Shown here in pieces: positions 1-64,000 of a stretch of 64,000 nt of DNA; within the stretch, counting starts at the first letter, position 1, and every line of letters begins with the position of its first letter. The notes beneath the pieces were generated by a model. The model did not search any database. It worked only from the letters and a program-made list of their open reading frames with translations, and had not been told where the DNA came from. This DNA is from Acidicapsa acidisoli (GTDB lineage: Bacteria; Acidobacteriota; Terriglobia; Terriglobales; Acidobacteriaceae). Both the position numbers and the translations under genes were made by a program. The stretch spans positions 1,798,001 to 1,862,000 of the forward strand of contig NZ_JAGSYI010000001.1 in NCBI RefSeq assembly GCF_025685625.1. The letters are read 5' to 3'.

Positions 1-206
1 CACCCATCTGCCAGCATGCCGCCGACAAGCTGACCGATTGCGTAGGCCGCTCCGAAGCAGACTAGGCTCCCGGCGAGATGCGAGATTCCGGGACCAGTGG
101 TCGGGTTCATGTCCTTGCGGCAGATGTAGTAGCCAGCGTAGAGAACCCAGGCCGAAAGGAAGACTTGATTCCGAGCAGCCGCCAAAGATCTAGTTACTGT
201 TTTCAC
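1..206 (-). CDS. MFS permease, OPA type (N-terminal fragment, cut by window edge)
   Basis: Only the first ~68 codons are in the window, and the gene continues past the left edge. Translating the minus strand from a GTG at 206 gives a first membrane segment with the motif YAGYYICRKDM, followed by a second hydrophobic stretch with AYAIGQLVGGMLADG. The permease at 1660-2952 has the matching motifs YAGFYLCRKNL and YAVGQFVWGPLSDR in the same order. These are typical of the organophosphate:phosphate antiporter (GlpT/UhpT-like) branch of the MFS. The GTG overlaps the end of the upstream gene by 17 bases; a TTG at 185 is an alternative start. The second paralogous permease and the phn genes nearby suggest an organophosphate or phosphonate substrate, which is inference. 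Confidence 0.72.
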   Translation of the reverse strand, partial: MKTVTRSLAAARNQVFLSAWVLYAGYYICRKDMNPTTGPGISHLAGSLVCFGAAYAIGQLVGGMLADG

Positions 207-1380
207 TGGATCCATTCATGGCTGTCTGGGTCATGGGCAACGCTTCATGAAAGACCAGGGACTGAGCGTGAGGGGCAATGGGGAAGACGATCTGTGTCAC
301 AGTTCCATCCTGGAAGCTCCCGGCTAGTTCTTCAGGAAAGGCGTTCGGATTACACAGTGTCATGATAAGAGCGTCGATTGCTGCGTTGTCTGTGCCATCG
401 ATATGAATTGATCGCTCGGGGCCATTCACGATAGTGAGCAACGCGGCTGGGCCATCGGTGTTGATGCGAGCATATCCGGCACTGCGGTCGACGATCTGTG
501 AGCCGGAAGGTGATGTGTCAATGAATAGTCTGTTGTCCTCGGAATGGAAAGCGTGATCCTGGGCAGTTGGGACGGAGGAAGAGCCGCTGGACGAGGACGC
601 ACTAGACGACGTGATGGTGCCGATGAAGATCATCACATCATTTGGTCCAAGCCGGGACGTGAGAGAGCGGACAGGAGTTATCCCGGTATGGAATTGGCCG
701 GCCAGGCTGAATAACGGTCCGATGTCCTCAAGCCTGTCAAATGGGGCAACTTCCTGCGGCTCTCCAGGCCGTGAGAGAGGCACATAAAGCAATGCGTGAT
801 GATCCTGAAATACAGAGTTCCAAAAGCTCGCGAACGGATGTTCCTGAGCAAGCTGCCAACGCATGCAGATAATACAAAGAAAAAGAGCGACGAGGGTCGG
901 ACAGGCTAACAGATGCAAAGAGATTTTTGCCGCTGGTGGCGGTTCAGGCACGGCCTCAACTAGAGCCGACTCGGCACTTGCAACAAATTCCGGTACAGGG
1001 TTGACATGCTGAAACGAACGAGGCATGTAGAAGCGCGGTACGTAAGAGCCAGCCGGTATGTCCACGGTGAATTCAAAATCGTTGCAGCTCACTGCGTAGT
1101 AGGCAGCGAGGCGCTTGCGCACATCGTTCGCGCGGACACGCACGCCAGCATCGGAGCCAGTGTCGTACGAGGCATCCCGGCCCAGTAAGGCGAACCCTAT
1201 CAGGCGTTCCTTCAATTCGTCGACATTGCCCTGGAGCGTGCGATCAACAATGTGGCGCAGAAACTGGCAGCTTTTGGGGCTGGCACGAAAGGACGGGCTG
1301 TCGCAGATTGCTACGACGACAGCTTGCAATTCGGAGATGTATCGACCAAGTTCGCATGGCTGGATCTCTTCGCTCTGCAC
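190..1380 (-). CDS. Membrane-anchored protein with Acidobacteria-type N-terminal domain
   Basis: A 396-residue protein from a GTG start. Residues ~28-95 carry a pattern I know from many acidobacterial membrane proteins: SPSFRASPKSCQFLRHIV, then LKERLIG, GRDASYDTGSD and VRVRANDVRKRL. In those proteins this cytoplasmic region often precedes a single membrane helix; its biochemical role is not known to me. A hydrophobic helix follows at about residues 150-172 (HLLACPTLVALFLCIICM). The remaining ~220 residues have no motif I recognise, apart from a Ser-rich run near residue 275. It overlaps the start of the partial OPA permease downstream, so the two are probably co-transcribed. A sensor or regulatory role for uptake is possible but only a guess. 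Confidence 0.7.
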   Translation of the reverse strand: MQSEEIQPCELGRYISELQAVVVAICDSPSFRASPKSCQFLRHIVDRTLQGNVDELKERLIGFALLGRDASYDTGSDAGVRVRANDVRKRLAAYYAVSCNDFEFTVDIPAGSYVPRFYMPRSFQHVNPVPEFVASAESALVEAVPEPPPAAKISLHLLACPTLVALFLCIICMRWQLAQEHPFASFWNSVFQDHHALLYVPLSRPGEPQEVAPFDRLEDIGPLFSLAGQFHTGITPVRSLTSRLGPNDVMIFIGTITSSSASSSSGSSSVPTAQDHAFHSEDNRLFIDTSPSGSQIVDRSAGYARINTDGPAALLTIVNGPERSIHIDGTDNAAIDALIMTLCNPNAFPEELAGSFQDGTVTQIVFPIAPHAQSLVFHEALPMTQTAMNGSSENSN

Positions 1381-1659
1381 GTGTGTTCCAGGAACCCAAA
1401 TTCTTGAAACTTAGTCTAGCGGCTGTGTGTTACAGGATGGTTGCATTCTGATGGCAGATTGGCCAAACCGTTCGCTTAACGGGTGTTTCTGAGTTGCTTA
1501 ACCTGCTGAACGTTTCGGAACCTGCAAAGAGATTGCAATGGTTAGAAACGATATGTTTCGCACGGCAGGCGCAAACCTTGAATTCGAAATGCAGCGCGTC
1601 GATGAGGACGAGCGGTCGTCTGCTGGCGCGATTTACAACGGGCAAGGTTTGGAGCTTCG
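1381..1659. other. Divergent intergenic region between membrane protein and OPA permease
   Basis: 279 bases separating two divergently transcribed units, so it must hold a promoter for each. A good Shine-Dalgarno (GGAG at about 1651) lies 5 bases before the permease ATG at 1660. Short ORFs on both strands here lack coding signals and family matches. I could not pick a convincing -35/-10 pair. Confidence 0.4.
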
Positions 1660-2952
1660 ATGAGATTATCCTCCGGTCAACGCCGGATTTTCGCAATCAC
1701 TTGGATCACGTATGCTGGCTTTTATCTCTGCCGGAAGAACCTGAGTGTCGTGCTGCCACTGCTGCATAACGTCTCAGGACTTAATGGAATCGACCTGGCC
1801 AATATTGTCTTTGGCTATAGCCTGTTGTATGCCGTGGGCCAGTTTGTCTGGGGACCACTCTCGGACCGCATCGGAGCGAAGCGCGTTGTCGGCGCTGGGC
1901 TGTTATTGGTCGTGGCCTGCAATCTCCTGATGAGTATGCATGCCTCCTTGATATGGTTGCTGATCCTTGCTTGTCTGAATGGCGCAGGTCAGTCGACAGG
2001 CTGGTCGGGGCTGGTGAAGACAATGGCCATTTGGTTCAACGGGGTGAATCGCGGCATCGTGATGGCGTGGTGGGGCACAAACTTTGTCCTGGGCGGCTTT
2101 CTGGCGACTACCTTCGCAACGTGGGCGATCCTGCAGCCATGGCTACTGCCAGAACTGGGATGGCGCAGGGGATTCTTGTTTCCGGCTCTCTTGCTGGCGG
2201 CGATTACGGGAGTGTTTCTGATTGGCGCCAAGGAGACACCGGAGCAGGCGGATCTGCCACCGGGTATGCAGGTTGAGCTGGCGGAAGTGAGCAAGGTGCG
2301 CTCAAGCTGGAGTATTCTCGCTACGCTGCTGTGCAAGCCATCCTTGTGGCTCATGAGTCTCTCGTACTTTTTTCTGACCCTTTGCCGTTATGCGCTGATG
2401 TTCTGGCTACCGCTTTATATGGTTAAGGGCCTGAAGTACGATCTACGGACATCTGGATACGTGTCGTCCCTGTATGAACTGATCGGCATTCTCGGCGCAC
2501 TGCTGGCGGGATACATCTCGGATCGCATGATTCAATCCCGGCGAGCGCCTGTATCGGCGATCATGCTGGCGGGATTCTGCATCATCCTGCTGGCTGAGCC
2601 TGCCATGAGCCGTTATGGACTCTGGGGCACAGCGCTGGCCATCTCTTTGGCTGGCATTTTCTCGTACGGTCCTGACACGTTACTTTCCGGTGCAGGCGCT
2701 CAGGACATTGGCTCAGCCCAGGGTGCGGCAACCGCTGCCGGGCTTGTGGATGGCATCGGCCACCTGGGTGCTGTCTTTTCACCATACGTGGTGGTCTATA
2801 TAAGTGAACACTACGGATGGGACCACCTCTTCTTTGTGCTTGCCGGTGCTGCATTGGTTGCCGGTGTCGCATTGATGCCGATGTGGAATCTCAAGCCCTC
2901 CAGTCATAGTGCGCTCGAGTTGGAAGACAAGGTGCTGCAGCAGGTGGTGTGA
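1660..2952 (+). CDS. MFS permease of the organophosphate:phosphate antiporter (OPA) type
   Basis: A 430-residue inner-membrane permease with about 12 hydrophobic helices. Helix 1 has YAGFYLCRKNLSVVLP, and the loop between helices 2 and 3 has GPLSDRIGAKR, the MFS signature. Both are typical of the GlpT/UhpT/PgtP (OPA) branch, which exchanges organic phosphates for inorganic phosphate. A second cytoplasmic-loop copy (GYISDRMIQSRRAP) begins the C-terminal half. Start ATG 1660 follows GGAG with 5-base spacing. It lies upstream of a TonB-dependent receptor, phnW and the phn operon, and the island has no phnCDE importer. I therefore infer that it may import a phosphonate or phosphate ester across the inner membrane. 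The substrate is not shown by sequence. Confidence 0.85.
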   Translation: MRLSSGQRRIFAITWITYAGFYLCRKNLSVVLPLLHNVSGLNGIDLANIVFGYSLLYAVGQFVWGPLSDRIGAKRVVGAGLLLVVACNLLMSMHASLIWLLILACLNGAGQSTGWSGLVKTMAIWFNGVNRGIVMAWWGTNFVLGGFLATTFATWAILQPWLLPELGWRRGFLFPALLLAAITGVFLIGAKETPEQADLPPGMQVELAEVSKVRSSWSILATLLCKPSLWLMSLSYFFLTLCRYALMFWLPLYMVKGLKYDLRTSGYVSSLYELIGILGALLAGYISDRMIQSRRAPVSAIMLAGFCIILLAEPAMSRYGLWGTALAISLAGIFSYGPDTLLSGAGAQDIGSAQGAATAAGLVDGIGHLGAVFSPYVVVYISEHYGWDHLFFVLAGAALVAGVALMPMWNLKPSSHSALELEDKVLQQVV

Positions 2953-3277
2953 GCAGTATGTGGAGACAAGCCGTCGAAGGGCCTGGCGGCTTGCATCGAT
3001 TCACCTGCGTTGCAAATAATCCTTTCCTGATTGTTTATATCCAACAGAAATGATTCAACGAAACGCTGGCTCCAAAGCACCTGGCGACTGTTTGACCCCC
3101 AAACCGCCAACGTTCATTACCGTTAAGCGTCCCGTCTTTTATTGCCCATTCATATTCTGCGGCCAACTGCTGGCTAGTATCGCATCAAGTAGAGCGGCAA
3201 TCCGGGCGAACTGGAACTGCGCATCTTCAAACGCTCTGCAGAACTTGATTTCTACACACTCTTGAATGGAGCTGGCG
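2953..3277. other. Intergenic region before the TonB-dependent receptor
   Basis: About 325 bases without a convincing gene. A weak promoter-like pair (TTGCAA at 3010 and TTTATA at 3034, 18-base spacer) may serve the receptor. The receptor's ribosome binding site GGAG is at 3268-3271. No terminator hairpin was found after the permease, so read-through from it is possible. Confidence 0.3.
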
Positions 3278-6200
3278 ATGCGAACTATAAATCGACTTCT
3301 AATTCTCTTCGCAACAATATTCTTAGGTCTTCCTCTCTATGCACAGAATGCGAGCGTCACGGGCAACGTGGTTGATCCTCAGCATGCAGGTATAAAAGGC
3401 TCGGCAGTGACACTGATCAACGTCAACACCCAGGTCAAAGTCGAGACCAGAAGTGACGCGAACGGTGACTTCATTCTGCCTCCTGTTGCGCCTGGCAGCT
3501 ATGAGATCAAGGCTGAGGCTAATGGGTTTGGCCCCACCGTTATTACGGGAATCACGCTCGAGGTGAATCAGTCCAAGGTGGTGACGCTCACGATGAAGAT
3601 GGGCGCGGTTCGGCAATCCGTTGAAGTGACCGACACTCCAGCGGAACTGAATCTGGATCGTGCGGATCGCAGCCTCATGATCGAACCCACCTTCGTCGAG
3701 AGCATTCCGCTCAACATCCGAAACCCGCTGCAAATGATTAATGATGCCGCCGGCGTCACCAAGGGCGACGATGGTCTCTCTGGTACGAACTCCACAAGCG
3801 AGAGCCGAACGAATACATATCGTATCAATGGCGCAAAGGGTGCAACGACGGATGTCCTGATCGATGGGGCCACGAACACGACGGCGTACTATAACCAGGA
3901 CGCAGGCGTGCCTGGAGTCGATTCTGTGCAGGAGTATCGCGTTTACACAGACGCATATAGTCCGGAGTTTGGCCGGACCAGCGGCGGCATTGTCTCGTAT
4001 GCATTGCGCTCGGGCACGAACGCTCTACATGGCTCAACCTGGGAGTATTTTCGTAATCAGGCGCTCGACGCGAACGGCTTCAACGCCAATCTGGCAGGCT
4101 TGCCCAAAGGTTCATTTGGCAGGAATCAGTTCGGCTTCAGGCTCGGTGGGCCGGTTGTTCTCCCGAAGGCGTACAACGGCCATAGCAAGACATTCTTCTT
4201 CTTTTCATGGGACGGACTTCGCGATACGAGCGCAGGTTCGTTTACCGGAACTGTACCCACGGCTCTGGAAAGGACCGGAGACTTTTCGCAGACTTTTGAC
4301 GCAAAAGGCAACCTGATCGTTATTTACAATCCGGCGAGCACGACCCCAAACGCAGCCGGTTCCAATTACACGCGTACTCCGTTTGCAGGCAATAAGATTC
4401 CCAATCCGAACCCGCTGGGTCTTGCAATGCTTGCGCTGTATCCAATGCCAAACCAGCATGGACAGGGCCAAAGCAATATTGATAATTTCTACTCCAACGC
4501 TCCATCAACCGATGACAACAATAGTTACGACACCAGGATCGATCATCAATTCAACGACCGGCATAGCATCTTCGGGCACTATACCGACTTCACGAATCGA
4601 ATCAACTATTCCGACTACTTTGGAAACGGCTTGTCGCCGGAGGATGCCAACGACCGAATCCCAGGAAAGAATATTGATGTAGATCACACCTGGGTTATCA
4701 AGCCAAATCTGATCTTCGAGCATCACTTGTCGTGGGCGCATAGCGAATCGAATCGAAATGAGTCCGTGCTGAAGAGCCCAGGGTCTCTTGGCATCAATGC
4801 ATCCGCTGCACCGGGCATCACCGCAAATATGACTCCTCAGATCTCAATCGCCGGGGCTACAGCGACTGGCAGCGAAAGCACTCTGGGCAACTATTATCCT
4901 TACGAAAGAAACTATTCGTCTGTCTACCAGTACGCAGCCGACAGCACCTGGGAGAAGGGAAAGCACATTCTCAAATTTGGGATCGACCTCAGGCGCTATC
5001 CAACACAGCTTTGGGACCCGGAGCAGATGTCCATCAACGCAGGAACCAATTTTACGAATGGTCCCAATACCACTTCCCCATCGCCGATGGCAGACTCTGG
5101 ATCAGGCATGGCTGAATTGCTGCTCGGGCTCGCTACCGTCACCTCGGGATATGAACCGGAAACCAAATCGGTCCATTACTACTACGGCGCTTATATTCAG
5201 GATACGTACAAAGTCACTCCAAAGCTCACCGCGACTTATGGCCTGAGATATAGCTACGAGGCCGGAGATGTAGAAGAAAACAACCTACTCAATTACGTCA
5301 ACACAACGGCTCCATCGCCCATTGCGGCGCAAGTCCCATCGATTCCGAATCTTGTTGGCGGCGTCGGTATTCCTGGTCTGAATGGAACCAGCAGACAGTT
5401 GCAGGTGTCGGAGAAATTGCACTTCGATCCACGCCTGGGCCTTGCCTATCAACTGAATGAAAAAACCATCGTCCATTCCGGCTTTGGCGTCTTCCATCAT
5501 CCGGCTGCAGCCTGGCAGCAGTACCCCAACGCGGCTGGAGCGATTCGCACCAGCACCTCTATCGATGCGGCACCCAATGGGGAGCAACCGCTATCCGGCT
5601 ATAGTCTCAGCAATCCATTCCCTTCTGGCCTTCCAGAGCCCTATGGAAATGCCGCCGGTCTCGGCATCGATCTGGGCCAGAGCATCGCAGGTCCCGGTCG
5701 AAAACAGAATGTTCCTTACCAGGTCAACTACTCCTTCGACATCCAGCGCTCTCTGCCAGCTAATTTTGTGGTCACCGCTGCATACGCCGGAAGCGAAGGC
5801 GTGCATCTGATGCAGCCGCTGTATCTGGATCAGATTCCCGACGCCGATCTGGGGCTTGGCTCGAAGCTGCGGACTACTGTCGCCAACCCCTTTTACGGCG
5901 TGATCACAGATCCTACCTCTATGCTTAGCAAGTCGACGGTTACATACGAGCAATTGCTCCGTCCATTTCCGCAATTCACGGGTCTTGAGCAGATCAATTC
6001 AGGTGTAGGGCACTCCACCTACAACGCAGGGCAGTTGACGGTAGAGCATCGCAGCAAGCAAGGACTCTCGCTCGTCTTCGCATACACCTTCAGCAAGGCT
6101 CTGGACAACGTGGGCGAAATGACCAGCGTGGCCGGAACTTATACCGGCTTCCAGGACGTCTATTGCCCCAGGTGCGACAAATCTCGTTCCGACCAGAATG

Positions 6201-6757
6201 AGACACACGTAGTTCGTTGGAATACAAGCTACGAATTGCCCTTTGGCAAGAACAAGCCATTCCTGAATCAGGGTTTCCTGGCGCCAATTGTTGGCGGTTG
6301 GCAGGTCAGCGGCATCTATACCCTCGATACCGGCGAGCCGCTCACTGTAAGTTCTCCCAACTACTCCTATTCATACTCCGGAGGCGGCTTCCGTCCGGAT
6401 GTCACTGGAGTTTCGGATAAGCTGCTCGGTGGGTCGCAAATAAAGCTCGGCGGTCAATATTTCAACGCCGCCGCCTTCACTCAAACTCCCAATTACACCT
6501 TTGGCAACGCGCCGCGCCATCTGGCGGACATCGATGCCCCGAAGTCATGGGATTTCGACGCAATGGTTGAAAAAAACACGCATATCACCGAAGGCTATGT
6601 ATTGACGTTCCGTGCCGAGGCATTCAATGCATTGAACAATGTAGTCTTTGCCGGCCCGACGACAAGCGTAACATCTGCTAGTTTTGGACAGATGGCGACT
6701 CTGAGTCAGACCAACACGCCACGAAACGTACAAGCGAGCCTGCGGCTGACATTCTAA
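3278..6757 (+). CDS. TonB-dependent outer-membrane receptor, Oar-like with carboxypeptidase-regulatory domain
   Basis: About 1159 residues. An N-terminal signal peptide (MRTINRLLILFATIF..., cleavage after LYAQ) is followed by a carboxypeptidase-regulatory-like beta-sandwich (residues ~22-105, starting ASVTGNVVDPQHAGI). Next comes a plug domain (~115-235, with VLIDGATN and SPEFGRTSGGIV) and a long 22-strand-type barrel ending in ...ASLRLTF with the terminal Phe expected for BAM insertion. This architecture is very common in acidobacteria. ATG 3278 is preferred over 3266 because GGAG lies 6 bases before it. A strong hairpin follows at 6762-6796, and the amidohydrolase and phnW lie just downstream. 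Location inside the phosphonate island suggests uptake of a phosphonate-containing compound, perhaps a conjugate too large for porins; that is inference. Confidence 0.93.
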   Translation: MRTINRLLILFATIFLGLPLYAQNASVTGNVVDPQHAGIKGSAVTLINVNTQVKVETRSDANGDFILPPVAPGSYEIKAEANGFGPTVITGITLEVNQSKVVTLTMKMGAVRQSVEVTDTPAELNLDRADRSLMIEPTFVESIPLNIRNPLQMINDAAGVTKGDDGLSGTNSTSESRTNTYRINGAKGATTDVLIDGATNTTAYYNQDAGVPGVDSVQEYRVYTDAYSPEFGRTSGGIVSYALRSGTNALHGSTWEYFRNQALDANGFNANLAGLPKGSFGRNQFGFRLGGPVVLPKAYNGHSKTFFFFSWDGLRDTSAGSFTGTVPTALERTGDFSQTFDAKGNLIVIYNPASTTPNAAGSNYTRTPFAGNKIPNPNPLGLAMLALYPMPNQHGQGQSNIDNFYSNAPSTDDNNSYDTRIDHQFNDRHSIFGHYTDFTNRINYSDYFGNGLSPEDANDRIPGKNIDVDHTWVIKPNLIFEHHLSWAHSESNRNESVLKSPGSLGINASAAPGITANMTPQISIAGATATGSESTLGNYYPYERNYSSVYQYAADSTWEKGKHILKFGIDLRRYPTQLWDPEQMSINAGTNFTNGPNTTSPSPMADSGSGMAELLLGLATVTSGYEPETKSVHYYYGAYIQDTYKVTPKLTATYGLRYSYEAGDVEENNLLNYVNTTAPSPIAAQVPSIPNLVGGVGIPGLNGTSRQLQVSEKLHFDPRLGLAYQLNEKTIVHSGFGVFHHPAAAWQQYPNAAGAIRTSTSIDAAPNGEQPLSGYSLSNPFPSGLPEPYGNAAGLGIDLGQSIAGPGRKQNVPYQVNYSFDIQRSLPANFVVTAAYAGSEGVHLMQPLYLDQIPDADLGLGSKLRTTVANPFYGVITDPTSMLSKSTVTYEQLLRPFPQFTGLEQINSGVGHSTYNAGQLTVEHRSKQGLSLVFAYTFSKALDNVGEMTSVAGTYTGFQDVYCPRCDKSRSDQNETHVVRWNTSYELPFGKNKPFLNQGFLAPIVGGWQVSGIYTLDTGEPLTVSSPNYSYSYSGGGFRPDVTGVSDKLLGGSQIKLGGQYFNAAAFTQTPNYTFGNAPRHLADIDAPKSWDFDAMVEKNTHITEGYVLTFRAEAFNALNNVVFAGPTTSVTSASFGQMATLSQTNTPRNVQASLRLTF

Positions 6758-6761
6758 CCCC

Positions 6762-6796
6762 AAGGCTGTGCTCCTGCGTGTCCGGAGCACAGCCTT
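6762..6796 (+). terminator. Perfect 13-bp hairpin between receptor and amidohydrolase genes
   Basis: AAGGCTGTGCTCC (6762-6774) pairs perfectly with GGAGCACAGCCTT (6784-6796) around a 9-base loop, starting five bases after the receptor stop codon. It is followed by CAATTACAC, not a T-run, so it may be a weak terminator, an attenuator or an mRNA 3'-end stabiliser that lowers expression of the downstream amidohydrolase-phnW genes relative to the receptor. Confidence 0.65.
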
Positions 6797-6817
6797 CAAT
6801 TACACATGGAGAAACAG

Positions 6818-8569
6818 ATGCTTAAAAGACTCTGCGTATTTTTCGCTCTGATGGCGAACGTCGCGTATGCCGCGGATACGATCTATATCAATGCGAACGT
6901 AATCACGGTCGATAAGGATCGTCCAGCCGCGCAAGCCTTCGTCATCGACAATGGCCGCTTTACCGCAGTCGGATCGAACGCGGAAATGCTGAAGCTCAAG
7001 ACCACCTCGACCAAAGTGGTCGACCTCAAAGGCATGACGGTAACTCCTGGATTCAATGACGTCCACGTGCATCCGCAGCAGATCTTCGACGAGAGCTCAG
7101 TGTATTACCGCGTCTGGCTGGGTCCCGACAAGGCCAAGACGATCGACGAGTTTGTGGCTGAGCTGAAGAAGAAGGCGGCCATCACGCCTGCAGGCAAGAT
7201 GATCAATGGATATGGATACAACGACCAGACACTGGGCCGTCATCCTAACAAGCACGACCTTGATAAAGTCTCGACTACACAACCCGTTGTGGTGACTCAC
7301 AGCTCCGGTCATATTACAGTGGTGAATAGCTTCGTATTGCAGGCTGCGGGCATCACCAAAGAGACGGCCGATCCGCCAGGCGGAGCATTCGATCGTGATC
7401 CCGATGGAACCCCGAACGGCGTGGTCCGTGAAAGCGCACGCAGGCTTCTTTCCAAGGGAACTTCTCACAGCCTGCTGAGCAGCGAAATGCCCCACGAAAC
7501 AGAACTGCAGGGGTACATGAACTGCTTCAAACAATACGCTGCCAGGGGCATTACCAGCGTAGACATTGCGGGAGGCGGTCCCGCGTCATTTCGCTCCATG
7601 CAGGACCTGCGTGATCTTGGCAATCCTGTCCGCGTTGGGTTCATGTTCAGTGCGGATGACTTCGATCAGCTTCAGGCAGCGGGATTACAGCGCGGCTTTG
7701 GAGACGATCGGCTTCGTGTCACCGCGCTCAAGACCTATCAGGGTAACTCGTTGAGTGGACGCACCGCGTGGCTCAGCAAGGCATACTCTGACCGTCCTGA
7801 CTACTTCGGCATCCCACCGGCACGCAGTCAGGAACAACTGGACGCGGACTATCTGAAGTGGTGGAACGCGGGATGGCAGGTTGCAACTCACTCCAACGGC
7901 GACCGCGAGATCGACATGGTCCTCACCGCGATTGAGCGAGCCGAGGCAAAGAATCCTCGCCCCAACGCCCGCTGGCGGATCGAACACGCGAGCGTCATGA
8001 ATCAGGCGCTGCTCGATCGCGCGAAAAAGGACGGCGTGATTCTGGTGTTTCATTCCTACTTCTGGGAGTACGGAAATGTACTCGCCTCCTACGGGCCAGA
8101 GCGTCTTTCGATGATGCATGCCTATCGCACTGCAATCGATATGGGAATTCCGGTGGCCGGCCACTCCGATTCACCCATCTCGGCAGCGTATCCGTTACTC
8201 AGGATTCAGGATATGGTTACGCGTAAGAGTTCGCAGGGCAATGTCATGGGAGGCAACCAGAAAATCAGCGTGGATGAGGCTATCAAAGTATGGACTCTGG
8301 ATGGAGCCTATACCACCTTCGAAGAGAAAGACAAAGGCTCGATCACTCCTGGGAAGCTCGCGGATTTCGTTGTGCTCGAAAAGGATCCGCGCAAGGTTAA
8401 TCCCGACACCATCAAGGACATTGTTCTTGAGGCAACCTACATGGGCGGAGACAAAGTCTACACCGCGCCAGGTAAACCCGTTGCTATGATCCCCCAGCCA
8501 CCCATCAATTACGGCGATGGCAACTACGGCGATGGCGATGAAGAGGAAAATGAAAGTGGCAACAATTAA
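6818..8569 (+). CDS. Secreted amidohydrolase, YtcJ-like
   Basis: 583 residues. The signal peptide MLKRLCVFFALMANVAYA precedes a metal-dependent amidohydrolase of the YtcJ/amidohydrolase_3 type. It has an N-terminal beta-sandwich strand pair, then TPGFNDVHVHP (the HxH metal pair, near residues 80-90), VATHSNGDREID (metal His), WRIEHASV (metal His) and VAGHSDSP (catalytic Asp region). SITPGKLADFVVLEKDP is the usual closing strand. ATG 6818 is chosen because GGAGA (6808-6812) precedes it; an ATG at 6806 would lengthen the protein by four residues. Its end overlaps the phnW start by 20 bases, implying translational coupling. Members of this family hydrolyse N-acyl or amide bonds. Release of an amino-phosphonate from a periplasmic conjugate for PhnW is plausible but unproven. 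The Gly/Asp/Glu/Asn-rich tail (~20 residues) is unusual. Confidence 0.88.
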   Translation: MLKRLCVFFALMANVAYAADTIYINANVITVDKDRPAAQAFVIDNGRFTAVGSNAEMLKLKTTSTKVVDLKGMTVTPGFNDVHVHPQQIFDESSVYYRVWLGPDKAKTIDEFVAELKKKAAITPAGKMINGYGYNDQTLGRHPNKHDLDKVSTTQPVVVTHSSGHITVVNSFVLQAAGITKETADPPGGAFDRDPDGTPNGVVRESARRLLSKGTSHSLLSSEMPHETELQGYMNCFKQYAARGITSVDIAGGGPASFRSMQDLRDLGNPVRVGFMFSADDFDQLQAAGLQRGFGDDRLRVTALKTYQGNSLSGRTAWLSKAYSDRPDYFGIPPARSQEQLDADYLKWWNAGWQVATHSNGDREIDMVLTAIERAEAKNPRPNARWRIEHASVMNQALLDRAKKDGVILVFHSYFWEYGNVLASYGPERLSMMHAYRTAIDMGIPVAGHSDSPISAAYPLLRIQDMVTRKSSQGNVMGGNQKISVDEAIKVWTLDGAYTTFEEKDKGSITPGKLADFVVLEKDPRKVNPDTIKDIVLEATYMGGDKVYTAPGKPVAMIPQPPINYGDGNYGDGDEEENESGNN

Positions 8570-9692
8570 TCCCGGCAAGCTGCTCTTTACGCCCGGTCCC
8601 CTGACCACCAGTTCTACGGTCAAGGGGGCTATGCTTCGCGATCTAGGGTCTCTCGATCGCGATTTCCTAACGACTGTCCTCAACATTCGTACTCGTCTCC
8701 TCGACCTCGGACCGTATCCCCGCGAGGACTTCGAGTGCGTGCTCATGCAGGGCAGCGGAACCTATGTGGTCGAATCTGTCATCTCTTCCGTGATCCCGCG
8801 CGACGGCAAAGTGCTGGTGCTTGTGAACGGCGCATACGGACGGCGCATTGCGCAGACTGCGCGGGTTCACGGCATTGCGCTCGATGTTCTTGAAGTTGAA
8901 GAGAACAGAAAATTTACTCCCGAACTTGTCGCCGAACATCTGGCAGTCGCCAGTGGAATCACTCATGTTGCAGTGGTGCACTGTGAAACCACCAGCGGCA
9001 TTTTGAATCAGGTAGAACAAATAGGGCATGTAGTCCATGCTGCTGGCGCGAGTTACATTGTCGATGCGATGAGCAGTTTTGGAGCAATCCCCATCGATAT
9101 GGCTGGTTCGCATATCGACTTCCTGATTTCGTCGGCGAATAAATGCATTGAAGGCGTCCCTGGGTTTGGATTTGTGATCGCCAACCGTCGCGCTCTGGAT
9201 GCTGCAAAAGGACATGCACGCACGTTGAGTCTCGATCTCTACGACCAATGGGCAAGTATGGAAGCCAACCACGGCCATTTTCGATTTACGCCCCCGATTC
9301 AGAGCATTCTCGCCTTTGAACAGGCTTTGAATGAACTAGACGAAGAGGGCGGTGTGGGAGCACGCGGAGAGCGCTATCGACAAAATCATATTGCGCTTTG
9401 CCGGGGAATGAAGGCCCTTGGCTTTGAGATCTATCTCGCGGAGGAAGATCAGAGTTTCATCATCACGTCCTTCCGCTATCCTTCAAGCCCCGCCTTCCGA
9501 TTTGCCGATTTCTACGAAAGGCTCTGGACACGCGGCTTCGCAATCTACCCAGGCAAGCTATCGCACGAGTCCTGCTTCCGCATTGGTTCGATTGGCAGAA
9601 TCACTATCACCGAAATCGAGGCACTATTGACCGCAATCCCTCAGGTGCTGTGCGAGATGGGCGTCGAGATAAAAAGCGAAGTTATCGGGTAA
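8550..9692 (+). CDS. phnW: 2-aminoethylphosphonate:pyruvate transaminase
   Basis: 380 residues, class V PLP aminotransferase fold. It matches PhnW along its length: LLFTPGPLTTSSTVK at the N-terminus, QGSGTYVVESVI, HCETTSGILN, VDAMSSFGAIPIDM, the Schiff-base lysine in SSANKCIEGVPGFGFVI, LDLYDQW, and IYPGKLSHESCFRIGSIG at the C-terminus. It moves the amino group of 2-aminoethylphosphonate to pyruvate, giving phosphonoacetaldehyde and alanine. ATG 8550 follows AGAGG by 5 bases; upstream ATGs lie inside the amidohydrolase gene. The usual partner, phosphonoacetaldehyde hydrolase (phnX) or phnY/phnA, is not in the window. The product may be handled by a gene beyond the left edge or elsewhere, or by the adjacent dehydrogenase. 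Confidence 0.93.
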   Translation: MKVATINPGKLLFTPGPLTTSSTVKGAMLRDLGSLDRDFLTTVLNIRTRLLDLGPYPREDFECVLMQGSGTYVVESVISSVIPRDGKVLVLVNGAYGRRIAQTARVHGIALDVLEVEENRKFTPELVAEHLAVASGITHVAVVHCETTSGILNQVEQIGHVVHAAGASYIVDAMSSFGAIPIDMAGSHIDFLISSANKCIEGVPGFGFVIANRRALDAAKGHARTLSLDLYDQWASMEANHGHFRFTPPIQSILAFEQALNELDEEGGVGARGERYRQNHIALCRGMKALGFEIYLAEEDQSFIITSFRYPSSPAFRFADFYERLWTRGFAIYPGKLSHESCFRIGSIGRITITEIEALLTAIPQVLCEMGVEIKSEVIG

Positions 9693-9712
9693 GTGGAGTC
9701 TAGTTTGAAGCT

Positions 9713-9724
9713 TTAACCGGTTAA
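9713..9724. promoter_or_regulatory. 12-bp palindrome, possible operator
   Basis: TTAACCGGTTAA is a perfect palindrome with a central CG step, as in many LacI/GalR-family operators. It lies 20 bases after phnW and upstream of the reductase gene. No LacI-type regulator is in the window, and the site could be chance. Confidence 0.3.
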
Positions 9725-9754
9725 GGTAATGTAAAGCAAATGGTGATAGGCGCT

Positions 9755-9780
9755 CCTGTCCGGGTTTCAGACCGGATAGG
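9755..9780 (+). terminator. Hairpin downstream of phnW
   Basis: CCTGTCCGG (9755-9763) pairs with CCGGATAGG (9772-9780), one G-U pair, 8-base loop, followed by the pyrimidine-rich stretch TGTGCCTCTCTTGTTTCTTC. It is a plausible terminator or processed 3' end for the amidohydrolase-phnW message. Confidence 0.45.
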
Positions 9781-9900
9781 TGTGCCTCTCTTGTTTCTTC
9801 GCGGGCATGCTGCTTTGGTATTGATTTACGCATCGTGACCTGAGCCAAACGTGGAACACGTGTGCTTTTTTTATTCGATGAGTAATGAAGGAGAAGGGGA

Positions 9901-10770
9901 ATGGCGCGAGTGGCAATCGTCGGAGTGGGCGCGATTGGCGGCGTGATAGCGGCGCTCCTGGATGGAACAGGTCGGCATGAGATTACGCTTTGTACGCGGC
10001 GGCCATTGGAAGAGTTGACAGTGAAAACGGCAAAGGGTGAGGTCCACGTAACAGCGCAGAATCTAACTGACCCAGCGCAGGCCAGACCGGTGGATTGGGT
10101 GATCGTGGCGACGAAAACGTACGACGCAGCGGGAGCAGCGCAGTGGCTGCGCGGGCTTACTGCAGAGGGAGCGCCGGTTGCGGTAGCGCAGAACGGCGTA
10201 GAGCATCGGCAACGATTCGCTCCATGGGTACAGCAGCAATCACTGGTGCCATTGGTTGTACAGATCTCAGTCGAGCGGCAGGCCGATGGATCCATGTGGC
10301 AACGAGGAGGAGCGCGACTTATCGTAGAAGAGGGAAGCCTGGGGCACGACTTTGCTGCGCTCTTCCGAGGGAGCGAATGCGAAGTTGTGATGACGGAAGA
10401 CTTTAAGACAGCGATGTGGCGTAAGCTGTGCGAGAACTCCACGGGAACTCTGTCGGTTCTGACGATGAAGCCTTTTGGCGTGTATCGCGATGAGGCGATA
10501 ACACATGTGGCGCTGGATATGGCGCGCGAATGCGTGGCTGTGGGTCGGGCAGAGGGGGCGCAGCTGGATGACAGTGTGGCTGAGCATGTGGTGGAAGAGT
10601 TTCAGGAAGCCATGGAAGATCGCATCAATTCAATGCTCGCTGATCGTCTGGCAGGAAGACCAATGGAAATCGACGCACGGAACGGGGTGATTGTGCGATT
10701 GGGAGAGAAGCACGGGATTGCAACGCCGTTGAACAGGATGGCGGTGGCGCTATTGGGGACAGTGAGATGA
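9901..10770 (+). CDS. Ketopantoate reductase (ApbA/PanE)-family oxidoreductase
   Basis: 289 residues. The N-terminal Rossmann motif VAIVGVGAIGGVIAALL binds NADP(H). DWVIVATKTYDAA and VAVAQNGVEH match the ApbA/PanE nicotinamide-binding region, and the second domain starts around residue 165 (MWRKLCENSTGTLSVL). PanE reduces 2-dehydropantoate in pantothenate synthesis, but the family includes many enzymes acting on other 2-oxo or aldehyde compounds. No panB or panC is nearby. The gene follows phnW on the same strand and faces the phn operon, so a role with phosphonoacetaldehyde or another phosphonate intermediate is possible (inference). A strong Shine-Dalgarno (GAAGGAGAAGGGGA) precedes ATG 9901. 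Confidence 0.8.
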   Translation: MARVAIVGVGAIGGVIAALLDGTGRHEITLCTRRPLEELTVKTAKGEVHVTAQNLTDPAQARPVDWVIVATKTYDAAGAAQWLRGLTAEGAPVAVAQNGVEHRQRFAPWVQQQSLVPLVVQISVERQADGSMWQRGGARLIVEEGSLGHDFAALFRGSECEVVMTEDFKTAMWRKLCENSTGTLSVLTMKPFGVYRDEAITHVALDMARECVAVGRAEGAQLDDSVAEHVVEEFQEAMEDRINSMLADRLAGRPMEIDARNGVIVRLGEKHGIATPLNRMAVALLGTVR

Positions 10771-10823
10771 ACAAATCTGAGTTGGAACTTCCCATCCTGT
10801 ATTGCAAAATATGCAGATAGAAT

Positions 10824-10851
10824 AGGAGCCGGAAGCTTTGTTAGGGCTCCT
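10824..10851. terminator. Hairpin between convergent reductase and phnM genes
   Basis: AGGAGCC (10824-10830) pairs with GGCTCCT (10845-10851) around a 14-base loop. It sits in the ~97-base gap between two convergent genes, where a bidirectional terminator is expected. There is no clear T-run on either side. Confidence 0.4.
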
Positions 10852-10867
10852 GAAACGGCGATCCACC

Positions 10868-12064
10868 TTAGGCCATGGCAGATTCATAAAGAAGCGGCTT
10901 TGACGTTGCATTGTCGGCAAGATCCCGCTCCCTGAGTGATGCATAGCGTTCCTTGCCGCCAACCCAGACTCGGGAGACATCCCCGAATCCTCTGTGTGGA
11001 TGAAAGGCAACCAGGTCGGCTTCTTTGCCCACTTCAATGCTGCCAGTGCGGTCGCCGATTCCAAGGTGCCGCGCGGGATTCAGAGTGAACAGGTTAATTG
11101 CCGCGGAAAGCTTCATGCCTGCTTCGGCCATGCGTACGGCGGAAGCCAGCATCGACGGGAAATGATAATCGCTGCAAAGGATATCGACCAGGTTTTCCGC
11201 GAGTGCTTCGTGGCAGGAAAGATTGCCGCAGTGGGAACCGCCGCGATAATAATTTGGCGCCCCCATGCAGACCATCATGCCTAATTCCTTGGCTTTGCGC
11301 GCGGCCTCAATCGAGCACGGCATTTCGCTCAAAGTGGCTCCCGATGCGAATGCTTCGATCACGTGCTCGACAGTAGTATCGTCATGACTGCCCAGGGGGA
11401 TTCTTCCTCGCACATGCGCCTTGACCTGCATTCGGTTGTTGATCTTGCCGACTCTTTCGATGCGCTCCTGCATTCTCCGGCGCGCTTCTTCGACGGACGT
11501 CTTCTGCAGGCTGGCGTGCTGTTTTAGCATAGCTTCGATATCGCGGAATTGGCGCTGGCCTGGCATATCGTCGTTAAAGACCAGATTCGCGATGCTTTTG
11601 AGTGCGAGCAGTTGGTCAAGGACAGGTTCAACCGGTTCGAAGTTCGGACTCCACCGAAGATGAATAAGATGACGAGCGCGCATGTCAGGAATCAGCTCGT
11701 CAAATCTCTTTGCCAGCGCCAATCCATCTACGTTCGCTGCGCCGGTCTCGTTTTCGCGCTCTTCCGAAATACGCGCAGCGGTGGAAACGGTGGTGAGGCC
11801 GCAACCGAGGGCGCGCATATCCATGACGTGCATTGCCAATTCGATTGGGATGTTCGCTCCAGGACGCGGACTGAGTTCGCGCTCCAGATAATCGGTATGA
11901 ATATCGATCATGCCCGGAATGAGAATCGCGCGATGGAGATCTATCCCATCGGCAACGCGATGTGGCAGGATATCGGCGATGCATCCGTCTGCAAGGACTA
12001 GCGATCCATTCTCGACTTTATCGGGACGAACGATGCTGGCGTTGGTGAGAATTGTTTCAGTCAC
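10868..12064 (-). CDS. phnM: Alpha-D-ribose 1-methylphosphonate 5-triphosphate diphosphatase
   Basis: 398 residues (E. coli PhnM about 378). Amidohydrolase fold with the metal HxH-type motif in IPGMIDIHTDYLERE; LVFNDDMPGQRQF, KAHVRGRIPLGSHDD, GAPNYYRGGSHCGNLS and DILCSDYHFPSML are all PhnM hallmarks. It removes pyrophosphate from ribose 1-methylphosphonate 5-triphosphate, giving the substrate of PhnJ. The start is a GTG at 12064 preceded by AAGAAGAG. It is the last gene of the phnGHIJKLM operon, 70 bases after phnL. The following PRPP-recycling genes phnN and phnP of E. coli are absent here. Confidence 0.94.
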   Translation of the reverse strand: MTETILTNASIVRPDKVENGSLVLADGCIADILPHRVADGIDLHRAILIPGMIDIHTDYLERELSPRPGANIPIELAMHVMDMRALGCGLTTVSTAARISEERENETGAANVDGLALAKRFDELIPDMRARHLIHLRWSPNFEPVEPVLDQLLALKSIANLVFNDDMPGQRQFRDIEAMLKQHASLQKTSVEEARRRMQERIERVGKINNRMQVKAHVRGRIPLGSHDDTTVEHVIEAFASGATLSEMPCSIEAARKAKELGMMVCMGAPNYYRGGSHCGNLSCHEALAENLVDILCSDYHFPSMLASAVRMAEAGMKLSAAINLFTLNPARHLGIGDRTGSIEVGKEADLVAFHPHRGFGDVSRVWVGGKERYASLRERDLADNATSKPLLYESAMA

Positions 12065-12134
12065 GGCTCTTCTTTAAACTCCCTGGTCATCCTTCAGTGA
12101 TTTTGTATGAGTTGCAGACACTTCATAACTCCCG

Positions 12135-12848
12135 CTAGGCATAAGCAGCATCCTTGAGACGTCCATTTTCAAGGTGCAGTGAGCGATCGGACAGCGCGGC
12201 TAATGTATGTTCGTCGTGGGAGATGAGAATGATTGAGGTACCGGTCTCGCGCAGTTCGCGCAGCATCTCGATCACTGCCTCCTTTGTCTTTGGGTCGAGC
12301 GAAGCTGTCGGCTCATCGATAAGCAAGATGCGGGGTTGTGCGATCATCGCGCGAGCAATGTTGACGCGCTGCTGTTCGCCTCCACTGAATGTAGCTGGAT
12401 AGCTGTCCCATAGCTCTTTGGGCAAACTTAGCCGTTCGAAGCAGTCGCCGGCTGCAAGGCGGGCCTCTTCGATGGATCGCCCGCGCGGCACCAGCGCGGA
12501 AGCTACGACATCAATCGCCGCGACGCGCGGAATCGCTTGAAGAAACTGCGAACAATAGGTCATCTCGGTCTTGCGAAGCCGCAGCACCGCGTGCTCCAAT
12601 GCCGTTGCAAGATCAACGATCTCGCCTTGTGCCGTTCGATAGAGGATCTGTCCTCTGCTTGCCAGGTAAGTACGATACACGCACTTCATGATGGTTGACT
12701 TCCCGGAGCCAGACTTTCCTGTCAAAGCGAGAATCTCACCCTCGCCGACCTCCAGGGAAACCCGATGCAGAGCGTCGATTGTCTTTCCATTGAGGATGTG
12801 GAATTCGAACCGTTTTTCAAGATTCACTATCTGCAATAAATTTTTCAT
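12135..12848 (-). CDS. phnL: C-P lyase system ABC-type ATPase-like protein PhnL
   Basis: 237 residues. Walker A GKSGSGKS near residue 41, YCSQFLQAIPRVAAIDVV typical of PhnL, ABC signature TFSGGEQQRVNIARAMI, Walker B ILLIDEPTASLD and switch His in LISHDEHTLAAL. PhnL has an ABC-transporter ATPase fold but acts with the soluble PhnGHIJ core and PhnK. It is linked to making the 5-triphosphate intermediate (with PhnI, G, H) rather than to import. A good ribosome binding site (AGAGGAATCG) precedes ATG 12848. Confidence 0.95.
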   Translation of the reverse strand: MKNLLQIVNLEKRFEFHILNGKTIDALHRVSLEVGEGEILALTGKSGSGKSTIMKCVYRTYLASRGQILYRTAQGEIVDLATALEHAVLRLRKTEMTYCSQFLQAIPRVAAIDVVASALVPRGRSIEEARLAAGDCFERLSLPKELWDSYPATFSGGEQQRVNIARAMIAQPRILLIDEPTASLDPKTKEAVIEMLRELRETGTSIILISHDEHTLAALSDRSLHLENGRLKDAAYA

Positions 12849-12890
12849 CGATTCCTCTTTGCCTCTAATGCGCCGCAGGCACGGATCTCG

Positions 12891-13739
12891 TTAGAGCAGA
12901 GAACTCACCAGGAGCTGCGTATATCCATGCTGTGGATCTTGCAGTATCTGGTCGGTGAGGCCATGCTCAACGATATGGCCGTTCTTCAGCACCATGGTGC
13001 GGTCGGTCAGCATCCGGATCACTCCAAGATCGTGCGAAACGACAATCATGGAGATACCAAGATCCTGCTGCAGTCCGCGGATTAGATCGAGGACTTTGGC
13101 CTGCACGGAAACATCAAGTCCGCTTGTGATTTCATCGAGTAACAGCAACGGCGGATCGTTTGCGATTGCCTTGGCAATCTGCACTCTCTGCTGCATTCCG
13201 CCGCTGAAGCGCGCTGGCGACTCATCCATGCGCTTCAGCGGCACCTCAGTTTTGCTCAAGAGGTACGCGCCGCGAACGCGAATCTTGGCGACGTTGAAGA
13301 CACTCGCCATCAGCAGTTTTTCGGCGATATTGCCGCCGGAAGAAAATCGGAAGTTGAGTCCGTCGCGCGGATTCTGATAGACCATGCCCATCAGGTGATT
13401 CCGAATGTAGCGTTTCTTCTGGTTGGAGAGATCGAACAAATTGGTTGCGCCGTCTTCGACGGCCTTGAAGTTGACTTCGCCGGAGGTTGGTTCCTGGTCG
13501 AAATAGAGCATCTGCACGAGGCTGCTTTTGCCGGAGCCGCTCTCTCCAACGATGCCGAGCACCTCACCCGGAAACAAATCGAAGCTAATGTCGCTGCATG
13601 CGACAACTGCTCCCGTGCGAGGACAAATATTCGAGCCGAATCTCGGCCCGGTACGTTCCAGCACTCCAGGCGTTGCCTCGCCGTGGATCTTCGTCAGATT
13701 TCGAACACGCAGCAGCCAGTTGTCATCCATCTCGGCCAT
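12891..13739 (-). CDS. phnK: C-P lyase system ABC-type ATPase-like protein PhnK
   Basis: 282 residues. The order matches PhnK: N-terminal LLRVRNLTKIHG, Walker A GIVGESGSGKSSLV, MVYQNPRDGLNFRFSSGGNI, signature FSGGMQQRVQIAKAI, Walker B LLLLDEITSGLDVSVQAK, switch His SHDLGVIRML and C-terminal QLLVSSLL. PhnK dimers bind the PhnGHIJ core on PhnJ and couple ATP hydrolysis to it. Walker B reads DEIT rather than the common DEPT, with the catalytic Glu kept. The start is 5 bases after the phnJ stop. A PhnK-interacting core is present, so the complex could still assemble despite the altered PhnJ. Confidence 0.95.
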   Translation of the reverse strand: MAEMDDNWLLRVRNLTKIHGEATPGVLERTGPRFGSNICPRTGAVVACSDISFDLFPGEVLGIVGESGSGKSSLVQMLYFDQEPTSGEVNFKAVEDGATNLFDLSNQKKRYIRNHLMGMVYQNPRDGLNFRFSSGGNIAEKLLMASVFNVAKIRVRGAYLLSKTEVPLKRMDESPARFSGGMQQRVQIAKAIANDPPLLLLDEITSGLDVSVQAKVLDLIRGLQQDLGISMIVVSHDLGVIRMLTDRTMVLKNGHIVEHGLTDQILQDPQHGYTQLLVSSLL

Positions 13740-13744
13740 CGTTT

Positions 13745-14629
13745 CTATTCGGGGTTGGTGAAGAGTCTTTGCGGAGGCCGTGGACCTTGTCGCACTTTGT
13801 CCAGGAAGTTGCTGTCATTGATCACCCAGGACCGGCTGAAATCGTCGGCGTAAACCTCATCCATAAATGCCTTGTTCTTGCCCGACACTGAACAATGGAC
13901 ATCCACAAACTCTTCTACCTTGAAGCGGATGTCTTCGAACTCCAGTGGTTCGACGCGCGTGAAGGGAGGAATGCAGTGGATGCGTTTTTCGCGTCCCGCA
14001 CCGAAGAGATACAGGCAACGAGCCATGCTGAGATTGGGAACATCCCAGCTCGGAATCGGGGATGGCGTGGCAACGTAACGTCCGTTCACCAGGATCGGAT
14101 GTCCGGCCCCGCTGCGCAACGCGCCTGTCCTTACGTACGCTTCATAGAGAGTGACCCAGAGCTTCGCGTAGTCGCCCTCAGCGTGCATCGTCCGCGTTTT
14201 TGCTTCATGCCTTTCCACGCCACGGAGAGGCTCAGGCTGCGGTACCTGCAAAATGAGGATCTGCTTCTCTGTCAGAATCTCTTCCGGTATGCGATGACGG
14301 GTTTGAATAACGGTCGCGGCCGCCGTGTTGAAGGTAACGTTGCAGTTTGCCATCTCCTTGATAAAGAGGCGTAGATTGCAGGCGTTTACGCTGGCGTCAC
14401 TACCTTGATCGATTACCTTGACCACGTCTTCGGGCCCGACGAGAGATAGTGTGAGATGCAGCCCGCCAGTTCCCCATCCGCGTGAAATTGGCATCTCGGG
14501 TGAGGAGTAAGGAACCTGATAACCCGGGATGCAAACTGCTTTCAGAGTCTTGCGGCGAATCTCTTTCTTAGTAAACTCGTCGATATAAGCGTAGTTGAAG
14601 CTCTCCTGAAACCGTATATTCTCAATCAT
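13745..14629 (-). CDS. phnJ: PhnJ homologue (C-P lyase subunit) lacking three of four catalytic/cluster cysteines
   Basis: 294 residues (E. coli 281). PhnJ uses a 4Fe-4S cluster and S-adenosylmethionine to cleave the C-P bond of ribose 1-methylphosphonate 5-phosphate. The homology is clear: KAVCIPGYQVP (Gly36, matching glycyl-radical Gly32 of E. coli), GWGTGGLHLTLSL, KVIDQGSD, ATVIQTRHRIPEE, QVPQPEPLRG, FGAGREKRI, PPFTRVEPLEFED. In E. coli the C-terminal region has C241-x2-C244, C266 and C272. Here the aligned stretch reads HCSVSG, then SWVINDSNFL in place of MFVCSDTDYC. So C246 remains, but the other three positions are S249, I270 and L276. The flanking pattern is preserved and the frame is open, so this is substitution, not a frameshift. 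ATG 14629 follows GGAGG with 6-base spacing and overlaps phnI by 8 bases. New cysteines occur at residues 33, 84, 96, 205 and 219. Activity is uncertain. Confidence 0.93.
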   Translation of the reverse strand: MIENIRFQESFNYAYIDEFTKKEIRRKTLKAVCIPGYQVPYSSPEMPISRGWGTGGLHLTLSLVGPEDVVKVIDQGSDASVNACNLRLFIKEMANCNVTFNTAAATVIQTRHRIPEEILTEKQILILQVPQPEPLRGVERHEAKTRTMHAEGDYAKLWVTLYEAYVRTGALRSGAGHPILVNGRYVATPSPIPSWDVPNLSMARCLYLFGAGREKRIHCIPPFTRVEPLEFEDIRFKVEEFVDVHCSVSGKNKAFMDEVYADDFSRSWVINDSNFLDKVRQGPRPPQRLFTNPE

Positions 14630-15761
14630 CGTTATCCTCCGCACCCGCGATCGCGGCCACTTCGTCTCTTTCTTTTTCCTCGGCGATTCGGGCAACTCTG
14701 CGGAAGCCCTCCAGATCGGCCTGGAAGGTGACATAGTGCGGGAGCTTTAGATGATTTGTGAATCCATAGGCCTCAATGACCTCGGTGTGATACAGGACAA
14801 ACTCCTGGTTATTGGCGGGGTTGTCCGGGTTCGGCTCACGGAGCGCGCTTTCAACAACTCCCATGCAGATCGCCTTGGTTTCGTTCTGGCCAAAGCATAG
14901 GCCGTAACCGATCGAAAGCTTAGGTGCGGCGCTCTTTGGCCCGCGGTCGTCGCTGCCCACCATCTCGGCTTCAGTGACTTTGATCCTGCCTGCATAACGG
15001 CGCCTTCCGCGCTTGTCTACGATGCGCACTGGCACGTCACCCACGCGCAGTTCGCCCACAGTTGCGTGAGAGTCGCCGAAGCCGCGCATGGTGCTGTAGG
15101 CCATGCACATCAAAGCACCCGTCTCAGCGCGTGCCAACATCTGCAGCGTACCGGAGCGCGGCACGGGAAACTTGATCGCCTCACGCGTTACATCGAAGAC
15201 CCGCCGGTCTTCGTCGAAGCCAGTTTGCTTGCTCATCCAGCCTTCCTGCAGAAAGATGTCGATCACCTTCTTGTAGGTGGTGATGGCGTGCAGCTTGGAT
15301 GGGTCAACCTCGTCGCGGAGATTGGCTATGAACTTCTCAATAGATCCAAGAGTCGCGTTGAGCAAGGTGGGCTTCAGGAGCCTGAACGAGAAATCACGGG
15401 TGGGACCGAGGATCTGACCGCCTGGAATCTCACGGAAGGTGGAAGAGATGCGGCGGTGTACAAACATCTCTCTTGTGTTCAGGACTTCAGCGAAGTAGCG
15501 GCGCTCAAGTGTGGCGCGATAGGCGCGCAGATGAAACGCCGCCTCAAACGAATCCCCCTCTACCTGTAATAAAGCCAGGGCCGCATGTGCAGGCGCGTAG
15601 AGCGAACCCTCGCCCATTGCCCGATCGACGGCAAGCCGCATCTGGGTGCGTGCCTGGTCTAGTTCAATCGGGGTGGTCTTTCCTCGCCAGCGGAAGTAGT
15701 CCACCAGCTTGTTCGCATTCTCGATTGCGTCCTGTCCGCCTTTGACTGCTACATATCCCAT
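14622..15761 (-). CDS. phnI: Alpha-D-ribose 1-methylphosphonate 5-triphosphate synthase subunit PhnI
   Basis: 379 residues (E. coli about 354). N-terminal GYVAVKGGQDAIENA, LAVDRAMGEGSLY, ALLQVEGDSFEAAFHLRAYR, RRISSTFREIPGGQILGPT, AYSTMRGFGDSHATVGELR and YGLCFGQNETKAICM are all PhnI features. The NHLKLPHYVTFQA motif near residues 336-348 keeps the two His (about 337 and 342) that in E. coli PhnI coordinate zinc beside the PhnJ active site. PhnI is the nucleosidase that swaps adenine of ATP for the phosphonate, with PhnG, H and L. It overlaps phnJ by 8 bases and lies 42 bases after phnH. Conservation here contrasts with the altered PhnJ. Confidence 0.95.
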   Translation of the reverse strand: MGYVAVKGGQDAIENANKLVDYFRWRGKTTPIELDQARTQMRLAVDRAMGEGSLYAPAHAALALLQVEGDSFEAAFHLRAYRATLERRYFAEVLNTREMFVHRRISSTFREIPGGQILGPTRDFSFRLLKPTLLNATLGSIEKFIANLRDEVDPSKLHAITTYKKVIDIFLQEGWMSKQTGFDEDRRVFDVTREAIKFPVPRSGTLQMLARAETGALMCMAYSTMRGFGDSHATVGELRVGDVPVRIVDKRGRRRYAGRIKVTEAEMVGSDDRGPKSAAPKLSIGYGLCFGQNETKAICMGVVESALREPNPDNPANNQEFVLYHTEVIEAYGFTNHLKLPHYVTFQADLEGFRRVARIAEEKERDEVAAIAGAEDNDD

Positions 15762-15803
15762 CCCGTCTCCACTACAACATCAGCCGCTGAAGCGCACCTA
15801 CAC

Positions 15804-16436
15804 CTAATCCCATTGCAAACGCGTCGAACGTGGCAACGCCAACACGCATGGACCTATGGCTATACTCTCGCAGGTTAAGAAGGCATCGACTCCCAATGGA
15901 AACTCCGCGTTGTGTTCCCGTAATGACTCAAACACTGCTTCGGGCGCACCCTGCACAAACACTATCGTTTCAACTTCGATCCCTGGTCCAGTCAGCGTCA
16001 GCCTGAGAGAGTCTGGCAACGGAGTGGAAGAAATTGCCGCGACCTGGAAGACAACCGTTGCGCCCAGATCCGGATAAGCAAGTTCGCCAAGTCTGGCTTG
16101 ACGCAGGCCATCGAGCCAGCGATCTTCGGACTGCTGGAGATAGGGAAAGATAAGGAAGTCGGCGCGTGGCGCAGAGGTTGGGTTGGCTCCGGTCTCTCGC
16201 TGAATGAAATGCAAAGTGGATTCTCCGCCTTGATCCACGTAGAACGAAGTGTCGCCGCTGAAGAGCGTGAGCGCAATGAACGCTGCACCGCGGTTCAATT
16301 GCGATGGAACATCCAGCGCTGCCTCGCCGAGATGACCGATGCTGCCAGGCCGAGCAGTGCATTGTAGTAGGGTTCTGAAATGCCTCTGTCCATCGAAGAC
16401 CCGGTCATACGGTTTTGGAGCAGCGAGAGTGCTCAT
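15804..16436 (-). CDS. phnH: C-P lyase core subunit PhnH
   Basis: 210 residues (E. coli about 194). VFDGQRHFRTLLQCTARPGSI at the N-terminus, LDVPSQLNRGAAFIALTL, a central ATVVFQV strand, LTLTGPGIEVE and FPLGVDAFLTC followed by ALPRST at the C-terminus match PhnH. It is a PLP-transferase-like fold without PLP that forms part of the (PhnGHIJ)2 core. Its ATG overlaps the phnG stop as ATGA, indicating translational coupling. Confidence 0.93.
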   Translation of the reverse strand: MSTLAAPKPYDRVFDGQRHFRTLLQCTARPGSIGHLGEAALDVPSQLNRGAAFIALTLFSGDTSFYVDQGGESTLHFIQRETGANPTSAPRADFLIFPYLQQSEDRWLDGLRQARLGELAYPDLGATVVFQVAAISSTPLPDSLRLTLTGPGIEVETIVFVQGAPEAVFESLREHNAEFPLGVDAFLTCESIAIGPCVLALPRSTRLQWD

Positions 16437-16915
16437 GCCTCCTCCATCAGCTTGAAGTCCACTTGCGTCTGGAGGATCAAATCGAACTCATCCTGTTCTC
16501 TGCACCTGACGATCTCGCCCTGCTCGCGAAGAAAGGTAACCAGTTCGCATGGAGTCTCAAGGCCGGAATACAACAGCGCATCCACGACAGCGCTGCAATA
16601 CGCACGGACAGGCTCGTCGCCGAGGCAAAGCCCGAAGCCGGCGCGGCCATCGACCGTAACCTCGCACTCCGTAACGAGGGCTTCGCCTAGATAGAATCTC
16701 TGTTGTTCAAGGGAGTCCTCTGCGGGAATCATCGTCAGGCAAACCGACGGGCTCTTGCAAATTTCCACTGAATAAGACTGCTCCAACTGCGAGACCAATG
16801 TCTGGATTGGTTCCAGGGCGCATTCACAGATGATATAGTCGGGACTCAATTTCGCCCCTTCCGATGCGTTCAAACTGTCATTCACGATTCCGCCCATCAT
16901 TCCGGATTTATGCAT
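16433..16915 (-). CDS. phnG: C-P lyase core subunit PhnG
   Basis: About 160 residues (E. coli 150). The sequence is divergent, but the PhnG pattern is visible: RFYLGEALVTECEVTVDGR, GFGLCLGDEPVRAYCSAVVDALL (where E. coli has GYSWVQGRDKQHAERCALIDALM) and a C-terminal TQVDFKLM. It is the first gene of the phn operon and its stop overlaps the phnH start. The start is uncertain: ATG 16915 is preceded by TTAGGAAA, 16900 is a close alternative, and the open frame continues to 16957. Confidence 0.85.
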   Translation of the reverse strand: MHKSGMMGGIVNDSLNASEGAKLSPDYIICECALEPIQTLVSQLEQSYSVEICKSPSVCLTMIPAEDSLEQQRFYLGEALVTECEVTVDGRAGFGLCLGDEPVRAYCSAVVDALLYSGLETPCELVTFLREQGEIVRCREQDEFDLILQTQVDFKLMEEA

Positions 16916-17347
16916 TTTCCTAACTGTTACCGCGGACACGCGACAGTGGCATGGCATCCAGGGAGTGATCTGTCATCATTAAATTCCGTCGATAATTCAA
17001 ATAAATCGTATTCGAATAAGTTCATAATTTCACAATGTGCGCGGCGGGAGTGTTTCAAGAACATGAAATGGCTATTGCGCATTGTGAATACACTTCGCGT
17101 TGTCTCAAGCGCGGTCGCCGGTTTTACGCGGAATATCCCACATCCTTTGCTTCGTAGACGCACTATTGTGACTGAGTACGGCAACATTTATCTAAATGAA
17201 TTCTGACGGCACGCCCTCGCTTCACTTTGGAAGCCATTCACTGTGATTTGAACGCTATCTAGAGATCAATCCGGGCGCGCCTTGTCTGTGCCGCCGAATC
17301 CAGGACGTAATCATGTCTGAATCAAACCAAAGCATCTCCTTCCGCTC
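16916..17347. other. Promoter region of the phn operon
   Basis: About 430 bases between phnG and the end of the rhamnosidase gene, both on the minus strand. It is AT-rich compared with its surroundings, especially 16975-17040, where the phn promoter is expected. It holds a palindrome (see 16997-17018) and one half of a PHO-box-like site (CTGTCAT, 16970-16976) without its partner. Short ORFs here on both strands lack family matches. Confidence 0.4.
16997..17018. promoter_or_regulatory. Palindromic site upstream of phnG, possible operator
   Basis: TTCAAAT and ATTCGAA are inverted half-sites (one mismatch) seven bases apart, overlapping the perfect 10-bp palindrome TATTCGAATA at 17009-17018. 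The site lies ~80-100 bases upstream of phnG in the AT-rich promoter region, so it is a reasonable candidate for the operon's regulator. No regulator gene is next to the operon. Confidence 0.35.
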
Positions 17348-20197
17348 TCATTCCACCGGCTTCGATTCCAACAGCTTCACTGGTCCCAGCATCCCCGACG
17401 GCAACGGTTTCAGATTCTGCATGTCTTGCGGCACAAATAGCATCCCGTACCGGTCCCAAAGCAACCGGTAGTCAGGCAAAGGCTGCCCGGCCAGCGAGTT
17501 GATCGCTGTGTTGCCCACAACGATACGCAGTTCGTTCGCGCCGCCATGAGCATAGTCCGTCACATCCACCCGGTACGGAGGATGCCAAACGACGCCGGCC
17601 AGCTTTCCGTTCAAATACACCTGCGCAGCCTCGCGAATCGGTGACTGCAGATAGGCCCGCATGTTGTGCTGGCCCGGCGGCGAGGGAGGCGGTTCAGGGT
17701 TGCCCGTACCGAAGTCGAGAAAGAGACGTCCAGCGCGACGCGGCGCATTTTTCGATAGCGCAAAGCTTCTCGTATAGGTTGCCAGTCCCGAATAGAACTG
17801 CGTACGTGTGTCCTCGGTCCAGGACGTAAGACGGTCCATCTCTTTGGAGATTCCCGTCGATCCGAACGAGACGTCCCATTTCTGCGACAAATCCGCAATC
17901 AGGCTCTCCTGTTGTCTGGTCTTTGGAGTGCCGGTCATGGCGGAATCAGAAAAGAAGATCAGACGCGACTCGTACGGCGCAAGCTCCAGGTCGATCTTCT
18001 GAGGATCAGCTATCCCGAATACCTCGCCTGAGAATGCATCCCAAGTCTCCGCGTGGCGAGCTGTCTCTCGAAAATGCGCCTGAACATGCTTTGTCTCATT
18101 CGAGGTGTTGGCGACAAAATACAATTCGCCTTCCGCCAGTTTGCGGTGCAGGAAGCCTATCTCCGGCGTTCGTGGATACAGCGTCATATCCGACGCTATA
18201 TCTCTTGCCAACTCTGATCCGAGCGCACTTTCGTCCTCCACGAAATGCGCGGAGGCGATGTTTCCATGAAACAGCGTCTGCGAAAGCTCCTTGAGCCGTG
18301 CCGAATCCTCCTGCGCACGGAGGAAGCCGGGAGCGGTAGCAGGCAGCCGCCGCGTGGCTATTACGATCCCGCCATGCTGGGCAAAGTCGAGGATCTTCTC
18401 GTAGGTTGCCACTGGCAGCCGGTCCACTGCGGGCAAAATCAGCACCTTGTACTGCAGCCCAGTGTTGTTGATGGTATCGGCATCGATAAAGTCGAGATTG
18501 AACCCGGCATCCAGCACCTGCGCTATCACTTTTTTGCCGAGGAACTTGTCCATCGACTCATCGACGGTCACGTTTGATCCTGACTCATCGAATCCAGCCG
18601 GGGAAGTCGGTGTAGCTCGCTTGTGAACCCCCGCAGAGAATCCGGCCCAGACATCGTCATTTGGCAGCAGCAGCGCAACGTCGTTCACAGGCTGGCCCTG
18701 CCGCAGCGTAAAGCTCACCCGTTGCAGATAGCGCGTCAGATCCGGCATCGCCGCATACCACGGATTGTGCGCATTCAGTGCCGCAGCGGCGTACATGCGC
18801 CAGCCTGGCTCGCCCGCCGAGGCCGGAGAATATGGCCAGCCATGCCCTACCAGTTGATTGATCCCTTGCAGGAAATGCAGATCGGCCTCGGCCTTCATAT
18901 CGAGCGGTGTCGCCCGGAAAGCGGGCGAATGCAGCCAGGTCCACGTTTCCGACGAGACCACGGAGTGATGGAACAAGTGCCCTGCGGACGCAGCCCAGCG
19001 CGTGTCCGAGAACTCGCGCCACATCTGGAATGTCGCCTTTCCCTCGCCTTCCGGCAAGTCGGCGAGCCGGTTGCTGAACAGCGTCACTGGCGGAAAACCG
19101 TAGGTCTGCGAACGCAGCAGAGTGTGGTGCTCCTGCGCCCAGGCATGTATCGGAGCGAGAAAGTTATCGTCCGCCATCTCCGTCAATGTCCGGCCCCAGT
19201 CATGGCGAATCGCCGCAGTTTCCGGCCCGGCATCCATCAAGAGAGCCAACAGGTGCGGGCGTAAATCGTATCCACGGCGTCGCTGAAACTCGGCCAGCAG
19301 CGCCGGACTCCAATCCGAGGCGTAGTCCTCCAGGCTGTCGCTGAAGACGGCATACGGCGGCTGATCGCCGAAAGCCGAAAGCAGCCGATCGCCGACCGCG
19401 TGCAGGTGCGTTTCTGTGGCTGTGCGGTCGTAGTGATCCAATACGAAGCCTGCCGCACCCACTGACGGCCGCTTGACCATCATTCCGGTACGGCTCGACA
19501 GAAAGCAGAAGATTGTTCGCGCGCCGGAGGCAGCGGGAATCTTGTACCACCCCGACGATGGTGGCGCAAGCTGCTCTGCGCCGGCCAGATCCTCCGTCGT
19601 CGCCTTTCCAGCGACCAGAAACGCCGCGATGATTTCTTCGCCTGCGTCTACATAAGGAGCCTGAACCGATGTCGAGCCGGGAGTTACGGCGAGCTCCTCC
19701 ACGCGTAGCTTGCCAGCCGCATCTGTAACCGGAATCTCAGGCCCGCCAAAGGGCCATCCGCTGCCCAGGGTCACATCCACGCGCAATCCGAGCCGTCTTG
19801 CCTCTTCAGCGGCAAAGCGAAGCGCCTCCAGATGCTCCGGGGAGAGGTAAGGCGTATTGTGAAAGCCGGTTGACGGATCATCGAGCGCCAGTGGATACAG
19901 ATTGGCAATCTCCACTCCGCCGATCCCGGCTGCCTTCATCTGCTCAAGCTCACGCGTCAACTCGGGCTTTGTCGCTGCGGGCCCAAACCACCACCATCGC
20001 ATCATGATCCGGCTGTCGTCTGGCGGAGTCATAAAGTGGCTGTGCAGTGCTGCGACGCCGGTTGTGGACGAAGGGGATTGCCCGGGTAGGTAGGAAGGCA
20101 GAAGGAATAAACCGAAAGCCGTCAGTGCTGGCGTTATCCAGAATGGGGACATGGATCTCGCAAGTTTTTTGTCTGGAATGCGAAGCGAAGTCGTCAC
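17348..20197 (-). CDS. Secreted glycoside hydrolase, GH106 alpha-L-rhamnosidase-like
   Basis: 949 residues. An N-terminal hydrophobic export signal (residues ~17-42) precedes FMTPPDDSRIMMRWWWFGPAA and the region ELTRELEQMKAAGIGGVEI, which are hallmarks of GH106 proteins. The central barrel has VDVTLGSGWPFGG, and the C-terminal third contains a beta-sandwich with LYFVANTSNETK and a galactose-binding-like region ending in VYLNGKLAGVVWHPPYRVDV. GH106 enzymes remove terminal alpha-L-rhamnose from pectin-type or glycoside substrates. The GTG start at 20197 follows GGAGG with 9-base spacing. It stands alone, without an obvious polysaccharide-utilisation neighbour except the GH27 enzyme 2.4 kb away. 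Confidence 0.8.
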   Translation of the reverse strand: MTTSLRIPDKKLARSMSPFWITPALTAFGLFLLPSYLPGQSPSSTTGVAALHSHFMTPPDDSRIMMRWWWFGPAATKPELTRELEQMKAAGIGGVEIANLYPLALDDPSTGFHNTPYLSPEHLEALRFAAEEARRLGLRVDVTLGSGWPFGGPEIPVTDAAGKLRVEELAVTPGSTSVQAPYVDAGEEIIAAFLVAGKATTEDLAGAEQLAPPSSGWYKIPAASGARTIFCFLSSRTGMMVKRPSVGAAGFVLDHYDRTATETHLHAVGDRLLSAFGDQPPYAVFSDSLEDYASDWSPALLAEFQRRRGYDLRPHLLALLMDAGPETAAIRHDWGRTLTEMADDNFLAPIHAWAQEHHTLLRSQTYGFPPVTLFSNRLADLPEGEGKATFQMWREFSDTRWAASAGHLFHHSVVSSETWTWLHSPAFRATPLDMKAEADLHFLQGINQLVGHGWPYSPASAGEPGWRMYAAAALNAHNPWYAAMPDLTRYLQRVSFTLRQGQPVNDVALLLPNDDVWAGFSAGVHKRATPTSPAGFDESGSNVTVDESMDKFLGKKVIAQVLDAGFNLDFIDADTINNTGLQYKVLILPAVDRLPVATYEKILDFAQHGGIVIATRRLPATAPGFLRAQEDSARLKELSQTLFHGNIASAHFVEDESALGSELARDIASDMTLYPRTPEIGFLHRKLAEGELYFVANTSNETKHVQAHFRETARHAETWDAFSGEVFGIADPQKIDLELAPYESRLIFFSDSAMTGTPKTRQQESLIADLSQKWDVSFGSTGISKEMDRLTSWTEDTRTQFYSGLATYTRSFALSKNAPRRAGRLFLDFGTGNPEPPPSPPGQHNMRAYLQSPIREAAQVYLNGKLAGVVWHPPYRVDVTDYAHGGANELRIVVGNTAINSLAGQPLPDYRLLWDRYGMLFVPQDMQNLKPLPSGMLGPVKLLESKPVE

Positions 20198-20524
20198 AGC
20201 AGAAAACCTCCAGAGCCGCTTGCCCTAAATTCAATAGGCGTACATCTTCATATCAGAACCGCCTGCGATTCGCAAAGCTGAACGCTCGGCTTCCTCTGCT
20301 CCGAAGTGGAAAAACCTGTCCCAATTGCAGGAATTCTTCGGTATTCCGTCCCATGAACCAGATTAGGTACCAGTTATCCACGAATTTTTTGTTGCGGTGG
20401 TTGTTAGGGCGCCGATATCCACGGATAATCGCGGCATAATCGCCTCAGTCCACTACGACTGGGGGTGATTCAATCCCGGCCGAAGGGTGGACACCAGATC
20501 GTGAACCGTTCCTTTACCCGATTG
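20198..20524. other. Divergent intergenic region before the MerR/TPR gene
   Basis: About 327 bases carrying promoters for the GH106 gene (minus) and the HTH-TPR gene (plus). It holds two similar motifs, TTATCCACG at 20374 and ATATCCACGGATAAT near 20415, and a direct repeat of ATAATCGC just after them. These could be regulator sites; a DnaA-box reading was rejected. Confidence 0.35.
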
Positions 20525-21496
20525 ATGACCCGCTATAGTCGCCAGGATGTTTTAAGGATTCTTCAAATCAGCTCCCGCCAGTTGCTCGGCTGGGAGCGAG
20601 CCGGGTTAATTCCCGCCGCGGAGCAGTACGGATTTCCAGAATTGTCTCAGCTGCGCATCTTGCGCAACCTGCAACATCTCCGAATAAGCCCGCGCTCCAT
20701 CCGTAACTCCGTTCAGGCAATGCAGGCTGTCTCCGGCATCAGCAATCCTTTGCTCGAAGCGGCGGTCGTCCGCACCGGCGCACGCTTGGCTTTCCGCTAC
20801 TCCGGCACGATGGTCGATCCTATTCGCCGCCAGTTGCTCTTCGACTTCGAGTCCGCGAACGAACTCGCCTCGGGAAGGCGTTCCGTCACCGTCTCCATGC
20901 TTCCGGCTGCCCGCATCTCGGGCAGCCGCGATCCCGAGCTGCAAAGACTTTTCCTCGACGCTGTCCAGCAGGAAGAACGAGGCCGCAAACAAGCGGCGCA
21001 GGAGATCTACGGCAGGATTTTGGCCATTGATCCTGTCTATACCGCCGCGCTCATCAACCTCGGCACCCTCCACTATCACCAGAAGCATTACGACCGCGCC
21101 GAAGAGCTCTATCGTCGCGCCACGGAATCTGACACATCTTACGTACTTGCGTTCTTTGATCTGGGCAATGTCCTCGACGAACTCGAACGCCCCGACGAGT
21201 CCATCCTCGCCTACCGCCGGGCCATCTTCCTTGCTCCGGGTTACGCCGATGCGCACTACAACCTGGCTCTCGCGTATGAGCGCAAAGGCGAACGCCGCCG
21301 AGCCCTCACGCATTGGCAGACCTACGTGCGGCTCGACAAGAGCGGTCCGTGGGCCGACCACGCCCGTGGACAGATTCGCAAGTTGCTCAACCGCGAAAAA
21401 CTCACCATCGCGCACCGCTCAGCCAGCTTTCATCCGCAGCCGCGCCGCTCAGCATCTCTGCTCGAACTGGTTCCATCGCGGCCCTTATCCGCCTAA
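20525..21496 (+). CDS. MerR-type HTH protein fused to TPR repeats
   Basis: About 323 residues from ATG 20525. Residues 1-50 (YSRQDVLRILQISSRQLLGWERAGLIP) form a MerR-family winged-helix DNA-binding start. Residues ~150-290 hold at least three tetratricopeptide repeats, each with the A/Y/G/A pattern: AAQEIYGRILAIDPVYTAAL, AEELYRRATESDTSYVLAFF, SILAYRRAIFLAPGYADAHY. TPRs mediate protein contacts, so this is likely a regulator whose activity depends on a partner. No effector-binding domain of classical MerR regulators is seen. The start is uncertain: GTGs at 20465 and 20501 extend the same frame. The DinB-family gene follows 14 bases later and is probably in the same transcript. Confidence 0.75.
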   Translation: MTRYSRQDVLRILQISSRQLLGWERAGLIPAAEQYGFPELSQLRILRNLQHLRISPRSIRNSVQAMQAVSGISNPLLEAAVVRTGARLAFRYSGTMVDPIRRQLLFDFESANELASGRRSVTVSMLPAARISGSRDPELQRLFLDAVQQEERGRKQAAQEIYGRILAIDPVYTAALINLGTLHYHQKHYDRAEELYRRATESDTSYVLAFFDLGNVLDELERPDESILAYRRAIFLAPGYADAHYNLALAYERKGERRRALTHWQTYVRLDKSGPWADHARGQIRKLLNREKLTIAHRSASFHPQPRRSASLLELVPSRPLSA

Positions 21497-21510
21497 GAAG
21501 GGAGTGCCGC

Positions 21511-22017
21511 ATGAGTATTCAGGAGACTATCGCCAACCAATATCACGCAGTCCTCAAGATGCTGGAACAGGCGATTGAGCTATGCCCGGAGCCGCTTTCG
21601 CTCTCCGCATCGGGCGCGTCTCCCAATCATTCCTGGCATATTGCTTACCACGCACTCTTCTACACGCATTTCTATTTGGCTCCGGGAGAGTCTGAATTTA
21701 CGCCGTGGCCGCATCATCGTCCCGAATATAACTTCCTCGGCACGGTTCCGTGGCGTCCCAACGAGATCCATATCGCTGAGATACCGTACACGCAGGCCGA
21801 GTTGCGCGAGTATGTCGAGTTCTGCCATGGCGAGGTTGACAGGCAAACGGCAGTCCTCGATCTCGACGCACCCTCGGGTTTCCACTGGCTTCCCTTCAAC
21901 AAGCTGGAATTGCAGTTCTACAATATCCGCATACCGCCCACCATGCCGGGCAGCTATCCGAGCGCCTTCGCTCCCAGGCAAATCTCGGGGTGTCGTGGGT
22001 CCGCTGACTTCCGCTAA
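21511..22017 (+). pseudogene. DinB-family protein, broken by a one-base deletion near 21930
   Basis: The open frame of 168 residues starts at ATG 21511 (MSIQETIANQYHAVLKMLEQ) and has the DinB four-helix features, including SPNHSWHIAYHALFYTHFYL with the first metal His. After NIR (to 21930) the frame turns into a proline/serine-rich tail unlike any DinB protein. Re-reading from 21930 in the -1 frame gives HTAHHAGQLSERLRSQ, then LGVSWV and a TGA at 22005-22007, which is the normal DinB C-terminus with two further His ligands. So one base, probably a C in the CCGC run, is missing. As written, the protein would lose its metal site. DinB proteins include thiol-dependent enzymes such as bacillithiol transferases. 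It may be a real mutation or a sequence error. Confidence 0.75.
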
Positions 22018-22046
22018 GCTGTTAGCTGTTGTCAGCGGGAGAAAAA

Positions 22047-22532
22047 ATGTCGGAATCCAGCGACCCCCAACTCAGCCACTTCGACGCAGCCGGCCGTGCG
22101 CGCATGGTGGACGTCAGCGAAAAATCGACGACCCGCCGCCAGGCAACTGCCTCCGCTTTTGTTCAGCTATCCGCTGAAGTCCTCGCCGCCCTCCCGGCGA
22201 ATCCCAAGGGCAATCCGCTTGAAGTTGCCCGCTATGCGGGCATTCAGGCCGCCAAGCAGACTTCGGCGCTGATTCCGATGTGTCACCCGCTGCCACTTAC
22301 ATTTGCGGACGTCACCACCGAAATCACAACAACTGGCGTGGAAATCCAGGCGACAGTAGCCACAAGCGGCCCTACGGGTGTAGAAATGGAGGCGCTGACC
22401 GCAGCCTCCGTCGCCGCGCTCACCATCTACGACATGACCAAGGCACTGGATAAATCCATCGTTATCCGCAACATCCAACTGGAGTCCAAGTCGGGCGGCA
22501 AGAGCGGCGACTATCGGCGCGGCCAGCTCTGA
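22047..22532 (+). CDS. moaC: Cyclic pyranopterin monophosphate synthase
   Basis: 161 residues, the usual length. Motifs: RMVDVSEKSTTRRQA, ALIPMCHPLPLTF, GPTGVEMEALTAASVAALTIYDM with the catalytic Asp/Lys pair in YDMTKA, and the C-terminal SKSGGKSGDYRR. MoaC converts the MoaA product to cyclic pyranopterin monophosphate in molybdenum cofactor synthesis, acting as a cytoplasmic hexamer. ATG 22047 follows GGGAG by 5 bases; a TTG at 22029 is in frame but less likely. No other moa or moe gene is nearby. Confidence 0.95.
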   Translation: MSESSDPQLSHFDAAGRARMVDVSEKSTTRRQATASAFVQLSAEVLAALPANPKGNPLEVARYAGIQAAKQTSALIPMCHPLPLTFADVTTEITTTGVEIQATVATSGPTGVEMEALTAASVAALTIYDMTKALDKSIVIRNIQLESKSGGKSGDYRRGQL

Positions 22533-22590
22533 AAGCGCTTCAACAGGAACTCGCAACTTGTAATTCGTGCAATTCTGTAAACATTTTCAA

Positions 22591-22622
22591 AATGAGGTCC
22601 CAATCTAAATGAGGTCCCAGTC
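22591..22622 (+). repeat. Duplicated 12-bp segment around the alpha-galactosidase start
   Basis: AATGAGGTCCCA occurs at 22591-22602 and again at 22608-22619, 17 bases apart, and similarity extends three bases further (AATC versus AGTC). Each copy contains an ATG and an AGG that can act as a Shine-Dalgarno for the next ATG. It looks like a small tandem duplication of the translation start region. Confidence 0.6.
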
Positions 22623-22623
22623 G

Positions 22624-23838
22624 ATGCACTCTCGTCTACGCTTCGTCTTACCGCTCTTCGCCCTTGCCGTTCTCTCTGCGACCACAGCTCTTGCCCAGTC
22701 CCCGGTAGCGCAAACCCCGCCGATGGGCTGGAATAGCTGGAACTTCTTTGCTGATAAAGTCACCGACAAAGACATCCGTGGCGCTGCCGATCAACTGGTC
22801 GCCACCGGTATGAAGGATGCCGGATACATCTACGTCAACATCGACGATACCTGGGAGGACAAGCGCGACGCCAACGGCGTTCTGCAAACGAACGCCAAAT
22901 TCCCCAACATGAAGGCTCTCGCAGACTATGTCCACTCCAAGGGATTAAAGATAGGCATTTACTCTGGCCCCGGAAACAAAACCTGCGGCGGATATACAGC
23001 TTCTCTTGGCCACGAGGAGCAGGACGCCAAAATGTACGCGGAGTGGGGATTCGACTACCTCAAATACGATCTCTGCAGTTTCATCCCCGACGTCATGCAG
23101 AAGCAGGCTCCGAATGACAAAGCCGCGCAGATGAAGCTTATGATCGCTGCCTACGAAAAGATGGGAAAAGCTCTCAAGGACGCGACGGCAAAGACTGGCC
23201 GCCCCATCGTCTTTTCACTCTGCCAGTATGGCTGGGACTCTGTCTGGGAGTGGGCGCCCCAACTTGGTGGAAATCTCTGGCGTACAACCGGCGACATTGA
23301 CCCGCATTGGGACCGGATCTACGCCATTGCCAGTCAGCAATCAGGGCTGGAGAAATACGCTGGACCCGGTCACTGGAATGATCCCGACATGTTGGAAGTC
23401 GGCAACGGCAAACTCACGCTGGCCGAAAACCGCACCCATTTCAGCTGGTGGGCGATGCTGGCCGCGCCGCTCCTTGCCGGTAACGATCTGCCTAACATGA
23501 AGCCCGCAATCAAAGCCATCCTGACCAACAAGGACGTAATTGCTATCGATCAGGATTCCTTGGGCAAGCAAGGAAAGCACGCCTATTCGGATGGCGAAGT
23601 CGAAGTCTGGACTCGTGAACTGCAAGGCGGCGCGCTGGCCATTGCTGTAATTAACGTGGGCAGCGACCGACTCTCCACGCATCCCTTCCACCTCGATCTT
23701 GCTCGAATTGGCCTCGGCAGCGAGCAGACCGGGAAGAACCTCTGGACAGGAAAGACGGTCACACTTACCAACAACGAACCGATCGAACTGCCTAGCCACG
23801 ACATCCTGCTCGTCCGGCTCGATCATCCCCAATCGTAG
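22624..23838 (+). CDS. Secreted alpha-galactosidase, GH27
   Basis: 404 residues from ATG 22624, or 409 from ATG 22609. The signal peptide (LRFVLPLFALAVLSATTALAQ) is followed by TPPMGWNSWNFF, the usual GH27 opening. YVNIDDTWED, GIYSGPGNKTCGGY, FDYLKYDLC (catalytic nucleophile Asp), GNLWRTTGDI and AGPGHWNDPDMLEVGNG (acid/base region) give the complete GH27 active site. The C-terminal ~90 residues form the family's antiparallel beta domain. It hydrolyses terminal alpha-galactosides outside the cytoplasm. The start region is duplicated (see 22591-22622); AGG with 9-base spacing slightly favours 22624. Confidence 0.93.
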   Translation: MHSRLRFVLPLFALAVLSATTALAQSPVAQTPPMGWNSWNFFADKVTDKDIRGAADQLVATGMKDAGYIYVNIDDTWEDKRDANGVLQTNAKFPNMKALADYVHSKGLKIGIYSGPGNKTCGGYTASLGHEEQDAKMYAEWGFDYLKYDLCSFIPDVMQKQAPNDKAAQMKLMIAAYEKMGKALKDATAKTGRPIVFSLCQYGWDSVWEWAPQLGGNLWRTTGDIDPHWDRIYAIASQQSGLEKYAGPGHWNDPDMLEVGNGKLTLAENRTHFSWWAMLAAPLLAGNDLPNMKPAIKAILTNKDVIAIDQDSLGKQGKHAYSDGEVEVWTRELQGGALAIAVINVGSDRLSTHPFHLDLARIGLGSEQTGKNLWTGKTVTLTNNEPIELPSHDILLVRLDHPQS

Positions 23839-23858
23839 TTCCAACGGAAACATGGGTA

Positions 23859-23891
23859 CTCATCCCGGCACGTCTTTCGTGCCGGGATGAG
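23859..23891. terminator. Strong bidirectional hairpin between alpha-galactosidase and egtD
   Basis: CTCATCCCGGCACG (23859-23872) and CGTGCCGGGATGAG (23878-23891) form a perfect 14-bp stem with a TCTTT loop in the gap between convergent genes. There is no long T-run, but stem strength and position support termination in both directions. Confidence 0.72.
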
Positions 23892-23899
23892 CCTAACTA

Positions 23900-24922
23900 T
23901 CAACTTCGTTTTGCCAGATACACCGCGAACCACCCGCCTGCATCGCTCCACCGGCGTTCTGGCTCAAATCCTGCATTTCGAAGCAACGCCTCAGCCTCAC
24001 CCTCCCGGTATTTGTAGCTGTTCTCGGTGTGAATTGTCTCGCCACGGGCAAATTCGATCTCCATCCCCAGCGAACCAATTCGCACTGTCTGCTCCAGCAA
24101 GCTTTCAAGATGCATCTCGATTCGCGATTCCTCATGATTCCATCGAATTTTGTGCCGAAATGCCTCCAGATCAAACGCCGCACCCAACTCGCGGTTCAAC
24201 CGATCCAGCATATTTCCATTGAATCTGGCCGTAACTCCAAGGGTGTCATCGTAGGCGGCAATCAATGCGTCTTCGCTTTTTCCAGCCGCAGACGCCGGGC
24301 TCGGAGCGAGGTCCACTCCCAATAGCAGACTATCTCCCGGCTCCAGCGCTGCGCGAAGCTCCTGCAGAAGCGTCGCCGCATCGTCCCGATCAAAATTCCC
24401 GATGCTCGAGCCGATAAATAGCACCAGCCGTTGCTCGCCTGTAACGCACGCCTCCAGCCGCAGTCCCCGAGTGTAGTCCGCTACGACGGGCTCAACGATC
24501 ACTTCAGGCAACTCACGTTCCAGCCGCTCGCGCGCCGACTCAAGCGCCGTCGCCGAGACATCGACGGGGTAATACGCCACGATTCCCTGGTGTGCTGTCG
24601 CAGCAGCGAGGAGCAGTCGCGTTTTATCTGCCGATCCGGCGCCCAACTCCACCACGCGCAGCTGCTTTCCGTTTGCGGCGGCCGCGATCATCTCTGCCGC
24701 GCAACGCTCAAAGATGCCGCGCTCGATACGCGTCAGGTAATACTCGGGCAACCCGGTAATCTGTTCGAACAGCAACGACCCTGCTTCGTCATAAAACAGC
24801 CATGGAGGCAGCTGTTTAGGAGTCTGCGAAAGTCCCTCCCGCACAACCTCGCCCACTGCAGAATCGGGAGACGTTGACGGATACGAAGTGCAAGCCTGAA
24901 CATCAGCCGAAGCGGCAGCCAT
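23900..24922 (-). CDS. egtD: L-histidine N(alpha)-methyltransferase (ergothioneine biosynthesis)
   Basis: 340 residues from ATG 24922, which follows GAAGGA with good spacing (the frame is open further upstream into egtB). LPPWLFYDEAGSLLFEQITGLPEYYLTRIE is the EgtD substrate-binding start; RVVELGAGSADKTRLLL is the SAM site. VLFIGSSIGNFDRDDAATLL, LLLGVDLAPS, FNGNMLDRLNRELGA and the C-terminal IHTENSYKY plus GGWFAVYLA complete the family pattern. EgtD trimethylates histidine to hercynine in the cytoplasm. It lies directly after egtB, so the two steps hercynine formation and oxidative C-S bond formation are co-expressed. Confidence 0.95.
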   Translation of the reverse strand: MAAASADVQACTSYPSTSPDSAVGEVVREGLSQTPKQLPPWLFYDEAGSLLFEQITGLPEYYLTRIERGIFERCAAEMIAAAANGKQLRVVELGAGSADKTRLLLAAATAHQGIVAYYPVDVSATALESARERLERELPEVIVEPVVADYTRGLRLEACVTGEQRLVLFIGSSIGNFDRDDAATLLQELRAALEPGDSLLLGVDLAPSPASAAGKSEDALIAAYDDTLGVTARFNGNMLDRLNRELGAAFDLEAFRHKIRWNHEESRIEMHLESLLEQTVRIGSLGMEIEFARGETIHTENSYKYREGEAEALLRNAGFEPERRWSDAGGWFAVYLAKRS

Positions 24923-24954
24923 AGAGTCCTTCGATGCAAGAGACGAGGTTTGCG

Positions 24955-26253
24955 TTACGAGGAAGCCAGCCGAATTCCTGAAAATTGCCAGCGGGTCTCG
25001 GGCGGGAAGAAATTTCGATAGCTGGAGCGAATATGTCCCGCTGGAGTAACGCACGACCCTCCGCGCAGCACCATTTGCCCGCTCATGAACTTGCCGTTGT
25101 ACTCACCCAGCGAGCCCTCCAGAGGTGCAAACCCCGGATAACCCAGGTAGGCGCTCGCCGTCCACTCCCAACAATCACCCCAAAGCTGTTGCGGAAAGCT
25201 CTGCGGCAAGTCATCGAAACCAGCACCGGCTGCAGCCGGACCCAATCGGCCGCTTTCCAGCAGATTTCCCCTGTCGGGGATGACTGGCACATTCTCCGCC
25301 ACAGACTCCCATTCCTCCTCGGTGGCCAGTCGCTTACCGCTCCAGCGTGCGTAAGCGTCTGCTTCGAAATAGCTTACGTGCGCTACAGGAGTGTTCGCGA
25401 GCCGGTGCAATCTCTGGTTGCCGCGCAATGTCCCAATGCTCCATTCGCCGTCCGATTTGCGCCAGTAAAGCGGGGCCTGCCAACTACACTCCTGTACCGC
25501 ATCCCAGCCGGCGGAGAGCCAGAGCTCCGGCCGCTCATATCCCCGGTCTTCAATAAACTCCGCAAACTCGCCGCAGGTAATCAGCCGCGAAGCCAATTGA
25601 AACGGCTCCAGCCATACCCGATGCCGCGGCCGCTCGTTGTCGAAGCCAAAGCCACTGTTCTCACGCTGCCCAACTTCGACCAGACCGCCGTCATAACTGA
25701 GGAATTCCAGCGGAACCGTCGTCCCATTCCGGTCTTCTTCTTCCAGATCCTCATCCAGATAGGCCGGCTGCAGGGGATTGGTATAAAGGGCGTGCTTGAT
25801 GTCGGTGAGCAACAGCTCCTGGTGCTGCTCCTCGTGGTTCAGGCCCAGTTCAATGCGCCGCAAAGCCTCCTCCGGAGGATCGCCACCGAGAAGCCGCCCC
25901 ATTGCGTCGTCCACATACTCCCGGTAGCTCAGGATCGTTCCCAGCCCAGGCCGAGAGAACGAAGCCCGCAGGCGTTTCTCCGGGAACTCCGCAAAGCTCT
26001 GGTAGTAGCTATTGAAGAGCCAGGGGAAGTCCGGATCAAACACCCGGCAGCTCGGCAGGAACTCTTTCAGGACAAACGACTCAAAAAACCAGGCCGTGTG
26101 CGCCAAATGCCATTTCGCCGGAGAAGCCTCCGGGCAGGACTGCACCATCATGTCCTCCGGCGTCAGAGGCTCGCAAAGCTGCACGCTCCGCCGCCGCACC
26201 AGCCGGTATCGCTCGCGCAATCGCGGCGCACTCGAAATCAACGCTGCTTCCAT
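24955..26253 (-). CDS. egtB: Ergothioneine biosynthesis sulfoxide synthase EgtB
   Basis: 432 residues. The N-terminal DinB-like domain holds the iron ligands WHLAHTAWFFE and NHEEQHQEL (HxxxH plus the first His). The C-terminal formylglycine-generating-enzyme-like domain has FDNERPRHRVWLEPF, VSYFEADAYARWSGKRLATE, WGDCWEWTASAYLGYPGF and VLRGGSCVT. EgtB couples hercynine to a thiol using O2 and Fe(II). ATG 26253 is chosen because GAGAGG lies 8 bases upstream; a GTG at 26259 is possible. No egtA (gamma-glutamylcysteine ligase) or egtC (amidohydrolase) is present. An EgtB from another acidobacterium (Chloracidobacterium) is reported to use cysteine directly, so the same may hold here (inference). 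Confidence 0.94.
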   Translation of the reverse strand: MEAALISSAPRLRERYRLVRRRSVQLCEPLTPEDMMVQSCPEASPAKWHLAHTAWFFESFVLKEFLPSCRVFDPDFPWLFNSYYQSFAEFPEKRLRASFSRPGLGTILSYREYVDDAMGRLLGGDPPEEALRRIELGLNHEEQHQELLLTDIKHALYTNPLQPAYLDEDLEEEDRNGTTVPLEFLSYDGGLVEVGQRENSGFGFDNERPRHRVWLEPFQLASRLITCGEFAEFIEDRGYERPELWLSAGWDAVQECSWQAPLYWRKSDGEWSIGTLRGNQRLHRLANTPVAHVSYFEADAYARWSGKRLATEEEWESVAENVPVIPDRGNLLESGRLGPAAAGAGFDDLPQSFPQQLWGDCWEWTASAYLGYPGFAPLEGSLGEYNGKFMSGQMVLRGGSCVTPAGHIRSSYRNFFPPETRWQFSGIRLASS

Positions 26254-26387
26254 GTCCACATCCTCTCAAAAGATGCTCTTGCTGCCTGGGCTCGCCGAAC
26301 GGTCAATTCGGGATTCCTTTCAACGGCATTGTAGCTTTCGATGCAGATAAATCGTCTACCTTGGATACAGAGTGTTGGAGGGTGCAG

Positions 26388-27155
26388 ATGCGCGTCAATT
26401 TATTTGGAACCTTAGTCGCGAGTACGGCCCTGGCGCTTACGACCACAGTCGCGGCGACAGCCCAGCAGACCGGTGCCGGACAGGGCAGCAACGGACAAGG
26501 ACAGGGCTGGCGCGGGCGTGGCATGGGGTTTCCCGGCGGCGGACGCGGCGTTCTCGGCTCCGTGACTGAGGTCGCAGCCGACCACTACACCATCAAGACC
26601 GACAATGGCGAAACCTACACTGTTCACTTCAGCGTCAATACTCGCATCATGAAGGAGCCGGCAGGCCGTCGCCAGGGAGGCGGTGGTGACGCGGAAGGCG
26701 GTCAGAGGTCCACGCCTCAAGTCCTCAAGTCCACAGACATCAAGGTTGGTGACTTTATTACCGCCGGCGGGGAAGTAGATGCAGCCGCGAAGTCGATCGG
26801 CGCGGTCTTCATAGCGCAAATCGACCCGGAGCGGGCTAAGCAAATACGTGAGATGGAGGCCAACTTCGGCAAAACGTGGCTGGCTGGCCGCATCACCGCG
26901 ATTGACGGAACGACCATAACGATTGAGGGCGCCATGGATCACACCCCCCACTCGATTATGGTTGACGAGAACACTTCTTTCCATCAGCGCCGCGACTCCA
27001 TCACCCTCGCCGACATAAAACCCGGTGAGCAATTGCGCGCTGAGGGAGCGGTCAAAGGCGGAGCATTCCTGGCGACCACCGTCAACGCCATGGAGCCACA
27101 GAATCGCGGCGAAGGCAGTCCGCAGGCTCCCGCATCTCAACCCAAGCCCCAGTAG
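26388..27155 (+). CDS. Secreted DUF5666-type repeat protein
   Basis: 255 residues. Signal peptide MRVNLFGTLVASTALALTTTVAATA, then a Gly/Gln/Arg-rich linker, followed by two small beta-barrel units. The first is GVLGSVTEVAADHYTIKTDNGETYTVHFSVNTRI and LKSTDIKVGDFITAGGEVD; the second is LAGRITAIDGTTITIEGAMD and ITLADIKPGEQLRAEGAVK. This alternation of T.I.T...G and D.KVGD..G is typical of DUF5666 proteins, whose function is unknown. The C-terminus is Pro/Gln-rich. ATG 26388 follows GGAGGG with 4-5 base spacing. Confidence 0.78.
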   Translation: MRVNLFGTLVASTALALTTTVAATAQQTGAGQGSNGQGQGWRGRGMGFPGGGRGVLGSVTEVAADHYTIKTDNGETYTVHFSVNTRIMKEPAGRRQGGGGDAEGGQRSTPQVLKSTDIKVGDFITAGGEVDAAAKSIGAVFIAQIDPERAKQIREMEANFGKTWLAGRITAIDGTTITIEGAMDHTPHSIMVDENTSFHQRRDSITLADIKPGEQLRAEGAVKGGAFLATTVNAMEPQNRGEGSPQAPASQPKPQ

Positions 27156-27183
27156 CAACCGGCTTTACGCGGCCGAGTTAGTC

Positions 27184-27933
27184 TCAGCCGCCCATGAACA
27201 TGCCGCCGTTGACGTCCAATACGTGCCCGGTAATGTAGCCCGCTCCTTCAGAAGCCAGAAACACCACGGCTGGCGCCACATCCGCTTCTGTCCCCGCCCG
27301 TCCCAGCGGAATCTGCGCCATCATTGCCGAGGTCTGCTTCTCATCCAGCACTGCCGTCATCGGAGTCACAATATATCCCGGTGTAACAGCATTGACCGTG
27401 ATCCCGCGCGAGGCAACCTCTCGCGCCAGCGCCCGGGTCATCCCGATCAGCCCCGCTTTGCTAGCCGCATAATTCACCTGCCCCGCCTGTCCGGTTCGCC
27501 CTACAATGCTCGAAATATTGATGATCCGGCCCCAGCGATTCTTGAGCATCGGGCGCAGCAGCGCCTGGGTGAGTAGAAAAGCCCCGGTCAGATTGGTCGA
27601 CAGCACATCGTCCCAATCCTCACGCTTCATCTGCATGGCCAGCTTGTCCCGCGTGATTCCGGCATTGTTGACCAGGATCTCCACCTTGCCAAACCGTTCC
27701 AGCACAGTCTTTGCCCCGGCCTGGATCGACTCTTCACTGGCCACATCAAGCGCAAAGGCTTCGGCTTGACCGCCCGCAGCCTCAATCTCGGCTTTCACCT
27801 CCGCCAGCTTGGCCTCATTCCGCGCGGCCAGCGCCACCGTGACGCCCGTTTTTGCCAGCGCCAGCGCGCACGCCCGCCCAATACCCTGGGACGCGCCGGT
27901 AACCAGCGCAATCCGTCCTCCCAATCCGTTCAT
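27184..27933 (-). CDS. fabG: 3-oxoacyl-[acyl-carrier-protein] reductase, SDR family
   Basis: 249 residues. Cofactor motif VTGASQGIGRACALAL, NNAGITRD, catalytic Ser in IINISSIVG and the YAASKAGLIGMTRALA motif with Tyr and Lys, then VNAVTPGYIVTPMT. It reduces 3-oxoacyl-ACP with NADPH in fatty acid elongation. The GITRD segment and overall length fit FabG well, though other SDRs share these motifs. ATG 27933 follows GAGGA. It stands alone here, without acpP or fabF/fabD neighbours. Confidence 0.85.
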   Translation of the reverse strand: MNGLGGRIALVTGASQGIGRACALALAKTGVTVALAARNEAKLAEVKAEIEAAGGQAEAFALDVASEESIQAGAKTVLERFGKVEILVNNAGITRDKLAMQMKREDWDDVLSTNLTGAFLLTQALLRPMLKNRWGRIINISSIVGRTGQAGQVNYAASKAGLIGMTRALAREVASRGITVNAVTPGYIVTPMTAVLDEKQTSAMMAQIPLGRAGTEADVAPAVVFLASEGAGYITGHVLDVNGGMFMGG

Positions 27934-28037
27934 AATTCCTCGTGAAGTCTCGATATGCCTTGAATTTCAGCGCACTCTTGCAAATTATAGGGGGCAGAAT
28001 CGGCGCAAACAGGAATGGAAGCTGAGACTGGATGCTT

Positions 28038-28841
28038 CTACTGCGCTGCCGCCACGGCTGCGGTCGCCGCAACCACCTTGGCCTGCACCAGCTCCGCAGG
28101 CCATACGTACACTGCAAGGTGGCGTGAATAGTGCAAGAGCGGAGCGGTATTCGGCAACTGAAGTCCGATTTGCGCGGCCAGATCGTTCTGACTGATCTCC
28201 GCCTCAGCTTCTTCGAGCGGCCAAGGCACATGGTGGATATCCGCCCGCATCAGCCGTCCCAGCGCGTTCCGCGTAAACAGGCAATATCTCTCCGTCAGGA
28301 AATATTCAATTGTCCCCGGCCGGGTTTGCGCCAGCTTGTGCGTCGGGCCCAATCCCCGGTAGCGCGCCGCAAAGATGACCGGTCTGCCGCTGAGCAATCT
28401 TCGACTGTAATATGAGAACTCCCGCTCCCCGCGTGGCTTGATGCTCATTTGCGCCCAGTAGTACGGCAGGTGAAAGAAACTCCGCGCAGCGATGACCGCC
28501 ATCAGATTCCCCGCATCAAGGGAAAAGAAGTAAACCCCGGGCGTACCCGTTCGCCGGTCCCGCACATACGTTCGCAGATTCAGTTCAGGAAACTTTCTTG
28601 CCCCTGGGATCGGCGGCACGCCACGGACTTGAATCTTGTCCATCCAGAATGGCACCACGCCAATCCACGCGGATCCTTGAAAGACATCTGCCTCCAATCC
28701 ATCGGGCAGCAGCGCCTCAACTTCCGCAATCCTCATCGGCCAGTGAGCGAAGAGCAGATCGTTCCAACGCTGCGTCATGGCCCAGCGTCCCGGCGGCAAA
28801 GGCCACGGACGATGTGACGTTTTCTCGAGAACTGCACGCAT
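28038..28841 (-). CDS. DUF2071 (YqjF-like) protein
   Basis: About 267 residues from ATG 28841 (the frame is open to 28886). WNDLLFAHWPMRIAEVEALLPDGLEADVF, WIGVVPFWMDKIQVRG, ELNLRTYVRD, GVYFFSLDAGNLMAV and YFLTERYCLFTRN follow the DUF2071 order. This family is a cytoplasmic beta-barrel of the acetoacetate-decarboxylase-like type with no settled function. An Ala-rich tail (AAATAAVAAAQ) ends the protein. It faces the ThyX-like gene across a ~200-base divergent gap. Confidence 0.78.
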   Translation of the reverse strand: MRAVLEKTSHRPWPLPPGRWAMTQRWNDLLFAHWPMRIAEVEALLPDGLEADVFQGSAWIGVVPFWMDKIQVRGVPPIPGARKFPELNLRTYVRDRRTGTPGVYFFSLDAGNLMAVIAARSFFHLPYYWAQMSIKPRGEREFSYYSRRLLSGRPVIFAARYRGLGPTHKLAQTRPGTIEYFLTERYCLFTRNALGRLMRADIHHVPWPLEEAEAEISQNDLAAQIGLQLPNTAPLLHYSRHLAVYVWPAELVQAKVVAATAAVAAAQ

Positions 28842-29039
28842 AGGTTTAAACTCTGCCCTTAATCTATTCCGCCCGATTGCGTCCATTTTGGCCTCGACCT
28901 GGAATTAGACGCCCCTGCGTTCTCTTGAATCCTAGTCGAATCCAACGCAAATTGGATGCAAAATCCTTTGCACACGCACTTCCTGCCGTCTGCACGGCCC
29001 CATGCCGTATTCTGGTCGCCGGAGAGCCCTTTGTCCACC

Positions 29040-30653
29040 ATGTCGAGTTCCATGCCCAGTTCATCCTCCAGCGCTTCGATTTCCAGTTCCGACCTCACGG
29101 CTCACGCCCAGAACCAAACCGAGGTCTTCGCTGTCCACGGAGCCGATCCAGAAGTGCTGGCCTACGCCATGGCCAAATATTCCCGCTCCGCGCTCTCCAT
29201 GCGCCAGTCGCTCCGCGAAATCAGCTCGCAGCGCGCCGAGCAGTTCCTGAACACCTTCTATTTCCAATACGGCCACCGCTCTATCGCCGACCTGGCCCAC
29301 GTCGCCTTTGCCATCGAGCGTCTTTCTCTGCTGGCCGCCATTGTTCTCGTCGACGAACAGCGATGGGACGGTCAGGAGCGCTCCACCCGGTATCAGAACT
29401 TTATGAAATCGGGCTGGTACCTGCCAGACTTCGGCCAGGAAGCGGAAATCCGGCAACTCTATACCAAGACTGTCGAAGACCTGTTCTCTGCATATGCAAG
29501 CACATCTTCGGCGGTCTTCGAGGCCCTCAAATCCCGCGTAGCATGCCCTGCCGAAATGAAGCAGGACGCGTACGAACGCACCCTTAAGGCCCGTGCATTC
29601 GACGTAGCACGCTATTTGCTTCCGCTGGCCACTAACACGTCACTCGGCCAGATCGTCAACGCACGCACGCTGGAAACGCAAGTCTCGCGGCTGCTCTCCC
29701 ACCCCGCCGCCGAGGTTCGCGACCTCGGCAACAAGCTGCGCGAAGCCGCCACCGGTCCGGCCTGGAACCTCGCAGCCGAGGCCAACGCTGATCTCCAGGC
29801 CAAAATCGCAGCCCTCGACCCTGATTTAGCCTTGGAATCCGAAATCCTTCTCACTCGCGAGGTTCGAACCGCGCCCACTCTGGTCAAATACGCTCAGCCC
29901 GACCTGTATGCCCCTCGCACCGGAGGCGATCTCAATAAGGCCAACGCCGAGCTTTTCGCCAACATCCCCGTCGCTCTGGCTCCGCTCGTGGATCTTGTCG
30001 AGCGCACCGAAAGCCTCGAAGTGGAACTGGCCGCAACCCTGCTATATTCCGTCGGCCATCATCCCTACCGGCAGATCCGCGACCTGGTCGCCAGCCTGCC
30101 GGAAGCCCGCACTGCCGAAATCATCGAAATCGGCCTCCAGCATCGCGGCCGCCATGATGAACTCCTGCGCGCCTTCCACGCTGGAGCCGCTCTGCGTTTC
30201 GACATCCTAATGGATATCGGCGGCTTTCGCGACATGCACCGGCACCGCCGCTGCACTCAGATCATCCAGGAGTTCACCCACCTCCACGGCTACGAAACAC
30301 CCCACTCCGGTGACGCCGCAGGGTTGGCCGAGGCTGGAATTCTGGCGGAATATCAGGCATCCATCGAAGCGGCCTTCGCCGCAAGCCGGAAGATCGCGGC
30401 CAGCAATGCACCGGAAGCCGCTCAGTCCGCTCTGTATGTGTTGCCGCTGGCTACCAGGATTCGCGCTCTTTTCAAGATGGACTTCGCCGAAGCCGTCTAT
30501 ATCTCAGAGTTACGCTCAGGGCCAGCCGGCCACTTTAGTTATCGCAAAGTGGCATGGGAAATGTATCTGGCTGTCCAGCGCCAGCATCCGTCCCTGGCTA
30601 AGTACTTCCGGGTAACTGATTTCAACGAACCAATCGACATACTTAAGCGATAA
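29040..30653 (+). CDS. Long two-domain FAD-dependent thymidylate synthase (ThyX) homologue
   Basis: About 537 residues, more than twice the ~220 of standard ThyX. After a Ser-rich start, domain 1 (about residues 25-230) has YGHRSIADLAHVAFAIERLS and QERSTRYQNF, resembling the ThyX HRS and S-x-RY elements. Domain 2 (about 315-537) has GGFRDMHRHRRCTQIIQEF, carrying RHRR of the ThyX flavin motif, and ends with GHFSYRKVAWEMYLAVQ. ThyX methylates dUMP using methylenetetrahydrofolate, NADPH and FAD. Here the two halves of the motif appear to lie on different domains, as if one chain replaced a dimer. No thyA is seen in the window. The start is uncertain: ATGs at 28956 and 29055 are alternatives. Confidence 0.78.
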   Translation: MSSSMPSSSSSASISSSDLTAHAQNQTEVFAVHGADPEVLAYAMAKYSRSALSMRQSLREISSQRAEQFLNTFYFQYGHRSIADLAHVAFAIERLSLLAAIVLVDEQRWDGQERSTRYQNFMKSGWYLPDFGQEAEIRQLYTKTVEDLFSAYASTSSAVFEALKSRVACPAEMKQDAYERTLKARAFDVARYLLPLATNTSLGQIVNARTLETQVSRLLSHPAAEVRDLGNKLREAATGPAWNLAAEANADLQAKIAALDPDLALESEILLTREVRTAPTLVKYAQPDLYAPRTGGDLNKANAELFANIPVALAPLVDLVERTESLEVELAATLLYSVGHHPYRQIRDLVASLPEARTAEIIEIGLQHRGRHDELLRAFHAGAALRFDILMDIGGFRDMHRHRRCTQIIQEFTHLHGYETPHSGDAAGLAEAGILAEYQASIEAAFAASRKIAASNAPEAAQSALYVLPLATRIRALFKMDFAEAVYISELRSGPAGHFSYRKVAWEMYLAVQRQHPSLAKYFRVTDFNEPIDILKR

Positions 30654-30669
30654 CTTCTGCGAAAGTAAA

Positions 30670-30699
30670 GGGCGCGAATTCCAGTCAGGAGTCGCGCCC
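30670..30699. terminator. Hairpin between convergent thyX-like and crp-like genes
   Basis: GGGCGCGA (30670-30677) pairs perfectly with TCGCGCCC (30692-30699), loop 14 bases. On the minus strand it is followed by TTTACTTT, a reasonable U-tract for the Crp-family gene. On the plus strand A-rich sequence follows. Confidence 0.65.
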
Positions 30700-30735
30700 G
30701 AAAAATAAATCAAATGTAACTCGCGAGAGTGGAAG

Positions 30736-31395
30736 TTACTGCAGCGGCACAACCGAGAGCAGCGAGCTATTAACATGGATGCGATTGAGCCCGCTGTATT
30801 CAATGAATCCCAGCTTGCGGAAGCGGTTCATGAAGAAGCTCACGCGAGACCGTGTAGTGCCCACCATGTCGGCAAGGGTAGCCTGGCTGATTCTGGGCAG
30901 CGGTGCAAGTGGCATGTCTTCTCTGCCGGTCTGCGAAAGAAGGAGCAGGGTACGCGCAAGCCGTTTTTCGCTGGAGTTGAATAACTGGTCCACGAGGTCT
31001 GACTGAATGCGAGTGTTTCGGGACAGAAGGTACTTGATGAACACGCGCGACATAGCCGGCTGCTCTGTCAAGGTACGCACCATCTCCTGCCGGCGGATGC
31101 GAAGCAATGTGCATGGAGTAAGCGCCTTCGAAGAAGAAGTACGCGTCGGCTGGTCAGAGGTGATGCACTCTTCGCCAACAAAGTGACCCGCGCCAAGAAT
31201 GGCAATCGTAGCCTCTTTGCCTGCCGGAGACACTACCGTCAACTTCACCTTGCCCTTCTGAATATAGAAGACCGTGTCGCCCGGTTCTCCTTGCGAAAAA
31301 ATCCCTTCGTTCTTCCTGACCTGAAGAATAGTCTTACCGAATCCTCCTCGGGACAGATACTCATGGGGATCGAAGACTTCATTTGTGACAGCCAT
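30736..31395 (-). CDS. Crp/Fnr-family transcription regulator
   Basis: 219 residues from ATG 31395, which has AAAGG 8 bases upstream (frame open to 31440). The N-terminal cyclic-nucleotide-binding-like barrel contains IFSQGEPGDTVFYIQKGKVKLTVVSPAGKEATIAIL and GHFVGEECI. A long dimer helix follows, then a C-terminal winged helix with ISQATLADMVGTTRSRVSFFMNRFRKLGFIEY. No Fnr-type cysteine cluster is visible at the N-terminus, so it is not an Fe-S oxygen sensor of the classical kind; ligand unknown. Proteins of this sub-type are frequent in acidobacteria. It ends convergently with the ThyX-like gene. Confidence 0.9.
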   Translation of the reverse strand: MAVTNEVFDPHEYLSRGGFGKTILQVRKNEGIFSQGEPGDTVFYIQKGKVKLTVVSPAGKEATIAILGAGHFVGEECITSDQPTRTSSSKALTPCTLLRIRRQEMVRTLTEQPAMSRVFIKYLLSRNTRIQSDLVDQLFNSSEKRLARTLLLLSQTGREDMPLAPLPRISQATLADMVGTTRSRVSFFMNRFRKLGFIEYSGLNRIHVNSSLLSVVPLQ

Positions 31396-31783
31396 AACCA
31401 CAACCTTTCTGGGGTAATTCCAAGGATTTGTACCGAGCATAAAGGCGCTCGTGTTTGTATTGGACGGCAGTACGCATCACCGGGTTGTCTGTTGATGGAT
31501 TAAGTTCGAAGATACTTTATAAGTAGCAGATTCTAGATGAGTTGAAGCCATTCGAATGAGCACGCGCAAAGTCGCCAAGATAGGACTTAATGAGTCGCAA
31601 GAAGGTCAATTCTTGCATTGATAAAAGGCTAGTACTTGCTGCAAATTTCGATGCCTTCTCCCAATGCTGGGTTGTCTCAAATGATACAAATCCAACAAAT
31701 ATTTGAGCGCCGCCCGGTTGGAAGCTTACTGTCCCTGTCTGCCCGCTCAATTTGCGATGCGATAATTTCAAGGAGAGACCATC
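31396..31783. other. Divergent intergenic region upstream of crp-like and monooxygenase-fold genes
   Basis: 388 bases, AT-richer than neighbouring genes. It should hold promoters in both directions. I see no well-formed palindrome of the Crp type. A Shine-Dalgarno (AAGGAGAGACC) marks the start at 31784. A minus-strand ORF of 95 codons here has no coding character. Confidence 0.4.
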
Positions 31784-32080
31784 ATGTTCGTGATTCTGTG
31801 GCAATTCGACATCGCGGAAGAAAACGTGCCCGGCTTTGAAGCGGCCTACGGCCCCGGCGGCTCATGGGCTGCACTCTTCGGCCGTTCCGCTGAGTACCTT
31901 GGCACCGAATTTTTCAAGGATGCCTACGTCCCCGGACGCTACGTGACCCTCGATCGGTGGAGCAGTGAAGAAGCCTTCCGCGCCTTCCGCGCCCAGAACG
32001 ATCCCGACTACGAAGCTCTCGATCGGGCCTGTGACCCCCTCACTCAGTCGGAAACCCGCATTGGCGCGTTCCTGGCGTAG
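31784..32080 (+). CDS. Small antibiotic-biosynthesis-monooxygenase-fold (ABM) protein
   Basis: 98 residues. FVILWQFDIAEENVPGFEAAYGPGGSWAALF with a C-terminal RYVTLDRWSSEEAFRAFRA is the dimeric ferredoxin-like ABM pattern (YhgC/ActVA-Orf6-like). Members are small oxygenases, heme-degrading enzymes or proteins without known activity; nothing here separates these. ATG 31784 has a strong AAGGAGAG site. The class III aminotransferase begins 72 bases later and is probably co-transcribed. Confidence 0.8.
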   Translation: MFVILWQFDIAEENVPGFEAAYGPGGSWAALFGRSAEYLGTEFFKDAYVPGRYVTLDRWSSEEAFRAFRAQNDPDYEALDRACDPLTQSETRIGAFLA

Positions 32081-32152
32081 CCAGCCGCATTTCAGCAATC
32101 ACCCGTAATGTAAGCTGGTAGGCATCCGACTTCGACGCCCGCGAGGAAGACC

Positions 32153-33595
32153 ATGCCCGCCGCCAACTCATTTCCAGCCTACGAACTCGATAAGCCCGGT
32201 CTTGAGCAGATGGACCGTGCATCCGTCCTGCATCCGGCCACCAGCATCGCCGACTTCGCCTCCGGCAAGGCGCCCTCCACCATCGTGGACACGGCCAACG
32301 GCGTTCGCGTTCGCGATACCGATGGTCACGAGTTGATCGATGCGTTTGCCGGCCTCTACTGCGTCAACATTGGTTACGGACGCACCGAAGTGGCCGACGC
32401 AATTGCCCGCCAGGCCCACAAACTCGCCTACTTTCACACCTACGCGGGCCACTCCACGGAAGAGTTGATTCGGCTCTCCGACCGTTTGGTGAAGATGGCT
32501 CCGGCTTCCAGCGGAGGCGGCAATTTCAGGCGTGTTTTCTATGGCACTTCTGGCTCCGACGCCAACGAAACTCAGGCCAAACTCGTGTGGTACTACCACA
32601 ACCTCATCGGCAAACCAAAGAAGAAGCGCATCATCGCCCGCGAACGCGCTTATCACGGCAACACCGTCATGGCGGGTTCCATGACGGGACTGAGCCTCTA
32701 CCACGACTTCATGGATCTGCCGGTTCCAGCAATCTTGCGCACCGCCGCGCCGCACCATTACTGGGGCGCTGAGCCCGGGGAGTCAGAAGAAGACTTCTCC
32801 GCCCGCCGCGCAGCTGAACTGGAAGCCCTGATCCTTCGCGAAGACCCCGAAACCATTGGAGGCTTCATCGGCGAGCCCGTCCTTGGCACAGGCGGCCTCG
32901 TTCCACCACCCATGGGCTACTGGCAGGCGATCCAGGCCGTCCTGCGCAAGTACGAAATTCTGCTCATTGCCGACGAAGTCATCACCGGTTTCGGCCGCAC
33001 GGGCCGGATGTTCGGCTCGCAGCTCTATGAGATCCAGCCCGACCTGATCACCATCGCCAAGGGATTGACCTCCGCTTACGCCCCGCTCAGCGGAGTCCTC
33101 GTCGGTGAGCGCGTCTTCCTGGCCATGGAAGCAGGCTCCGCCGAAGCCGGCATCTTCCCGCACGGCTACACATACACAGGCCATCCCATCGGCGTAGCTG
33201 CGGCAAACGCCAACCTCGACATTCTTGAACGCGAAAACCTCACCGCCAACGCAGTCGAAGTGGGCGCCTACATGCTCGAGCGCCTCCACGATGCTTTCGA
33301 CAGACTGCCTATCACCGGCGAAGTGCGTGGTGTCGGCCTCATGCTCGCGGTGGAATTTGTCGCCGATCCCGCGACAAAGAAGCGCCTCGACCCAGCTCTC
33401 AAAGTCGCCTACCGCATTTCCACGCTGGCCCGCGAAAAGGGTCTTATCACCCGCGCCATGCCCCAGAGCGATGCCATCGGCTTCGCTCCGCCGTTGATCC
33501 TGACTCGCGGCGATGCCGACAAGATCGTCGAGATCGCAGCAGCTTCAACCCGCCTGGTCATCGACGAACTGACCCGTGAGGGTGTGTTCTCGTAA
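32153..33595 (+). CDS. Class III (omega) aminotransferase
   Basis: 480 residues. PLP fold-type I, class III: GLYCVNIGYGRTEVADAI, FYGTSGSDANETQAKL, ARERAYHGNT, PVLGTGGLVPPPMGYW, LLIADEVITGFGRTG and the Schiff-base lysine in LITIAKGLTSAYAPLSG. The length and the segments HTYAGHSTEELIRLSDRL and YWGAEPGESEEDF fit the beta-alanine/omega-amino acid:pyruvate transaminase group, which act on amines such as putrescine, beta-alanine or taurine. The exact substrate cannot be read from sequence. ATG 32153 follows GAGGAAGACC. Confidence 0.88.
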   Translation: MPAANSFPAYELDKPGLEQMDRASVLHPATSIADFASGKAPSTIVDTANGVRVRDTDGHELIDAFAGLYCVNIGYGRTEVADAIARQAHKLAYFHTYAGHSTEELIRLSDRLVKMAPASSGGGNFRRVFYGTSGSDANETQAKLVWYYHNLIGKPKKKRIIARERAYHGNTVMAGSMTGLSLYHDFMDLPVPAILRTAAPHHYWGAEPGESEEDFSARRAAELEALILREDPETIGGFIGEPVLGTGGLVPPPMGYWQAIQAVLRKYEILLIADEVITGFGRTGRMFGSQLYEIQPDLITIAKGLTSAYAPLSGVLVGERVFLAMEAGSAEAGIFPHGYTYTGHPIGVAAANANLDILERENLTANAVEVGAYMLERLHDAFDRLPITGEVRGVGLMLAVEFVADPATKKRLDPALKVAYRISTLAREKGLITRAMPQSDAIGFAPPLILTRGDADKIVEIAAASTRLVIDELTREGVFS

Positions 33596-33609
33596 GTCGG
33601 TCGCACGCC

Positions 33610-34695
33610 TCACGGTTCGCCGTAGTACCCGCTCCTGGTTTGAACCGTGAGCCCAGGCTTGTCCAGTGTGATCTTTAGCGAATGATATTCGTCGGCATGT
33701 GTCTCCGATGGCGCGGCGACAGCCAGAGAGTAGAAGTCCTCAGCCTTAGCGACACGGTTTGCAATCTCTTGCCACATATCTTTGTCGCTGAAGTTGATAA
33801 CGTTGCCCCCGCTTTGCGTGGCCAGCACTTGAAGGGCAAGATCGGCAGCCATCGCTCGCCGCGCGTCGGGTACGCCTTTGAGGTAGCCCCTGTAGTAATT
33901 CCACCGCAGCATGTCCGCGCCTGGGGTCCGAACTGGATCGAGGCTATAAAGCACAATACGGGCTTCGCGGAGCCCGTTCGACATTGCCACAATCGCGTTG
34001 AAAAAGGTTTGCAATTCCCTGCTGCTTGGGTAGTTCTGCGTACCTACGAGCAGCGGCCAGCCTGGACTGATCCAAAAAACCAATTTTCTGCCCGGCACTC
34101 TGGCTTCAGCCTGAGCCAAATTGCCCAGCGTGCCCAATGACAATTGCAACCGCTCCACGGCTCCCCAGAAAGCCTCCGAGCGGCGAATGGGGTGCAGGTT
34201 GCTTCCTGCTTTTTCCAGCGCTGCCGCCAGCGCATTTCCGTCCCGGGATGGCTCGGCTATCCGTTCGACTCCGTTGCCGTTGAATGCCAGGAGTTCCACT
34301 GGATACGCCAGCTTTCCGCCATCCTGACGAAGAAACTTTCCTACCTGATCGCGCGCGTAGGCTACATCCGGAAGCGAGCTATTCACCGTGTCGAATAGGA
34401 CCACAACTTCCGTATCTCCGGCGGTCGCGGCATCGGTCTCCCGGCTGCGGGATTCGCGAAAGGCCTGAATCGCCGTCATCTTGCCGTTGTCGAGAACGGT
34501 GAAGTCCTGCGCTGTTAGATTCGGAACCGCCTTTCCATCAGCGTCCGTAACCATTACATCCAGGTCGATCTGCCGGTTGGTTCCCTTCTGCGCCTCGCTT
34601 GTCGCCTGGGCCACTGCAGAAGGGAAAGAGCCGGCAATTGCAAGGGCCAAAACGAAGCATCTCGCCGTCAACAAATTACGTGCGATTGAGTTCAT
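33610..34695 (-). CDS. Secreted VWFA-related acidobacterial protein (shorter paralogue)
   Basis: 361 residues. Signal peptide (FVLALAIAGSFPSAVAQA), then RQIDLDVMVTDADGKAVPNLTAQDFTVLDNGK, VVVLFDTVNSSLPDVAYARDQV, PGRKLVFWISPGWPLL and the ending SLKITLDKPGLTVQTRSGYYGEP. This is the VWFA-related domain found widely in acidobacteria (TIGR03436-like), of unknown function and probably periplasmic or surface. The metal-binding DxSxS motif of true VWA domains reads DTVNS, so it is imperfect. It is the last gene of the sigma/anti-sigma operon and is paralogous to the C-terminal part of the preceding gene. Confidence 0.87.
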   Translation of the reverse strand: MNSIARNLLTARCFVLALAIAGSFPSAVAQATSEAQKGTNRQIDLDVMVTDADGKAVPNLTAQDFTVLDNGKMTAIQAFRESRSRETDAATAGDTEVVVLFDTVNSSLPDVAYARDQVGKFLRQDGGKLAYPVELLAFNGNGVERIAEPSRDGNALAAALEKAGSNLHPIRRSEAFWGAVERLQLSLGTLGNLAQAEARVPGRKLVFWISPGWPLLVGTQNYPSSRELQTFFNAIVAMSNGLREARIVLYSLDPVRTPGADMLRWNYYRGYLKGVPDARRAMAADLALQVLATQSGGNVINFSDKDMWQEIANRVAKAEDFYSLAVAAPSETHADEYHSLKITLDKPGLTVQTRSGYYGEP

Positions 34696-34792
34696 GGTAA
34701 AACCCCCGGTGTCACTTTGTTCGCGAACCTTCGGATGGGAGTTATCTTACATCGGATAGTCCGTGAGAGTCTGGTGTTAACGACCTAGGAAG

Positions 34793-36577
34793 TTATGGTT
34801 CGTCGTAGTAGCCGTGGCGTGTGCGGACGATAAGCCCCGGCTTGTTCACGGTAATCTTCAGTGTGTGAAACTCGTCCAGACGTTCCGCGGGAGGCGCATC
34901 GAATGTGACGAAATAGTCGGCTTCGGCTCCCGTGATAGTCTTGGCGATCACTCCGGAAAGGTAATCGTTCGTAGAGTCCACTGCCTGGCCGCCACTCTGC
35001 ACTGCAAGCACCTGTAGCGAGAGGTCTCCCGTCCCGGCCTTACCCGGCTGTGTCACCCCATTGAGATGGATTTTGTACCGGTCCCAGACCGTTGACGCCA
35101 AGCCTCCCGAGTGGTCGGGTTTGATGCAGTACATTTGAATCCGTGCTTGTCGCAGCCCGGTGGAGAGGGCAACAATGCCGGCAAACATCGCTTTTCGGGT
35201 TTCAAAAAGTGGCGCCAGATCGCGATAGCGCTGTATGTCGATCATCCAGTCATCATCGATGCTTACAGTATCCCAACCGGGGCTGATCCAAATTAGCATT
35301 TTCCTGCCGGGCTTTGTCGCTTCCTCCACGGCCAGCGAGCCGAGCGCAGCAAGCGACATCTGAGCGCGCGGCAACACGCCGACGAATCCCGAGGATCTTC
35401 GAATCGGACGCTTGCCAGTCCCGGCCTTTTCCAGAGTGGCTGCCAACGCTTTTCCGTCCTGCGAGGCCGGTGCCAGTCTCTCTGCGTCCTTGCCATCGAC
35501 GATGAAGAGTGAGACCGGGTGGGTGAGGCGTCCGTCGTCCATTTTGAGAAAGGTTTCAACCTCATCCCGGATATAGGCAAAACCGAGGAGTGGCTCGTTG
35601 ATTGTGTCGATCACGATCATGACCTCGGTGGGAGGGTCCGTCGTATCGCCCGGTTTTGCGGCGGTACGGCGCATCTCGTGAAAGCCAAGTATCTTTCTCG
35701 GCTGTCCATTGTCTAGGAGCGTGAAATTGTCCGCACTCAACCCAGTGATGGGCCTGCCCGCCGCGTCGCTCACTGTGAGGTCTATCCCGAGTTCGCGGCC
35801 GGTGCGGCCTGACGACCCGCTCGCCGAATGCGAAGCGGCAATCAACTGCTGGGCGCGCTGCCGCAACGCCAGATTGGATTGGATACTCGTCGCCTCACCG
35901 GCAGAAGGATTCGCAACCTCAGCCAACATCTCCTGCGCTGCCTTCGAGGAGCTTTGCGTCAGCACAAAGAGCGCGTGTTCCTTGAATATCTCCGATTGCC
36001 CGCCTGACAATATCCGCCTAATCTGCGGCAGAGCCCTGGCTTCGTCCTGATGCATCAGGGCGTTCAGTGCAAGCAGCTTCAGATTCTCATCCTTCTCATT
36101 CATTGGATCGACAGGCTGCCCGCTCCTGCTGCGAATCTCAATCTCCATCGCGTCGCAGTCATCAATCCACTTGCTCTTTGGATAGCCCTTGCGCAGCTGC
36201 TCACAGGTTTTCAGCGCGACTTCGCTCTTGCCCCCTTTGCTTTGCGCATACGCCTTCCAGTAGAGCGCGCCCTCCGCATGTTCTCCGGGGCGCTGCGCAA
36301 TCTTGTCGAAGATCGCCTCAGCATCCGCCCAACGGCCCTCCTGGATCGCCTGAGTGCCCCTGCCATAGAAACTCTCATCGTTGCCGTCAGCACTCGCGGA
36401 TATTTCATCTAAAACAGGCTGAATAACAGGTCGCTCTACCGCTTCAGATCCGGGAGAAAGGAGCAACTGTTGTCCGAACAACAGCGGTTGATCCATCGTG
36501 AAAGCAGTCGCTATCGAAAGCCCCGCGACCATAGTTGCATTGAAAAAAGCCGTGCGAAATCGTAATGAGTCCCTCAT
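34793..36577 (-). CDS. VWFA-related acidobacterial protein with TPR-like N-terminal region
   Basis: 594 residues. A hydrophobic export segment (ATMVAGLSIATAF) is followed by FYGRGTQAIQEGRWADAEAIFDKIA and ALYWKAYAQSKGGKSEVALKTCEQL, which look like TPR repeats, and an alpha-helical repeat region to about residue 250. The C-terminal ~330 residues (RELGIDLTVSDAAGRPITGLSADNFTLLDN ... GYYDEP) repeat the VWFA-related domain of the next gene, with EVMIVIDTINEPLLGFAYIRDEV. The start codon is one base after the anti-sigma stop, indicating tight coupling. It is likely an envelope protein controlled by the linked sigma factor. Confidence 0.85.
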   Translation of the reverse strand: MRDSLRFRTAFFNATMVAGLSIATAFTMDQPLLFGQQLLLSPGSEAVERPVIQPVLDEISASADGNDESFYGRGTQAIQEGRWADAEAIFDKIAQRPGEHAEGALYWKAYAQSKGGKSEVALKTCEQLRKGYPKSKWIDDCDAMEIEIRSRSGQPVDPMNEKDENLKLLALNALMHQDEARALPQIRRILSGGQSEIFKEHALFVLTQSSSKAAQEMLAEVANPSAGEATSIQSNLALRQRAQQLIAASHSASGSSGRTGRELGIDLTVSDAAGRPITGLSADNFTLLDNGQPRKILGFHEMRRTAAKPGDTTDPPTEVMIVIDTINEPLLGFAYIRDEVETFLKMDDGRLTHPVSLFIVDGKDAERLAPASQDGKALAATLEKAGTGKRPIRRSSGFVGVLPRAQMSLAALGSLAVEEATKPGRKMLIWISPGWDTVSIDDDWMIDIQRYRDLAPLFETRKAMFAGIVALSTGLRQARIQMYCIKPDHSGGLASTVWDRYKIHLNGVTQPGKAGTGDLSLQVLAVQSGGQAVDSTNDYLSGVIAKTITGAEADYFVTFDAPPAERLDEFHTLKITVNKPGLIVRTRHGYYDEP

Positions 36578-36578
36578 G

Positions 36579-37394
36579 TTAGATCATCCCATTCTTTCGC
36601 GCATCGCTGTCATTGGTTTGTCCCGCGTCCACCTTCGACCGCAGTACGCGAATCTCGAAAAGCAGCCCAGCGGTATGCAGTTGCTTGCGCAGCCGCATGA
36701 TCGCCGCACGATTCAGATCGTCCGGCTGATTGGCTAACTCCACCAGCACGGGCTCCAGATCGTTGAGAATTGCCTCGAGCGAAGAGTCTTGGGCCTGAGC
36801 GCCGTCCTTCGCTGAACTCCCACGCTCCGCGCTCTGCCGGTAAAGGCGGTTCTCTGTCAACAGTTCACGAGCCGTCGCCTGCAGGCTATGATCCGCAGCA
36901 GCCTGATCCGGATCATTCAGCTCGGCGAGCAACCGTTGCGAACGGTCCAGATGATCGCTCACTACAAACAGAATGATTCGCTGTCCTGCCTGCGTGTTGT
37001 TTGTCGCTGCAAGCTGCGGCATCTGCTTTTGCTCCCACAAACGCCCTGAATAAAAGGCCGCGAACGCGATCGCACTCAATACAACCACAGCGCCCGCAAA
37101 CCCAAGCCCAGGACGAAGATTCCAATGCGTTCGCCATGGCCAGAGACGCCGTGGGCTCGGAGTCTGAAGATACGGAGTCAGCAACGGCCGTATTGCGTGC
37201 CACACCTCATCGCCATATTCGTCGCTCCGCTCCGACTCGCAATCGTTCAGGCGTATCTCGGCCATGTCGCGAGCCAGTTCTCGTCCCATGGCCACGCACT
37301 CGGCGCACTCGGCGAGATGCTCTTGTACCGCTCGCTGGTCCGCGCTCTCGCCGTAGAAATACTCAATCAACTCCGGTTCCGTAATATGTTTCAT
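36579..37394 (-). CDS. Membrane-bound anti-sigma factor
   Basis: 271 residues. The N-terminal zinc-finger-like anti-sigma motif, VQEHLAECAECVAMG (HxxxCxxC), is preceded by ELIEYFYGESADQRA. One membrane helix lies at about residues 95-115 (GLGFAGAVVVLSAIAFAAF). The periplasmic part is largely helical (LLAELNDPDQAAADHSLQATARELL). Its ATG overlaps the sigma factor stop as ATGA, the classic arrangement for an anti-sigma that binds the co-translated ECF factor. The helical extracytoplasmic part may sense the signal. Confidence 0.88.
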   Translation of the reverse strand: MKHITEPELIEYFYGESADQRAVQEHLAECAECVAMGRELARDMAEIRLNDCESERSDEYGDEVWHAIRPLLTPYLQTPSPRRLWPWRTHWNLRPGLGFAGAVVVLSAIAFAAFYSGRLWEQKQMPQLAATNNTQAGQRIILFVVSDHLDRSQRLLAELNDPDQAAADHSLQATARELLTENRLYRQSAERGSSAKDGAQAQDSSLEAILNDLEPVLVELANQPDDLNRAAIMRLRKQLHTAGLLFEIRVLRSKVDAGQTNDSDARKNGMI

Positions 37395-37957
37395 ATCTTT
37401 CCTCGCAATGGCGCCAAGCGCCGCCGCAGCTTCTGTACTGAGCGAAAGACAGCCTGTTTCACCGCATTCGGAGCCATGCCCAGCGCCTCCGCAATCTCAC
37501 TCGTTGAGTGATCTTCAACATGCCGCAGCAGAAATGCCGTCCGCTCAAGCGAAGTAAGCGCATGCATCGCAAACGCTTGCTGGGTTGCCATTTCCTTGCT
37601 CAGCAACAATCGTTCCGGCCCCGCATCGAGATCTGGCAACCGCTCCTGAATCCATTCCGCATCCTCAGTCGTATCTTGACTCTCGTCTGGCCCGCGGTGC
37701 CCGATCCGGTCAAATGCGCAGTTCACTGCGATGCGATAGATCCACGTCCCGAAGCCAGCCTTGAAGCGAAATGAAGGCAGCTTCTGATAGCCCCGCAAAA
37801 AGGCCTCCTGCACTACTTCATCCGCATCTGCTTCGTTGCCTGTGATACGAAGCGCTACGCGTAGCAGCGTTGGACTGTGACGAACCACCAGCCCGCGATA
37901 GGCTTCGGTGTCTCCGGAAAGGACAGCCCGGATCGCGCTGTGCTCGTTCAAGTCCAT
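37391..37957 (-). CDS. ECF-type RNA polymerase sigma factor
   Basis: 188 residues. Region 2: VVRHSPTLLRVALRITGN with the -10 recognition stretch ADEVVQEAFLRGYQKLPSF and GTWIYRIAVNCAFDRI. Region 4: LTSLERTAFLLRHVEDHSTSEIAEALGMAPNAVKQAVFRSVQKLRRRL, a helix-turn-helix that reads the -35. It is the first gene of a four-gene operon with an anti-sigma and two VWFA-related proteins. Upstream sequence is rich in inverted repeats (38051-38149), where an autoregulated promoter is expected. Confidence 0.93.
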   Translation of the reverse strand: MDLNEHSAIRAVLSGDTEAYRGLVVRHSPTLLRVALRITGNEADADEVVQEAFLRGYQKLPSFRFKAGFGTWIYRIAVNCAFDRIGHRGPDESQDTTEDAEWIQERLPDLDAGPERLLLSKEMATQQAFAMHALTSLERTAFLLRHVEDHSTSEIAEALGMAPNAVKQAVFRSVQKLRRRLAPLRGKI

Positions 37958-38050
37958 TCAGCGCATTAGACAGCATTTTAGGAGCAGCAGTTAGGAGAAG
38001 TTGAGAGAGATTCGTAATCCCGCGGCCGTGCGGCCTAACTCAGTACTTTC

Positions 38051-38149
38051 GTTGGCAAGAATCTGCCAACCGGCAGGCCGAGTCTGGACCGCGTAAGGCA
38101 GGCGTTCCCAACCAGCCGCCCGTATGCTAGCATGGCAGACGCGGTCCAG
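38051..38149. promoter_or_regulatory. Cluster of inverted repeats in the divergent ECF sigma / DUF3857 promoter region
   Basis: Three nested symmetrical elements lie in ~100 bases. GTTGGCAAGAATCTGCCAAC (38051-38070) has perfect 7-bp arms. CTGGACCGCGT (38084-38094) and ACGCGGTCCAG (38139-38149) are a perfect 11-bp inverted pair 44 bases apart. Between them is the 10-bp palindrome ATGCTAGCAT (38124-38133). On the minus strand GGGAAC followed 14 bases later by GTC resembles an ECF promoter with short spacing. The arrangement suggests an operator or looping site controlling both genes. Confidence 0.55.
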
Positions 38150-38225
38150 CGCCAGTTATAAGTAGTGTTTCTCTAACTCTGCGCGGCAGTGTCTGCGAGC
38201 CCACATGCGTCATAAGGATAAATTC

Positions 38226-40298
38226 ATGCGAACGCCTATCGTAATTGCAACAATCGCAATGACCCTCACCGCGCTTTCTCATCCACAGTTAGTGAGCGCG
38301 CAGAAGTTCCAGGAGCCAACCAAGGAAGAACTGCAGATGACTTCCGATCCAAAGTCTCCTGGTGCTCCTGCTGTTTATCTCTATCGAGAAGAGGTAACTG
38401 ATAACAACAGTCACTACGTCAGCAGTTATGCTCGCATTAAGGTGCTCACGGAGCTAGGCAAGGAATGGGCGACCGTCGAAGTTCCCTATACTCCCGGGTA
38501 CAGCGCTCCACCCATCATTGAGGGCCGCACGATTCATGCTGACGGAACAGTCATTCCTCTAGTTGGCAAGGGCGCCGATCTGCTGGCGTTCAGGACAAAC
38601 AGCGATCAAGAGAAGGTCGCAGTTTTCAATCTGCCAAGTGTTGAGGTCGGCAGCATCCTCGAATACAAGTGGACTGTTCCCCTCACCGGAAGTGGCAGAG
38701 TGGGTTCGGTCTTGCAGGAGGATGAAGGCAACATCTCCTCGGAACTCGCCAGCAGCGTCCCGGAATGGGAGGTCCAAACCAGACTCTTCGTGCACAAGGA
38801 ACACTTCTACTACAACCCCAAGACCGGCCTTGAGAATGGTGTCGGCGGCAATCAGAGTATTTCTCACTATACGGACGGAGAACTGGCCAGCTATCTCTTG
38901 TATACCCAACGTTTGCCGCCAGGAGTGCAGGTTGCCAAGAGCCCCAAAGACGATTACTCGCTTGACATTCAGAATGTTCCGCCAAAGCAGAAGGCATCCA
39001 ATGCGCCTCCTGTCGAAAGCCTGCAATACCGGGTTCGCTTTTTCTATACCCCTTATCTGAGTGCCGATCTGTACTGGGAAAATGAGGAAAAGCGCTGGTC
39101 AAAGCAGGTAGATGACTTCGCCAGCCAAAGCCAGACAATCCGCGACGCCGCAGCGCAAATTACCACAGGAGCAACAACGCCCGATGCCAAGGCACGCAAG
39201 ATCTATGATGCCGTGCAGGCACTGGAGAATACCGATTTCACCCGCACTAAGTCGGATGCCGAGCGCACGAGGCTACACCTTAAACGCGAACTGAAAAAAT
39301 CTGAGGATGTCTGGAAGGAAAAGAGCGGCTCAAGCAACGACATCGCCGCGCTTTATCTCGCTCTTACTCGCGCCGCGGGTCTCGATGCCCGGGGCGTTCA
39401 GGCAGCGGACCGCAACCTGCGTATATTCGATCCCAATCTTCTTTCTCTGGGGCAGCTTGACTCCCTGCTCGTCGTCTTGCGTGTTGACGGCAAAGAGGTC
39501 TTCCTCGATCCCGGCGAAAAGCTCTGTCCATATGGTTCTCTGCACTGGCATCACACGTTGGCTGGCAGTTTGTTACAGGACAACAAAACTCCTATATTTA
39601 CCCCGCCCAACCTTGCCAAAGACGCTGTCACGACACATAGCGCCGACCTCACCATTGCCCCAAACGGAACCATCAGCGGAACCATCAAAGTCGTGATGAA
39701 TGGCCCGGAAGCCCTGCGCTGGCGGCAGCTCAACCTCATCAGTGATCCGGCCGAGGTGCAAAAGCAGTTCGACGAAGCTCTCCGGCAACAGCTGCCGCAG
39801 GGCATCTCTGCCCAGGTCGACCACTTTCAGGGGCTCGACTCCTATAGCAGCGACCTTCTTGCCGTCGTCAATGTTTCCGGTCATCTAGGAAGCGTAACCG
39901 GCAAGAGAATTCTCTTACCCGCCTTCTTTTTCTCCGTAGCTGCCCGTAATGACTTCACTGCCGAGACAAGCCGCACCGTGCCTGTCGACCTGCATTATGC
40001 CGAACAGGTGATCGACGTCGTCGAATACCGCCTCCCTGCGGGCTTTACGGTCGAGAGTGCACCCACGCCGACGCAGTTTGCATGGCCAGGCCACGCCGCC
40101 CTCGTGACAAACAGTGCTCCCGCATCCATGACCCCAAACGCACCGGGCTCGATTGGCATTAAGCACATCTACGCTCGCGCCTTTGTCCTACTCGACGCCA
40201 AGGAGTACCCCGCGCTGCATGACTTCTACCAAAAGCTGGCGACCAACGATCAGGCGCAACTCGTATTGACGGCGATGCCCACCTCCGCAGGTAACTGA
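38226..40298 (+). CDS. Secreted DUF3857/transglutaminase-like protein
   Basis: About 690 residues from ATG 38226, which follows AAGGA by 7 bases. Signal peptide (TPIVIATIAMTLTALSHPQLVSA), then the DUF3857 beta-sandwich: YLYREEVTDNNSHYVSSYARIKVL, GRTIHADGTVIPL, FNLPSVEVGSILEYKW. The middle (about 300-440) has DAKARKIYDAVQALENTDF and SSNDIAALYLALTRAAGLDARGV, the transglutaminase-core layout, but with Ser-Asn-Asp where the catalytic Cys normally sits. The downstream expected His/Asp are not clear, so it is probably a non-catalytic member. The C-terminal DUF2569/3858-like region is beta-rich. Opposite the ECF operon. Confidence 0.8.
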   Translation: MRTPIVIATIAMTLTALSHPQLVSAQKFQEPTKEELQMTSDPKSPGAPAVYLYREEVTDNNSHYVSSYARIKVLTELGKEWATVEVPYTPGYSAPPIIEGRTIHADGTVIPLVGKGADLLAFRTNSDQEKVAVFNLPSVEVGSILEYKWTVPLTGSGRVGSVLQEDEGNISSELASSVPEWEVQTRLFVHKEHFYYNPKTGLENGVGGNQSISHYTDGELASYLLYTQRLPPGVQVAKSPKDDYSLDIQNVPPKQKASNAPPVESLQYRVRFFYTPYLSADLYWENEEKRWSKQVDDFASQSQTIRDAAAQITTGATTPDAKARKIYDAVQALENTDFTRTKSDAERTRLHLKRELKKSEDVWKEKSGSSNDIAALYLALTRAAGLDARGVQAADRNLRIFDPNLLSLGQLDSLLVVLRVDGKEVFLDPGEKLCPYGSLHWHHTLAGSLLQDNKTPIFTPPNLAKDAVTTHSADLTIAPNGTISGTIKVVMNGPEALRWRQLNLISDPAEVQKQFDEALRQQLPQGISAQVDHFQGLDSYSSDLLAVVNVSGHLGSVTGKRILLPAFFFSVAARNDFTAETSRTVPVDLHYAEQVIDVVEYRLPAGFTVESAPTPTQFAWPGHAALVTNSAPASMTPNAPGSIGIKHIYARAFVLLDAKEYPALHDFYQKLATNDQAQLVLTAMPTSAGN

Positions 40299-40347
40299 AT
40301 CGTCGTCCGAGTAAACTGACTATAAGGAAGCAGGTGCGAGAATCTCA

Positions 40348-41004
40348 ATGACCAGGCCGGACGCCGAGATCGTACGAAACGATGACCTTCTGCTCGTTAT
40401 CGACGTTCAGCGCGACTTCTGCTCCCGCGGTAGACTTGCCGTTCCAGACGGCGACGCCGTCGTTCCCTTGATCAACAGGCTCGCCGCGCACTTCAAGCAC
40501 ATTGTCCTAACGCAGGACTGGCATCCGGCCGGCCACACCTCATTCGCCTCCAGTCATCGGGAAGCCAAACCATACGATCAGATAGAACTCGCCTACGGGC
40601 CGCAAACCCTCTGGCCTGACCACTGCATCCAGCAAACCCCCGGTGCGGAATTCCATCCAGCTCTCGACAGCATCGTCTTCCAGCGCGCTGAACTCATCCT
40701 CCGCAAAGGCTTCCACAGGAAAATCGACTCTTACTCCGCCTTCGTCGAAAACGACAAGCAGACCACCACCGGCCTCGCGGGTTACCTCCGCGAACGAGGC
40801 TTCCGCCGCATCTTCCTCGCTGGTCTCGCCTACGACTACTGTGTCCGCTTTTCAGCCGTCGATGCTGTCCGAGCCGATTTTGAGGCGGTTGTCATCCAGG
40901 ACGCATGTCACTCAATCGGTCCGGAAGGCGAGACAGAGCGTGAATTTGCACAGGTTGGCGTAAAGCAGATGCAGTCAAGAGAGATTCTTGATACTCGCGA
41001 ATGA
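40348..41004 (+). CDS. pncA: Nicotinamidase
   Basis: 218 residues. Cysteine-hydrolase fold with all catalytic elements: Asp in LLLVIDVQRDFC, metal ligands in LTQDWHPAGHTSFASSH, Lys in ELILRKGFHRKIDSYSAF, and the nucleophile Cys in LAGLAYDYCVRFSAVDA. It converts nicotinamide to nicotinate for NAD salvage in the cytoplasm. It begins 49 bases after the DUF3857 gene on the same strand; a functional link between them is not evident. Confidence 0.93.
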   Translation: MTRPDAEIVRNDDLLLVIDVQRDFCSRGRLAVPDGDAVVPLINRLAAHFKHIVLTQDWHPAGHTSFASSHREAKPYDQIELAYGPQTLWPDHCIQQTPGAEFHPALDSIVFQRAELILRKGFHRKIDSYSAFVENDKQTTTGLAGYLRERGFRRIFLAGLAYDYCVRFSAVDAVRADFEAVVIQDACHSIGPEGETEREFAQVGVKQMQSREILDTRE

Positions 41005-41106
41005 AACTCTTGCTCTCAGCGCGGGTCTAAAATTGACATAAGGCCAAAATTTCGGGAGACGGCTCATCAATCCACCGGAAATCTGGCCAGCAGCAGGGAG
41101 AAAACA

Positions 41107-41877
41107 ATGCCACTGATGAAGACATCCAACCCAGCACTTGGTGCAAGAACATTTCAAGATCTTTCCGGCAGCCGATATGGCGGCTTCATCGGCACCGAAG
41201 CCCGAATGACGCTCAACGGCACCGTGAACAAGACCGGTATTCTGCTCGTCTGCGCCATCGTCACCGCTGGCTGGACCTGGTTTCAGTTCATGGAGACGGG
41301 CAATCCCGCCTCCGTTGCCCCGTGGATGATGATCGGCCTGATCGGCGGTCTTATCTGCGCCATGATCACCATCTTCAAAAAGGAGTGGTCGCCGGTCACC
41401 GCGCCAGCCTATGCCCTCTTGGAGGGGCTGGTTCTCGGCGGCATCTCAGCGGTCTTTGAGCTGCGCTACCCCGGCATCGCGATTCAGGCCGTCGGCCTCA
41501 CCTTCGGCACCCTCTTCGTCCTGCTCTTCGCCTATCGATCTGGCCTTATTCGAGTTACAGACAAGCTCCGCCTCGGGATCGTCGCCGCCACGGGTGGAAT
41601 TGCAATCTTTTACCTGCTTGAGATGGTGCTGGGCTTCTTTGGCGTCCACTTCACCACCATCAATGGCTCCGGAGTCATCGGCATCGGATTCAGCCTCCTG
41701 GTAGTCGGCATCGCCGCCCTCAACCTCGTGCTCGACTTCGACTTCATCGAAAAAGGCGTGCAATACGGCGCTCCCAAGTACATGGAGTGGTACGGGGCCT
41801 TCGGCATCATGGTCACCCTGGTTTGGCTCTACCTCGAGATGCTTCGCTTGCTCTCCAAGTTAAACCGTAGGAACTAG
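41107..41877 (+). CDS. Bax inhibitor-1 / YccA-family membrane protein
   Basis: 256 residues with seven hydrophobic segments. An N-terminal cytoplasmic ~40 residues precedes TGILLVCAIVTAGWTWFQF, MMIGLIGGLICAMITIF, APAYALLEGLVLGGISAVFELRYPGIAIQAV, FVLLFAYRSGLIRVTDKLR, and a C-terminal NLVLDFDFIEKGVQYGAPKYMEWYGAFGIMVTLVWLYLEMLRLLS. The EGLVLGGIS and FDFIEKGV segments with conserved acidic residues are typical of the YccA/BI-1 (TMBIM) branch, some of which conduct Ca2+. ATG 41107 has GGGAG 7 bases upstream. Confidence 0.9.
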   Translation: MPLMKTSNPALGARTFQDLSGSRYGGFIGTEARMTLNGTVNKTGILLVCAIVTAGWTWFQFMETGNPASVAPWMMIGLIGGLICAMITIFKKEWSPVTAPAYALLEGLVLGGISAVFELRYPGIAIQAVGLTFGTLFVLLFAYRSGLIRVTDKLRLGIVAATGGIAIFYLLEMVLGFFGVHFTTINGSGVIGIGFSLLVVGIAALNLVLDFDFIEKGVQYGAPKYMEWYGAFGIMVTLVWLYLEMLRLLSKLNRRN

Positions 41878-41902
41878 CCGCAGAATTACAGGCTTTACGA
41901 CG

Positions 41903-41934
41903 AAGGCCCTTGTCGTTTCCAGCAAGGGCTTTTG
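41903..41934 (+). terminator. Rho-independent terminator after the BI-1-like gene
   Basis: AAGGCCCTTG (41903-41912) pairs with CAAGGGCTTT (41923-41932), one G-U pair, 10-base loop, ending in TTTTGT. It is 25 bases after the stop codon. Confidence 0.75.
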
Positions 41935-41963
41935 TCACTGACTAAAGCAAGCGAACAGCCATC

Positions 41964-43160
41964 TCAGGCTCCTGCCTTGAGCGGCCAGCTGACCTGTCCA
42001 TTGCGATGGTAGGCCAGGTTCCCAATATGGCCAGCTCGCGCCGCAGCTACTCCCGCTTCTACCGGCGCATTGGGCTCCTTGCGTGACTTCACGCATTGGA
42101 AGAAATTCTCCATGTGCGAAATCGTCCCGTCGCGAAAGCTTTGCTCGGTAAGAATTGGATTTTCCTTTCCCTGAACGCGCTCGCGATATAGACTCATGCC
42201 GCTGCGCGTCAGCTTCAGCGTTGCCTCGGTTCCGCGAAATTCAAGTCCGCCATCATCGACAGAAGAAGCCATCATCCCCTCGTAGACCACATCGAATCCC
42301 GGATACCGGAAAGCCGCCTGAATCGTATCCGGGCAGTCCCATTGGTCGAAGAAATACTTGTCTCCCAGCATGTATGCGTTGCTCGGCTCGTCCGTCTTCA
42401 TCGCCCAGTGGACGACATCAATCCAATGCGCAAACAGATCGGTCATCGCGCCGCCGCCAAAGTTCCAGAACCACCGCCAGTGGAAGAACTTTTCCTTCGT
42501 GAATGGCTGGTCCGGAGCAGAACCGAGCCACGCCTTCCAATCCAGTTTGTCAACGTCGACTGGCCTGTCCGACGAGGTCCACGAAGGTTCCTTGGAAAAA
42601 TGATTCTGATAGTTCTGGAACCAGTATGTCCTCACCTGCACCACGCGCCCGAGGCTGCCGGCCTGAATCAAATCCACTGCATTCTGAAAATGACTCCAAC
42701 TGCGCTGCTGCATGCCGCACTGCAGAATCTGTTTGCTCGATCGGACTGCATGCGTCAGCGTCGCACCCTCTTCGATCGTGTGCGTCACCGGCTTTTCGAG
42801 ATACACATCCTTGCCCGCCGCAAGTGCTTCCACCGCGATGCGAACATGCCAGTGATCTGGCGCGGCAATCAACACCGCATCCACGTCTTTGTCCAACACC
42901 GCGCGGTAATCCACATGCGCCGCAGCCACGCCGTTGGAACGCTCCACTACGGCGTCACAATGCGGCTTATACACATCGCTTACTGCTACAAACTGGCACG
43001 GTCCAACTCTCTCCGCGCAGTCGAGCAAAGTTCGCATCCGCCCTCCTGCTCCAATTACGCCAATGCGCAGGGTATCGTTTGCACCGAACACTCTGGTTGA
43101 GGCAAGCGCAGTCACTCCGCTTGCAATAAGAAAGCTCCGCCGATTTGTCTGATAAGTCAT
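41964..43160 (-). CDS. Tat-exported Gfo/Idh/MocA-family oxidoreductase
   Basis: 398 residues from ATG 43160, which follows AGGAGAGCG (frame open to 43208). Tat signal NRRSFLIASGVTALAS. NAD(P)-binding GVIGAGGRMRTLLDCA, VAVSDVYKPHCDA, the EKP motif in DVYLEKPVTHTIEEG, and the C-terminal domain with WNFGGGAMTDLFAHWIDVVHWAM. Members are sugar or inositol dehydrogenases, glycosidases with NAD cofactor, or aldose-aldose oxidoreductases. Export by Tat implies folding with bound NAD(P) before export, as for glucose-fructose oxidoreductase-like proteins. The substrate is not readable from sequence. Confidence 0.88.
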   Translation of the reverse strand: MTYQTNRRSFLIASGVTALASTRVFGANDTLRIGVIGAGGRMRTLLDCAERVGPCQFVAVSDVYKPHCDAVVERSNGVAAAHVDYRAVLDKDVDAVLIAAPDHWHVRIAVEALAAGKDVYLEKPVTHTIEEGATLTHAVRSSKQILQCGMQQRSWSHFQNAVDLIQAGSLGRVVQVRTYWFQNYQNHFSKEPSWTSSDRPVDVDKLDWKAWLGSAPDQPFTKEKFFHWRWFWNFGGGAMTDLFAHWIDVVHWAMKTDEPSNAYMLGDKYFFDQWDCPDTIQAAFRYPGFDVVYEGMMASSVDDGGLEFRGTEATLKLTRSGMSLYRERVQGKENPILTEQSFRDGTISHMENFFQCVKSRKEPNAPVEAGVAAARAGHIGNLAYHRNGQVSWPLKAGA

Positions 43161-43302
43161 CGCTCTCCTGTTCGTTTCTTCCCCGCGGATCATTATCCAC
43201 GCCAACAAGCGAGCCTGGCACCTCGCACCGCATTATTTGAGTAACTAATGAGGAAGCGCAGTCACTCTTGCAACTGAATTCAACAAGATCATGCGAAAAG
43301 AA

Positions 43303-43326
43303 AGCCCGGACTCGAAAGTCCGGGCT
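43303..43326 (-). terminator. Rho-independent terminator of the S53 peptidase gene
   Basis: AGCCCGGACT and AGTCCGGGCT form a perfect 10-bp stem with a CGAA loop (UUCG on the minus-strand transcript, a very stable tetraloop), followed on the minus strand by TTCTTTTC. It lies 55 bases past the peptidase stop. Confidence 0.85.
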
Positions 43327-43380
43327 CTGTTCGAGTTCCCTTATTGAACGCCGACGCAGCGAACACAGGCTGCTTTAGCG

Positions 43381-45999
43381 TTAGCGCCGCACGGTGAAAA
43401 CAAGAGTTGCAGTATGCGAAACGCCGCCGCTCGTTGCCGTAATTGTTATCGTGTGAGTTCCGGTCGGGGCGTTTCCTGCTACGGTCAAAGTGAAATCCGA
43501 CGTACCTGAACCCGGCGACGCAATCGTCGCAGGGCTGAAGCTCCCCGTGACGCCCGTCGGTATGCCAGTTGCAGAAAGCGCGACCGGCGCGTTAAATCCG
43601 CCCGAAACCGTTGTGGTCACCACGGCATAGCCACTCTGGCCTCGCGCCAGGTAACCGGAGGTAGGCGAGACTGAGACTGTAAATGCGCCAGCCACCGGAG
43701 CAGTCACCGTCAGCGACACGGTCGCCGTATGCGTGATTCCGCCACCGGTCCCCGTGATGGTGATGGTGTATGTGCCTGTGGCAGTGGTAGAGGCTACAGC
43801 CAGCGTCAGAGTGGACGTTCCGGAGCCTGGCGCCGCAATTGACGTCGGACTGAAAGTCGCCGTCACACCAGCAGGTTGCCCGCTCGCGGACAACGCGACG
43901 GCTGAGCTATACCCGCCGGAGACAGTGGTCGTCATGGTGGATGTACCGCTCTTGCCCTGTACCACAGATACCGCAGTGGGCGAGGCCGTAAGCGTAAAGG
44001 CCGGAGTCGCCGCTGCTGTAACGGTCAGCGAAACCGTCGCAGTGTGGGTGATGCTGTCCCCCGTGCCGGTGATCGTAATCGGGTAGGTTCCGGTCACAGT
44101 TGTGGAAGCCAGAGTAAAGGTCACCGTTGAACTTCCTGAACCGGGAGCTGCAATCGAGGCCGGGCTGAAGGTGACAGTGACGCCCGTAGGCTGGCCACTT
44201 GCCGACAACGCCACAGCAGAATCAAATCCTCCGGAGACGGTGGTTGTGATCTTGGATGTTCCGGTGCTTCCCACTGCGACGGAGACTGAAGTTGGCGAAG
44301 CCGCAAGCGTAAATGCCGGAGTCGTGCTCGAAGGGGCCAGCGCATTGATCAGGTTCGCGCCATTCGGGCTGCCCCATCCAGTTACCAGATCGTACCCGGT
44401 CACCGCCGAATAGCTGCCCGACGAGCCGCTCGTGATGTCGTGAAAGTCCGTTGTATAGCTGGACGTGACATTCTGCGCGTAGATCGTCGGGTTGATGAAG
44501 CCAAGAAGCGAGCTGCCGTTGTTGAGGGACTGCTCATTCGCCAGCGCGATATAAGCTGCCCACATGGGAGCGGCAAAGCTCGTGCCGCCATACTCGTTTG
44601 CAAGGCAGGCTGATTGGTCGGCGCAAGTGTAAAAGGTGAAGTTGGCGTTCGCCGAAACATCCGGTCCGTTGCGTAGCGTAGTCGAACCCTTGTTGCTGGA
44701 GTTGATTACGCCAGAGAGTTGCTGCCAGGAAGGAATCGCAATGCTGTCAGGCGAGATTCCCCCGCCCGAGTCGACCCACGCAGTCTCAGATGCCCAAGGC
44801 CCAGCGGCACTGGACGTAGTCAGGTCCGTTCCGCCGACGGAAATTACATGCGCATCGTCCGCCGGCCAAGCCTCATTCCGCGAAGACCACGTAGAGCTAT
44901 CGCCCGATGCCGCAAAGAAGTTCTGTCCCTGTGCGGCCATCCTTTCAAAGTACACGTCGAGCGTTGAGGGATCGGCCGGCGTCCAGCCCCATGAGCAGCC
45001 AATTGTTGTTGGCAGCGGGCTGTGTGACGTCATCGAGCTGATGATTGCAGTGTCAGTCGATCCGATATAGACAACCAGACTCGACAGGCCGGGAGCCATG
45101 CCGAGCGCCTGGGTCATATCCAGGGTCTGTTCCGTATCGTCGCAGCCGCTCGAATTCAAGCAGGAGGTGCTTGTTCCATCCGTGGACAGAAGAACAGGAG
45201 TGATCGCCAAAGTCTGGTTGACATTCTTATAGTAGGTATTCAGATCCGCAAGATCGGTGCCTTCATACTCGAACAGTCCGAGGTTCTGTCCCGCGCCGGT
45301 AAGCGCCGTTCCGCCATAGTAAGCCGCGCGCATGTCGCTGCCCAGGAACGATGCCGACGGACCGGACCCCGTGGTGGCATGTTTCACAACCGCCTCGGGA
45401 GAGATGCCGTGCGCCTGCGCGTAATCGCTCTTCTTCACGTACATCGGGTGCGGAATCGAGTAGTTGTCCAATCCTGAAATATGCCAGAGCGCGAAGGGCA
45501 AACTCGTCGTCGGTTCACGATCCGGAGCATAAAACACGCGATTCTCAGTGGGATGCTGGTAGGTGTGCATGGCCACGTGAAACGCATTCTCAACCGCGGA
45601 AACAGGCCCCTTGATCTGTACTTCCATGCCGTCTCGTGTTCCGCCCACAACTTCAAACCCGTTCGCTTTCGCAAAGCGGACGACTGCCTCATAATCCGCT
45701 TCGGTTGGGCCAAATCGTTGAGTGAACTCGGAGACGGTCAGAAAGTGGCGATAAGTTGGGCTGGACGGATCGTAGACTTCCGCGAGGAACTTATCCAAAC
45801 CAGCCTGATCGCGCAGCGGTAGGACCAGGTCCAACTGCAGGATCTGGCTTGCAGGAAGCCGCCCGACAGACTGCGCTTGTCCGTTGACCGTTACTTCGCG
45901 CGTATGACGCGTCAATAGTCCCTGCGCCTGGCCTGAAACGCTTGTGGCCAACAACAGAGCAGCGATTACCAGCGAGAACCCACCAATTCTTCGAACCAT
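43381..45999 (-). CDS. Secreted S53 (sedolisin/kumamolisin) peptidase with C-terminal Ig-like repeats
   Basis: 872 residues. Signal peptide (FSLVIAALLLATSVSGQAQ), pro-domain (about 30-185: LVLPLRDQAGLDKFLAEVYDP, YRHFLTVSEFTQRFGP) and catalytic domain with Glu290 and Asp294 (CDDTEQTLDMTQALG), oxyanion Asp367 (AASGDSSTW) and nucleophile Ser474 (GGTSFAAPMW). The C-terminal calcium site region is DFHDITSG and YDLVTGWGSP. These endopeptidases work at acid pH and self-cleave the pro-domain. Three ~105-residue Ig-like beta-sandwich repeats follow (about 563-872). The gene ends in a strong terminator. Acid-active secreted peptidases fit an acidobacterial soil lifestyle. Confidence 0.93.
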   Translation of the reverse strand: MVRRIGGFSLVIAALLLATSVSGQAQGLLTRHTREVTVNGQAQSVGRLPASQILQLDLVLPLRDQAGLDKFLAEVYDPSSPTYRHFLTVSEFTQRFGPTEADYEAVVRFAKANGFEVVGGTRDGMEVQIKGPVSAVENAFHVAMHTYQHPTENRVFYAPDREPTTSLPFALWHISGLDNYSIPHPMYVKKSDYAQAHGISPEAVVKHATTGSGPSASFLGSDMRAAYYGGTALTGAGQNLGLFEYEGTDLADLNTYYKNVNQTLAITPVLLSTDGTSTSCLNSSGCDDTEQTLDMTQALGMAPGLSSLVVYIGSTDTAIISSMTSHSPLPTTIGCSWGWTPADPSTLDVYFERMAAQGQNFFAASGDSSTWSSRNEAWPADDAHVISVGGTDLTTSSAAGPWASETAWVDSGGGISPDSIAIPSWQQLSGVINSSNKGSTTLRNGPDVSANANFTFYTCADQSACLANEYGGTSFAAPMWAAYIALANEQSLNNGSSLLGFINPTIYAQNVTSSYTTDFHDITSGSSGSYSAVTGYDLVTGWGSPNGANLINALAPSSTTPAFTLAASPTSVSVAVGSTGTSKITTTVSGGFDSAVALSASGQPTGVTVTFSPASIAAPGSGSSTVTFTLASTTVTGTYPITITGTGDSITHTATVSLTVTAAATPAFTLTASPTAVSVVQGKSGTSTMTTTVSGGYSSAVALSASGQPAGVTATFSPTSIAAPGSGTSTLTLAVASTTATGTYTITITGTGGGITHTATVSLTVTAPVAGAFTVSVSPTSGYLARGQSGYAVVTTTVSGGFNAPVALSATGIPTGVTGSFSPATIASPGSGTSDFTLTVAGNAPTGTHTITITATSGGVSHTATLVFTVRR
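43384..44313 (-). repeat. Three tandem ~315-bp repeats encoding Ig-like domains
   Basis: Units start at 44313, 43998 and 43683 on the minus strand, an exact 315-base (105-codon) period, each opening with FTLxASPT/FTVSVSPT and containing VALSASGQPxGV and ITITGTG. The protein identity between the first two units is high, pointing to recent duplication or gene conversion within the peptidase tail. Confidence 0.85.
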
Positions 46000-46274
46000 G
46001 TTTTCTCCTTGGACGGGAAATGCGATTTGGTTTCAAAGGGACGGTAGCCAAACGTGTTCTCGCAAAGTATCACTCCAATACGAGAGGCGCAAGGAAAACA
46101 TAGCGGCAATCGCCGCCAATTGCAGATTTGGGAAGGATTAGCAGCCCAGGAGAAGATAAGAAGAAGATCGGGGTTTTCCCAGTTACTCAGCCATGGCTTC
46201 CGCCCGGTGGCCAGGTTCATAACTTTGGGTGCTCACACTGGGCTTCGCCCAAACAGGAAGGCGCAACGCCGCGA

Positions 46275-47663
46275 TCAAGGTCGCCACATGAAGCGCGCAG
46301 AGCAGCAGAAGGTCGCAGAAAAGGCCCGCGTATTTCCCACATTGTTTAATGCGCTCGATGGTTCGGAAAAGGACGCCATCCTCGTATGGAGGAAGATCGC
46401 AAGCGCTGTCGTAGCCACTGGCCCACCTAATCGCTGGAAGATGTTGATCGCGGTCGTGGCCGCAGGAATCGCTTCCCTGGAAATCGATGAGTACGCCGCA
46501 GCAATCGACGGCAGACCGATGGAGCCCATTCCCACTCCGCGAGCAAACAGAGCCATACAAATGGCCCATGTCGGCAGCGTCTGGCCAGAGAGCAGCGCAA
46601 ACGCCAGCGTTCCTAGCAATGCAATCAACGCACCGCAAGCGCTGACCCGGCGCAAGCCAAAGCGGTCCGTCATCATTCCCATCGAAGGATATGAGCAAAG
46701 CATTCCCAGCCCAGCAGGCGCGAGCAAGAGCCCAGTTTCTGCCGGCGAGATGTGCAGCGCGGAAAGCAGATACAGCGGCAGTAACATCTGTCCGCCAAAC
46801 GAGACTGCGTTCAGTAGAAACAGCGTCCAGGAAGACGCTAGAAAGGACGCATTCTTGAACAGACTCACGTCGATCAACGCCGCTCGCCCACGTCTCATCG
46901 AATGGACGGCGAAGGCCGCCAGCAATCCTATCGAGGCGGCAAATTCCAGCATATATTGCGACCGGGCCGCAGGATTCGCGCTTAGACTCTCTAAACTATG
47001 CATCGCCAGCACCAGCCCCGGCGAAATCAGCAAAAAGCCGCGTACATCAAAGCTCCGCAATCCCTCCGTTGCCTCGTCTCTGGGCAATATCCAAGCGGCC
47101 AGTACAATCGCCAAAACTCCAATCGGCAGGTTGATGAAGAAGATCCAGCGCCACGAGGCATGTTGCAGAATGAAACCCGCCAGCGAAGGACCGCAGATCG
47201 GCCCCAGCAGCACCGGCACCACCATGACCCCCATTACGCGCGCGATGTGACGCGGTGCAGCCCGCGCCACCATCATCTGCGCCATCGGAGCCAGCAGCCC
47301 TCCGGCCATTCCCTGCAGGACGCGGGCTCCAATCAAATCATGAGCAGAAGGAGCGATGCCGCATAGCAGCGAGGCCAGCGTGAACATCGTGAAGCAGCCC
47401 AGGTAAACGCGCTTTGCGCCTAGCCGGTCAACCACCCAGCCGCTGAGCGGAAGCATCAGCGCCAGCGCAAGCAGATAGCCGGTGACTACCCATTGCAGAG
47501 TGGTCAGGCCTACTTGCAGTTCTCGCCCCAGCGTCGAGAGCGAGACATTCACCACGGTGGAATCGATACTCGTAAGCAATGGACCAAGCAGCACGACCCC
47601 TAAAATCTTCCATACCCGGGGATCGACCCTGTCCCGCTCCGCGGGCTTCATCGTTGTGCTCAT
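46275..47663 (-). CDS. DHA2-family (EmrB/QacA-like) MFS drug exporter with frameshifted C-terminus
   Basis: 462 residues as written. WVVTGYLLALALMLPLSGWVVDRLGAKRVYLG carries the MFS loop 2-3 motif, and GARVLQGMAGGLLAPMAQMMV and GPICGPSLAGFILQHASWRWIFFINLPIG are the DHA2 antiporter motif C and the family-specific loop. About 13 helices are intact. After ATF (near 46308) the frame ends in CCSARFMWRP, but in the other frame the same DNA reads LLLLCALHVATLIAALRLPVW, a normal final helix, running to a TAA at 46183. One base (a T in a TTT) is thus probably missing. It starts with an ATGA overlap with the YecD-like gene and is controlled by the divergent TetR regulator. Confidence 0.88.
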   Translation of the reverse strand: MSTTMKPAERDRVDPRVWKILGVVLLGPLLTSIDSTVVNVSLSTLGRELQVGLTTLQWVVTGYLLALALMLPLSGWVVDRLGAKRVYLGCFTMFTLASLLCGIAPSAHDLIGARVLQGMAGGLLAPMAQMMVARAAPRHIARVMGVMVVPVLLGPICGPSLAGFILQHASWRWIFFINLPIGVLAIVLAAWILPRDEATEGLRSFDVRGFLLISPGLVLAMHSLESLSANPAARSQYMLEFAASIGLLAAFAVHSMRRGRAALIDVSLFKNASFLASSWTLFLLNAVSFGGQMLLPLYLLSALHISPAETGLLLAPAGLGMLCSYPSMGMMTDRFGLRRVSACGALIALLGTLAFALLSGQTLPTWAICMALFARGVGMGSIGLPSIAAAYSSISREAIPAATTAINIFQRLGGPVATTALAIFLHTRMASFSEPSSALNNVGNTRAFSATFCCSARFMWRP

Positions 47664-48235
47664 GCTCGCGATGCTTCGAGTACCACATCGGTCGTGCGCA
47701 CGCGTCCCATTCGAGGAAAGATCACCTCGGTTGCAAACTTGTGTGCCTCCGCGCTCAGCGTGGTCATCGCGTCTTCCACAAACACCAGTTCGTAGCCGCG
47801 ATCAAAAGCATCCCTGGCCGTCGACTCGACGCCAAAGTTGGTAGCGACGCCGCCAATCACTATCGTTTGAATGTCCCGCCTGCGAAGCTGCTGATCGAGC
47901 TCCGTTCCGTAAAAGGCGCCCCATTGCCTCTTGGTAATCACCAGATCGCCGGGTTGGCGGTCAAGTTCCTGGACCAACTCCGACGCAATCGCCTGCGGCG
48001 GTGGTGCATTCCGATCACGCACGGGCGCATCGACAGTCATGGTCAGAATCTCAGTCATGGAGACGCGGACGTAGACAACCGTCGCACCCTTCGCCCTGAG
48101 TTCGCTCGTGAGTCGATTGGCCCGCGCAATCACATCGGCGCTGGAGTGCGGAACTAACGGATAACCGGTGATTCCGTTTTGAAGGTCGATCAGCACAACC
48201 GCTGTTTTTCCAGCAACCAGATTCAAAGACGACAT
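47660..48235 (-). CDS. YecD-like isochorismatase-fold hydrolase lacking the nucleophilic Cys
   Basis: 191 residues. Cysteine-hydrolase fold: Asp in AVVLIDLQNGITGYP, Lys in LVITKRQWGAFYGTELD, but the position of the catalytic Cys is Gly in GGVATNFGVESTARDAF. E. coli YecD, which I recall as having STNIGVESTAR and the same KRQWGAFYGT segment, shares this substitution, so the gene belongs to that sub-branch. Its chemistry is unknown. ATG 48235 has GGAGG 6 bases upstream. It is first in the operon with the efflux pump and divergent from tetR. Confidence 0.88.
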   Translation of the reverse strand: MSSLNLVAGKTAVVLIDLQNGITGYPLVPHSSADVIARANRLTSELRAKGATVVYVRVSMTEILTMTVDAPVRDRNAPPPQAIASELVQELDRQPGDLVITKRQWGAFYGTELDQQLRRRDIQTIVIGGVATNFGVESTARDAFDRGYELVFVEDAMTTLSAEAHKFATEVIFPRMGRVRTTDVVLEASRA

Positions 48236-48252
48236 CAAAAACCTCCGTAATG

Positions 48253-48266
48253 TGAGGATAGCCTCA
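48253..48266. promoter_or_regulatory. TetR-type operator, copy 1
   Basis: TGAGGATAGCCTCA: 5-bp arms TGAGG/CCTCA around a 4-base centre. A second copy with one base different lies 33 bases on at 48286. It sits in the leader of the YecD-like gene. Confidence 0.7.
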
Positions 48267-48279
48267 TATTTATAGAGCT

Positions 48280-48309
48280 ATAATATGAGGATGGCCTCAG
48301 ATTTGTCAA
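48280..48309 (-). promoter_or_regulatory. Sigma-70-type promoter of the hydrolase-efflux operon
   Basis: On the minus strand TTGACA (48309-48304), 18-base spacer, TATTAT (48285-48280). The -35 is a consensus match. Operator copy 2 fills most of the spacer, so repressor binding would block RNA polymerase. Confidence 0.72.
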
Positions 48310-48926
48310 ACAAGCGACGCGTCCCGCAGCAAGACCGCGCCGAGCGTCGCGTCGCGCAGTTGCTGGAGTCCGCCTCAGCCGTTTTCGCCGAAGCAGGCTA
48401 CGATGCCGCCACCATGACCGAAATCGCTGAGCGCGCCAATGCATCCATCGGAGCGGTCTATCAATACTTTCCCAATAAGGAGGCGATTGTTCGCGCTCTC
48501 CGCGTTCAATATGGCAATGAGATGCAAAAACGTTGGACCGATCTTGAGTCGATCACTGCCGGCCTGACGGTACCGCAGATTGCCGATTACTTGGTCGATG
48601 TTATGGTGCGGTTTGTCGAGGAGCATCCCGCTTACTTTCCTGTGCTCGACGCCCCCGTCAAGTACAAGCGCGACCAGGAGGGTAGAAGGCATCTGCGCGA
48701 GCAACTGGCCAATGTCTTTCGCAACAGGAAGCCCGCACTCTCGCAGGAACGCGCCTATCGCATGGCAAACGTGAGCCTACAAATCATCAAAAGCATGAAC
48801 GTGCTGTACGGAGAGGCCAACTCCAGGGAACGGTCCGAACTCGTCAAGGAGTACAAACTTGCCCTCGCCGCCTATCTCGAATCGCAACTGATTTCGCAGC
48901 GAAGCCAAAAGCCAACCGAGTCCTGA
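48285..48926 (+). CDS. TetR/AcrR-family repressor
   Basis: 213 residues. N-terminal helix-turn-helix: RRVAQLLESASAVFAEAGYDAATMTEIAERANASIGAVYQYFPNKEAIVRAL, the full TetR signature. The C-terminal helical domain, which would bind a ligand, is specific to the protein. Two starts are possible, ATG 48285 and ATG 48291; neither has a normal ribosome binding site upstream, and TATAAT ends at 48284, so the mRNA may be nearly leaderless. It is divergent from the hydrolase-efflux operon and surrounded by the duplicated operator, so it probably represses that operon and itself. Confidence 0.92.
   Translation: MRMASDLSNKRRVPQQDRAERRVAQLLESASAVFAEAGYDAATMTEIAERANASIGAVYQYFPNKEAIVRALRVQYGNEMQKRWTDLESITAGLTVPQIADYLVDVMVRFVEEHPAYFPVLDAPVKYKRDQEGRRHLREQLANVFRNRKPALSQERAYRMANVSLQIIKSMNVLYGEANSRERSELVKEYKLALAAYLESQLISQRSQKPTES
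48286..48299. promoter_or_regulatory. TetR-type operator, copy 2, overlapping the tetR start codon
   Basis: TGAGGATGGCCTCA, same 5-bp arms as copy 1 with one centre change. It overlaps the first codons of tetR (ATG 48285) and the spacer of the opposite promoter, allowing both autoregulation and repression of the efflux operon. Confidence 0.7.
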
Positions 48927-48964
48927 GGAAAGCCGTTCGATAGAATAAGTGAGAGGTATTAAGC

Positions 48965-49327
48965 ATGGCAGGGCAAGAGGTTCGATTTACAGTAAGTTTC
49001 ACCATCCCAGAGGAAAACCTGAAGCACTTCAAGGCGATTGCCCAGGCAATGATCGCTTCTACTCAGGCGGAGACTGGCACGCTTGGCTACGACTGGTTTT
49101 ACAGCCCGGATGGCAGCCGTTGCCGCCTGATCGAAACTTACGTGGATTCGAACGCAGTCCTGACCCACATGACCGGTCACGCCGTGCGGGAACTGGTGCC
49201 CAAAATCGTCCACTATGCCCAGATTACAGGGTTTGAGGTTTACGGCGATCCCGGGATAGAGGCAGGAACGATCCTTGCGGGACTTGGAGCCGAGGTCTTC
49301 GCATTTGACGCGGGCCTCTCGCGCTGA
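48965..49327 (+). CDS. Putative quinol monooxygenase (ABM fold)
   Basis: 120 residues. VRFTVSFTIPEENLKHFKAIAQAMIASTQAETGTLGYDWFYSPDGSRCRLIETYVDSNAVLTHM is the ABM pattern with the E-x-G-x-L-x-Y core. Relatives such as YgiN act on quinols, but activity is often unproven. GAGAGG lies 8 bases upstream of ATG 48965. It begins 38 bases after tetR and may be co-transcribed with it, placing it in the same response. Confidence 0.78.
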   Translation: MAGQEVRFTVSFTIPEENLKHFKAIAQAMIASTQAETGTLGYDWFYSPDGSRCRLIETYVDSNAVLTHMTGHAVRELVPKIVHYAQITGFEVYGDPGIEAGTILAGLGAEVFAFDAGLSR

Positions 49328-49378
49328 TTTTGCACATGCGGTGAGACTTGCCCGACTTTCGCTTTTTCTTCTAGTATG

Positions 49379-49396
49379 AGCAGTGCCAATACTGCT
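49379..49396. promoter_or_regulatory. 18-bp palindrome upstream of recA, candidate SOS operator
   Basis: AGCAGT-N6-ACTGCT is a perfect inverted repeat about 125 bases before the recA ATG, with a second nested pair AGTAT/ATACT (49373-49377, 49389-49393). It does not match the E. coli or Bacillus LexA consensus, but LexA sites differ between phyla. Confidence 0.4.
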
Positions 49397-49520
49397 ACAA
49401 TCCCATCGATAAGACTTTGCCAAAAGCTTACCAGGCGATCCCCGTGTTGACCCGTCTCAGCCTTCCAGAAAAAGGACGAGAAGTCGGCTGGATTTATGGA
49501 TGAGCGCAGGAGACAACCAC

Positions 49521-50609
49521 ATGGGCTACGCGGAAGACCGTGCCAAAGCAGTAGAAAGCGCACTCTCACAGATCGAAAAGCAATTCGGCAAAGGCTCCAT
49601 CATGCGCCTTGGAGCCAAGGACGCCATCGTCCCCATCTCGGTGATCTCCACCGGCTCCATCAGCTTTGACGCAGCTCTCGGCGTGGGCGGCGTGCCCCGC
49701 GGCCGCGTCATCGAGATATTCGGACCTGAGTCGTCCGGCAAAACCACCATCACCCTCCAGATCATCGCCGAAGCGCAGCGCGCCGGCGGTCTGGCAGCCT
49801 TCGTTGACGCCGAGCATGCTCTCGATCCCGTCTACGCTCGCAAACTTGGCGTTGATACCGACAACCTGCTCATCTCCCAGCCCGATTACGGCGAGCAGGC
49901 CCTTGAAATCACCGAAGCCCTTGTGCGTTCCGGCGCCATCGACGTTCTCGTCGTCGACTCCGTCGCTGCGCTGGTTCCCAAGGCAGAACTGGACGGCGAA
50001 ATGGGCGATTCCCACGTCGGCCTGCAGGCCCGCCTCATGTCGCAGGCGCTGCGAAAGCTCACTGGAACCGTCTCAAAATCCCGCACTTCGCTTATCTTCA
50101 TCAACCAGATCCGCGAAAAGATCGGCGTCATGTTCGGCAATCCCGAAACCACCACCGGCGGTCGGGCGCTCAAGTTCTACTCCTCCGTCCGTGTCGATAT
50201 CCGCCGCATTGCCGCCGTCAAAGAAGGCGACGTAGTCACCGGCTCCCGCACCAAGGTCAAGATCGTTAAGAACAAGGTTGCAGCACCCTTCCGCGAAGCT
50301 GAGTTCGACATCCTCTATGGCGAAGGCATCTCCCGCGAAGGCGACGTCCTCGACATCGCTGTCCTCAACAACATCGTCGAGAAATCCGGCGCGTGGTACA
50401 GCTACGATGGCGAGCGCATCGGTCAGGGACGCGAAAACGTCCGCACCTTCCTCAAGGAACACAAAGACGTCTTCGCGAAACTCGACACCCAGGTTCGCCA
50501 GAAGCTGGGCATCGGCGCAGCTTCCAAGGCCGCTGATATTCCCGAAATTCCATCCGTTCCCGCCGACGGCCCAATCGCTGCGCAGCAGGCCATTCGCGCG
50601 AAGCGATAA
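49521..50609 (+). CDS. recA: Recombinase A
   Basis: 362 residues. [31 protein letters not shown], Walker [61 protein letters not shown], the L1/L2 loop regions [19 protein letters not shown] and [25 protein letters not shown], and the basic C-terminal domain. It forms ATP-dependent filaments on single-stranded DNA for recombination, repair and LexA cleavage. ATG 49521 is preferred over 49500 because AGGAGA lies 8 bases before it. A strong terminator follows at 50626. Confidence 0.98.
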
Positions 50610-50625
50610 ATTCGGATCAAACCAG

Positions 50626-50654
50626 AGCGGCTGCCCAACGGTAGCCGCTTTTTT
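50626..50654 (+). terminator. Rho-independent terminator of recA
   Basis: AGCGGCT (50626-50632) pairs with AGCCGCT (50643-50649), 10-base loop, followed by a run of six T. It is 17 bases after the stop codon. Confidence 0.9.
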
Positions 50655-50702
50655 CCTGCCTGCTAAAATTCAGGGATTGTCGAGTAAAAGGCGCGTATCA
50701 GA

Positions 50703-51188
50703 ATGGGCGTAAAGGCCATCTATCCCGGAACCTTCGATCCGCCCACCAACGGGCATCTGGACCTTATCGCGCGCGGTTCGAAGCTCTTCGAGCATCTGAC
50801 CGTGGCCATCCTCAATAACCCTGTCAAGAACCCGCTCTTCATCGTCGACGAACGCGTCGAAATGCTCAAGGAATCGACCCGTCAGCTCGGCAATGTGTCC
50901 GTCGCGACCTTTGAAGGTCTGATGGTGGATTTTGCGAAACAAAACGGTGCAACCGCCGTCCTCCGCGGCATCCGCGCCATCACGGACTACGAGTACGAAT
51001 TCCAGATGGCCCTGATGAACCGGCGTCTCGCTCCGGAAATCGAAACGGTCTTCCTCCAGCCGGCGGGTCGCTATTCTTTCGTAAGCTCACGCCTTGTGAA
51101 AGAGGTCGTCAGCTTCGGCGGCAAGGTAGACGGCCTGGTCCCCACCAACGTAGCCAAGCGATTGGTTGGCCGGATGCGCAAGCCCTAA
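50703..51188 (+). CDS. coaD: Phosphopantetheine adenylyltransferase
   Basis: 161 residues, the usual length. KAIYPGTFDPPTNGHLDLI (nucleotidyltransferase TxGH motif region), VAILNNPVKNPLF, FEGLMVDFAKQNGATAVLRGIRAITDYEYEFQMALMNRRL, and YSFVSSRLVKEV (ISSTxxR-like region; Arg replaces the more common Ser in VSSSLVKE). It makes dephospho-CoA from 4'-phosphopantetheine and ATP. It overlaps the stop of the convergent DUF1801 gene by a few bases. Confidence 0.96.
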   Translation: MGVKAIYPGTFDPPTNGHLDLIARGSKLFEHLTVAILNNPVKNPLFIVDERVEMLKESTRQLGNVSVATFEGLMVDFAKQNGATAVLRGIRAITDYEYEFQMALMNRRLAPEIETVFLQPAGRYSFVSSRLVKEVVSFGGKVDGLVPTNVAKRLVGRMRKP

Positions 51189-51592
51189 CGCTTTTTCTTC
51201 CGTTCGATGTCTACCAGACGCGTTTCCACGAGCTTCCTGACCAGCGAATCGGGAAGTGGTTGATCGCTTGGAAAGCGAATTGCGCCGCTCGATGTCGCAT
51301 AGGCCTTCAAGTCGTTCCTGAGCTGGGTGATGACCCATCCGCTCATCGGGTAGTAGCTGCAGAACCCAGAACATGCGGCATATCCCGCGATCGATCCCTT
51401 CTTCAGCTTGAACGCAGGAACGGCATAGCTGAACCCCTCGACTGCATCCGCAGGAGCAGCGGCCCGGATTGACGCGCGTACCGATTGCAACGTGCTTCGA
51501 GCAGGCTCTGGAGCGGCGGCGATGTATTCCTCGACTTTATTTACATCGGGCGACAACGAGCTCTCAGATTTCCTGGATTTCATTTGGATCAT
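51185..51592 (-). CDS. DUF1801 protein
   Basis: 135 residues. VEEYIAAAPEPARSTLQSVRASIRAAAPADAVEGFSYAVPAFKLKKG and SGWVITQLRNDLKAYATSSGAIRFPSDQPLPDSLVRKLVETRLVDI follow the DUF1801/YdhG-like pattern, a small cytoplasmic alpha/beta fold of unknown function. Its ATG at 51592 overlaps the stop of the VOC gene (ATGA); a second ATG at 51583 has GGGAG with better spacing. Both genes form a two-gene unit. Confidence 0.8.
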   Translation of the reverse strand: MIQMKSRKSESSLSPDVNKVEEYIAAAPEPARSTLQSVRASIRAAAPADAVEGFSYAVPAFKLKKGSIAGYAACSGFCSYYPMSGWVITQLRNDLKAYATSSGAIRFPSDQPLPDSLVRKLVETRLVDIERKKKR

Positions 51593-51960
51593 TCTCCCGC
51601 AGGTTCCTGATAAAGACCGAAAACATTGCCGTAAGGATCGCGAAATCTGGCTGTAATTTCCGGAAAGTCTGCACCGATTGCAGTATGAACCTGGCCTCCG
51701 TGGGCCACAACCGCTTCAAGGGTGGTCGTCACACTGTCCACCATGATCGAGATGCGAAGGCCGTTTTCGTCGGCAGGAGGCCGGCCCAACACCCACGTAC
51801 CGCTCACTTCGCCTACTCCATCATCAAATGCGAGATGGCCGTTCCCACGATCACGAATCACCCAGCCGAAGACGCTGGCGTAGAAACTGGCTAGACTCCG
51901 GACGTCGTGGGCCGGAATCTCGATGTAACAGATCTTGCCGTTGCCGATCGTTGGTGGCAT
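51589..51960 (-). CDS. VOC (glyoxalase/bleomycin-resistance) family protein
   Basis: 123 residues. ICYIEIPAHDVRSLASFYASVFGWVIRD, FDDGVGEVSGTWVLGRP, LRISIMVDSVTTTLEAVVAHGGQV and ITARFRDPYGNVFGLYQEP give the paired beta-alpha-beta-beta-beta modules of the vicinal oxygen chelate fold. The likely metal ligands are partly missing, as in many binding or carrier members. ATG 51960 follows AAGGGGA by 4-5 bases. Coupled to the DUF1801 gene. Confidence 0.83.
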   Translation of the reverse strand: MPPTIGNGKICYIEIPAHDVRSLASFYASVFGWVIRDRGNGHLAFDDGVGEVSGTWVLGRPPADENGLRISIMVDSVTTTLEAVVAHGGQVHTAIGADFPEITARFRDPYGNVFGLYQEPAGE

Positions 51961-52005
51961 GGTTCCCCTTTCCACAAGAGATATAGCGTGAGCGCCGGGC
52001 AACGG

Positions 52006-52995
52006 CTACAACCCCGGTTCCGTAATCGCCGCCATCAGGGCCGCAATATCTCCGATGCTGCTTCCCAGTGCCGAAGGAAGAAGTTCACAGACCGCTGCAG
52101 CCTGGGGCAATGCTTCTTCCGCAATCACCTTCCGGGCTGGTCCAAGGATACGCTCACCCAGCACAACTCCCAACGACCCGAAGACGATTACCTGCGGATT
52201 GAGCGCATCGATCAGCAGCGCTAGCCCGCGTCCCATCCAATGCCCGGCCACGCGCGCCACCTCCATTGCCTCGTAGTCATCGGTCAGCATCGCCTCGACC
52301 AATTCTCGAATAGGCGTGTCTTGCCTCCATCGCGCCGGGAACATCTGTGCTGCCAGGTGAATCAGTCCCGCGCCCGAAGCGAACGACTCCCAGCATCCCC
52401 GCTTTCCAAAGGCCAGCGGACCATCCTCCGCCAGCCGCCAGTGCCCGATTTCGCCTGCCGTGTCTGTCGCTCCGCGGAGTATCCGGCCATTCACAATGAA
52501 TCCGGCGCCGATCCCGGTCCCAAAGGTGAGAAAGATCAGATGCCGCAAGTCGCGCCGATCGCGTCCCACGCCAAAGTGAAACTCCGCCAGCGCCCCGGCA
52601 TTTCCGTCATGCTCCACATGCACCGGAATCTCAGGAAACGCCTGCCTGAGCTGCGCCTTCAATGCCACGCCATGCCATCCAGGCAAGTGCGGGGGATCGA
52701 TCAGCACTCCCTCGCCAATCTTGAGTGGTCCGCCAATCGACACGCTGATCGCAGCAACGCTTCGGCTCTCCAGATTTGCAGTTGATATCAACGAATTGAG
52801 ATTGCCCACGATCTCCGGAAACGTCTCCGAAAAGGGCTGAATCGCCCGCGTCGGCATCTCAATCCGTTGCAGAATCCGCCCATCCAACGTTCCCTCAGCA
52901 CATGCCGTCTTTGTGCCGCCAATGTCCAATCCAAGAACCGTGCGTGCGGCAATCCGACGGTCCATAGTTTCATCAATATCGTATCCAGAACTCAT
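52006..52995 (-). CDS. ROK-family sugar kinase
   Basis: 329 residues. VLGLDIGGTKTACAEG (phosphate-1 motif), SIGGPLKIGEGVLIDPPHLPGW, VHVEHDGNAGALAEFHFG (catalytic Asp in HDGNA), LIFLTFGTGIGAGFIVNG (phosphate 2) and GEIGHWRLAEDGPLAFGKRGCWESFASG. The last region keeps GH but lacks the usual CxCGxxGC zinc cysteines except one, so structural zinc may be absent. The family includes glucokinases, N-acetylglucosamine and fructokinases. No HTH domain is present, so it is an enzyme rather than a ROK repressor. Substrate not determined. Confidence 0.88.
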   Translation of the reverse strand: MSSGYDIDETMDRRIAARTVLGLDIGGTKTACAEGTLDGRILQRIEMPTRAIQPFSETFPEIVGNLNSLISTANLESRSVAAISVSIGGPLKIGEGVLIDPPHLPGWHGVALKAQLRQAFPEIPVHVEHDGNAGALAEFHFGVGRDRRDLRHLIFLTFGTGIGAGFIVNGRILRGATDTAGEIGHWRLAEDGPLAFGKRGCWESFASGAGLIHLAAQMFPARWRQDTPIRELVEAMLTDDYEAMEVARVAGHWMGRGLALLIDALNPQVIVFGSLGVVLGERILGPARKVIAEEALPQAAAVCELLPSALGSSIGDIAALMAAITEPGL

Positions 52996-53119
52996 CTAAC
53001 TCAATGCCCGCTTTCCATTCTGCAAGTCTGACCGGCAATCCACGCCAAGCAGACTATCATTTCGCTGGCGTTCCGCTTTTCCGTTGCCGCCGTCTACTCC
53101 AATGCCTACACTAATCGGC

Positions 53120-54418
53120 ATGAATCCGAACGGTCGTCGTACCTTCCTCAAGCAGGCAGCAGCACTCGCTGGCGCGTTTTCCGTCAACAGCCTCTTCCAC
53201 CAGGCGCACGCCGCCGAGTTTGCGGCAGCGTCGGGCAAAGTCAGTGCGCTCAGTCCGAGCGAGGTCGCGCAGAACGAAGACTACTGGTCGGTGATCCAAC
53301 GCTCTTACTCCGTTAATTCCAACTTGATCAACCTCAACAACGGCGGAGTATCTCCCTCGCCCGTAGTCGTGCAGCAGGCCGTCGAGCGTTATAACCAGCT
53401 CTCTAACGAAGGCCCCTCGTACTACATGTGGCGCATCCTCGACCAGGGCCGTGAACCACTCCGCGAAAAGCTCGGCAGCCTCGCCGGAGTCTCACCCGAA
53501 GAGATCGCGATCAATCGCAACTCGACCGAAGCGCTCAACACCGTCATCTATGGCCTCGATCTCAAACCCGGCGATGAAGTTATCGGGACGAAACAGGACT
53601 ATCCCAACATGATCCAGGCCTATCGCCAGAAGGCGCAGCGCCAGGGAATTCAATACAAACAGATCAGCTTCGACTTTCCTATCGAAGACGATGCGCAGAT
53701 CGTCCACGCCTATGAGCAGGCCATCACCGACCGAACAAAGCTTATCCATGTAACTCACATGATCAACTGGGTCGGCCAGACTATGCCTGTCGCAAAGATC
53801 GCGGATATGGCGCACGCTCGCGGCATTGAAGTGATCTGCGACGGCGCTCATTCCTTTGGCCTGCTTGATTTCAAGATTCCCGATCTGCATTGTGATTACT
53901 TCGGAACGAGCCTGCATAAGTTCCTCTCGGCCCCGATCGGTTCGGGAATGTTATGGATCAAACAGGACAAGATTGAGAAGATATGGCCGCTCACCTGTAA
54001 CGGCGAGCCGCGCAGCGCCAACATCCGTAAGTTCGAAACGCTGGGCACCCGCAGCTTTCCCATTGAGCAGGGCATCGGAGAGGCCATCAATTTTCATGAG
54101 GGGATCGGCAGCAGGCGCAAGGAAGAGCGAATTCACTACCTCAAAGCCTACTGGGCATCGAGAGTGCAGCAGACGCCAAAGGTCAGACTGCACACCTCGC
54201 TCAACCACGAATACTCATGCGCCATTTGCGGAGTCAGCATCGATGGCATGACTCCGGCACAGTTAGAGAATGCACTCTTCGACCGGTACAAGATCCACAC
54301 AGTGGGCATCGTCTGGGAGAACATCAGCTGCGTTCGTGTAACCCCCCATGTTTATACGACCATTGCCGATCTGGACAAGCTGGTTGGCGCGATTCAAACG
54401 ATCGCGACGAAGGCTTAG
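53120..54418 (+). CDS. Tat-signal class V aminotransferase (isopenicillin-N-epimerase-like)
   Basis: 432 residues from ATG 53120 (in-frame ATGs at 53084 and 53102). The Tat signal GRRTFLKQAAALAGAFSV is followed by LINLNNGGVSPSPVVVQQAVERY, EIAINRNSTEALNTVIYGL, IEVICDGAHSFGLLDF and the Schiff-base lysine in FGTSLHKFLSAPIGSGMLWI. These place it with the class V PLP enzymes near isopenicillin N epimerase and cysteine-desulfurase-like proteins. A periplasmic PLP enzyme is unusual but occurs in acidobacteria and planctomycetes as Tat-exported forms. Its reaction is unknown. It follows a ~125-base gap after the divergent ROK kinase. Confidence 0.88.
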   Translation: MNPNGRRTFLKQAAALAGAFSVNSLFHQAHAAEFAAASGKVSALSPSEVAQNEDYWSVIQRSYSVNSNLINLNNGGVSPSPVVVQQAVERYNQLSNEGPSYYMWRILDQGREPLREKLGSLAGVSPEEIAINRNSTEALNTVIYGLDLKPGDEVIGTKQDYPNMIQAYRQKAQRQGIQYKQISFDFPIEDDAQIVHAYEQAITDRTKLIHVTHMINWVGQTMPVAKIADMAHARGIEVICDGAHSFGLLDFKIPDLHCDYFGTSLHKFLSAPIGSGMLWIKQDKIEKIWPLTCNGEPRSANIRKFETLGTRSFPIEQGIGEAINFHEGIGSRRKEERIHYLKAYWASRVQQTPKVRLHTSLNHEYSCAICGVSIDGMTPAQLENALFDRYKIHTVGIVWENISCVRVTPHVYTTIADLDKLVGAIQTIATKA

Positions 54419-54835
54419 CGGCGACCGAAAATTAGCTTTCTAGGCGAAGATTGAGAGAACAAAACCACCACAGGGGGTAGGGGGTACCGCTTTTTCGGCG
54501 GTATCGCTCACATTCCAGATGGTTTATGGGGATTTAGAGGTGCATTTTTAGGCGGTTTTGGTGCACTTTAACGCCCTTTTAGTGCTTTGCTCTCTCCACT
54601 GCTGTGGGGTGCGGACAGATTGGGGAGGCATCAGCTTTCATTATGCTCGCACTGAAGGCAATTTTCGGCAATATCGGGCGATCACAGGTTTAGCTGGAAT
54701 TCAGCGCGTAGACAGCGACATATCTTTTCTTTTCCGTGATTGGAATACCTCTCTTATCGCGGTATGAAACCGCCTATTTGTGGCATAGGAGGGACAGTCG
54801 GCAAGAGTGCTTTCGAACAACTAGAATCAGGAATT
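54419..54835. other. Intergenic region upstream of hemE
   Basis: About 417 bases. It contains a hairpin at 54483-54505, two G-rich repeats (GGGGGTA twice at ~54474-54487) just before it, and AT-rich sequence near 54720-54760 where the hemE promoter is likely. The hemE frame is open to 54740, but homology begins near 54836. Confidence 0.4.
54483..54505 (+). terminator. Hairpin after the class V aminotransferase
   Basis: GGTACCGC (54483-54490) pairs with GCGGTATC (54498-54505), one G-U pair, around TTTTTCG. No T-run follows. Confidence 0.45.
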
Positions 54836-55963
54836 ATGAGTGTTTTGATCGAAAATCCGGGCGCGCCTTTGGAGTTGACGGGTGGCAGCCGATTTGTTCG
54901 TGCCTGTCTGCGCCGTCCCGTTGATAGGCCGCCGGTCTGGTTCCTACGCCAGGCTGGCCGGTATATGGCAGAGTACCGCGAAGTGCGCAAGCACCACACG
55001 CTAGTGGAGATCTGCAAGCGGCCTGAACTGGCTGCCGAGGTGACGATTACCGCCGCTGAGAAGCTGGACGTGGATGCGGCGATCATTTTTGCCGATCTGC
55101 TGCTCCCGCTTGAGCCGATGGGGCTGGATTTTGAGTTTGTGGCCGGCGAAGGGCCGCTGGTCCATCATCCGCTGCGCACGCTGGAGCAGATTGAGAAGCT
55201 GCGCACGGACCGGACGAGCCAGTTGGAGTATGTCGCCGCGGCGATTGGGAAGGTTGCCGGACATTTTGGCGAATCGAAGGGCGTGATTGGATTTTGCGGT
55301 TCGCCGTTTACGCTGGCCAGCTACATGATTGAAGGCGGCAGTTCGCGTAACTACGTCTTCACCAAGCAGATGATGTATTCCGAGCCCTATGCGTGGCAGA
55401 AGCTGCTGGATAAGCTGGTGTCGGTGCTGGTGCCGTATTGCAAGCAGCAGGTAGATGCGGGCGCGGATGTCATACAAATTTTTGACAGCTGGGTTGGTTC
55501 GCTCTCAGTCGAGGATTATCGCGATTATGTGCTGCCGGTGACTAAGCGGCTGGTTCGTGCAGTGCAGGAGTTGGGTGTACCGGTGATCTATTTTGGCGTG
55601 GAGACGGCAAGTCTGTTGCCGTCGATGCGCGAGACTGGCGCGGATGTGATCGGGCTGGACTGGCGCACTCCGCTGGCTGAGGGATGGCAGGCGCTGGGCG
55701 ATAGCTGCGCGGTGCAGGGCAACCTGGACCCGATTACGCTGTTTGCGCCGGAGCCGATTCTGGAAATGCGGGTGAGACAGGTGCTGGAGCAGGCGGATGG
55801 CAGGCCGGGACACATCTTCAACCTGGGCCATGGGATTGTGCCGGGAACGCCGGTTGAGAATGTGCAGACGGTGGTGAAGATGGTGAAGGCGCTTTCGCCT
55901 AGATTTACCCGTAAAGACCTTCAGGTCCAAACGGGTAACGGGCCGGAGGTGACGCTTGGCTAA
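54836..55963 (+). CDS. hemE: Uroporphyrinogen decarboxylase
   Basis: 375 residues from ATG 54836 (AGGA three bases upstream; the frame extends to 54740 without homology). RPPVWFLRQAGRYMAEYREVR is the substrate-binding start, followed by AAIIFADLLLPLEPMGLDFEF, GFCGSPFTLASYMIEGGSS, VIQIFDSWVGSLS, VIYFGVETASLLPSM, LDWRTPLAEGW, VQGNLDPITLFAP and FNLGHGIVPGTPVENV. It decarboxylates uroporphyrinogen III to coproporphyrinogen III in heme synthesis. hemH follows with an 8-base overlap. Confidence 0.97.
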   Translation: MSVLIENPGAPLELTGGSRFVRACLRRPVDRPPVWFLRQAGRYMAEYREVRKHHTLVEICKRPELAAEVTITAAEKLDVDAAIIFADLLLPLEPMGLDFEFVAGEGPLVHHPLRTLEQIEKLRTDRTSQLEYVAAAIGKVAGHFGESKGVIGFCGSPFTLASYMIEGGSSRNYVFTKQMMYSEPYAWQKLLDKLVSVLVPYCKQQVDAGADVIQIFDSWVGSLSVEDYRDYVLPVTKRLVRAVQELGVPVIYFGVETASLLPSMRETGADVIGLDWRTPLAEGWQALGDSCAVQGNLDPITLFAPEPILEMRVRQVLEQADGRPGHIFNLGHGIVPGTPVENVQTVVKMVKALSPRFTRKDLQVQTGNGPEVTLG

Positions 55964-56966
55964 GCGCGCGGTTTTGCTGCTCGCCCATGGAACACCGGCT
56001 ACGGTCGACGAGATTCCGGAGTATCTGCGTAATGTGGTTAGCGGCAGGCCGATGCCGCAGCATGTGGTGGAGGAGATTCAGCATCGCTATTCGCTGATTG
56101 GCGAACCGAAGGGGCATAGTCCGCTGACGGAGCTGACGATGGAGCAGGCGGAGTTGCTGCGGGCTGAGCTGGCCAGGGCCGGCGTGGATGTTCCGGTGTA
56201 TTTGGGGATGCGCAACTGGCGGCCTTACATTGCGGATGTTGTGAAGCAGATGCGGGCGGACGGTATTGAGGAAGCCGCGGTGGTTTGCCTGGCTCCGCAG
56301 AACTCGCGGACTTCGGTTGGGCTATACCGGCGTGCGGTGCTGGCTGAGGCCGGCGGAATGCGGTTCGATTTTCTGGAAGGCTGGGCGGGTGAGCCGCTGC
56401 TGGCGGATGCCTTTGCAGAACGGCTGCGGGTGGCTGTCCTGAGGTTTTCGAGCGAGACGAGCGAACCGGTGCATGTGCTGTTTACGGCGCATAGCGTTCC
56501 GGTGCGGACGGTTGAGGCTGCGGCGCCTGGCGGAGATGCGGAGGGCAAGCCGATTCACTGGCCAACAGCGAAGCCGGGAGCTGAGGCTGTTGCGGACCCG
56601 TATTCGGTGGAGGCGAAGCTTACGGCGCGACTGGTGGCGGAGCGGGTGCCGGAGGTTGCGGCATGGAGCTTTGCTTTTCAGAGTCAGGGTGCGAGCGGCG
56701 GGCCGTGGATTGGGCCTTCGGTGGAGGAGACGCTGGATGGGCTGGCGGCGCAGGGCGTGAAGGCGGTCATTCTGCAGCCGATTGGATTTCTGTGCGATCA
56801 CGTCGAGATTCTTTACGACATCGACATTGCTTTTCGGGAGCATGCCGCCAAGCTTGGCATGCGGCTGGAGCGGCCTGAATCGCTGAATGGGTCGCCGATC
56901 CTTGCGCAGGTGCTGGCGAAGCTTTCGCTGGAGGGGGTGGCGCGGCTGGCGAGTGCTCAGGGTTAA
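55956..56966 (+). CDS. hemH: Ferrochelatase
   Basis: 336 residues. It starts with TTG at 55956, inside the last codons of hemE, with a perfect GGAGG 6 bases upstream, so the rare start codon is well supported. AVLLLAHGTPATVDEIPEYL, GMRNWRPYIADVV, FTAHSVPVRTVE (catalytic His) and FLCDHVEILYDIDIAFREHA (catalytic Glu region) are HemH motifs. It inserts iron into protoporphyrin or coproporphyrin. Which heme route applies cannot be told, as hemG/hemY/hemQ are outside the window. The ~40-residue Ala/Pro-rich insertion after the catalytic His is typical of some phyla. Confidence 0.94.
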   Translation: MAKRAVLLLAHGTPATVDEIPEYLRNVVSGRPMPQHVVEEIQHRYSLIGEPKGHSPLTELTMEQAELLRAELARAGVDVPVYLGMRNWRPYIADVVKQMRADGIEEAAVVCLAPQNSRTSVGLYRRAVLAEAGGMRFDFLEGWAGEPLLADAFAERLRVAVLRFSSETSEPVHVLFTAHSVPVRTVEAAAPGGDAEGKPIHWPTAKPGAEAVADPYSVEAKLTARLVAERVPEVAAWSFAFQSQGASGGPWIGPSVEETLDGLAAQGVKAVILQPIGFLCDHVEILYDIDIAFREHAAKLGMRLERPESLNGSPILAQVLAKLSLEGVARLASAQG

Positions 56967-57099
56967 GCACCTCGCCAGGTCTGGTATTCGTCCCTTGGCC
57001 CACTGCTAAAAAGGGCGACGTAAATCCACGGCTCCGCCTGAAGTTCTACTTGGGCGCACTCTCCAGGTGTTACGGCCCAATACGTCGAAGCCGACACGC

Positions 57100-57456
57100 T
57101 CATTTTTTTGCAGCGATTGCTTCCTCGAAAAGACGCATTGCCAGGAGTCCATTTCCGACTGCCCCGCCTGCACGCAGCGCCGCCGCGATAAACACGGTTT
57201 CTGCAATTTCTTCACGAGTCGCGCCTGCCTCAACTGCATTGTTGATGTGTGCCTCGATGCAATAGGCGCATTGAGTCGTCAGAGCGACGGCCACGGACAT
57301 CAGTTCCCGATACTTAACCGGGATGGCTCCATCGTTTCGTTCTGCAGTTCGTTTTAGGTTAAGGAATGCCGCAGCCTCTTTCGGGGCTGCGCTAAGGAGG
57401 GTCTTGGTATATGCACGGTCCTTCGGGCTTTGGTATGCGGATGTCTCTGTATTCAT
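57100..57456 (-). CDS. Carboxymuconolactone decarboxylase / AhpD-like protein
   Basis: 118 residues. LKRTAERNDGAIPVKYRELMSVAVALTTQCAYCIEAHINNAVEAGATREEIAETVFIAAALRAGGAVG is the AhpD-like core, with redox-active CAYC and the downstream His (proton relay ExxH-like). Such proteins are small peroxidase partners or alkylhydroperoxidase-like enzymes. It is a single gene converging with hemH. Confidence 0.87.
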   Translation of the reverse strand: MNTETSAYQSPKDRAYTKTLLSAAPKEAAAFLNLKRTAERNDGAIPVKYRELMSVAVALTTQCAYCIEAHINNAVEAGATREEIAETVFIAAALRAGGAVGNGLLAMRLFEEAIAAKK

Positions 57457-57666
57457 AGACCGTCAACGTTATCACTTCGAGATTCAGATGGTCTATTTTC
57501 GGCGAATGGAGGACCTTTCTTGCATGCGGGAGCAGGTGACCAAGGCAGAGGCTGATACGGAACGCGCGTGTGGGTCATGCGATGGTATTGGGATCATTGC
57601 AGGCTGCACGTGAGAATGCGATAAAGTGGGATTCATCCAGATTCTATTTACTTAGGGAGCATCCAC

Positions 57667-59016
57667 TTGCATCGCTTATGTTTATCGGTCTTTACTGCGT
57701 TCTTCGTCGTCCATGCTTTCACAGCCGGGCAAGCTTTGGCCCAGACATCCGCCTCGCCTGCGCCGCCGACTGTTTATGTGAAGGCCGGGCATCTCTTTGA
57801 CGCTACTTCGGATCAGTTGCGCGAGAATGTGGTGCTGGTGGTTGAGGGCGAGAGGATCGCCAAGGTTGCTCCGGCGGGTGAGGTTGCGATTCCGGCGGGG
57901 GCGAAGGTGGTTGATCTCTCCAATTACTGGGTGCTGCCGGGGCTGATTGATTGTCATACGCATCTGGAGGTTCGCGCGGATCAGTATGACCCGATCAACG
58001 AGGTGCGTTTTACGCCGTTTCAGGGCGGGTTCAATGGTGTGGTGAATGCCAACCGGACGTTGCAGGCTGGATTTACGAGCGTGCGGGATGTAGGTTCGCA
58101 GCCGTTTTTTGCGGTGGATTTGCGGAACGCGATTGATTCGGGGTTTATTCCGGGGCCGCGGGTAGTGGCGAGTGGGCCGCCGATTTCGATTACCGGGGGT
58201 CATGGGGATATGAATGGGTTTGCTCCGGCGGTGCACAACATGATGTATCCCGACGAGAAGGACTTTCAGATTGCGGATGGGCCGGACGAGGTGCGCCGGG
58301 TTGTTCGCGAGCAGGTGAAGTACGGCGTGGATGTCATCAAGATTCTGGCTACAGGTGGAGTGCTTTCGGCGGGGGACAAGCCGGGGGCGGAGCAGTTTAC
58401 CTATGACGAGTTGAAGATCGCGGCGGATGAGGCGCATAGGGCAGGGCGCAAGATTGCCGCGCATGCGCATGGGACGCAGGGAATCAAGGATGCGGTGCGG
58501 GCAGGGATCGACTCGATTGAGCACGGCAGTTTGATCGACGCCGAGGGCATTGCGTTGATGAAGGAGCACGGGACGTATCTTGTGGCCGATATCTACAACG
58601 ACGATTACATCCTGAATAATGCGCCTGCGTTTGGCTTGCCCAAGGAGATGGTGGATAAGGAGAGGACCGTGGGCCGGTTGCAGCGGGAAAACTTTGCCAA
58701 GGCTGTGGCGGCGGGGGTGAAGATTGCGTTTGGGACGGATGCGGGGGTGTATCCGCATGGCGATAATGCGAAGCAGTTTCACTACATGGTGAAGTTTGGC
58801 ATGACGCCGGCCGGGGCGATTCGCGCGGCGACTTCGAGTGCGGCGGATCTGATCGACCGTTCGAAGGATGTGGGTACGCTGGAGGCTGGGAAGTACGCCG
58901 ATCTGATCGCGGTGACGGCCAATCCGCTGGACAAGGTGGAAGTGCTGGAGCATGTGAGCTTCGTGATGAAGGGCGGCAAGATTTACAAAGACGAGTTGGC
59001 CGCGGGAAAGTTGTGA
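57667..59016 (+). CDS. Secreted metal-dependent amidohydrolase (dipeptidase/imidazolonepropionase-like)
   Basis: 449 residues. Start TTG 57667 has AGGGAG 7 bases upstream. Signal peptide (LCLSVFTAFFVVHAFTAGQALA). The HxH metal motif VLPGLIDCHTHLEV, carboxylated-Lys region GVDVIKILATGG, metal His in IAAHAHGTQGIKDAV and DSIEHGSLID, and catalytic Asp in IAFGTDAGVYPHG. LEAGKYADLIAV closes the fold. The group includes Xaa-Pro dipeptidases and N-acyl hydrolases; several secreted members cleave dipeptides or aryl-amides. Substrate unknown. Confidence 0.9.
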   Translation: MHRLCLSVFTAFFVVHAFTAGQALAQTSASPAPPTVYVKAGHLFDATSDQLRENVVLVVEGERIAKVAPAGEVAIPAGAKVVDLSNYWVLPGLIDCHTHLEVRADQYDPINEVRFTPFQGGFNGVVNANRTLQAGFTSVRDVGSQPFFAVDLRNAIDSGFIPGPRVVASGPPISITGGHGDMNGFAPAVHNMMYPDEKDFQIADGPDEVRRVVREQVKYGVDVIKILATGGVLSAGDKPGAEQFTYDELKIAADEAHRAGRKIAAHAHGTQGIKDAVRAGIDSIEHGSLIDAEGIALMKEHGTYLVADIYNDDYILNNAPAFGLPKEMVDKERTVGRLQRENFAKAVAAGVKIAFGTDAGVYPHGDNAKQFHYMVKFGMTPAGAIRAATSSAADLIDRSKDVGTLEAGKYADLIAVTANPLDKVEVLEHVSFVMKGGKIYKDELAAGKL

Positions 59017-59194
59017 TTTTGCGGTCATGATGCGAGCGGCCCGCATCTTACTTCATAAGAGCTGAAAGCTCGAATTGCGGGAATGTCGGGTAGATTTCTG
59101 CAGACGCCGTCGATCGGCGTTATCGTGGAGATGCGGGCGCTTCTGTTCGAGCAAGGGAGCCTCGTCGGCGGGTAGAGGAGCAGCGTACGACGGT

Positions 59195-59908
59195 ATGACA
59201 CGAACTCAGGTCAATCCTGCGCGAACCGGAGGCGAGCTAAAAGCTCCTTCGCGTCGCGCCGTTGCCCTGTTTTCCATGTATCTGCGCTGGTATATGCGGC
59301 GGCATTTTCACGCGATGCGGGTGGCCAATGCGGGCCGGATTCCGCCGCAGGCTCAACCGCTGATTCTGTTTGCCAATCGCGCATCCTGGTGGGATCCGCT
59401 GGCTGCCATGCTGCTGGGGCAGACGGTTCTTCCGCACCGCGAGCATTATGCGCCCATGGACGAGACTGCGCTGGCGCATCACGGCATATTTCGCCCGATG
59501 GGATTTTTCCCGGTGGACAACGGTTCCGCGCGCGCGGCGGGACAGTTGCTGCGTGCGGGATACCAGGTGCTGGCGCGACCGGGCGCGGTGCTATGGGTGA
59601 CTCCAGAGAGTGAGTGTCAGGATGTGCGCAAGCGGCCGATCATCTTCAGGCCCGGCCTGGGAGCCCTGATGAACCGCATGGGCAGGATGACGTGCGTGCC
59701 AGTCGCCATCGAGTATGTGCATTGGAATGAACGCCTGCCGGAGATTCTCGTGAATGTCGGGGAGCCTCTGGAGATTGCCGATGGCACGGTTGAGGATGCG
59801 CGCACATGGACTAACCTGCTGTCCTATGCGATGGCTGCCACGCTGGATGAACTGGCGATGCTGGCTATGGAGCGCGATCCGGAGGCTTTTGAGATTGTTC
59901 TCTCCTGA
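59195..59908 (+). CDS. PlsC-family acyltransferase homologue with altered active site
   Basis: 237 residues from ATG 59195 (frame open to 59075). MYLRWYMRRHFHAMRVANAG and PLILFANRASWWDPLAAMLLGQ form the start of the lysophospholipid acyltransferase fold. The family HX4D motif (NHxSWWDP) here reads NRASWWDP: Arg62 replaces the catalytic His and Asp67 is kept. The codon is CGC at 59378-59380, one transition from CAC. The second block (PEGxxxxxRxRP) reads TPESECQDVRKRPIIFRPGLGAL, also with the Gly changed. The rest is well preserved (MGFFPVDNGSARAAGQLL, CVPVAIEY), so the protein is not decaying overall. It may bind acyl groups or have lost activity. Confidence 0.8.
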   Translation: MTRTQVNPARTGGELKAPSRRAVALFSMYLRWYMRRHFHAMRVANAGRIPPQAQPLILFANRASWWDPLAAMLLGQTVLPHREHYAPMDETALAHHGIFRPMGFFPVDNGSARAAGQLLRAGYQVLARPGAVLWVTPESECQDVRKRPIIFRPGLGALMNRMGRMTCVPVAIEYVHWNERLPEILVNVGEPLEIADGTVEDARTWTNLLSYAMAATLDELAMLAMERDPEAFEIVLS

Positions 59909-60077
59909 GCAAGCGGCATTGGCGGTATTTACGAGATGTGGAAGCGATTTTCCTGCGCCGTTACAGGCCGCCCTTATTACCACGACTCCGCAAGCCTGCG
60001 CGATCGATGAGGTAAACTTCCGCTTCTGCTGGCCTATCCGCAATACCACCCACGTCGATTGAAGATCGCGTCATTGG

Positions 60078-62255
60078 TCAGGATTTCATTGGCTTGCGGG
60101 CAAAATGGTAGAGCGAGAAGGCGAGTGCGCCGAACATCAGCACTGAAATCCAGTCGTGGTGCAGGAAGTTCGCTTCGGGGAACTGGATCGGGACGTGATT
60201 GCCGGTAAGAGATTCGTAGGCCTTGATGGCCACACCGATCAGGCCGACGATGCCTCCCGCGGCGATAAGGCCTGAGGCATATAGCGCCCCGGGGCTGATC
60301 TCGCTTTCGCTTGTTTCCTGGCCGGCTTTTTTCAGTGCGGCATCGACCAGAAGGCGCACGAGTCCGCCGACGAAGATGGCCAGAGTGGTGCCGATCGAGA
60401 GGTAAGAACCGACGGCGAAGGAAAGCGAACGGATGCCGAGAAGCTCGACGGCAATGACGACGAAGACGCCCATCAGGACCAGTCCCCAGGGCAGCTTCTG
60501 GGTCAGGATTCCGTTGATGACTGTGGCCATCAGCCGGGCCTGCGGGGCGGCGGCTTTTTCGCTGCCGATGCCCTGAATCCACTGGACTTCGATTTTGCCG
60601 GAGGTGGGTGAGTAGAGGTACTTGCCGTCGGCCAGCTCAGGAGAGCCCAGCGCGTTAAGGACTACGTATTCGCCGGGAGCGTGGGTTGTCGTTACCTTGC
60701 TGGCGTCGACGACCGGAATTCGCTCGGGAAGTTTGGCGTTCTTCTGAACTGTTACGCCGGAGTGGACCGCGTTAATGTCCCAGGATTGCGACGCGGCGCG
60801 GAACTCCTGGAACGCGGTATTCATGGCGGTGAGAGTGACGCCGATGATCAGGGTGGAGACGCAGACGCCGATCATGAGTGCGATCTGCTGGAGGCGCGGC
60901 GTAGCGCCGATGAGGAAGCCGGTTTTGAGGTCCTGGCTGGTGTCGCCGGAGTTCGAGGCTGCGATACAGACTGCACCGCCGACGGTGATAGCCAGTGCGC
61001 CGTAGGCGGGAGCCGTCCAGCCTTTGACGAGGAAGACGGCTGAGGTCGCCATGAGCGTGGCGATGGTCATTCCGGAAACGGGGCTGGCCGAGCTGCCGAT
61101 GAGGCCGACAATGCGGGAGCTTACGGTCACGAAGAGGAAGCCGAAGACGACGATGAGCAGCGAGGCGGCAAGGTTGGCGAGCGGTCCGACGTAGGCGCCG
61201 GGCACGGGGCGGAATTGCAGGAAGAAGAACATGATCGCGACGAGAGCGAAGGACCCGCCGATGACGACGCTCATGGGCAGGTCGTCTTCGGTGCGGATCG
61301 CTTTGGCGGTGACTCCGCCGGATTTCCGCATCTTGCTGAAGCCGCTGGTGAGCGCTCCGACGATGGTGGGGATGGTCTTGACCAGGGTAATGAGGCCGGC
61401 GGCTGCAACTGCTCCCGCGCCCATGGGACGGATGTAGGTGGACCAGAGCTGGCTGGGGCTCATGGCGCTGATGGGCACAGTGCCGGGGTAGATGGGGTGG
61501 TCGAGGCCCGCGCCGAAGAAGTGAATGAGCGGCATCAGGACGAGCCAGGAAAAGACGCCGCCGGCGAAGATGATTCCCGAGACCTTGGGGCCGATGATGT
61601 AGCCGACGCCGAGGTATTCAGGGGTGGCGTCGCAACGGATAGCTGCGCCCTTGAGGACGTGTTGCTGGCCCAGGTCGGGCTCGTAGTTAGGCGTGCCGGG
61701 CCAGGCTGCGAAGAGGTTTTCGTTTTGAAACAGGGTGTAGATGCCGCCGAGCCCGAGGCCGAGAAAGACACGGCTGGCGAATGAACCGCCGCGGTCGCCC
61801 GCCATGAGGACGTCGGCGCAGGCGGTGCCCTCGGGATAGGCGAGCGTTCCGTGCTCCTCGACGATGAGCTGGCGGCGCAGGGGAATCATGAAGAGTACGC
61901 CGAGCCATCCTCCGACGAGCGCGAGAAGGAAGATGCGCGAGTACTCAAGATCGAAGCCGAGGAAGATCAGCGCCGGGAGGGTGAAGATGACGCCGGAGGC
62001 GATTGACTGGCCGGCGTTTCCGGTGGTCTGGACGATGTTGTTTTCGAGGATCGAGGATTTGCCGAAGACGCGCAGAATACTGATGGAAAGCACCGAGATG
62101 GGGATCGAGGCGGCGACGGTAAGTCCAGCACGGAGGCCAACATACACAGTGACGGCGCCGAAGACGATGCCGAAAAAGGAGCCGAGCAGCAAGGCGCGCG
62201 CGGTGAACTCGGGCCGGTGTTCGGCGGGTGAAACGTAAGGCTGAAAGTCTGGCAC
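60078..62255 (-). CDS. Oligopeptide transporter, OPT family
   Basis: 725 residues from GTG 62255, which has GGAGG 7 bases upstream; the frame is open to 62414 but the extension is Arg/Pro-rich and unconserved. About 15 membrane segments. EFTARALLLGSFFGIVFGAVTVYVGLRAGLTVAASIPISVLSISILR, NIVQTTGNAGQSIASGVIFTLPAL, IVEEHGTLAYPEGTACADVL and GVGYIIGPKVSGIIFAGG are signature stretches of bacterial OPT proteins. These use the proton gradient to import small peptides; related members move metal-chelator complexes. The insert near residues 505-610 (periplasmic, SGVTVQKNAKLPERIPVVD) is soluble in character. It converges with the acyltransferase homologue. Confidence 0.93.
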   Translation of the reverse strand: MPDFQPYVSPAEHRPEFTARALLLGSFFGIVFGAVTVYVGLRAGLTVAASIPISVLSISILRVFGKSSILENNIVQTTGNAGQSIASGVIFTLPALIFLGFDLEYSRIFLLALVGGWLGVLFMIPLRRQLIVEEHGTLAYPEGTACADVLMAGDRGGSFASRVFLGLGLGGIYTLFQNENLFAAWPGTPNYEPDLGQQHVLKGAAIRCDATPEYLGVGYIIGPKVSGIIFAGGVFSWLVLMPLIHFFGAGLDHPIYPGTVPISAMSPSQLWSTYIRPMGAGAVAAAGLITLVKTIPTIVGALTSGFSKMRKSGGVTAKAIRTEDDLPMSVVIGGSFALVAIMFFFLQFRPVPGAYVGPLANLAASLLIVVFGFLFVTVSSRIVGLIGSSASPVSGMTIATLMATSAVFLVKGWTAPAYGALAITVGGAVCIAASNSGDTSQDLKTGFLIGATPRLQQIALMIGVCVSTLIIGVTLTAMNTAFQEFRAASQSWDINAVHSGVTVQKNAKLPERIPVVDASKVTTTHAPGEYVVLNALGSPELADGKYLYSPTSGKIEVQWIQGIGSEKAAAPQARLMATVINGILTQKLPWGLVLMGVFVVIAVELLGIRSLSFAVGSYLSIGTTLAIFVGGLVRLLVDAALKKAGQETSESEISPGALYASGLIAAGGIVGLIGVAIKAYESLTGNHVPIQFPEANFLHHDWISVLMFGALAFSLYHFARKPMKS

Positions 62256-62646
62256 TGTGACGCCTCCGGCGGCGGGATACTGCGAATATACGGGATCAGG
62301 CCGGGAGATGAAAAAGCGCAGGCAAGGGAGGCAGCGCCGGACGGGGCGGGGAGTTGAGACCGTCGGCCCGAAATAGGGCAAGGTTTGCACCGGAAGGAGA
62401 GCGCGAGTCAGCACCCGCCCGACCTAACCTACTTTTCGATTCAGCCCGATATGGGGGCAGCGCGGGTGCACTATCTTCGAATAAGTGATCAATAACTTAC
62501 AGATTGTTGCAGGCGATGTACAAAACGAAACACGGCCCCTCGTTGCACAGGCTACCCCACCGTGATTCCGGTGCATCTGAGGTAGGGAAGGACAAGAGGG
62601 TAGTAAGGACAAGAGCTACCTAACATCCCCGGAGGTTACATATTCA
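62256..62646. other. Divergent intergenic region: OPT promoter and leader of the proline-rich peptide
   Basis: 391 bases. On the minus side it must hold the OPT promoter. On the plus side it includes an AT-rich stretch (62461-62530), followed by a structured leader (62552-62620) and a GGAGG site at 62631-62635. Confidence 0.45.
62552..62620 (+). ncRNA. Structured 5' leader with competing stems (candidate cis-regulatory RNA)
   Basis: The leader has an inner hairpin CACCG (62558-62562)/CGGTG (62569-62573) inside an outer stem CTACC (62552-62556)/GGTAG (62581-62585). A second GGTAG (62599-62603) and a second CTACC (62616-62620) can pair instead, and an 11-base direct repeat AAGGACAAGAG occurs at 62588-62598 and 62605-62615. 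Alternative pairings of this sort are typical of riboswitches or attenuators. It matches no riboswitch class I know. Confidence 0.4.
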
Positions 62647-62988
62647 ATGCGAACGAACACGCCAGGTATTATCGCCACCAGTGTTTTTAGTCTAGCGGCA
62701 TTTGCGGCTGTTACAGTAAGTCCGGCTTTTGCGCTGAAGCCGACGTCCAACGCGGTTGCCATTCAGGAACCGCAGCCCAGCCCTTCGCAGCCTGGTCAGC
62801 CAAAACCAACCACGCCACCTTCTACTCCCAATCCCGACCCGAAGCCAGCTCCCGATCCGAACCCGACTCCGGCTCCTAACCCTGACCCGAGTCCAAGCCC
62901 GACTCCGAATCCGGCTCCAAACCCAAACCCGGCACCCACCCCGCCGCCGACCAACCCACCCACCGCGCCTCATTCCCACGCGCTGTAA
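62647..62988 (+). CDS. Small secreted proline/asparagine-rich repeat protein
   Basis: 113 residues. Signal peptide MRTNTPGIIATSVFSLAAFAAVTVSPAFA, then a short linker and ~65 residues of P-x repeats dominated by PNP, PDP, PTP and PAP units, ending PHSHAL. Such low-complexity proline-rich chains are extended and occur in envelope spanning or matrix proteins; it has no globular domain. The DNA repeat is imperfect (CCNAAYCCN-like), indicating selection on the peptide. GGAGG is 11 bases upstream and a strong terminator follows. It faces the OPT gene across a structured leader. Confidence 0.72.
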   Translation: MRTNTPGIIATSVFSLAAFAAVTVSPAFALKPTSNAVAIQEPQPSPSQPGQPKPTTPPSTPNPDPKPAPDPNPTPAPNPDPSPSPTPNPAPNPNPAPTPPPTNPPTAPHSHAL

Positions 62989-63474
62989 TTTCGGGCGTTT
63001 TGTCCGATCATGAACGGCTCTTTCCCTCGGATGCGACTTTGAACCAAGTTGCATCCGAATTTTTTTGCCTCTCTGCCTTCTAAGCCGAGTTGTCAAGAAC
63101 CCCAGCCAGATAAGTTTTCATGATTTCTAAGAGGATATCTGGAAAACGACGTCAAAGTCGTGGCCCAGGATAAGTTGAAAGGTGTTGGGGTACTTATACT
63201 TACCGTGGGGTTGCGCGAGATATTCTGACCTCAGGAATATATTCTTAGGGCATGTCGTGCTGCCTGATTGCGGGGATTTCCGCTCTGCGGGCGGATTTCT
63301 TTAAATATCTGAAGGTAATTAGCTTACACCTGCTGATTAATATAATGAGCGCGGCCAATGTATATCGGAGAGGTTCAATCTGAATTTTAGACTATCCTCA
63401 AATTACTTGAATCCGCTATCCTTGAACTAATCATTCAAAGCGCTCTTAGCGTGAATTCGTATTGGAGGACACTT
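62989..63474. other. Intergenic region before the DUF2934 gene
   Basis: About 486 bases, AT-rich in its second half. It holds the terminator at 63028-63066 and a consensus -10 hexamer TATAAT at 63341-63346 with only a weak -35 (TTAGCT at 63319). A GGAGAGG at ~63369 has no start codon near it. No convincing gene seen. A short hairpin (CCGC TCT GCGG) lies near 63282. Confidence 0.4.
63028..63066 (+). terminator. Rho-independent terminator of the proline-rich peptide gene
   Basis: CGGATGCGACTT (63028-63039) pairs with AAGTTGCATCCG (63046-63057), 12 bp with one G-U, 6-base loop, followed by AA and seven T. Confidence 0.92.
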
Positions 63475-63696
63475 ATGGCAGAGGCAACAAAGAAAGCGAA
63501 AGCTACCGCAAAGCCAAAGAAGACCGCGGTTAAAAAGGTTGAAGCTGCGACTGGCATTGCGATGGTGAAGCCCGTTTCGCAAGAGGAAGTTGCAAAGCTC
63601 GCTCACCGCTTCTGGGCGGAGCGTGGCTACCAGCATGGCCAGCATGTTGATGACTGGTTCCGGGCGGAGCAGGAGCTGCGCAATAAGGCCTCGTAA
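63475..63696 (+). CDS. DUF2934 protein
   Basis: 73 residues from ATG 63475, which has GGAGG 6 bases upstream (63466-63470); an ATG at 63451 is in frame. A Lys/Ala-rich N-terminal tail (KKAKATAKPKKTAVKKVEAA), histone-H1-like in composition, precedes the DUF2934 motif VAKLAHRFWAERGYQHGQHVDDWFRAEQEL. Function unknown; such proteins are common in acidobacteria and proteobacteria. The basic tail suggests nucleic-acid binding, which is inference. Confidence 0.85.
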   Translation: MAEATKKAKATAKPKKTAVKKVEAATGIAMVKPVSQEEVAKLAHRFWAERGYQHGQHVDDWFRAEQELRNKAS

Positions 63697-64000
63697 GTGG
63701 AGATAGTTGAACAGGAAAACTCGACGCGCTCATGGGCCGGAGAGCGCGTCGTCCGGCCTCATTCCAATTGAGAGAAGACTTCCTGAGCAATCGGTTTCCT
63801 CCATTGGAGTTTGTTGCCATTTCATGCGACTGTGACGTAGAGGTTAATTGCGAGGGTACGGTTGCCTTCTGGGATAGCTTTCTTGCCTGGGGTCTGCGTA
63901 TACTGTTGGCAAGGCGGCGCGGATCGGCCTGCCAAGATTGAGGTGCGACTTCAGTAGCGACCCTCGTTCTCATTATCGTGATCTTTCGCGAAATGTCTCC
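63697..64000. other. Right edge of window, no clear gene
   Basis: 304 bases after the DUF2934 gene. A hairpin-like pair GACGCGCTC (63722)/GAGCGCGTC (63742) soon after the stop may be its terminator. A 69-codon plus-strand ORF (63732-63941) has no Shine-Dalgarno or family match. Confidence 0.4.

Follow-up and report, generated by a model that had tools for sequence, protein, structure and literature searches.

Can a carbon-phosphorus (C-P) lyase operon serve its host when its PhnJ lacks most of the cysteines held to be essential? The question is raised by the phnJ gene at 13745..14629 (minus strand) of the 64,000-nucleotide stretch of Acidicapsa acidisoli DNA analyzed here, which we call the window. 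In excerpts of PMC11978286, four PhnJ cysteines are described as conserved and are assigned both the binding of the cluster and the radical chemistry. In E. coli these are C241, C244, C266 and C272, the last being the proposed thiyl cysteine. A sequence-only reading of the window had suggested that the last three are missing from this protein.

A full-length PhnJ with three cysteines replaced

The 294-residue product of phnJ matches PF06007 at 395 bits against a cut-off of 25, over profile positions 2-273 of 275, and aligns to E. coli PhnJ (4xb6_D) with an E-value of 7e-89 and 50-51% identity. In the pairwise alignment C246 lies opposite E. coli C241 and, further on, NDSNFL lies opposite SDTDYC, in agreement with the pairing of SWVINDSNFL with MFVCSDTDYC in the sequence-only reading. 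The multiple alignments also recovered the four residues named there, C, S, I and L at E. coli positions 241, 244, 266 and 272. C246 (codon 13892..13894, minus strand, as for all codons given here) is thus kept, and C244, C266 and C272 are replaced by S249 (13883..13885), I270 (13820..13822) and L276 (13802..13804). G36 (14522..14524), the counterpart of the proposed glycyl radical G32, is kept, again as previously noted.

The AlphaFold2 model of the protein has a mean pLDDT of 82.6, with blocks in residues 241-280 at 77-86. It superimposes on 4xb6_D over 274 residues at 2.1 Å (Z 35.5; model residues 6-282 on chain residues 4-278). Since the superposition extends through the C-terminal domain, this domain is in place, and the cysteines have been replaced rather than moved within the fold. 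The protein therefore belongs to the PhnJ family both by its full-length profile match and by its fold, C-terminal domain included, but does not carry the four C-terminal cysteines of a radical-SAM C-P lyase PhnJ. The same C, S, I and L occur in three other acidobacterial assemblies, which excludes a sequencing error.

The phn operon and its neighbors

The phnJ reading frame is uninterrupted, overlaps phnI by 8 nt and ends 5 nt from phnK. Profile matches place phnG-H-I-J-K-L-M together on the minus strand as intact reading frames, so that the operon is complete and in frame, as first read. It comprises phnG (16433..16957; 174 aa with 11 cysteines; PF06754, and TIGR03293 at 84 bits, slightly below its cut-off of 89), phnH (15804..16436; 210 aa; PF05845, and TIGR03292 above cut-off), phnI (14622..15761; 379 aa; PF05861, 399 bits), phnJ, phnK (12891..13739; TIGR02323 at 231 bits, below cut-off), phnL (12135..12848; TIGR02324 above cut-off) and phnM (10868..12064; NF011984 above and TIGR02318 below cut-off). 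PhnK and PhnL are ABC ATPases with Walker A and signature motifs. NCBIfam assigned no family to PhnJ or PhnI, and its PhnK, PhnG and one PhnM model scored below their cut-offs.

The E. coli C-P lyase PhnGHIJKLM (PDB 4xb6, 7z15-7z19) has the same subunits, and the residues of the ribosyl-phosphate pocket and the PhnI zinc histidines are common to both systems. Unlike E. coli, the window lacks C244, C266 and C272 and has Glu (E327) at PhnI D318, and its genome encodes no PhnD that we could find and no PhnN or PhnP above cut-off. The genome search returned no PF12974 match, hence no PhnD-type protein and no complete PhnCDE set, and DUF1045 was not found in it. The best PhnN and PhnP scores were 46 of 156 bits and 77 of 272 bits, both far below cut-off, and one distant PF13563 protein scored above cut-off.

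On the plus strand, about 1.2 kb past phnM, lies phnW (8517..9692; TIGR02326 above cut-off), encoding 2-aminoethylphosphonate--pyruvate transaminase, a neighbor and at most a candidate partner of the operon. We rejected PhnW as a general partner, as it had no match in the other loci with cysteine-poor PhnJ that were scanned. A GlpT/PgtP-like MFS transporter about 8 kb past phnM (1660..2952, plus strand; PF07690 above cut-off, best NCBIfam models all below cut-off) is a possible uptake route. Between 1660 and 10770, genes for this transporter, a TonB-type outer-membrane protein, an amidohydrolase, PhnW and a PanE-like reductase run co-directionally on the plus strand toward the phn operon, possibly forming an island for the use of 2-aminoethylphosphonate.

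Cys-poor PhnJ occurs in at least five phyla

We refer to PhnJ proteins without the cysteines at 244, 266 and 272 as Cys-poor, and to those of the usual type as Cys-rich. Cys-poor proteins account for 21 of 86 PhnJ sequences (83 ORFs, the E. coli sequence, L072 and L137), a similarity-biased sample that does not give a frequency. They come from five phyla, with four in Acidobacteriota, two in Bacteroidota, six in Chloroflexota, two on Thermus plasmids and seven in Alphaproteobacteria. Identity to the window PhnJ is 87-89% in three Acidobacteriaceae MAGs, 63% in a Chitinophagaceae MAG, 60% in an Aquimarina assembly and 52% in a Chloroflexi MAG. The remaining Cys-poor genes reside in five further Chloroflexota genomes, one alphaproteobacterial genome, the Thermus thermophilus HB8 plasmid pVV8, a second Thermus plasmid and six alphaproteobacterial plasmids (Nitratireductor, Haematobacter, Mesorhizobium, Sinorhizobium, Rhizobium and Microvirga).

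All 21 Cys-poor proteins have Cys at position 241. Position 244 is Ser (12) or Thr (9), position 266 is Ile (8), Leu (7) or Val (6), and position 272 is Leu (6), Gly (6), Ala (4), Val (3) or Met (2). Among the Cys-rich sequences, Cys266 and Cys272 are present in 59/59 and Cys244 is aligned in 58/59; the 59th, L013, carries its first two cysteines in a CxC arrangement and hence aligns as if lacking 244. These 80 sequences (21 Cys-poor and 59 Cys-rich) make up the column comparison; the rows left out of it all have four cysteines (L006, mis-trimmed there; L025, a fragment; L041 and L042, divergent). L072 likewise has four cysteines.

PhnJ is scarce in the sampled host groups. It was found in 1 of 396 Acidobacteriota genomes and 1 of 250 genomes of the window's family, both being the window itself, and in 1 of 395 Bacteroidota genomes, the query genome itself. 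In Chloroflexota it occurs in 20 of 251 genomes, and 6 of the 15 loci read were Cys-poor. Alphaproteobacteria gave a match in 55 of 337 genomes, with 1 Cys-poor locus among 30 read; L137 was read in addition. Matches were also present in 215 plasmid records, and 8 of the 15 read, chosen by similarity, were Cys-poor.

No second, normal PhnJ turned up in the window's genome, six other Cys-poor genomes or five more Chloroflexota, several of these being MAGs of unstated completeness. One alphaproteobacterial genome (G1287) has a four-cysteine PhnJ as well as a Cys-poor one, each in an operon with its own transporter genes and phnF-like regulator, suggesting that the two types serve different substrates or conditions. 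Next to its Cys-poor operon (L124, 1-3915) lie additional phnC-, phnE- and phnM-like and sugar-isomerase-like genes, a third partial phosphonate cluster.

Like the window, the T. thermophilus HB8 plasmid pVV8 (NC_017767.1), described in portions of PMC5529391 as rich in phosphonate genes, carries a phn operon that is complete and whose PhnJ is Cys-poor (C, T, V and M at the four positions). Unlike the window, it has its own phnC/D/E, and its PhnJ, 51% identical to that of the window, falls in another Cys-poor clade. Cys-poor PhnJ is likewise encoded on Nitratireductor pOM-1, Haematobacter pOT1-5, Mesorhizobium AR07 and Sinorhizobium B11 plasmids, in operons of the order phnF-G-H-I-J-K-L-M, with phnK missing from the annotation table of pOM-1. 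These four have Gly at position 272, where the window has Leu, and the rhizobial L047 PhnJ is 48% identical to the window protein.

Several unusual forms of PhnJ were also observed. Divergent four-cysteine proteins from a Proteus mirabilis plasmid (L041) and a Martelella plasmid (L042) have Gln instead of His108, and phnM is unannotated within the 5.8-6.8 kb shown for them. In Nocardia and Pseudonocardia (L011, L015 and L016) the phnJ frame continues into an ABC ATPase, giving 586-591 residues from the match start, an apparent PhnJ-PhnK fusion. The Pseudomonas phage Y12 record (OQ572413.1) contains at 6940-7764 an unannotated PhnJ-like stretch with 47.5% identity to Nitratireductor PhnJ.

Phylogeny and selection

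A maximum-likelihood tree of 82 PhnJ sequences, computed with the cysteine domain excluded and rooted at the midpoint, placed the Cys-poor proteins in two clades. One holds the six sequences from Acidobacteriota and Bacteroidota (support 100/99), and the other the 15 from Thermus, Chloroflexota and Alphaproteobacteria (98/88). A Cys-poor clade in Acidobacteriota, a possibility raised in the sequence-only reading, thus exists, but the group reaches far beyond that phylum. Under midpoint rooting both clades are nested among Cys-rich sequences, which suggests that the cysteine loss is derived and probably happened once or twice, with spread between phyla. A single split uniting all 21 has support 69/77 and appears in 70% of bootstrap trees, leaving us unsure of a single origin. 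Elsewhere in the tree, PhnJ of an Actibacterium MAG (L019) and of Halomonas ventosae (L020) are identical over the tree columns and share a long branch, a case of recent transfer or contamination.

The four acidobacterial phnJ genes are under strong purifying selection, with dN of 0.06-0.07 against dS of 1.0-2.7 (near saturation). In their C-terminal domain dN is 0.08-0.13.

The ribosyl-phosphate pocket and zinc site are kept, and no group-wide replacement for the cysteines was found

According to passages of PMC9947105, R107, H108 and Q124 hold the ribosyl cyclic phosphate next to the zinc in the E. coli complex, and the zinc site between PhnI and PhnJ is called a putative active site. Equivalents of the three pocket residues are present in 21/21 Cys-poor PhnJ, including that of the window, and each of the 15 Cys-poor PhnI sequences examined retains the two zinc histidines. 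In the window these histidines are H337 and H342, corresponding by count on the alignment to E. coli 328 and 333, so that the pair singled out at the outset is indeed retained and both the pocket and the zinc/histidine site are in place.

Gly32 is Gly in 80/80 sequences, Cys-poor ones included, a pattern that is no clear argument either for or against radical chemistry. C241 and D268 are also invariant in 80/80, and C241 therefore probably has a role beyond the four-cysteine set. Two positions separate the groups. Lys occupies E. coli position 274 in 21/21 Cys-poor sequences versus 11/59 Cys-rich ones, and the PhnI residue at E. coli Asp318, ten residues ahead of the zinc ligand His328, is Glu in 17/19 Cys-poor loci and Asp in 19/20 Cys-rich loci.

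It had further been proposed that C33, C84, C96, C205 and C219 of the window PhnJ could form a new site. We rejected a new cysteine cluster in PhnJ, as Cys is found at these positions in only 5, 7, 6, 5 and 3 of the 21 Cys-poor proteins, respectively. Nor did the other subunits contain group-wide compensating cysteines, judged by positions with Cys in at least 60% of Cys-poor sequences. The sole positions to reach this level were PhnI 335 (12/19 Cys-poor; 5/20 Cys-rich) and PhnL 56 (12/19; 18/20). PhnG is rich in cysteine in Acidobacteriota and the Chitinophagaceae MAG. Its C44, C46, C73, C98 and C111 are all present in the four Acidobacteriota (the window, L002, L003 and L004), four of the five in L024 and two in L005; neither the Thermus (L036) nor the rhizobial (L047) PhnG compared has any of them. 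These cysteines are a possible metal site in the acidobacterial branch and, given their absence from L036 and L047, could matter in that branch only. CxxxCxxC matches, as expected of a radical-SAM gene acting in trans, occurred in 5/19 loci, and one of them (L123) was plausible by eye.

Operon context of Cys-poor PhnJ

The Cys-poor loci contain matches to PhnG, PhnH, PhnI, PhnK and PhnL in 19/19 cases and to PhnM in 17/19, and phnC/D/E-type transporter genes are present in 11 of the 19 viewed. Genes for downstream steps adjoin several of these operons (L002-L004, L005, L024 and L046). PhnN is encoded close to the operon in the two Bacteroidota (above cut-off) and in Mesorhizobium AR07, and DUF1045, a two-histidine phosphoesterase, adjoins it in three Acidobacteriaceae (above cut-off) and in AR07. 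Excerpts of PMC8235418 propose DUF1045 as the opener of the cyclic ribose phosphate from C-P lyase, and its presence and that of PhnN suggest that Cys-poor complexes still make this compound. In both Bacteroidota the operon is followed by a related-looking protein, with 37% identity between the two and a LigT match slightly below cut-off in L024. Weak two-histidine-family matches flanking two Chloroflexota loci were not counted, because the genome search ranked other places in those genomes.

A possible radical-free reaction at the PhnI-PhnJ zinc site

With the cluster-binding and thiyl residues mostly absent, the canonical radical-SAM reaction in PhnJ is unlikely. The pocket and the zinc site are common to all sequences and have already been called a putative active site in structural work, and we therefore favor a non-radical reaction there. 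We give an even chance to the reading that the window encodes a functional C-P-lyase-type PhnGHIJKLM of a widespread Cys-poor subfamily, in which the radical-SAM module is lost and the reaction takes place at the zinc site. This reading is supported by the absence of the same three cysteines across five phyla, the low dN relative to dS in the acidobacterial genes, the retained pocket and zinc residues, the near-complete operons with frequent transporter genes, the adjoining PhnN and DUF1045 genes, and the exchange of Asp318 for Glu in PhnI.

In this scheme, PhnI together with PhnG, PhnH and PhnL would still attach the phosphorus compound to C1 of the nucleotide ribose, PhnM would trim the triphosphate, and PhnK/PhnL would open the complex; these early steps follow the published E. 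coli pathway. The last step would form 5-phosphoribosyl 1,2-cyclic phosphate at the zinc/histidine site and would need neither an Fe-S cluster nor a thiyl radical if, for example, the ribose 2'-OH attacked the phosphorus. Since plain alkyl phosphonates offer a very poor leaving group for such a step, which needs a tolerable one, the likely substrates would be activated phosphonates (carbonyl-bearing ones, for example) or phosphate esters, not methylphosphonate, although this choice is a guess. In E. coli, phn genes also contribute to the use of phosphite and of phosphate esters. We infer activity, the non-radical step and the substrates, and some observations fit less well. The zinc-site residues are kept in Cys-rich PhnJ too, so their conservation alone is no proof of a reaction there; the invariant Gly32 would also fit retained radical chemistry; and the window's genome lacks a PhnD-type protein and DUF1045 and has only sub-threshold PhnN and PhnP.

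The complete operons with transporters, some with PhnN, and the universal Gly32 would equally suit an ordinary C-P lyase acting on unactivated phosphonates, one that can do without the cluster or that draws its cluster or radical from other residues or another protein. The cluster and Gly32 of E. coli are about 30 Å apart, a distance that, according to PMC9947105 and PMC7916636, the standard mechanism leaves unexplained, and this adds to the case. The five PhnG cysteines common to the four Acidobacteriota could be such other residues, but they thin out to four in L024, two in L005 and none in L036 and L047. Without a group-wide cysteine gain in any other subunit, and with L123 as the one plausible CxxxCxxC match, we consider an ordinary C-P lyase rather unlikely.

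PhnJ might instead have become a scaffold, in a complex whose work is limited to making ribosyl 1-phosphonates or remodeling nucleotides, any C-P cleavage being left to another enzyme. The loss of the proposed catalytic cysteines, the lack of a recognizable PhnN, PhnP or DUF1045 in the window's genome and the adjoining phnW would agree with this. We regard it as unlikely, given the retention of R107, H108 and Q124 in 21/21 Cys-poor proteins, the DUF1045 or PhnN genes beside several Cys-poor operons and the absence of a phnW match from the other Cys-poor loci scanned.

Somewhat less likely again is a conversion of the old cluster site into a different small site, formed by Cys241, Asp268 and Lys at position 274 and catalytic in its own right. 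The two invariant residues and the lysine present in every Cys-poor protein could be read in this way, but a metal would usually need more than two ligand-type residues, the model carries none, and C241 and D268 are just as invariant in Cys-rich sequences and may be structural.

Finally, an inactive or decaying operon is very improbable: the loss of residues held essential and the gaps in the window's genome (PhnD, DUF1045, clear PhnN or PhnP) would fit it, but dN/dS is far below 1, the frames are intact and the same substitutions recur in five phyla. Of the interpretations first offered for the window, inactivity thus falls away, and both other chemistry and another job fit, sequence alone being unable to choose between them.

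Implications for C-P lyase

No earlier mention of Cys-poor PhnJ was found in the open-access papers searched, and in PMC11978286 all four cysteines count as conserved. As a natural set that is conserved yet lacks three of them, the Cys-poor group separates the general needs of the complex from those of radical cleavage, and it is relevant to a problem set out in PMC9947105, the 30 Å gap between cluster and Gly32. As a tentative extension, the zinc/histidine site of PhnI and PhnJ may be the universal catalytic center and the Fe-S/thiyl module an add-on, with Cys-poor enzymes making ribosyl 1,2-cyclic phosphate in a radical-free, oxygen-tolerant manner. If true, phosphonates or phosphate esters would be handled by a pathway that tolerates oxygen but is currently annotated as radical C-P lyase.

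The plasmid-borne Cys-poor genes are annotated as C-P lyase PhnJ, and inferring methane release from phnJ counts could therefore be misleading for them. As the cultured T. thermophilus HB8 carries a Cys-poor operon, the question is directly testable. Either the textbook mechanism of C-P lyase is not universal, or the Cys-poor complexes do a different job.
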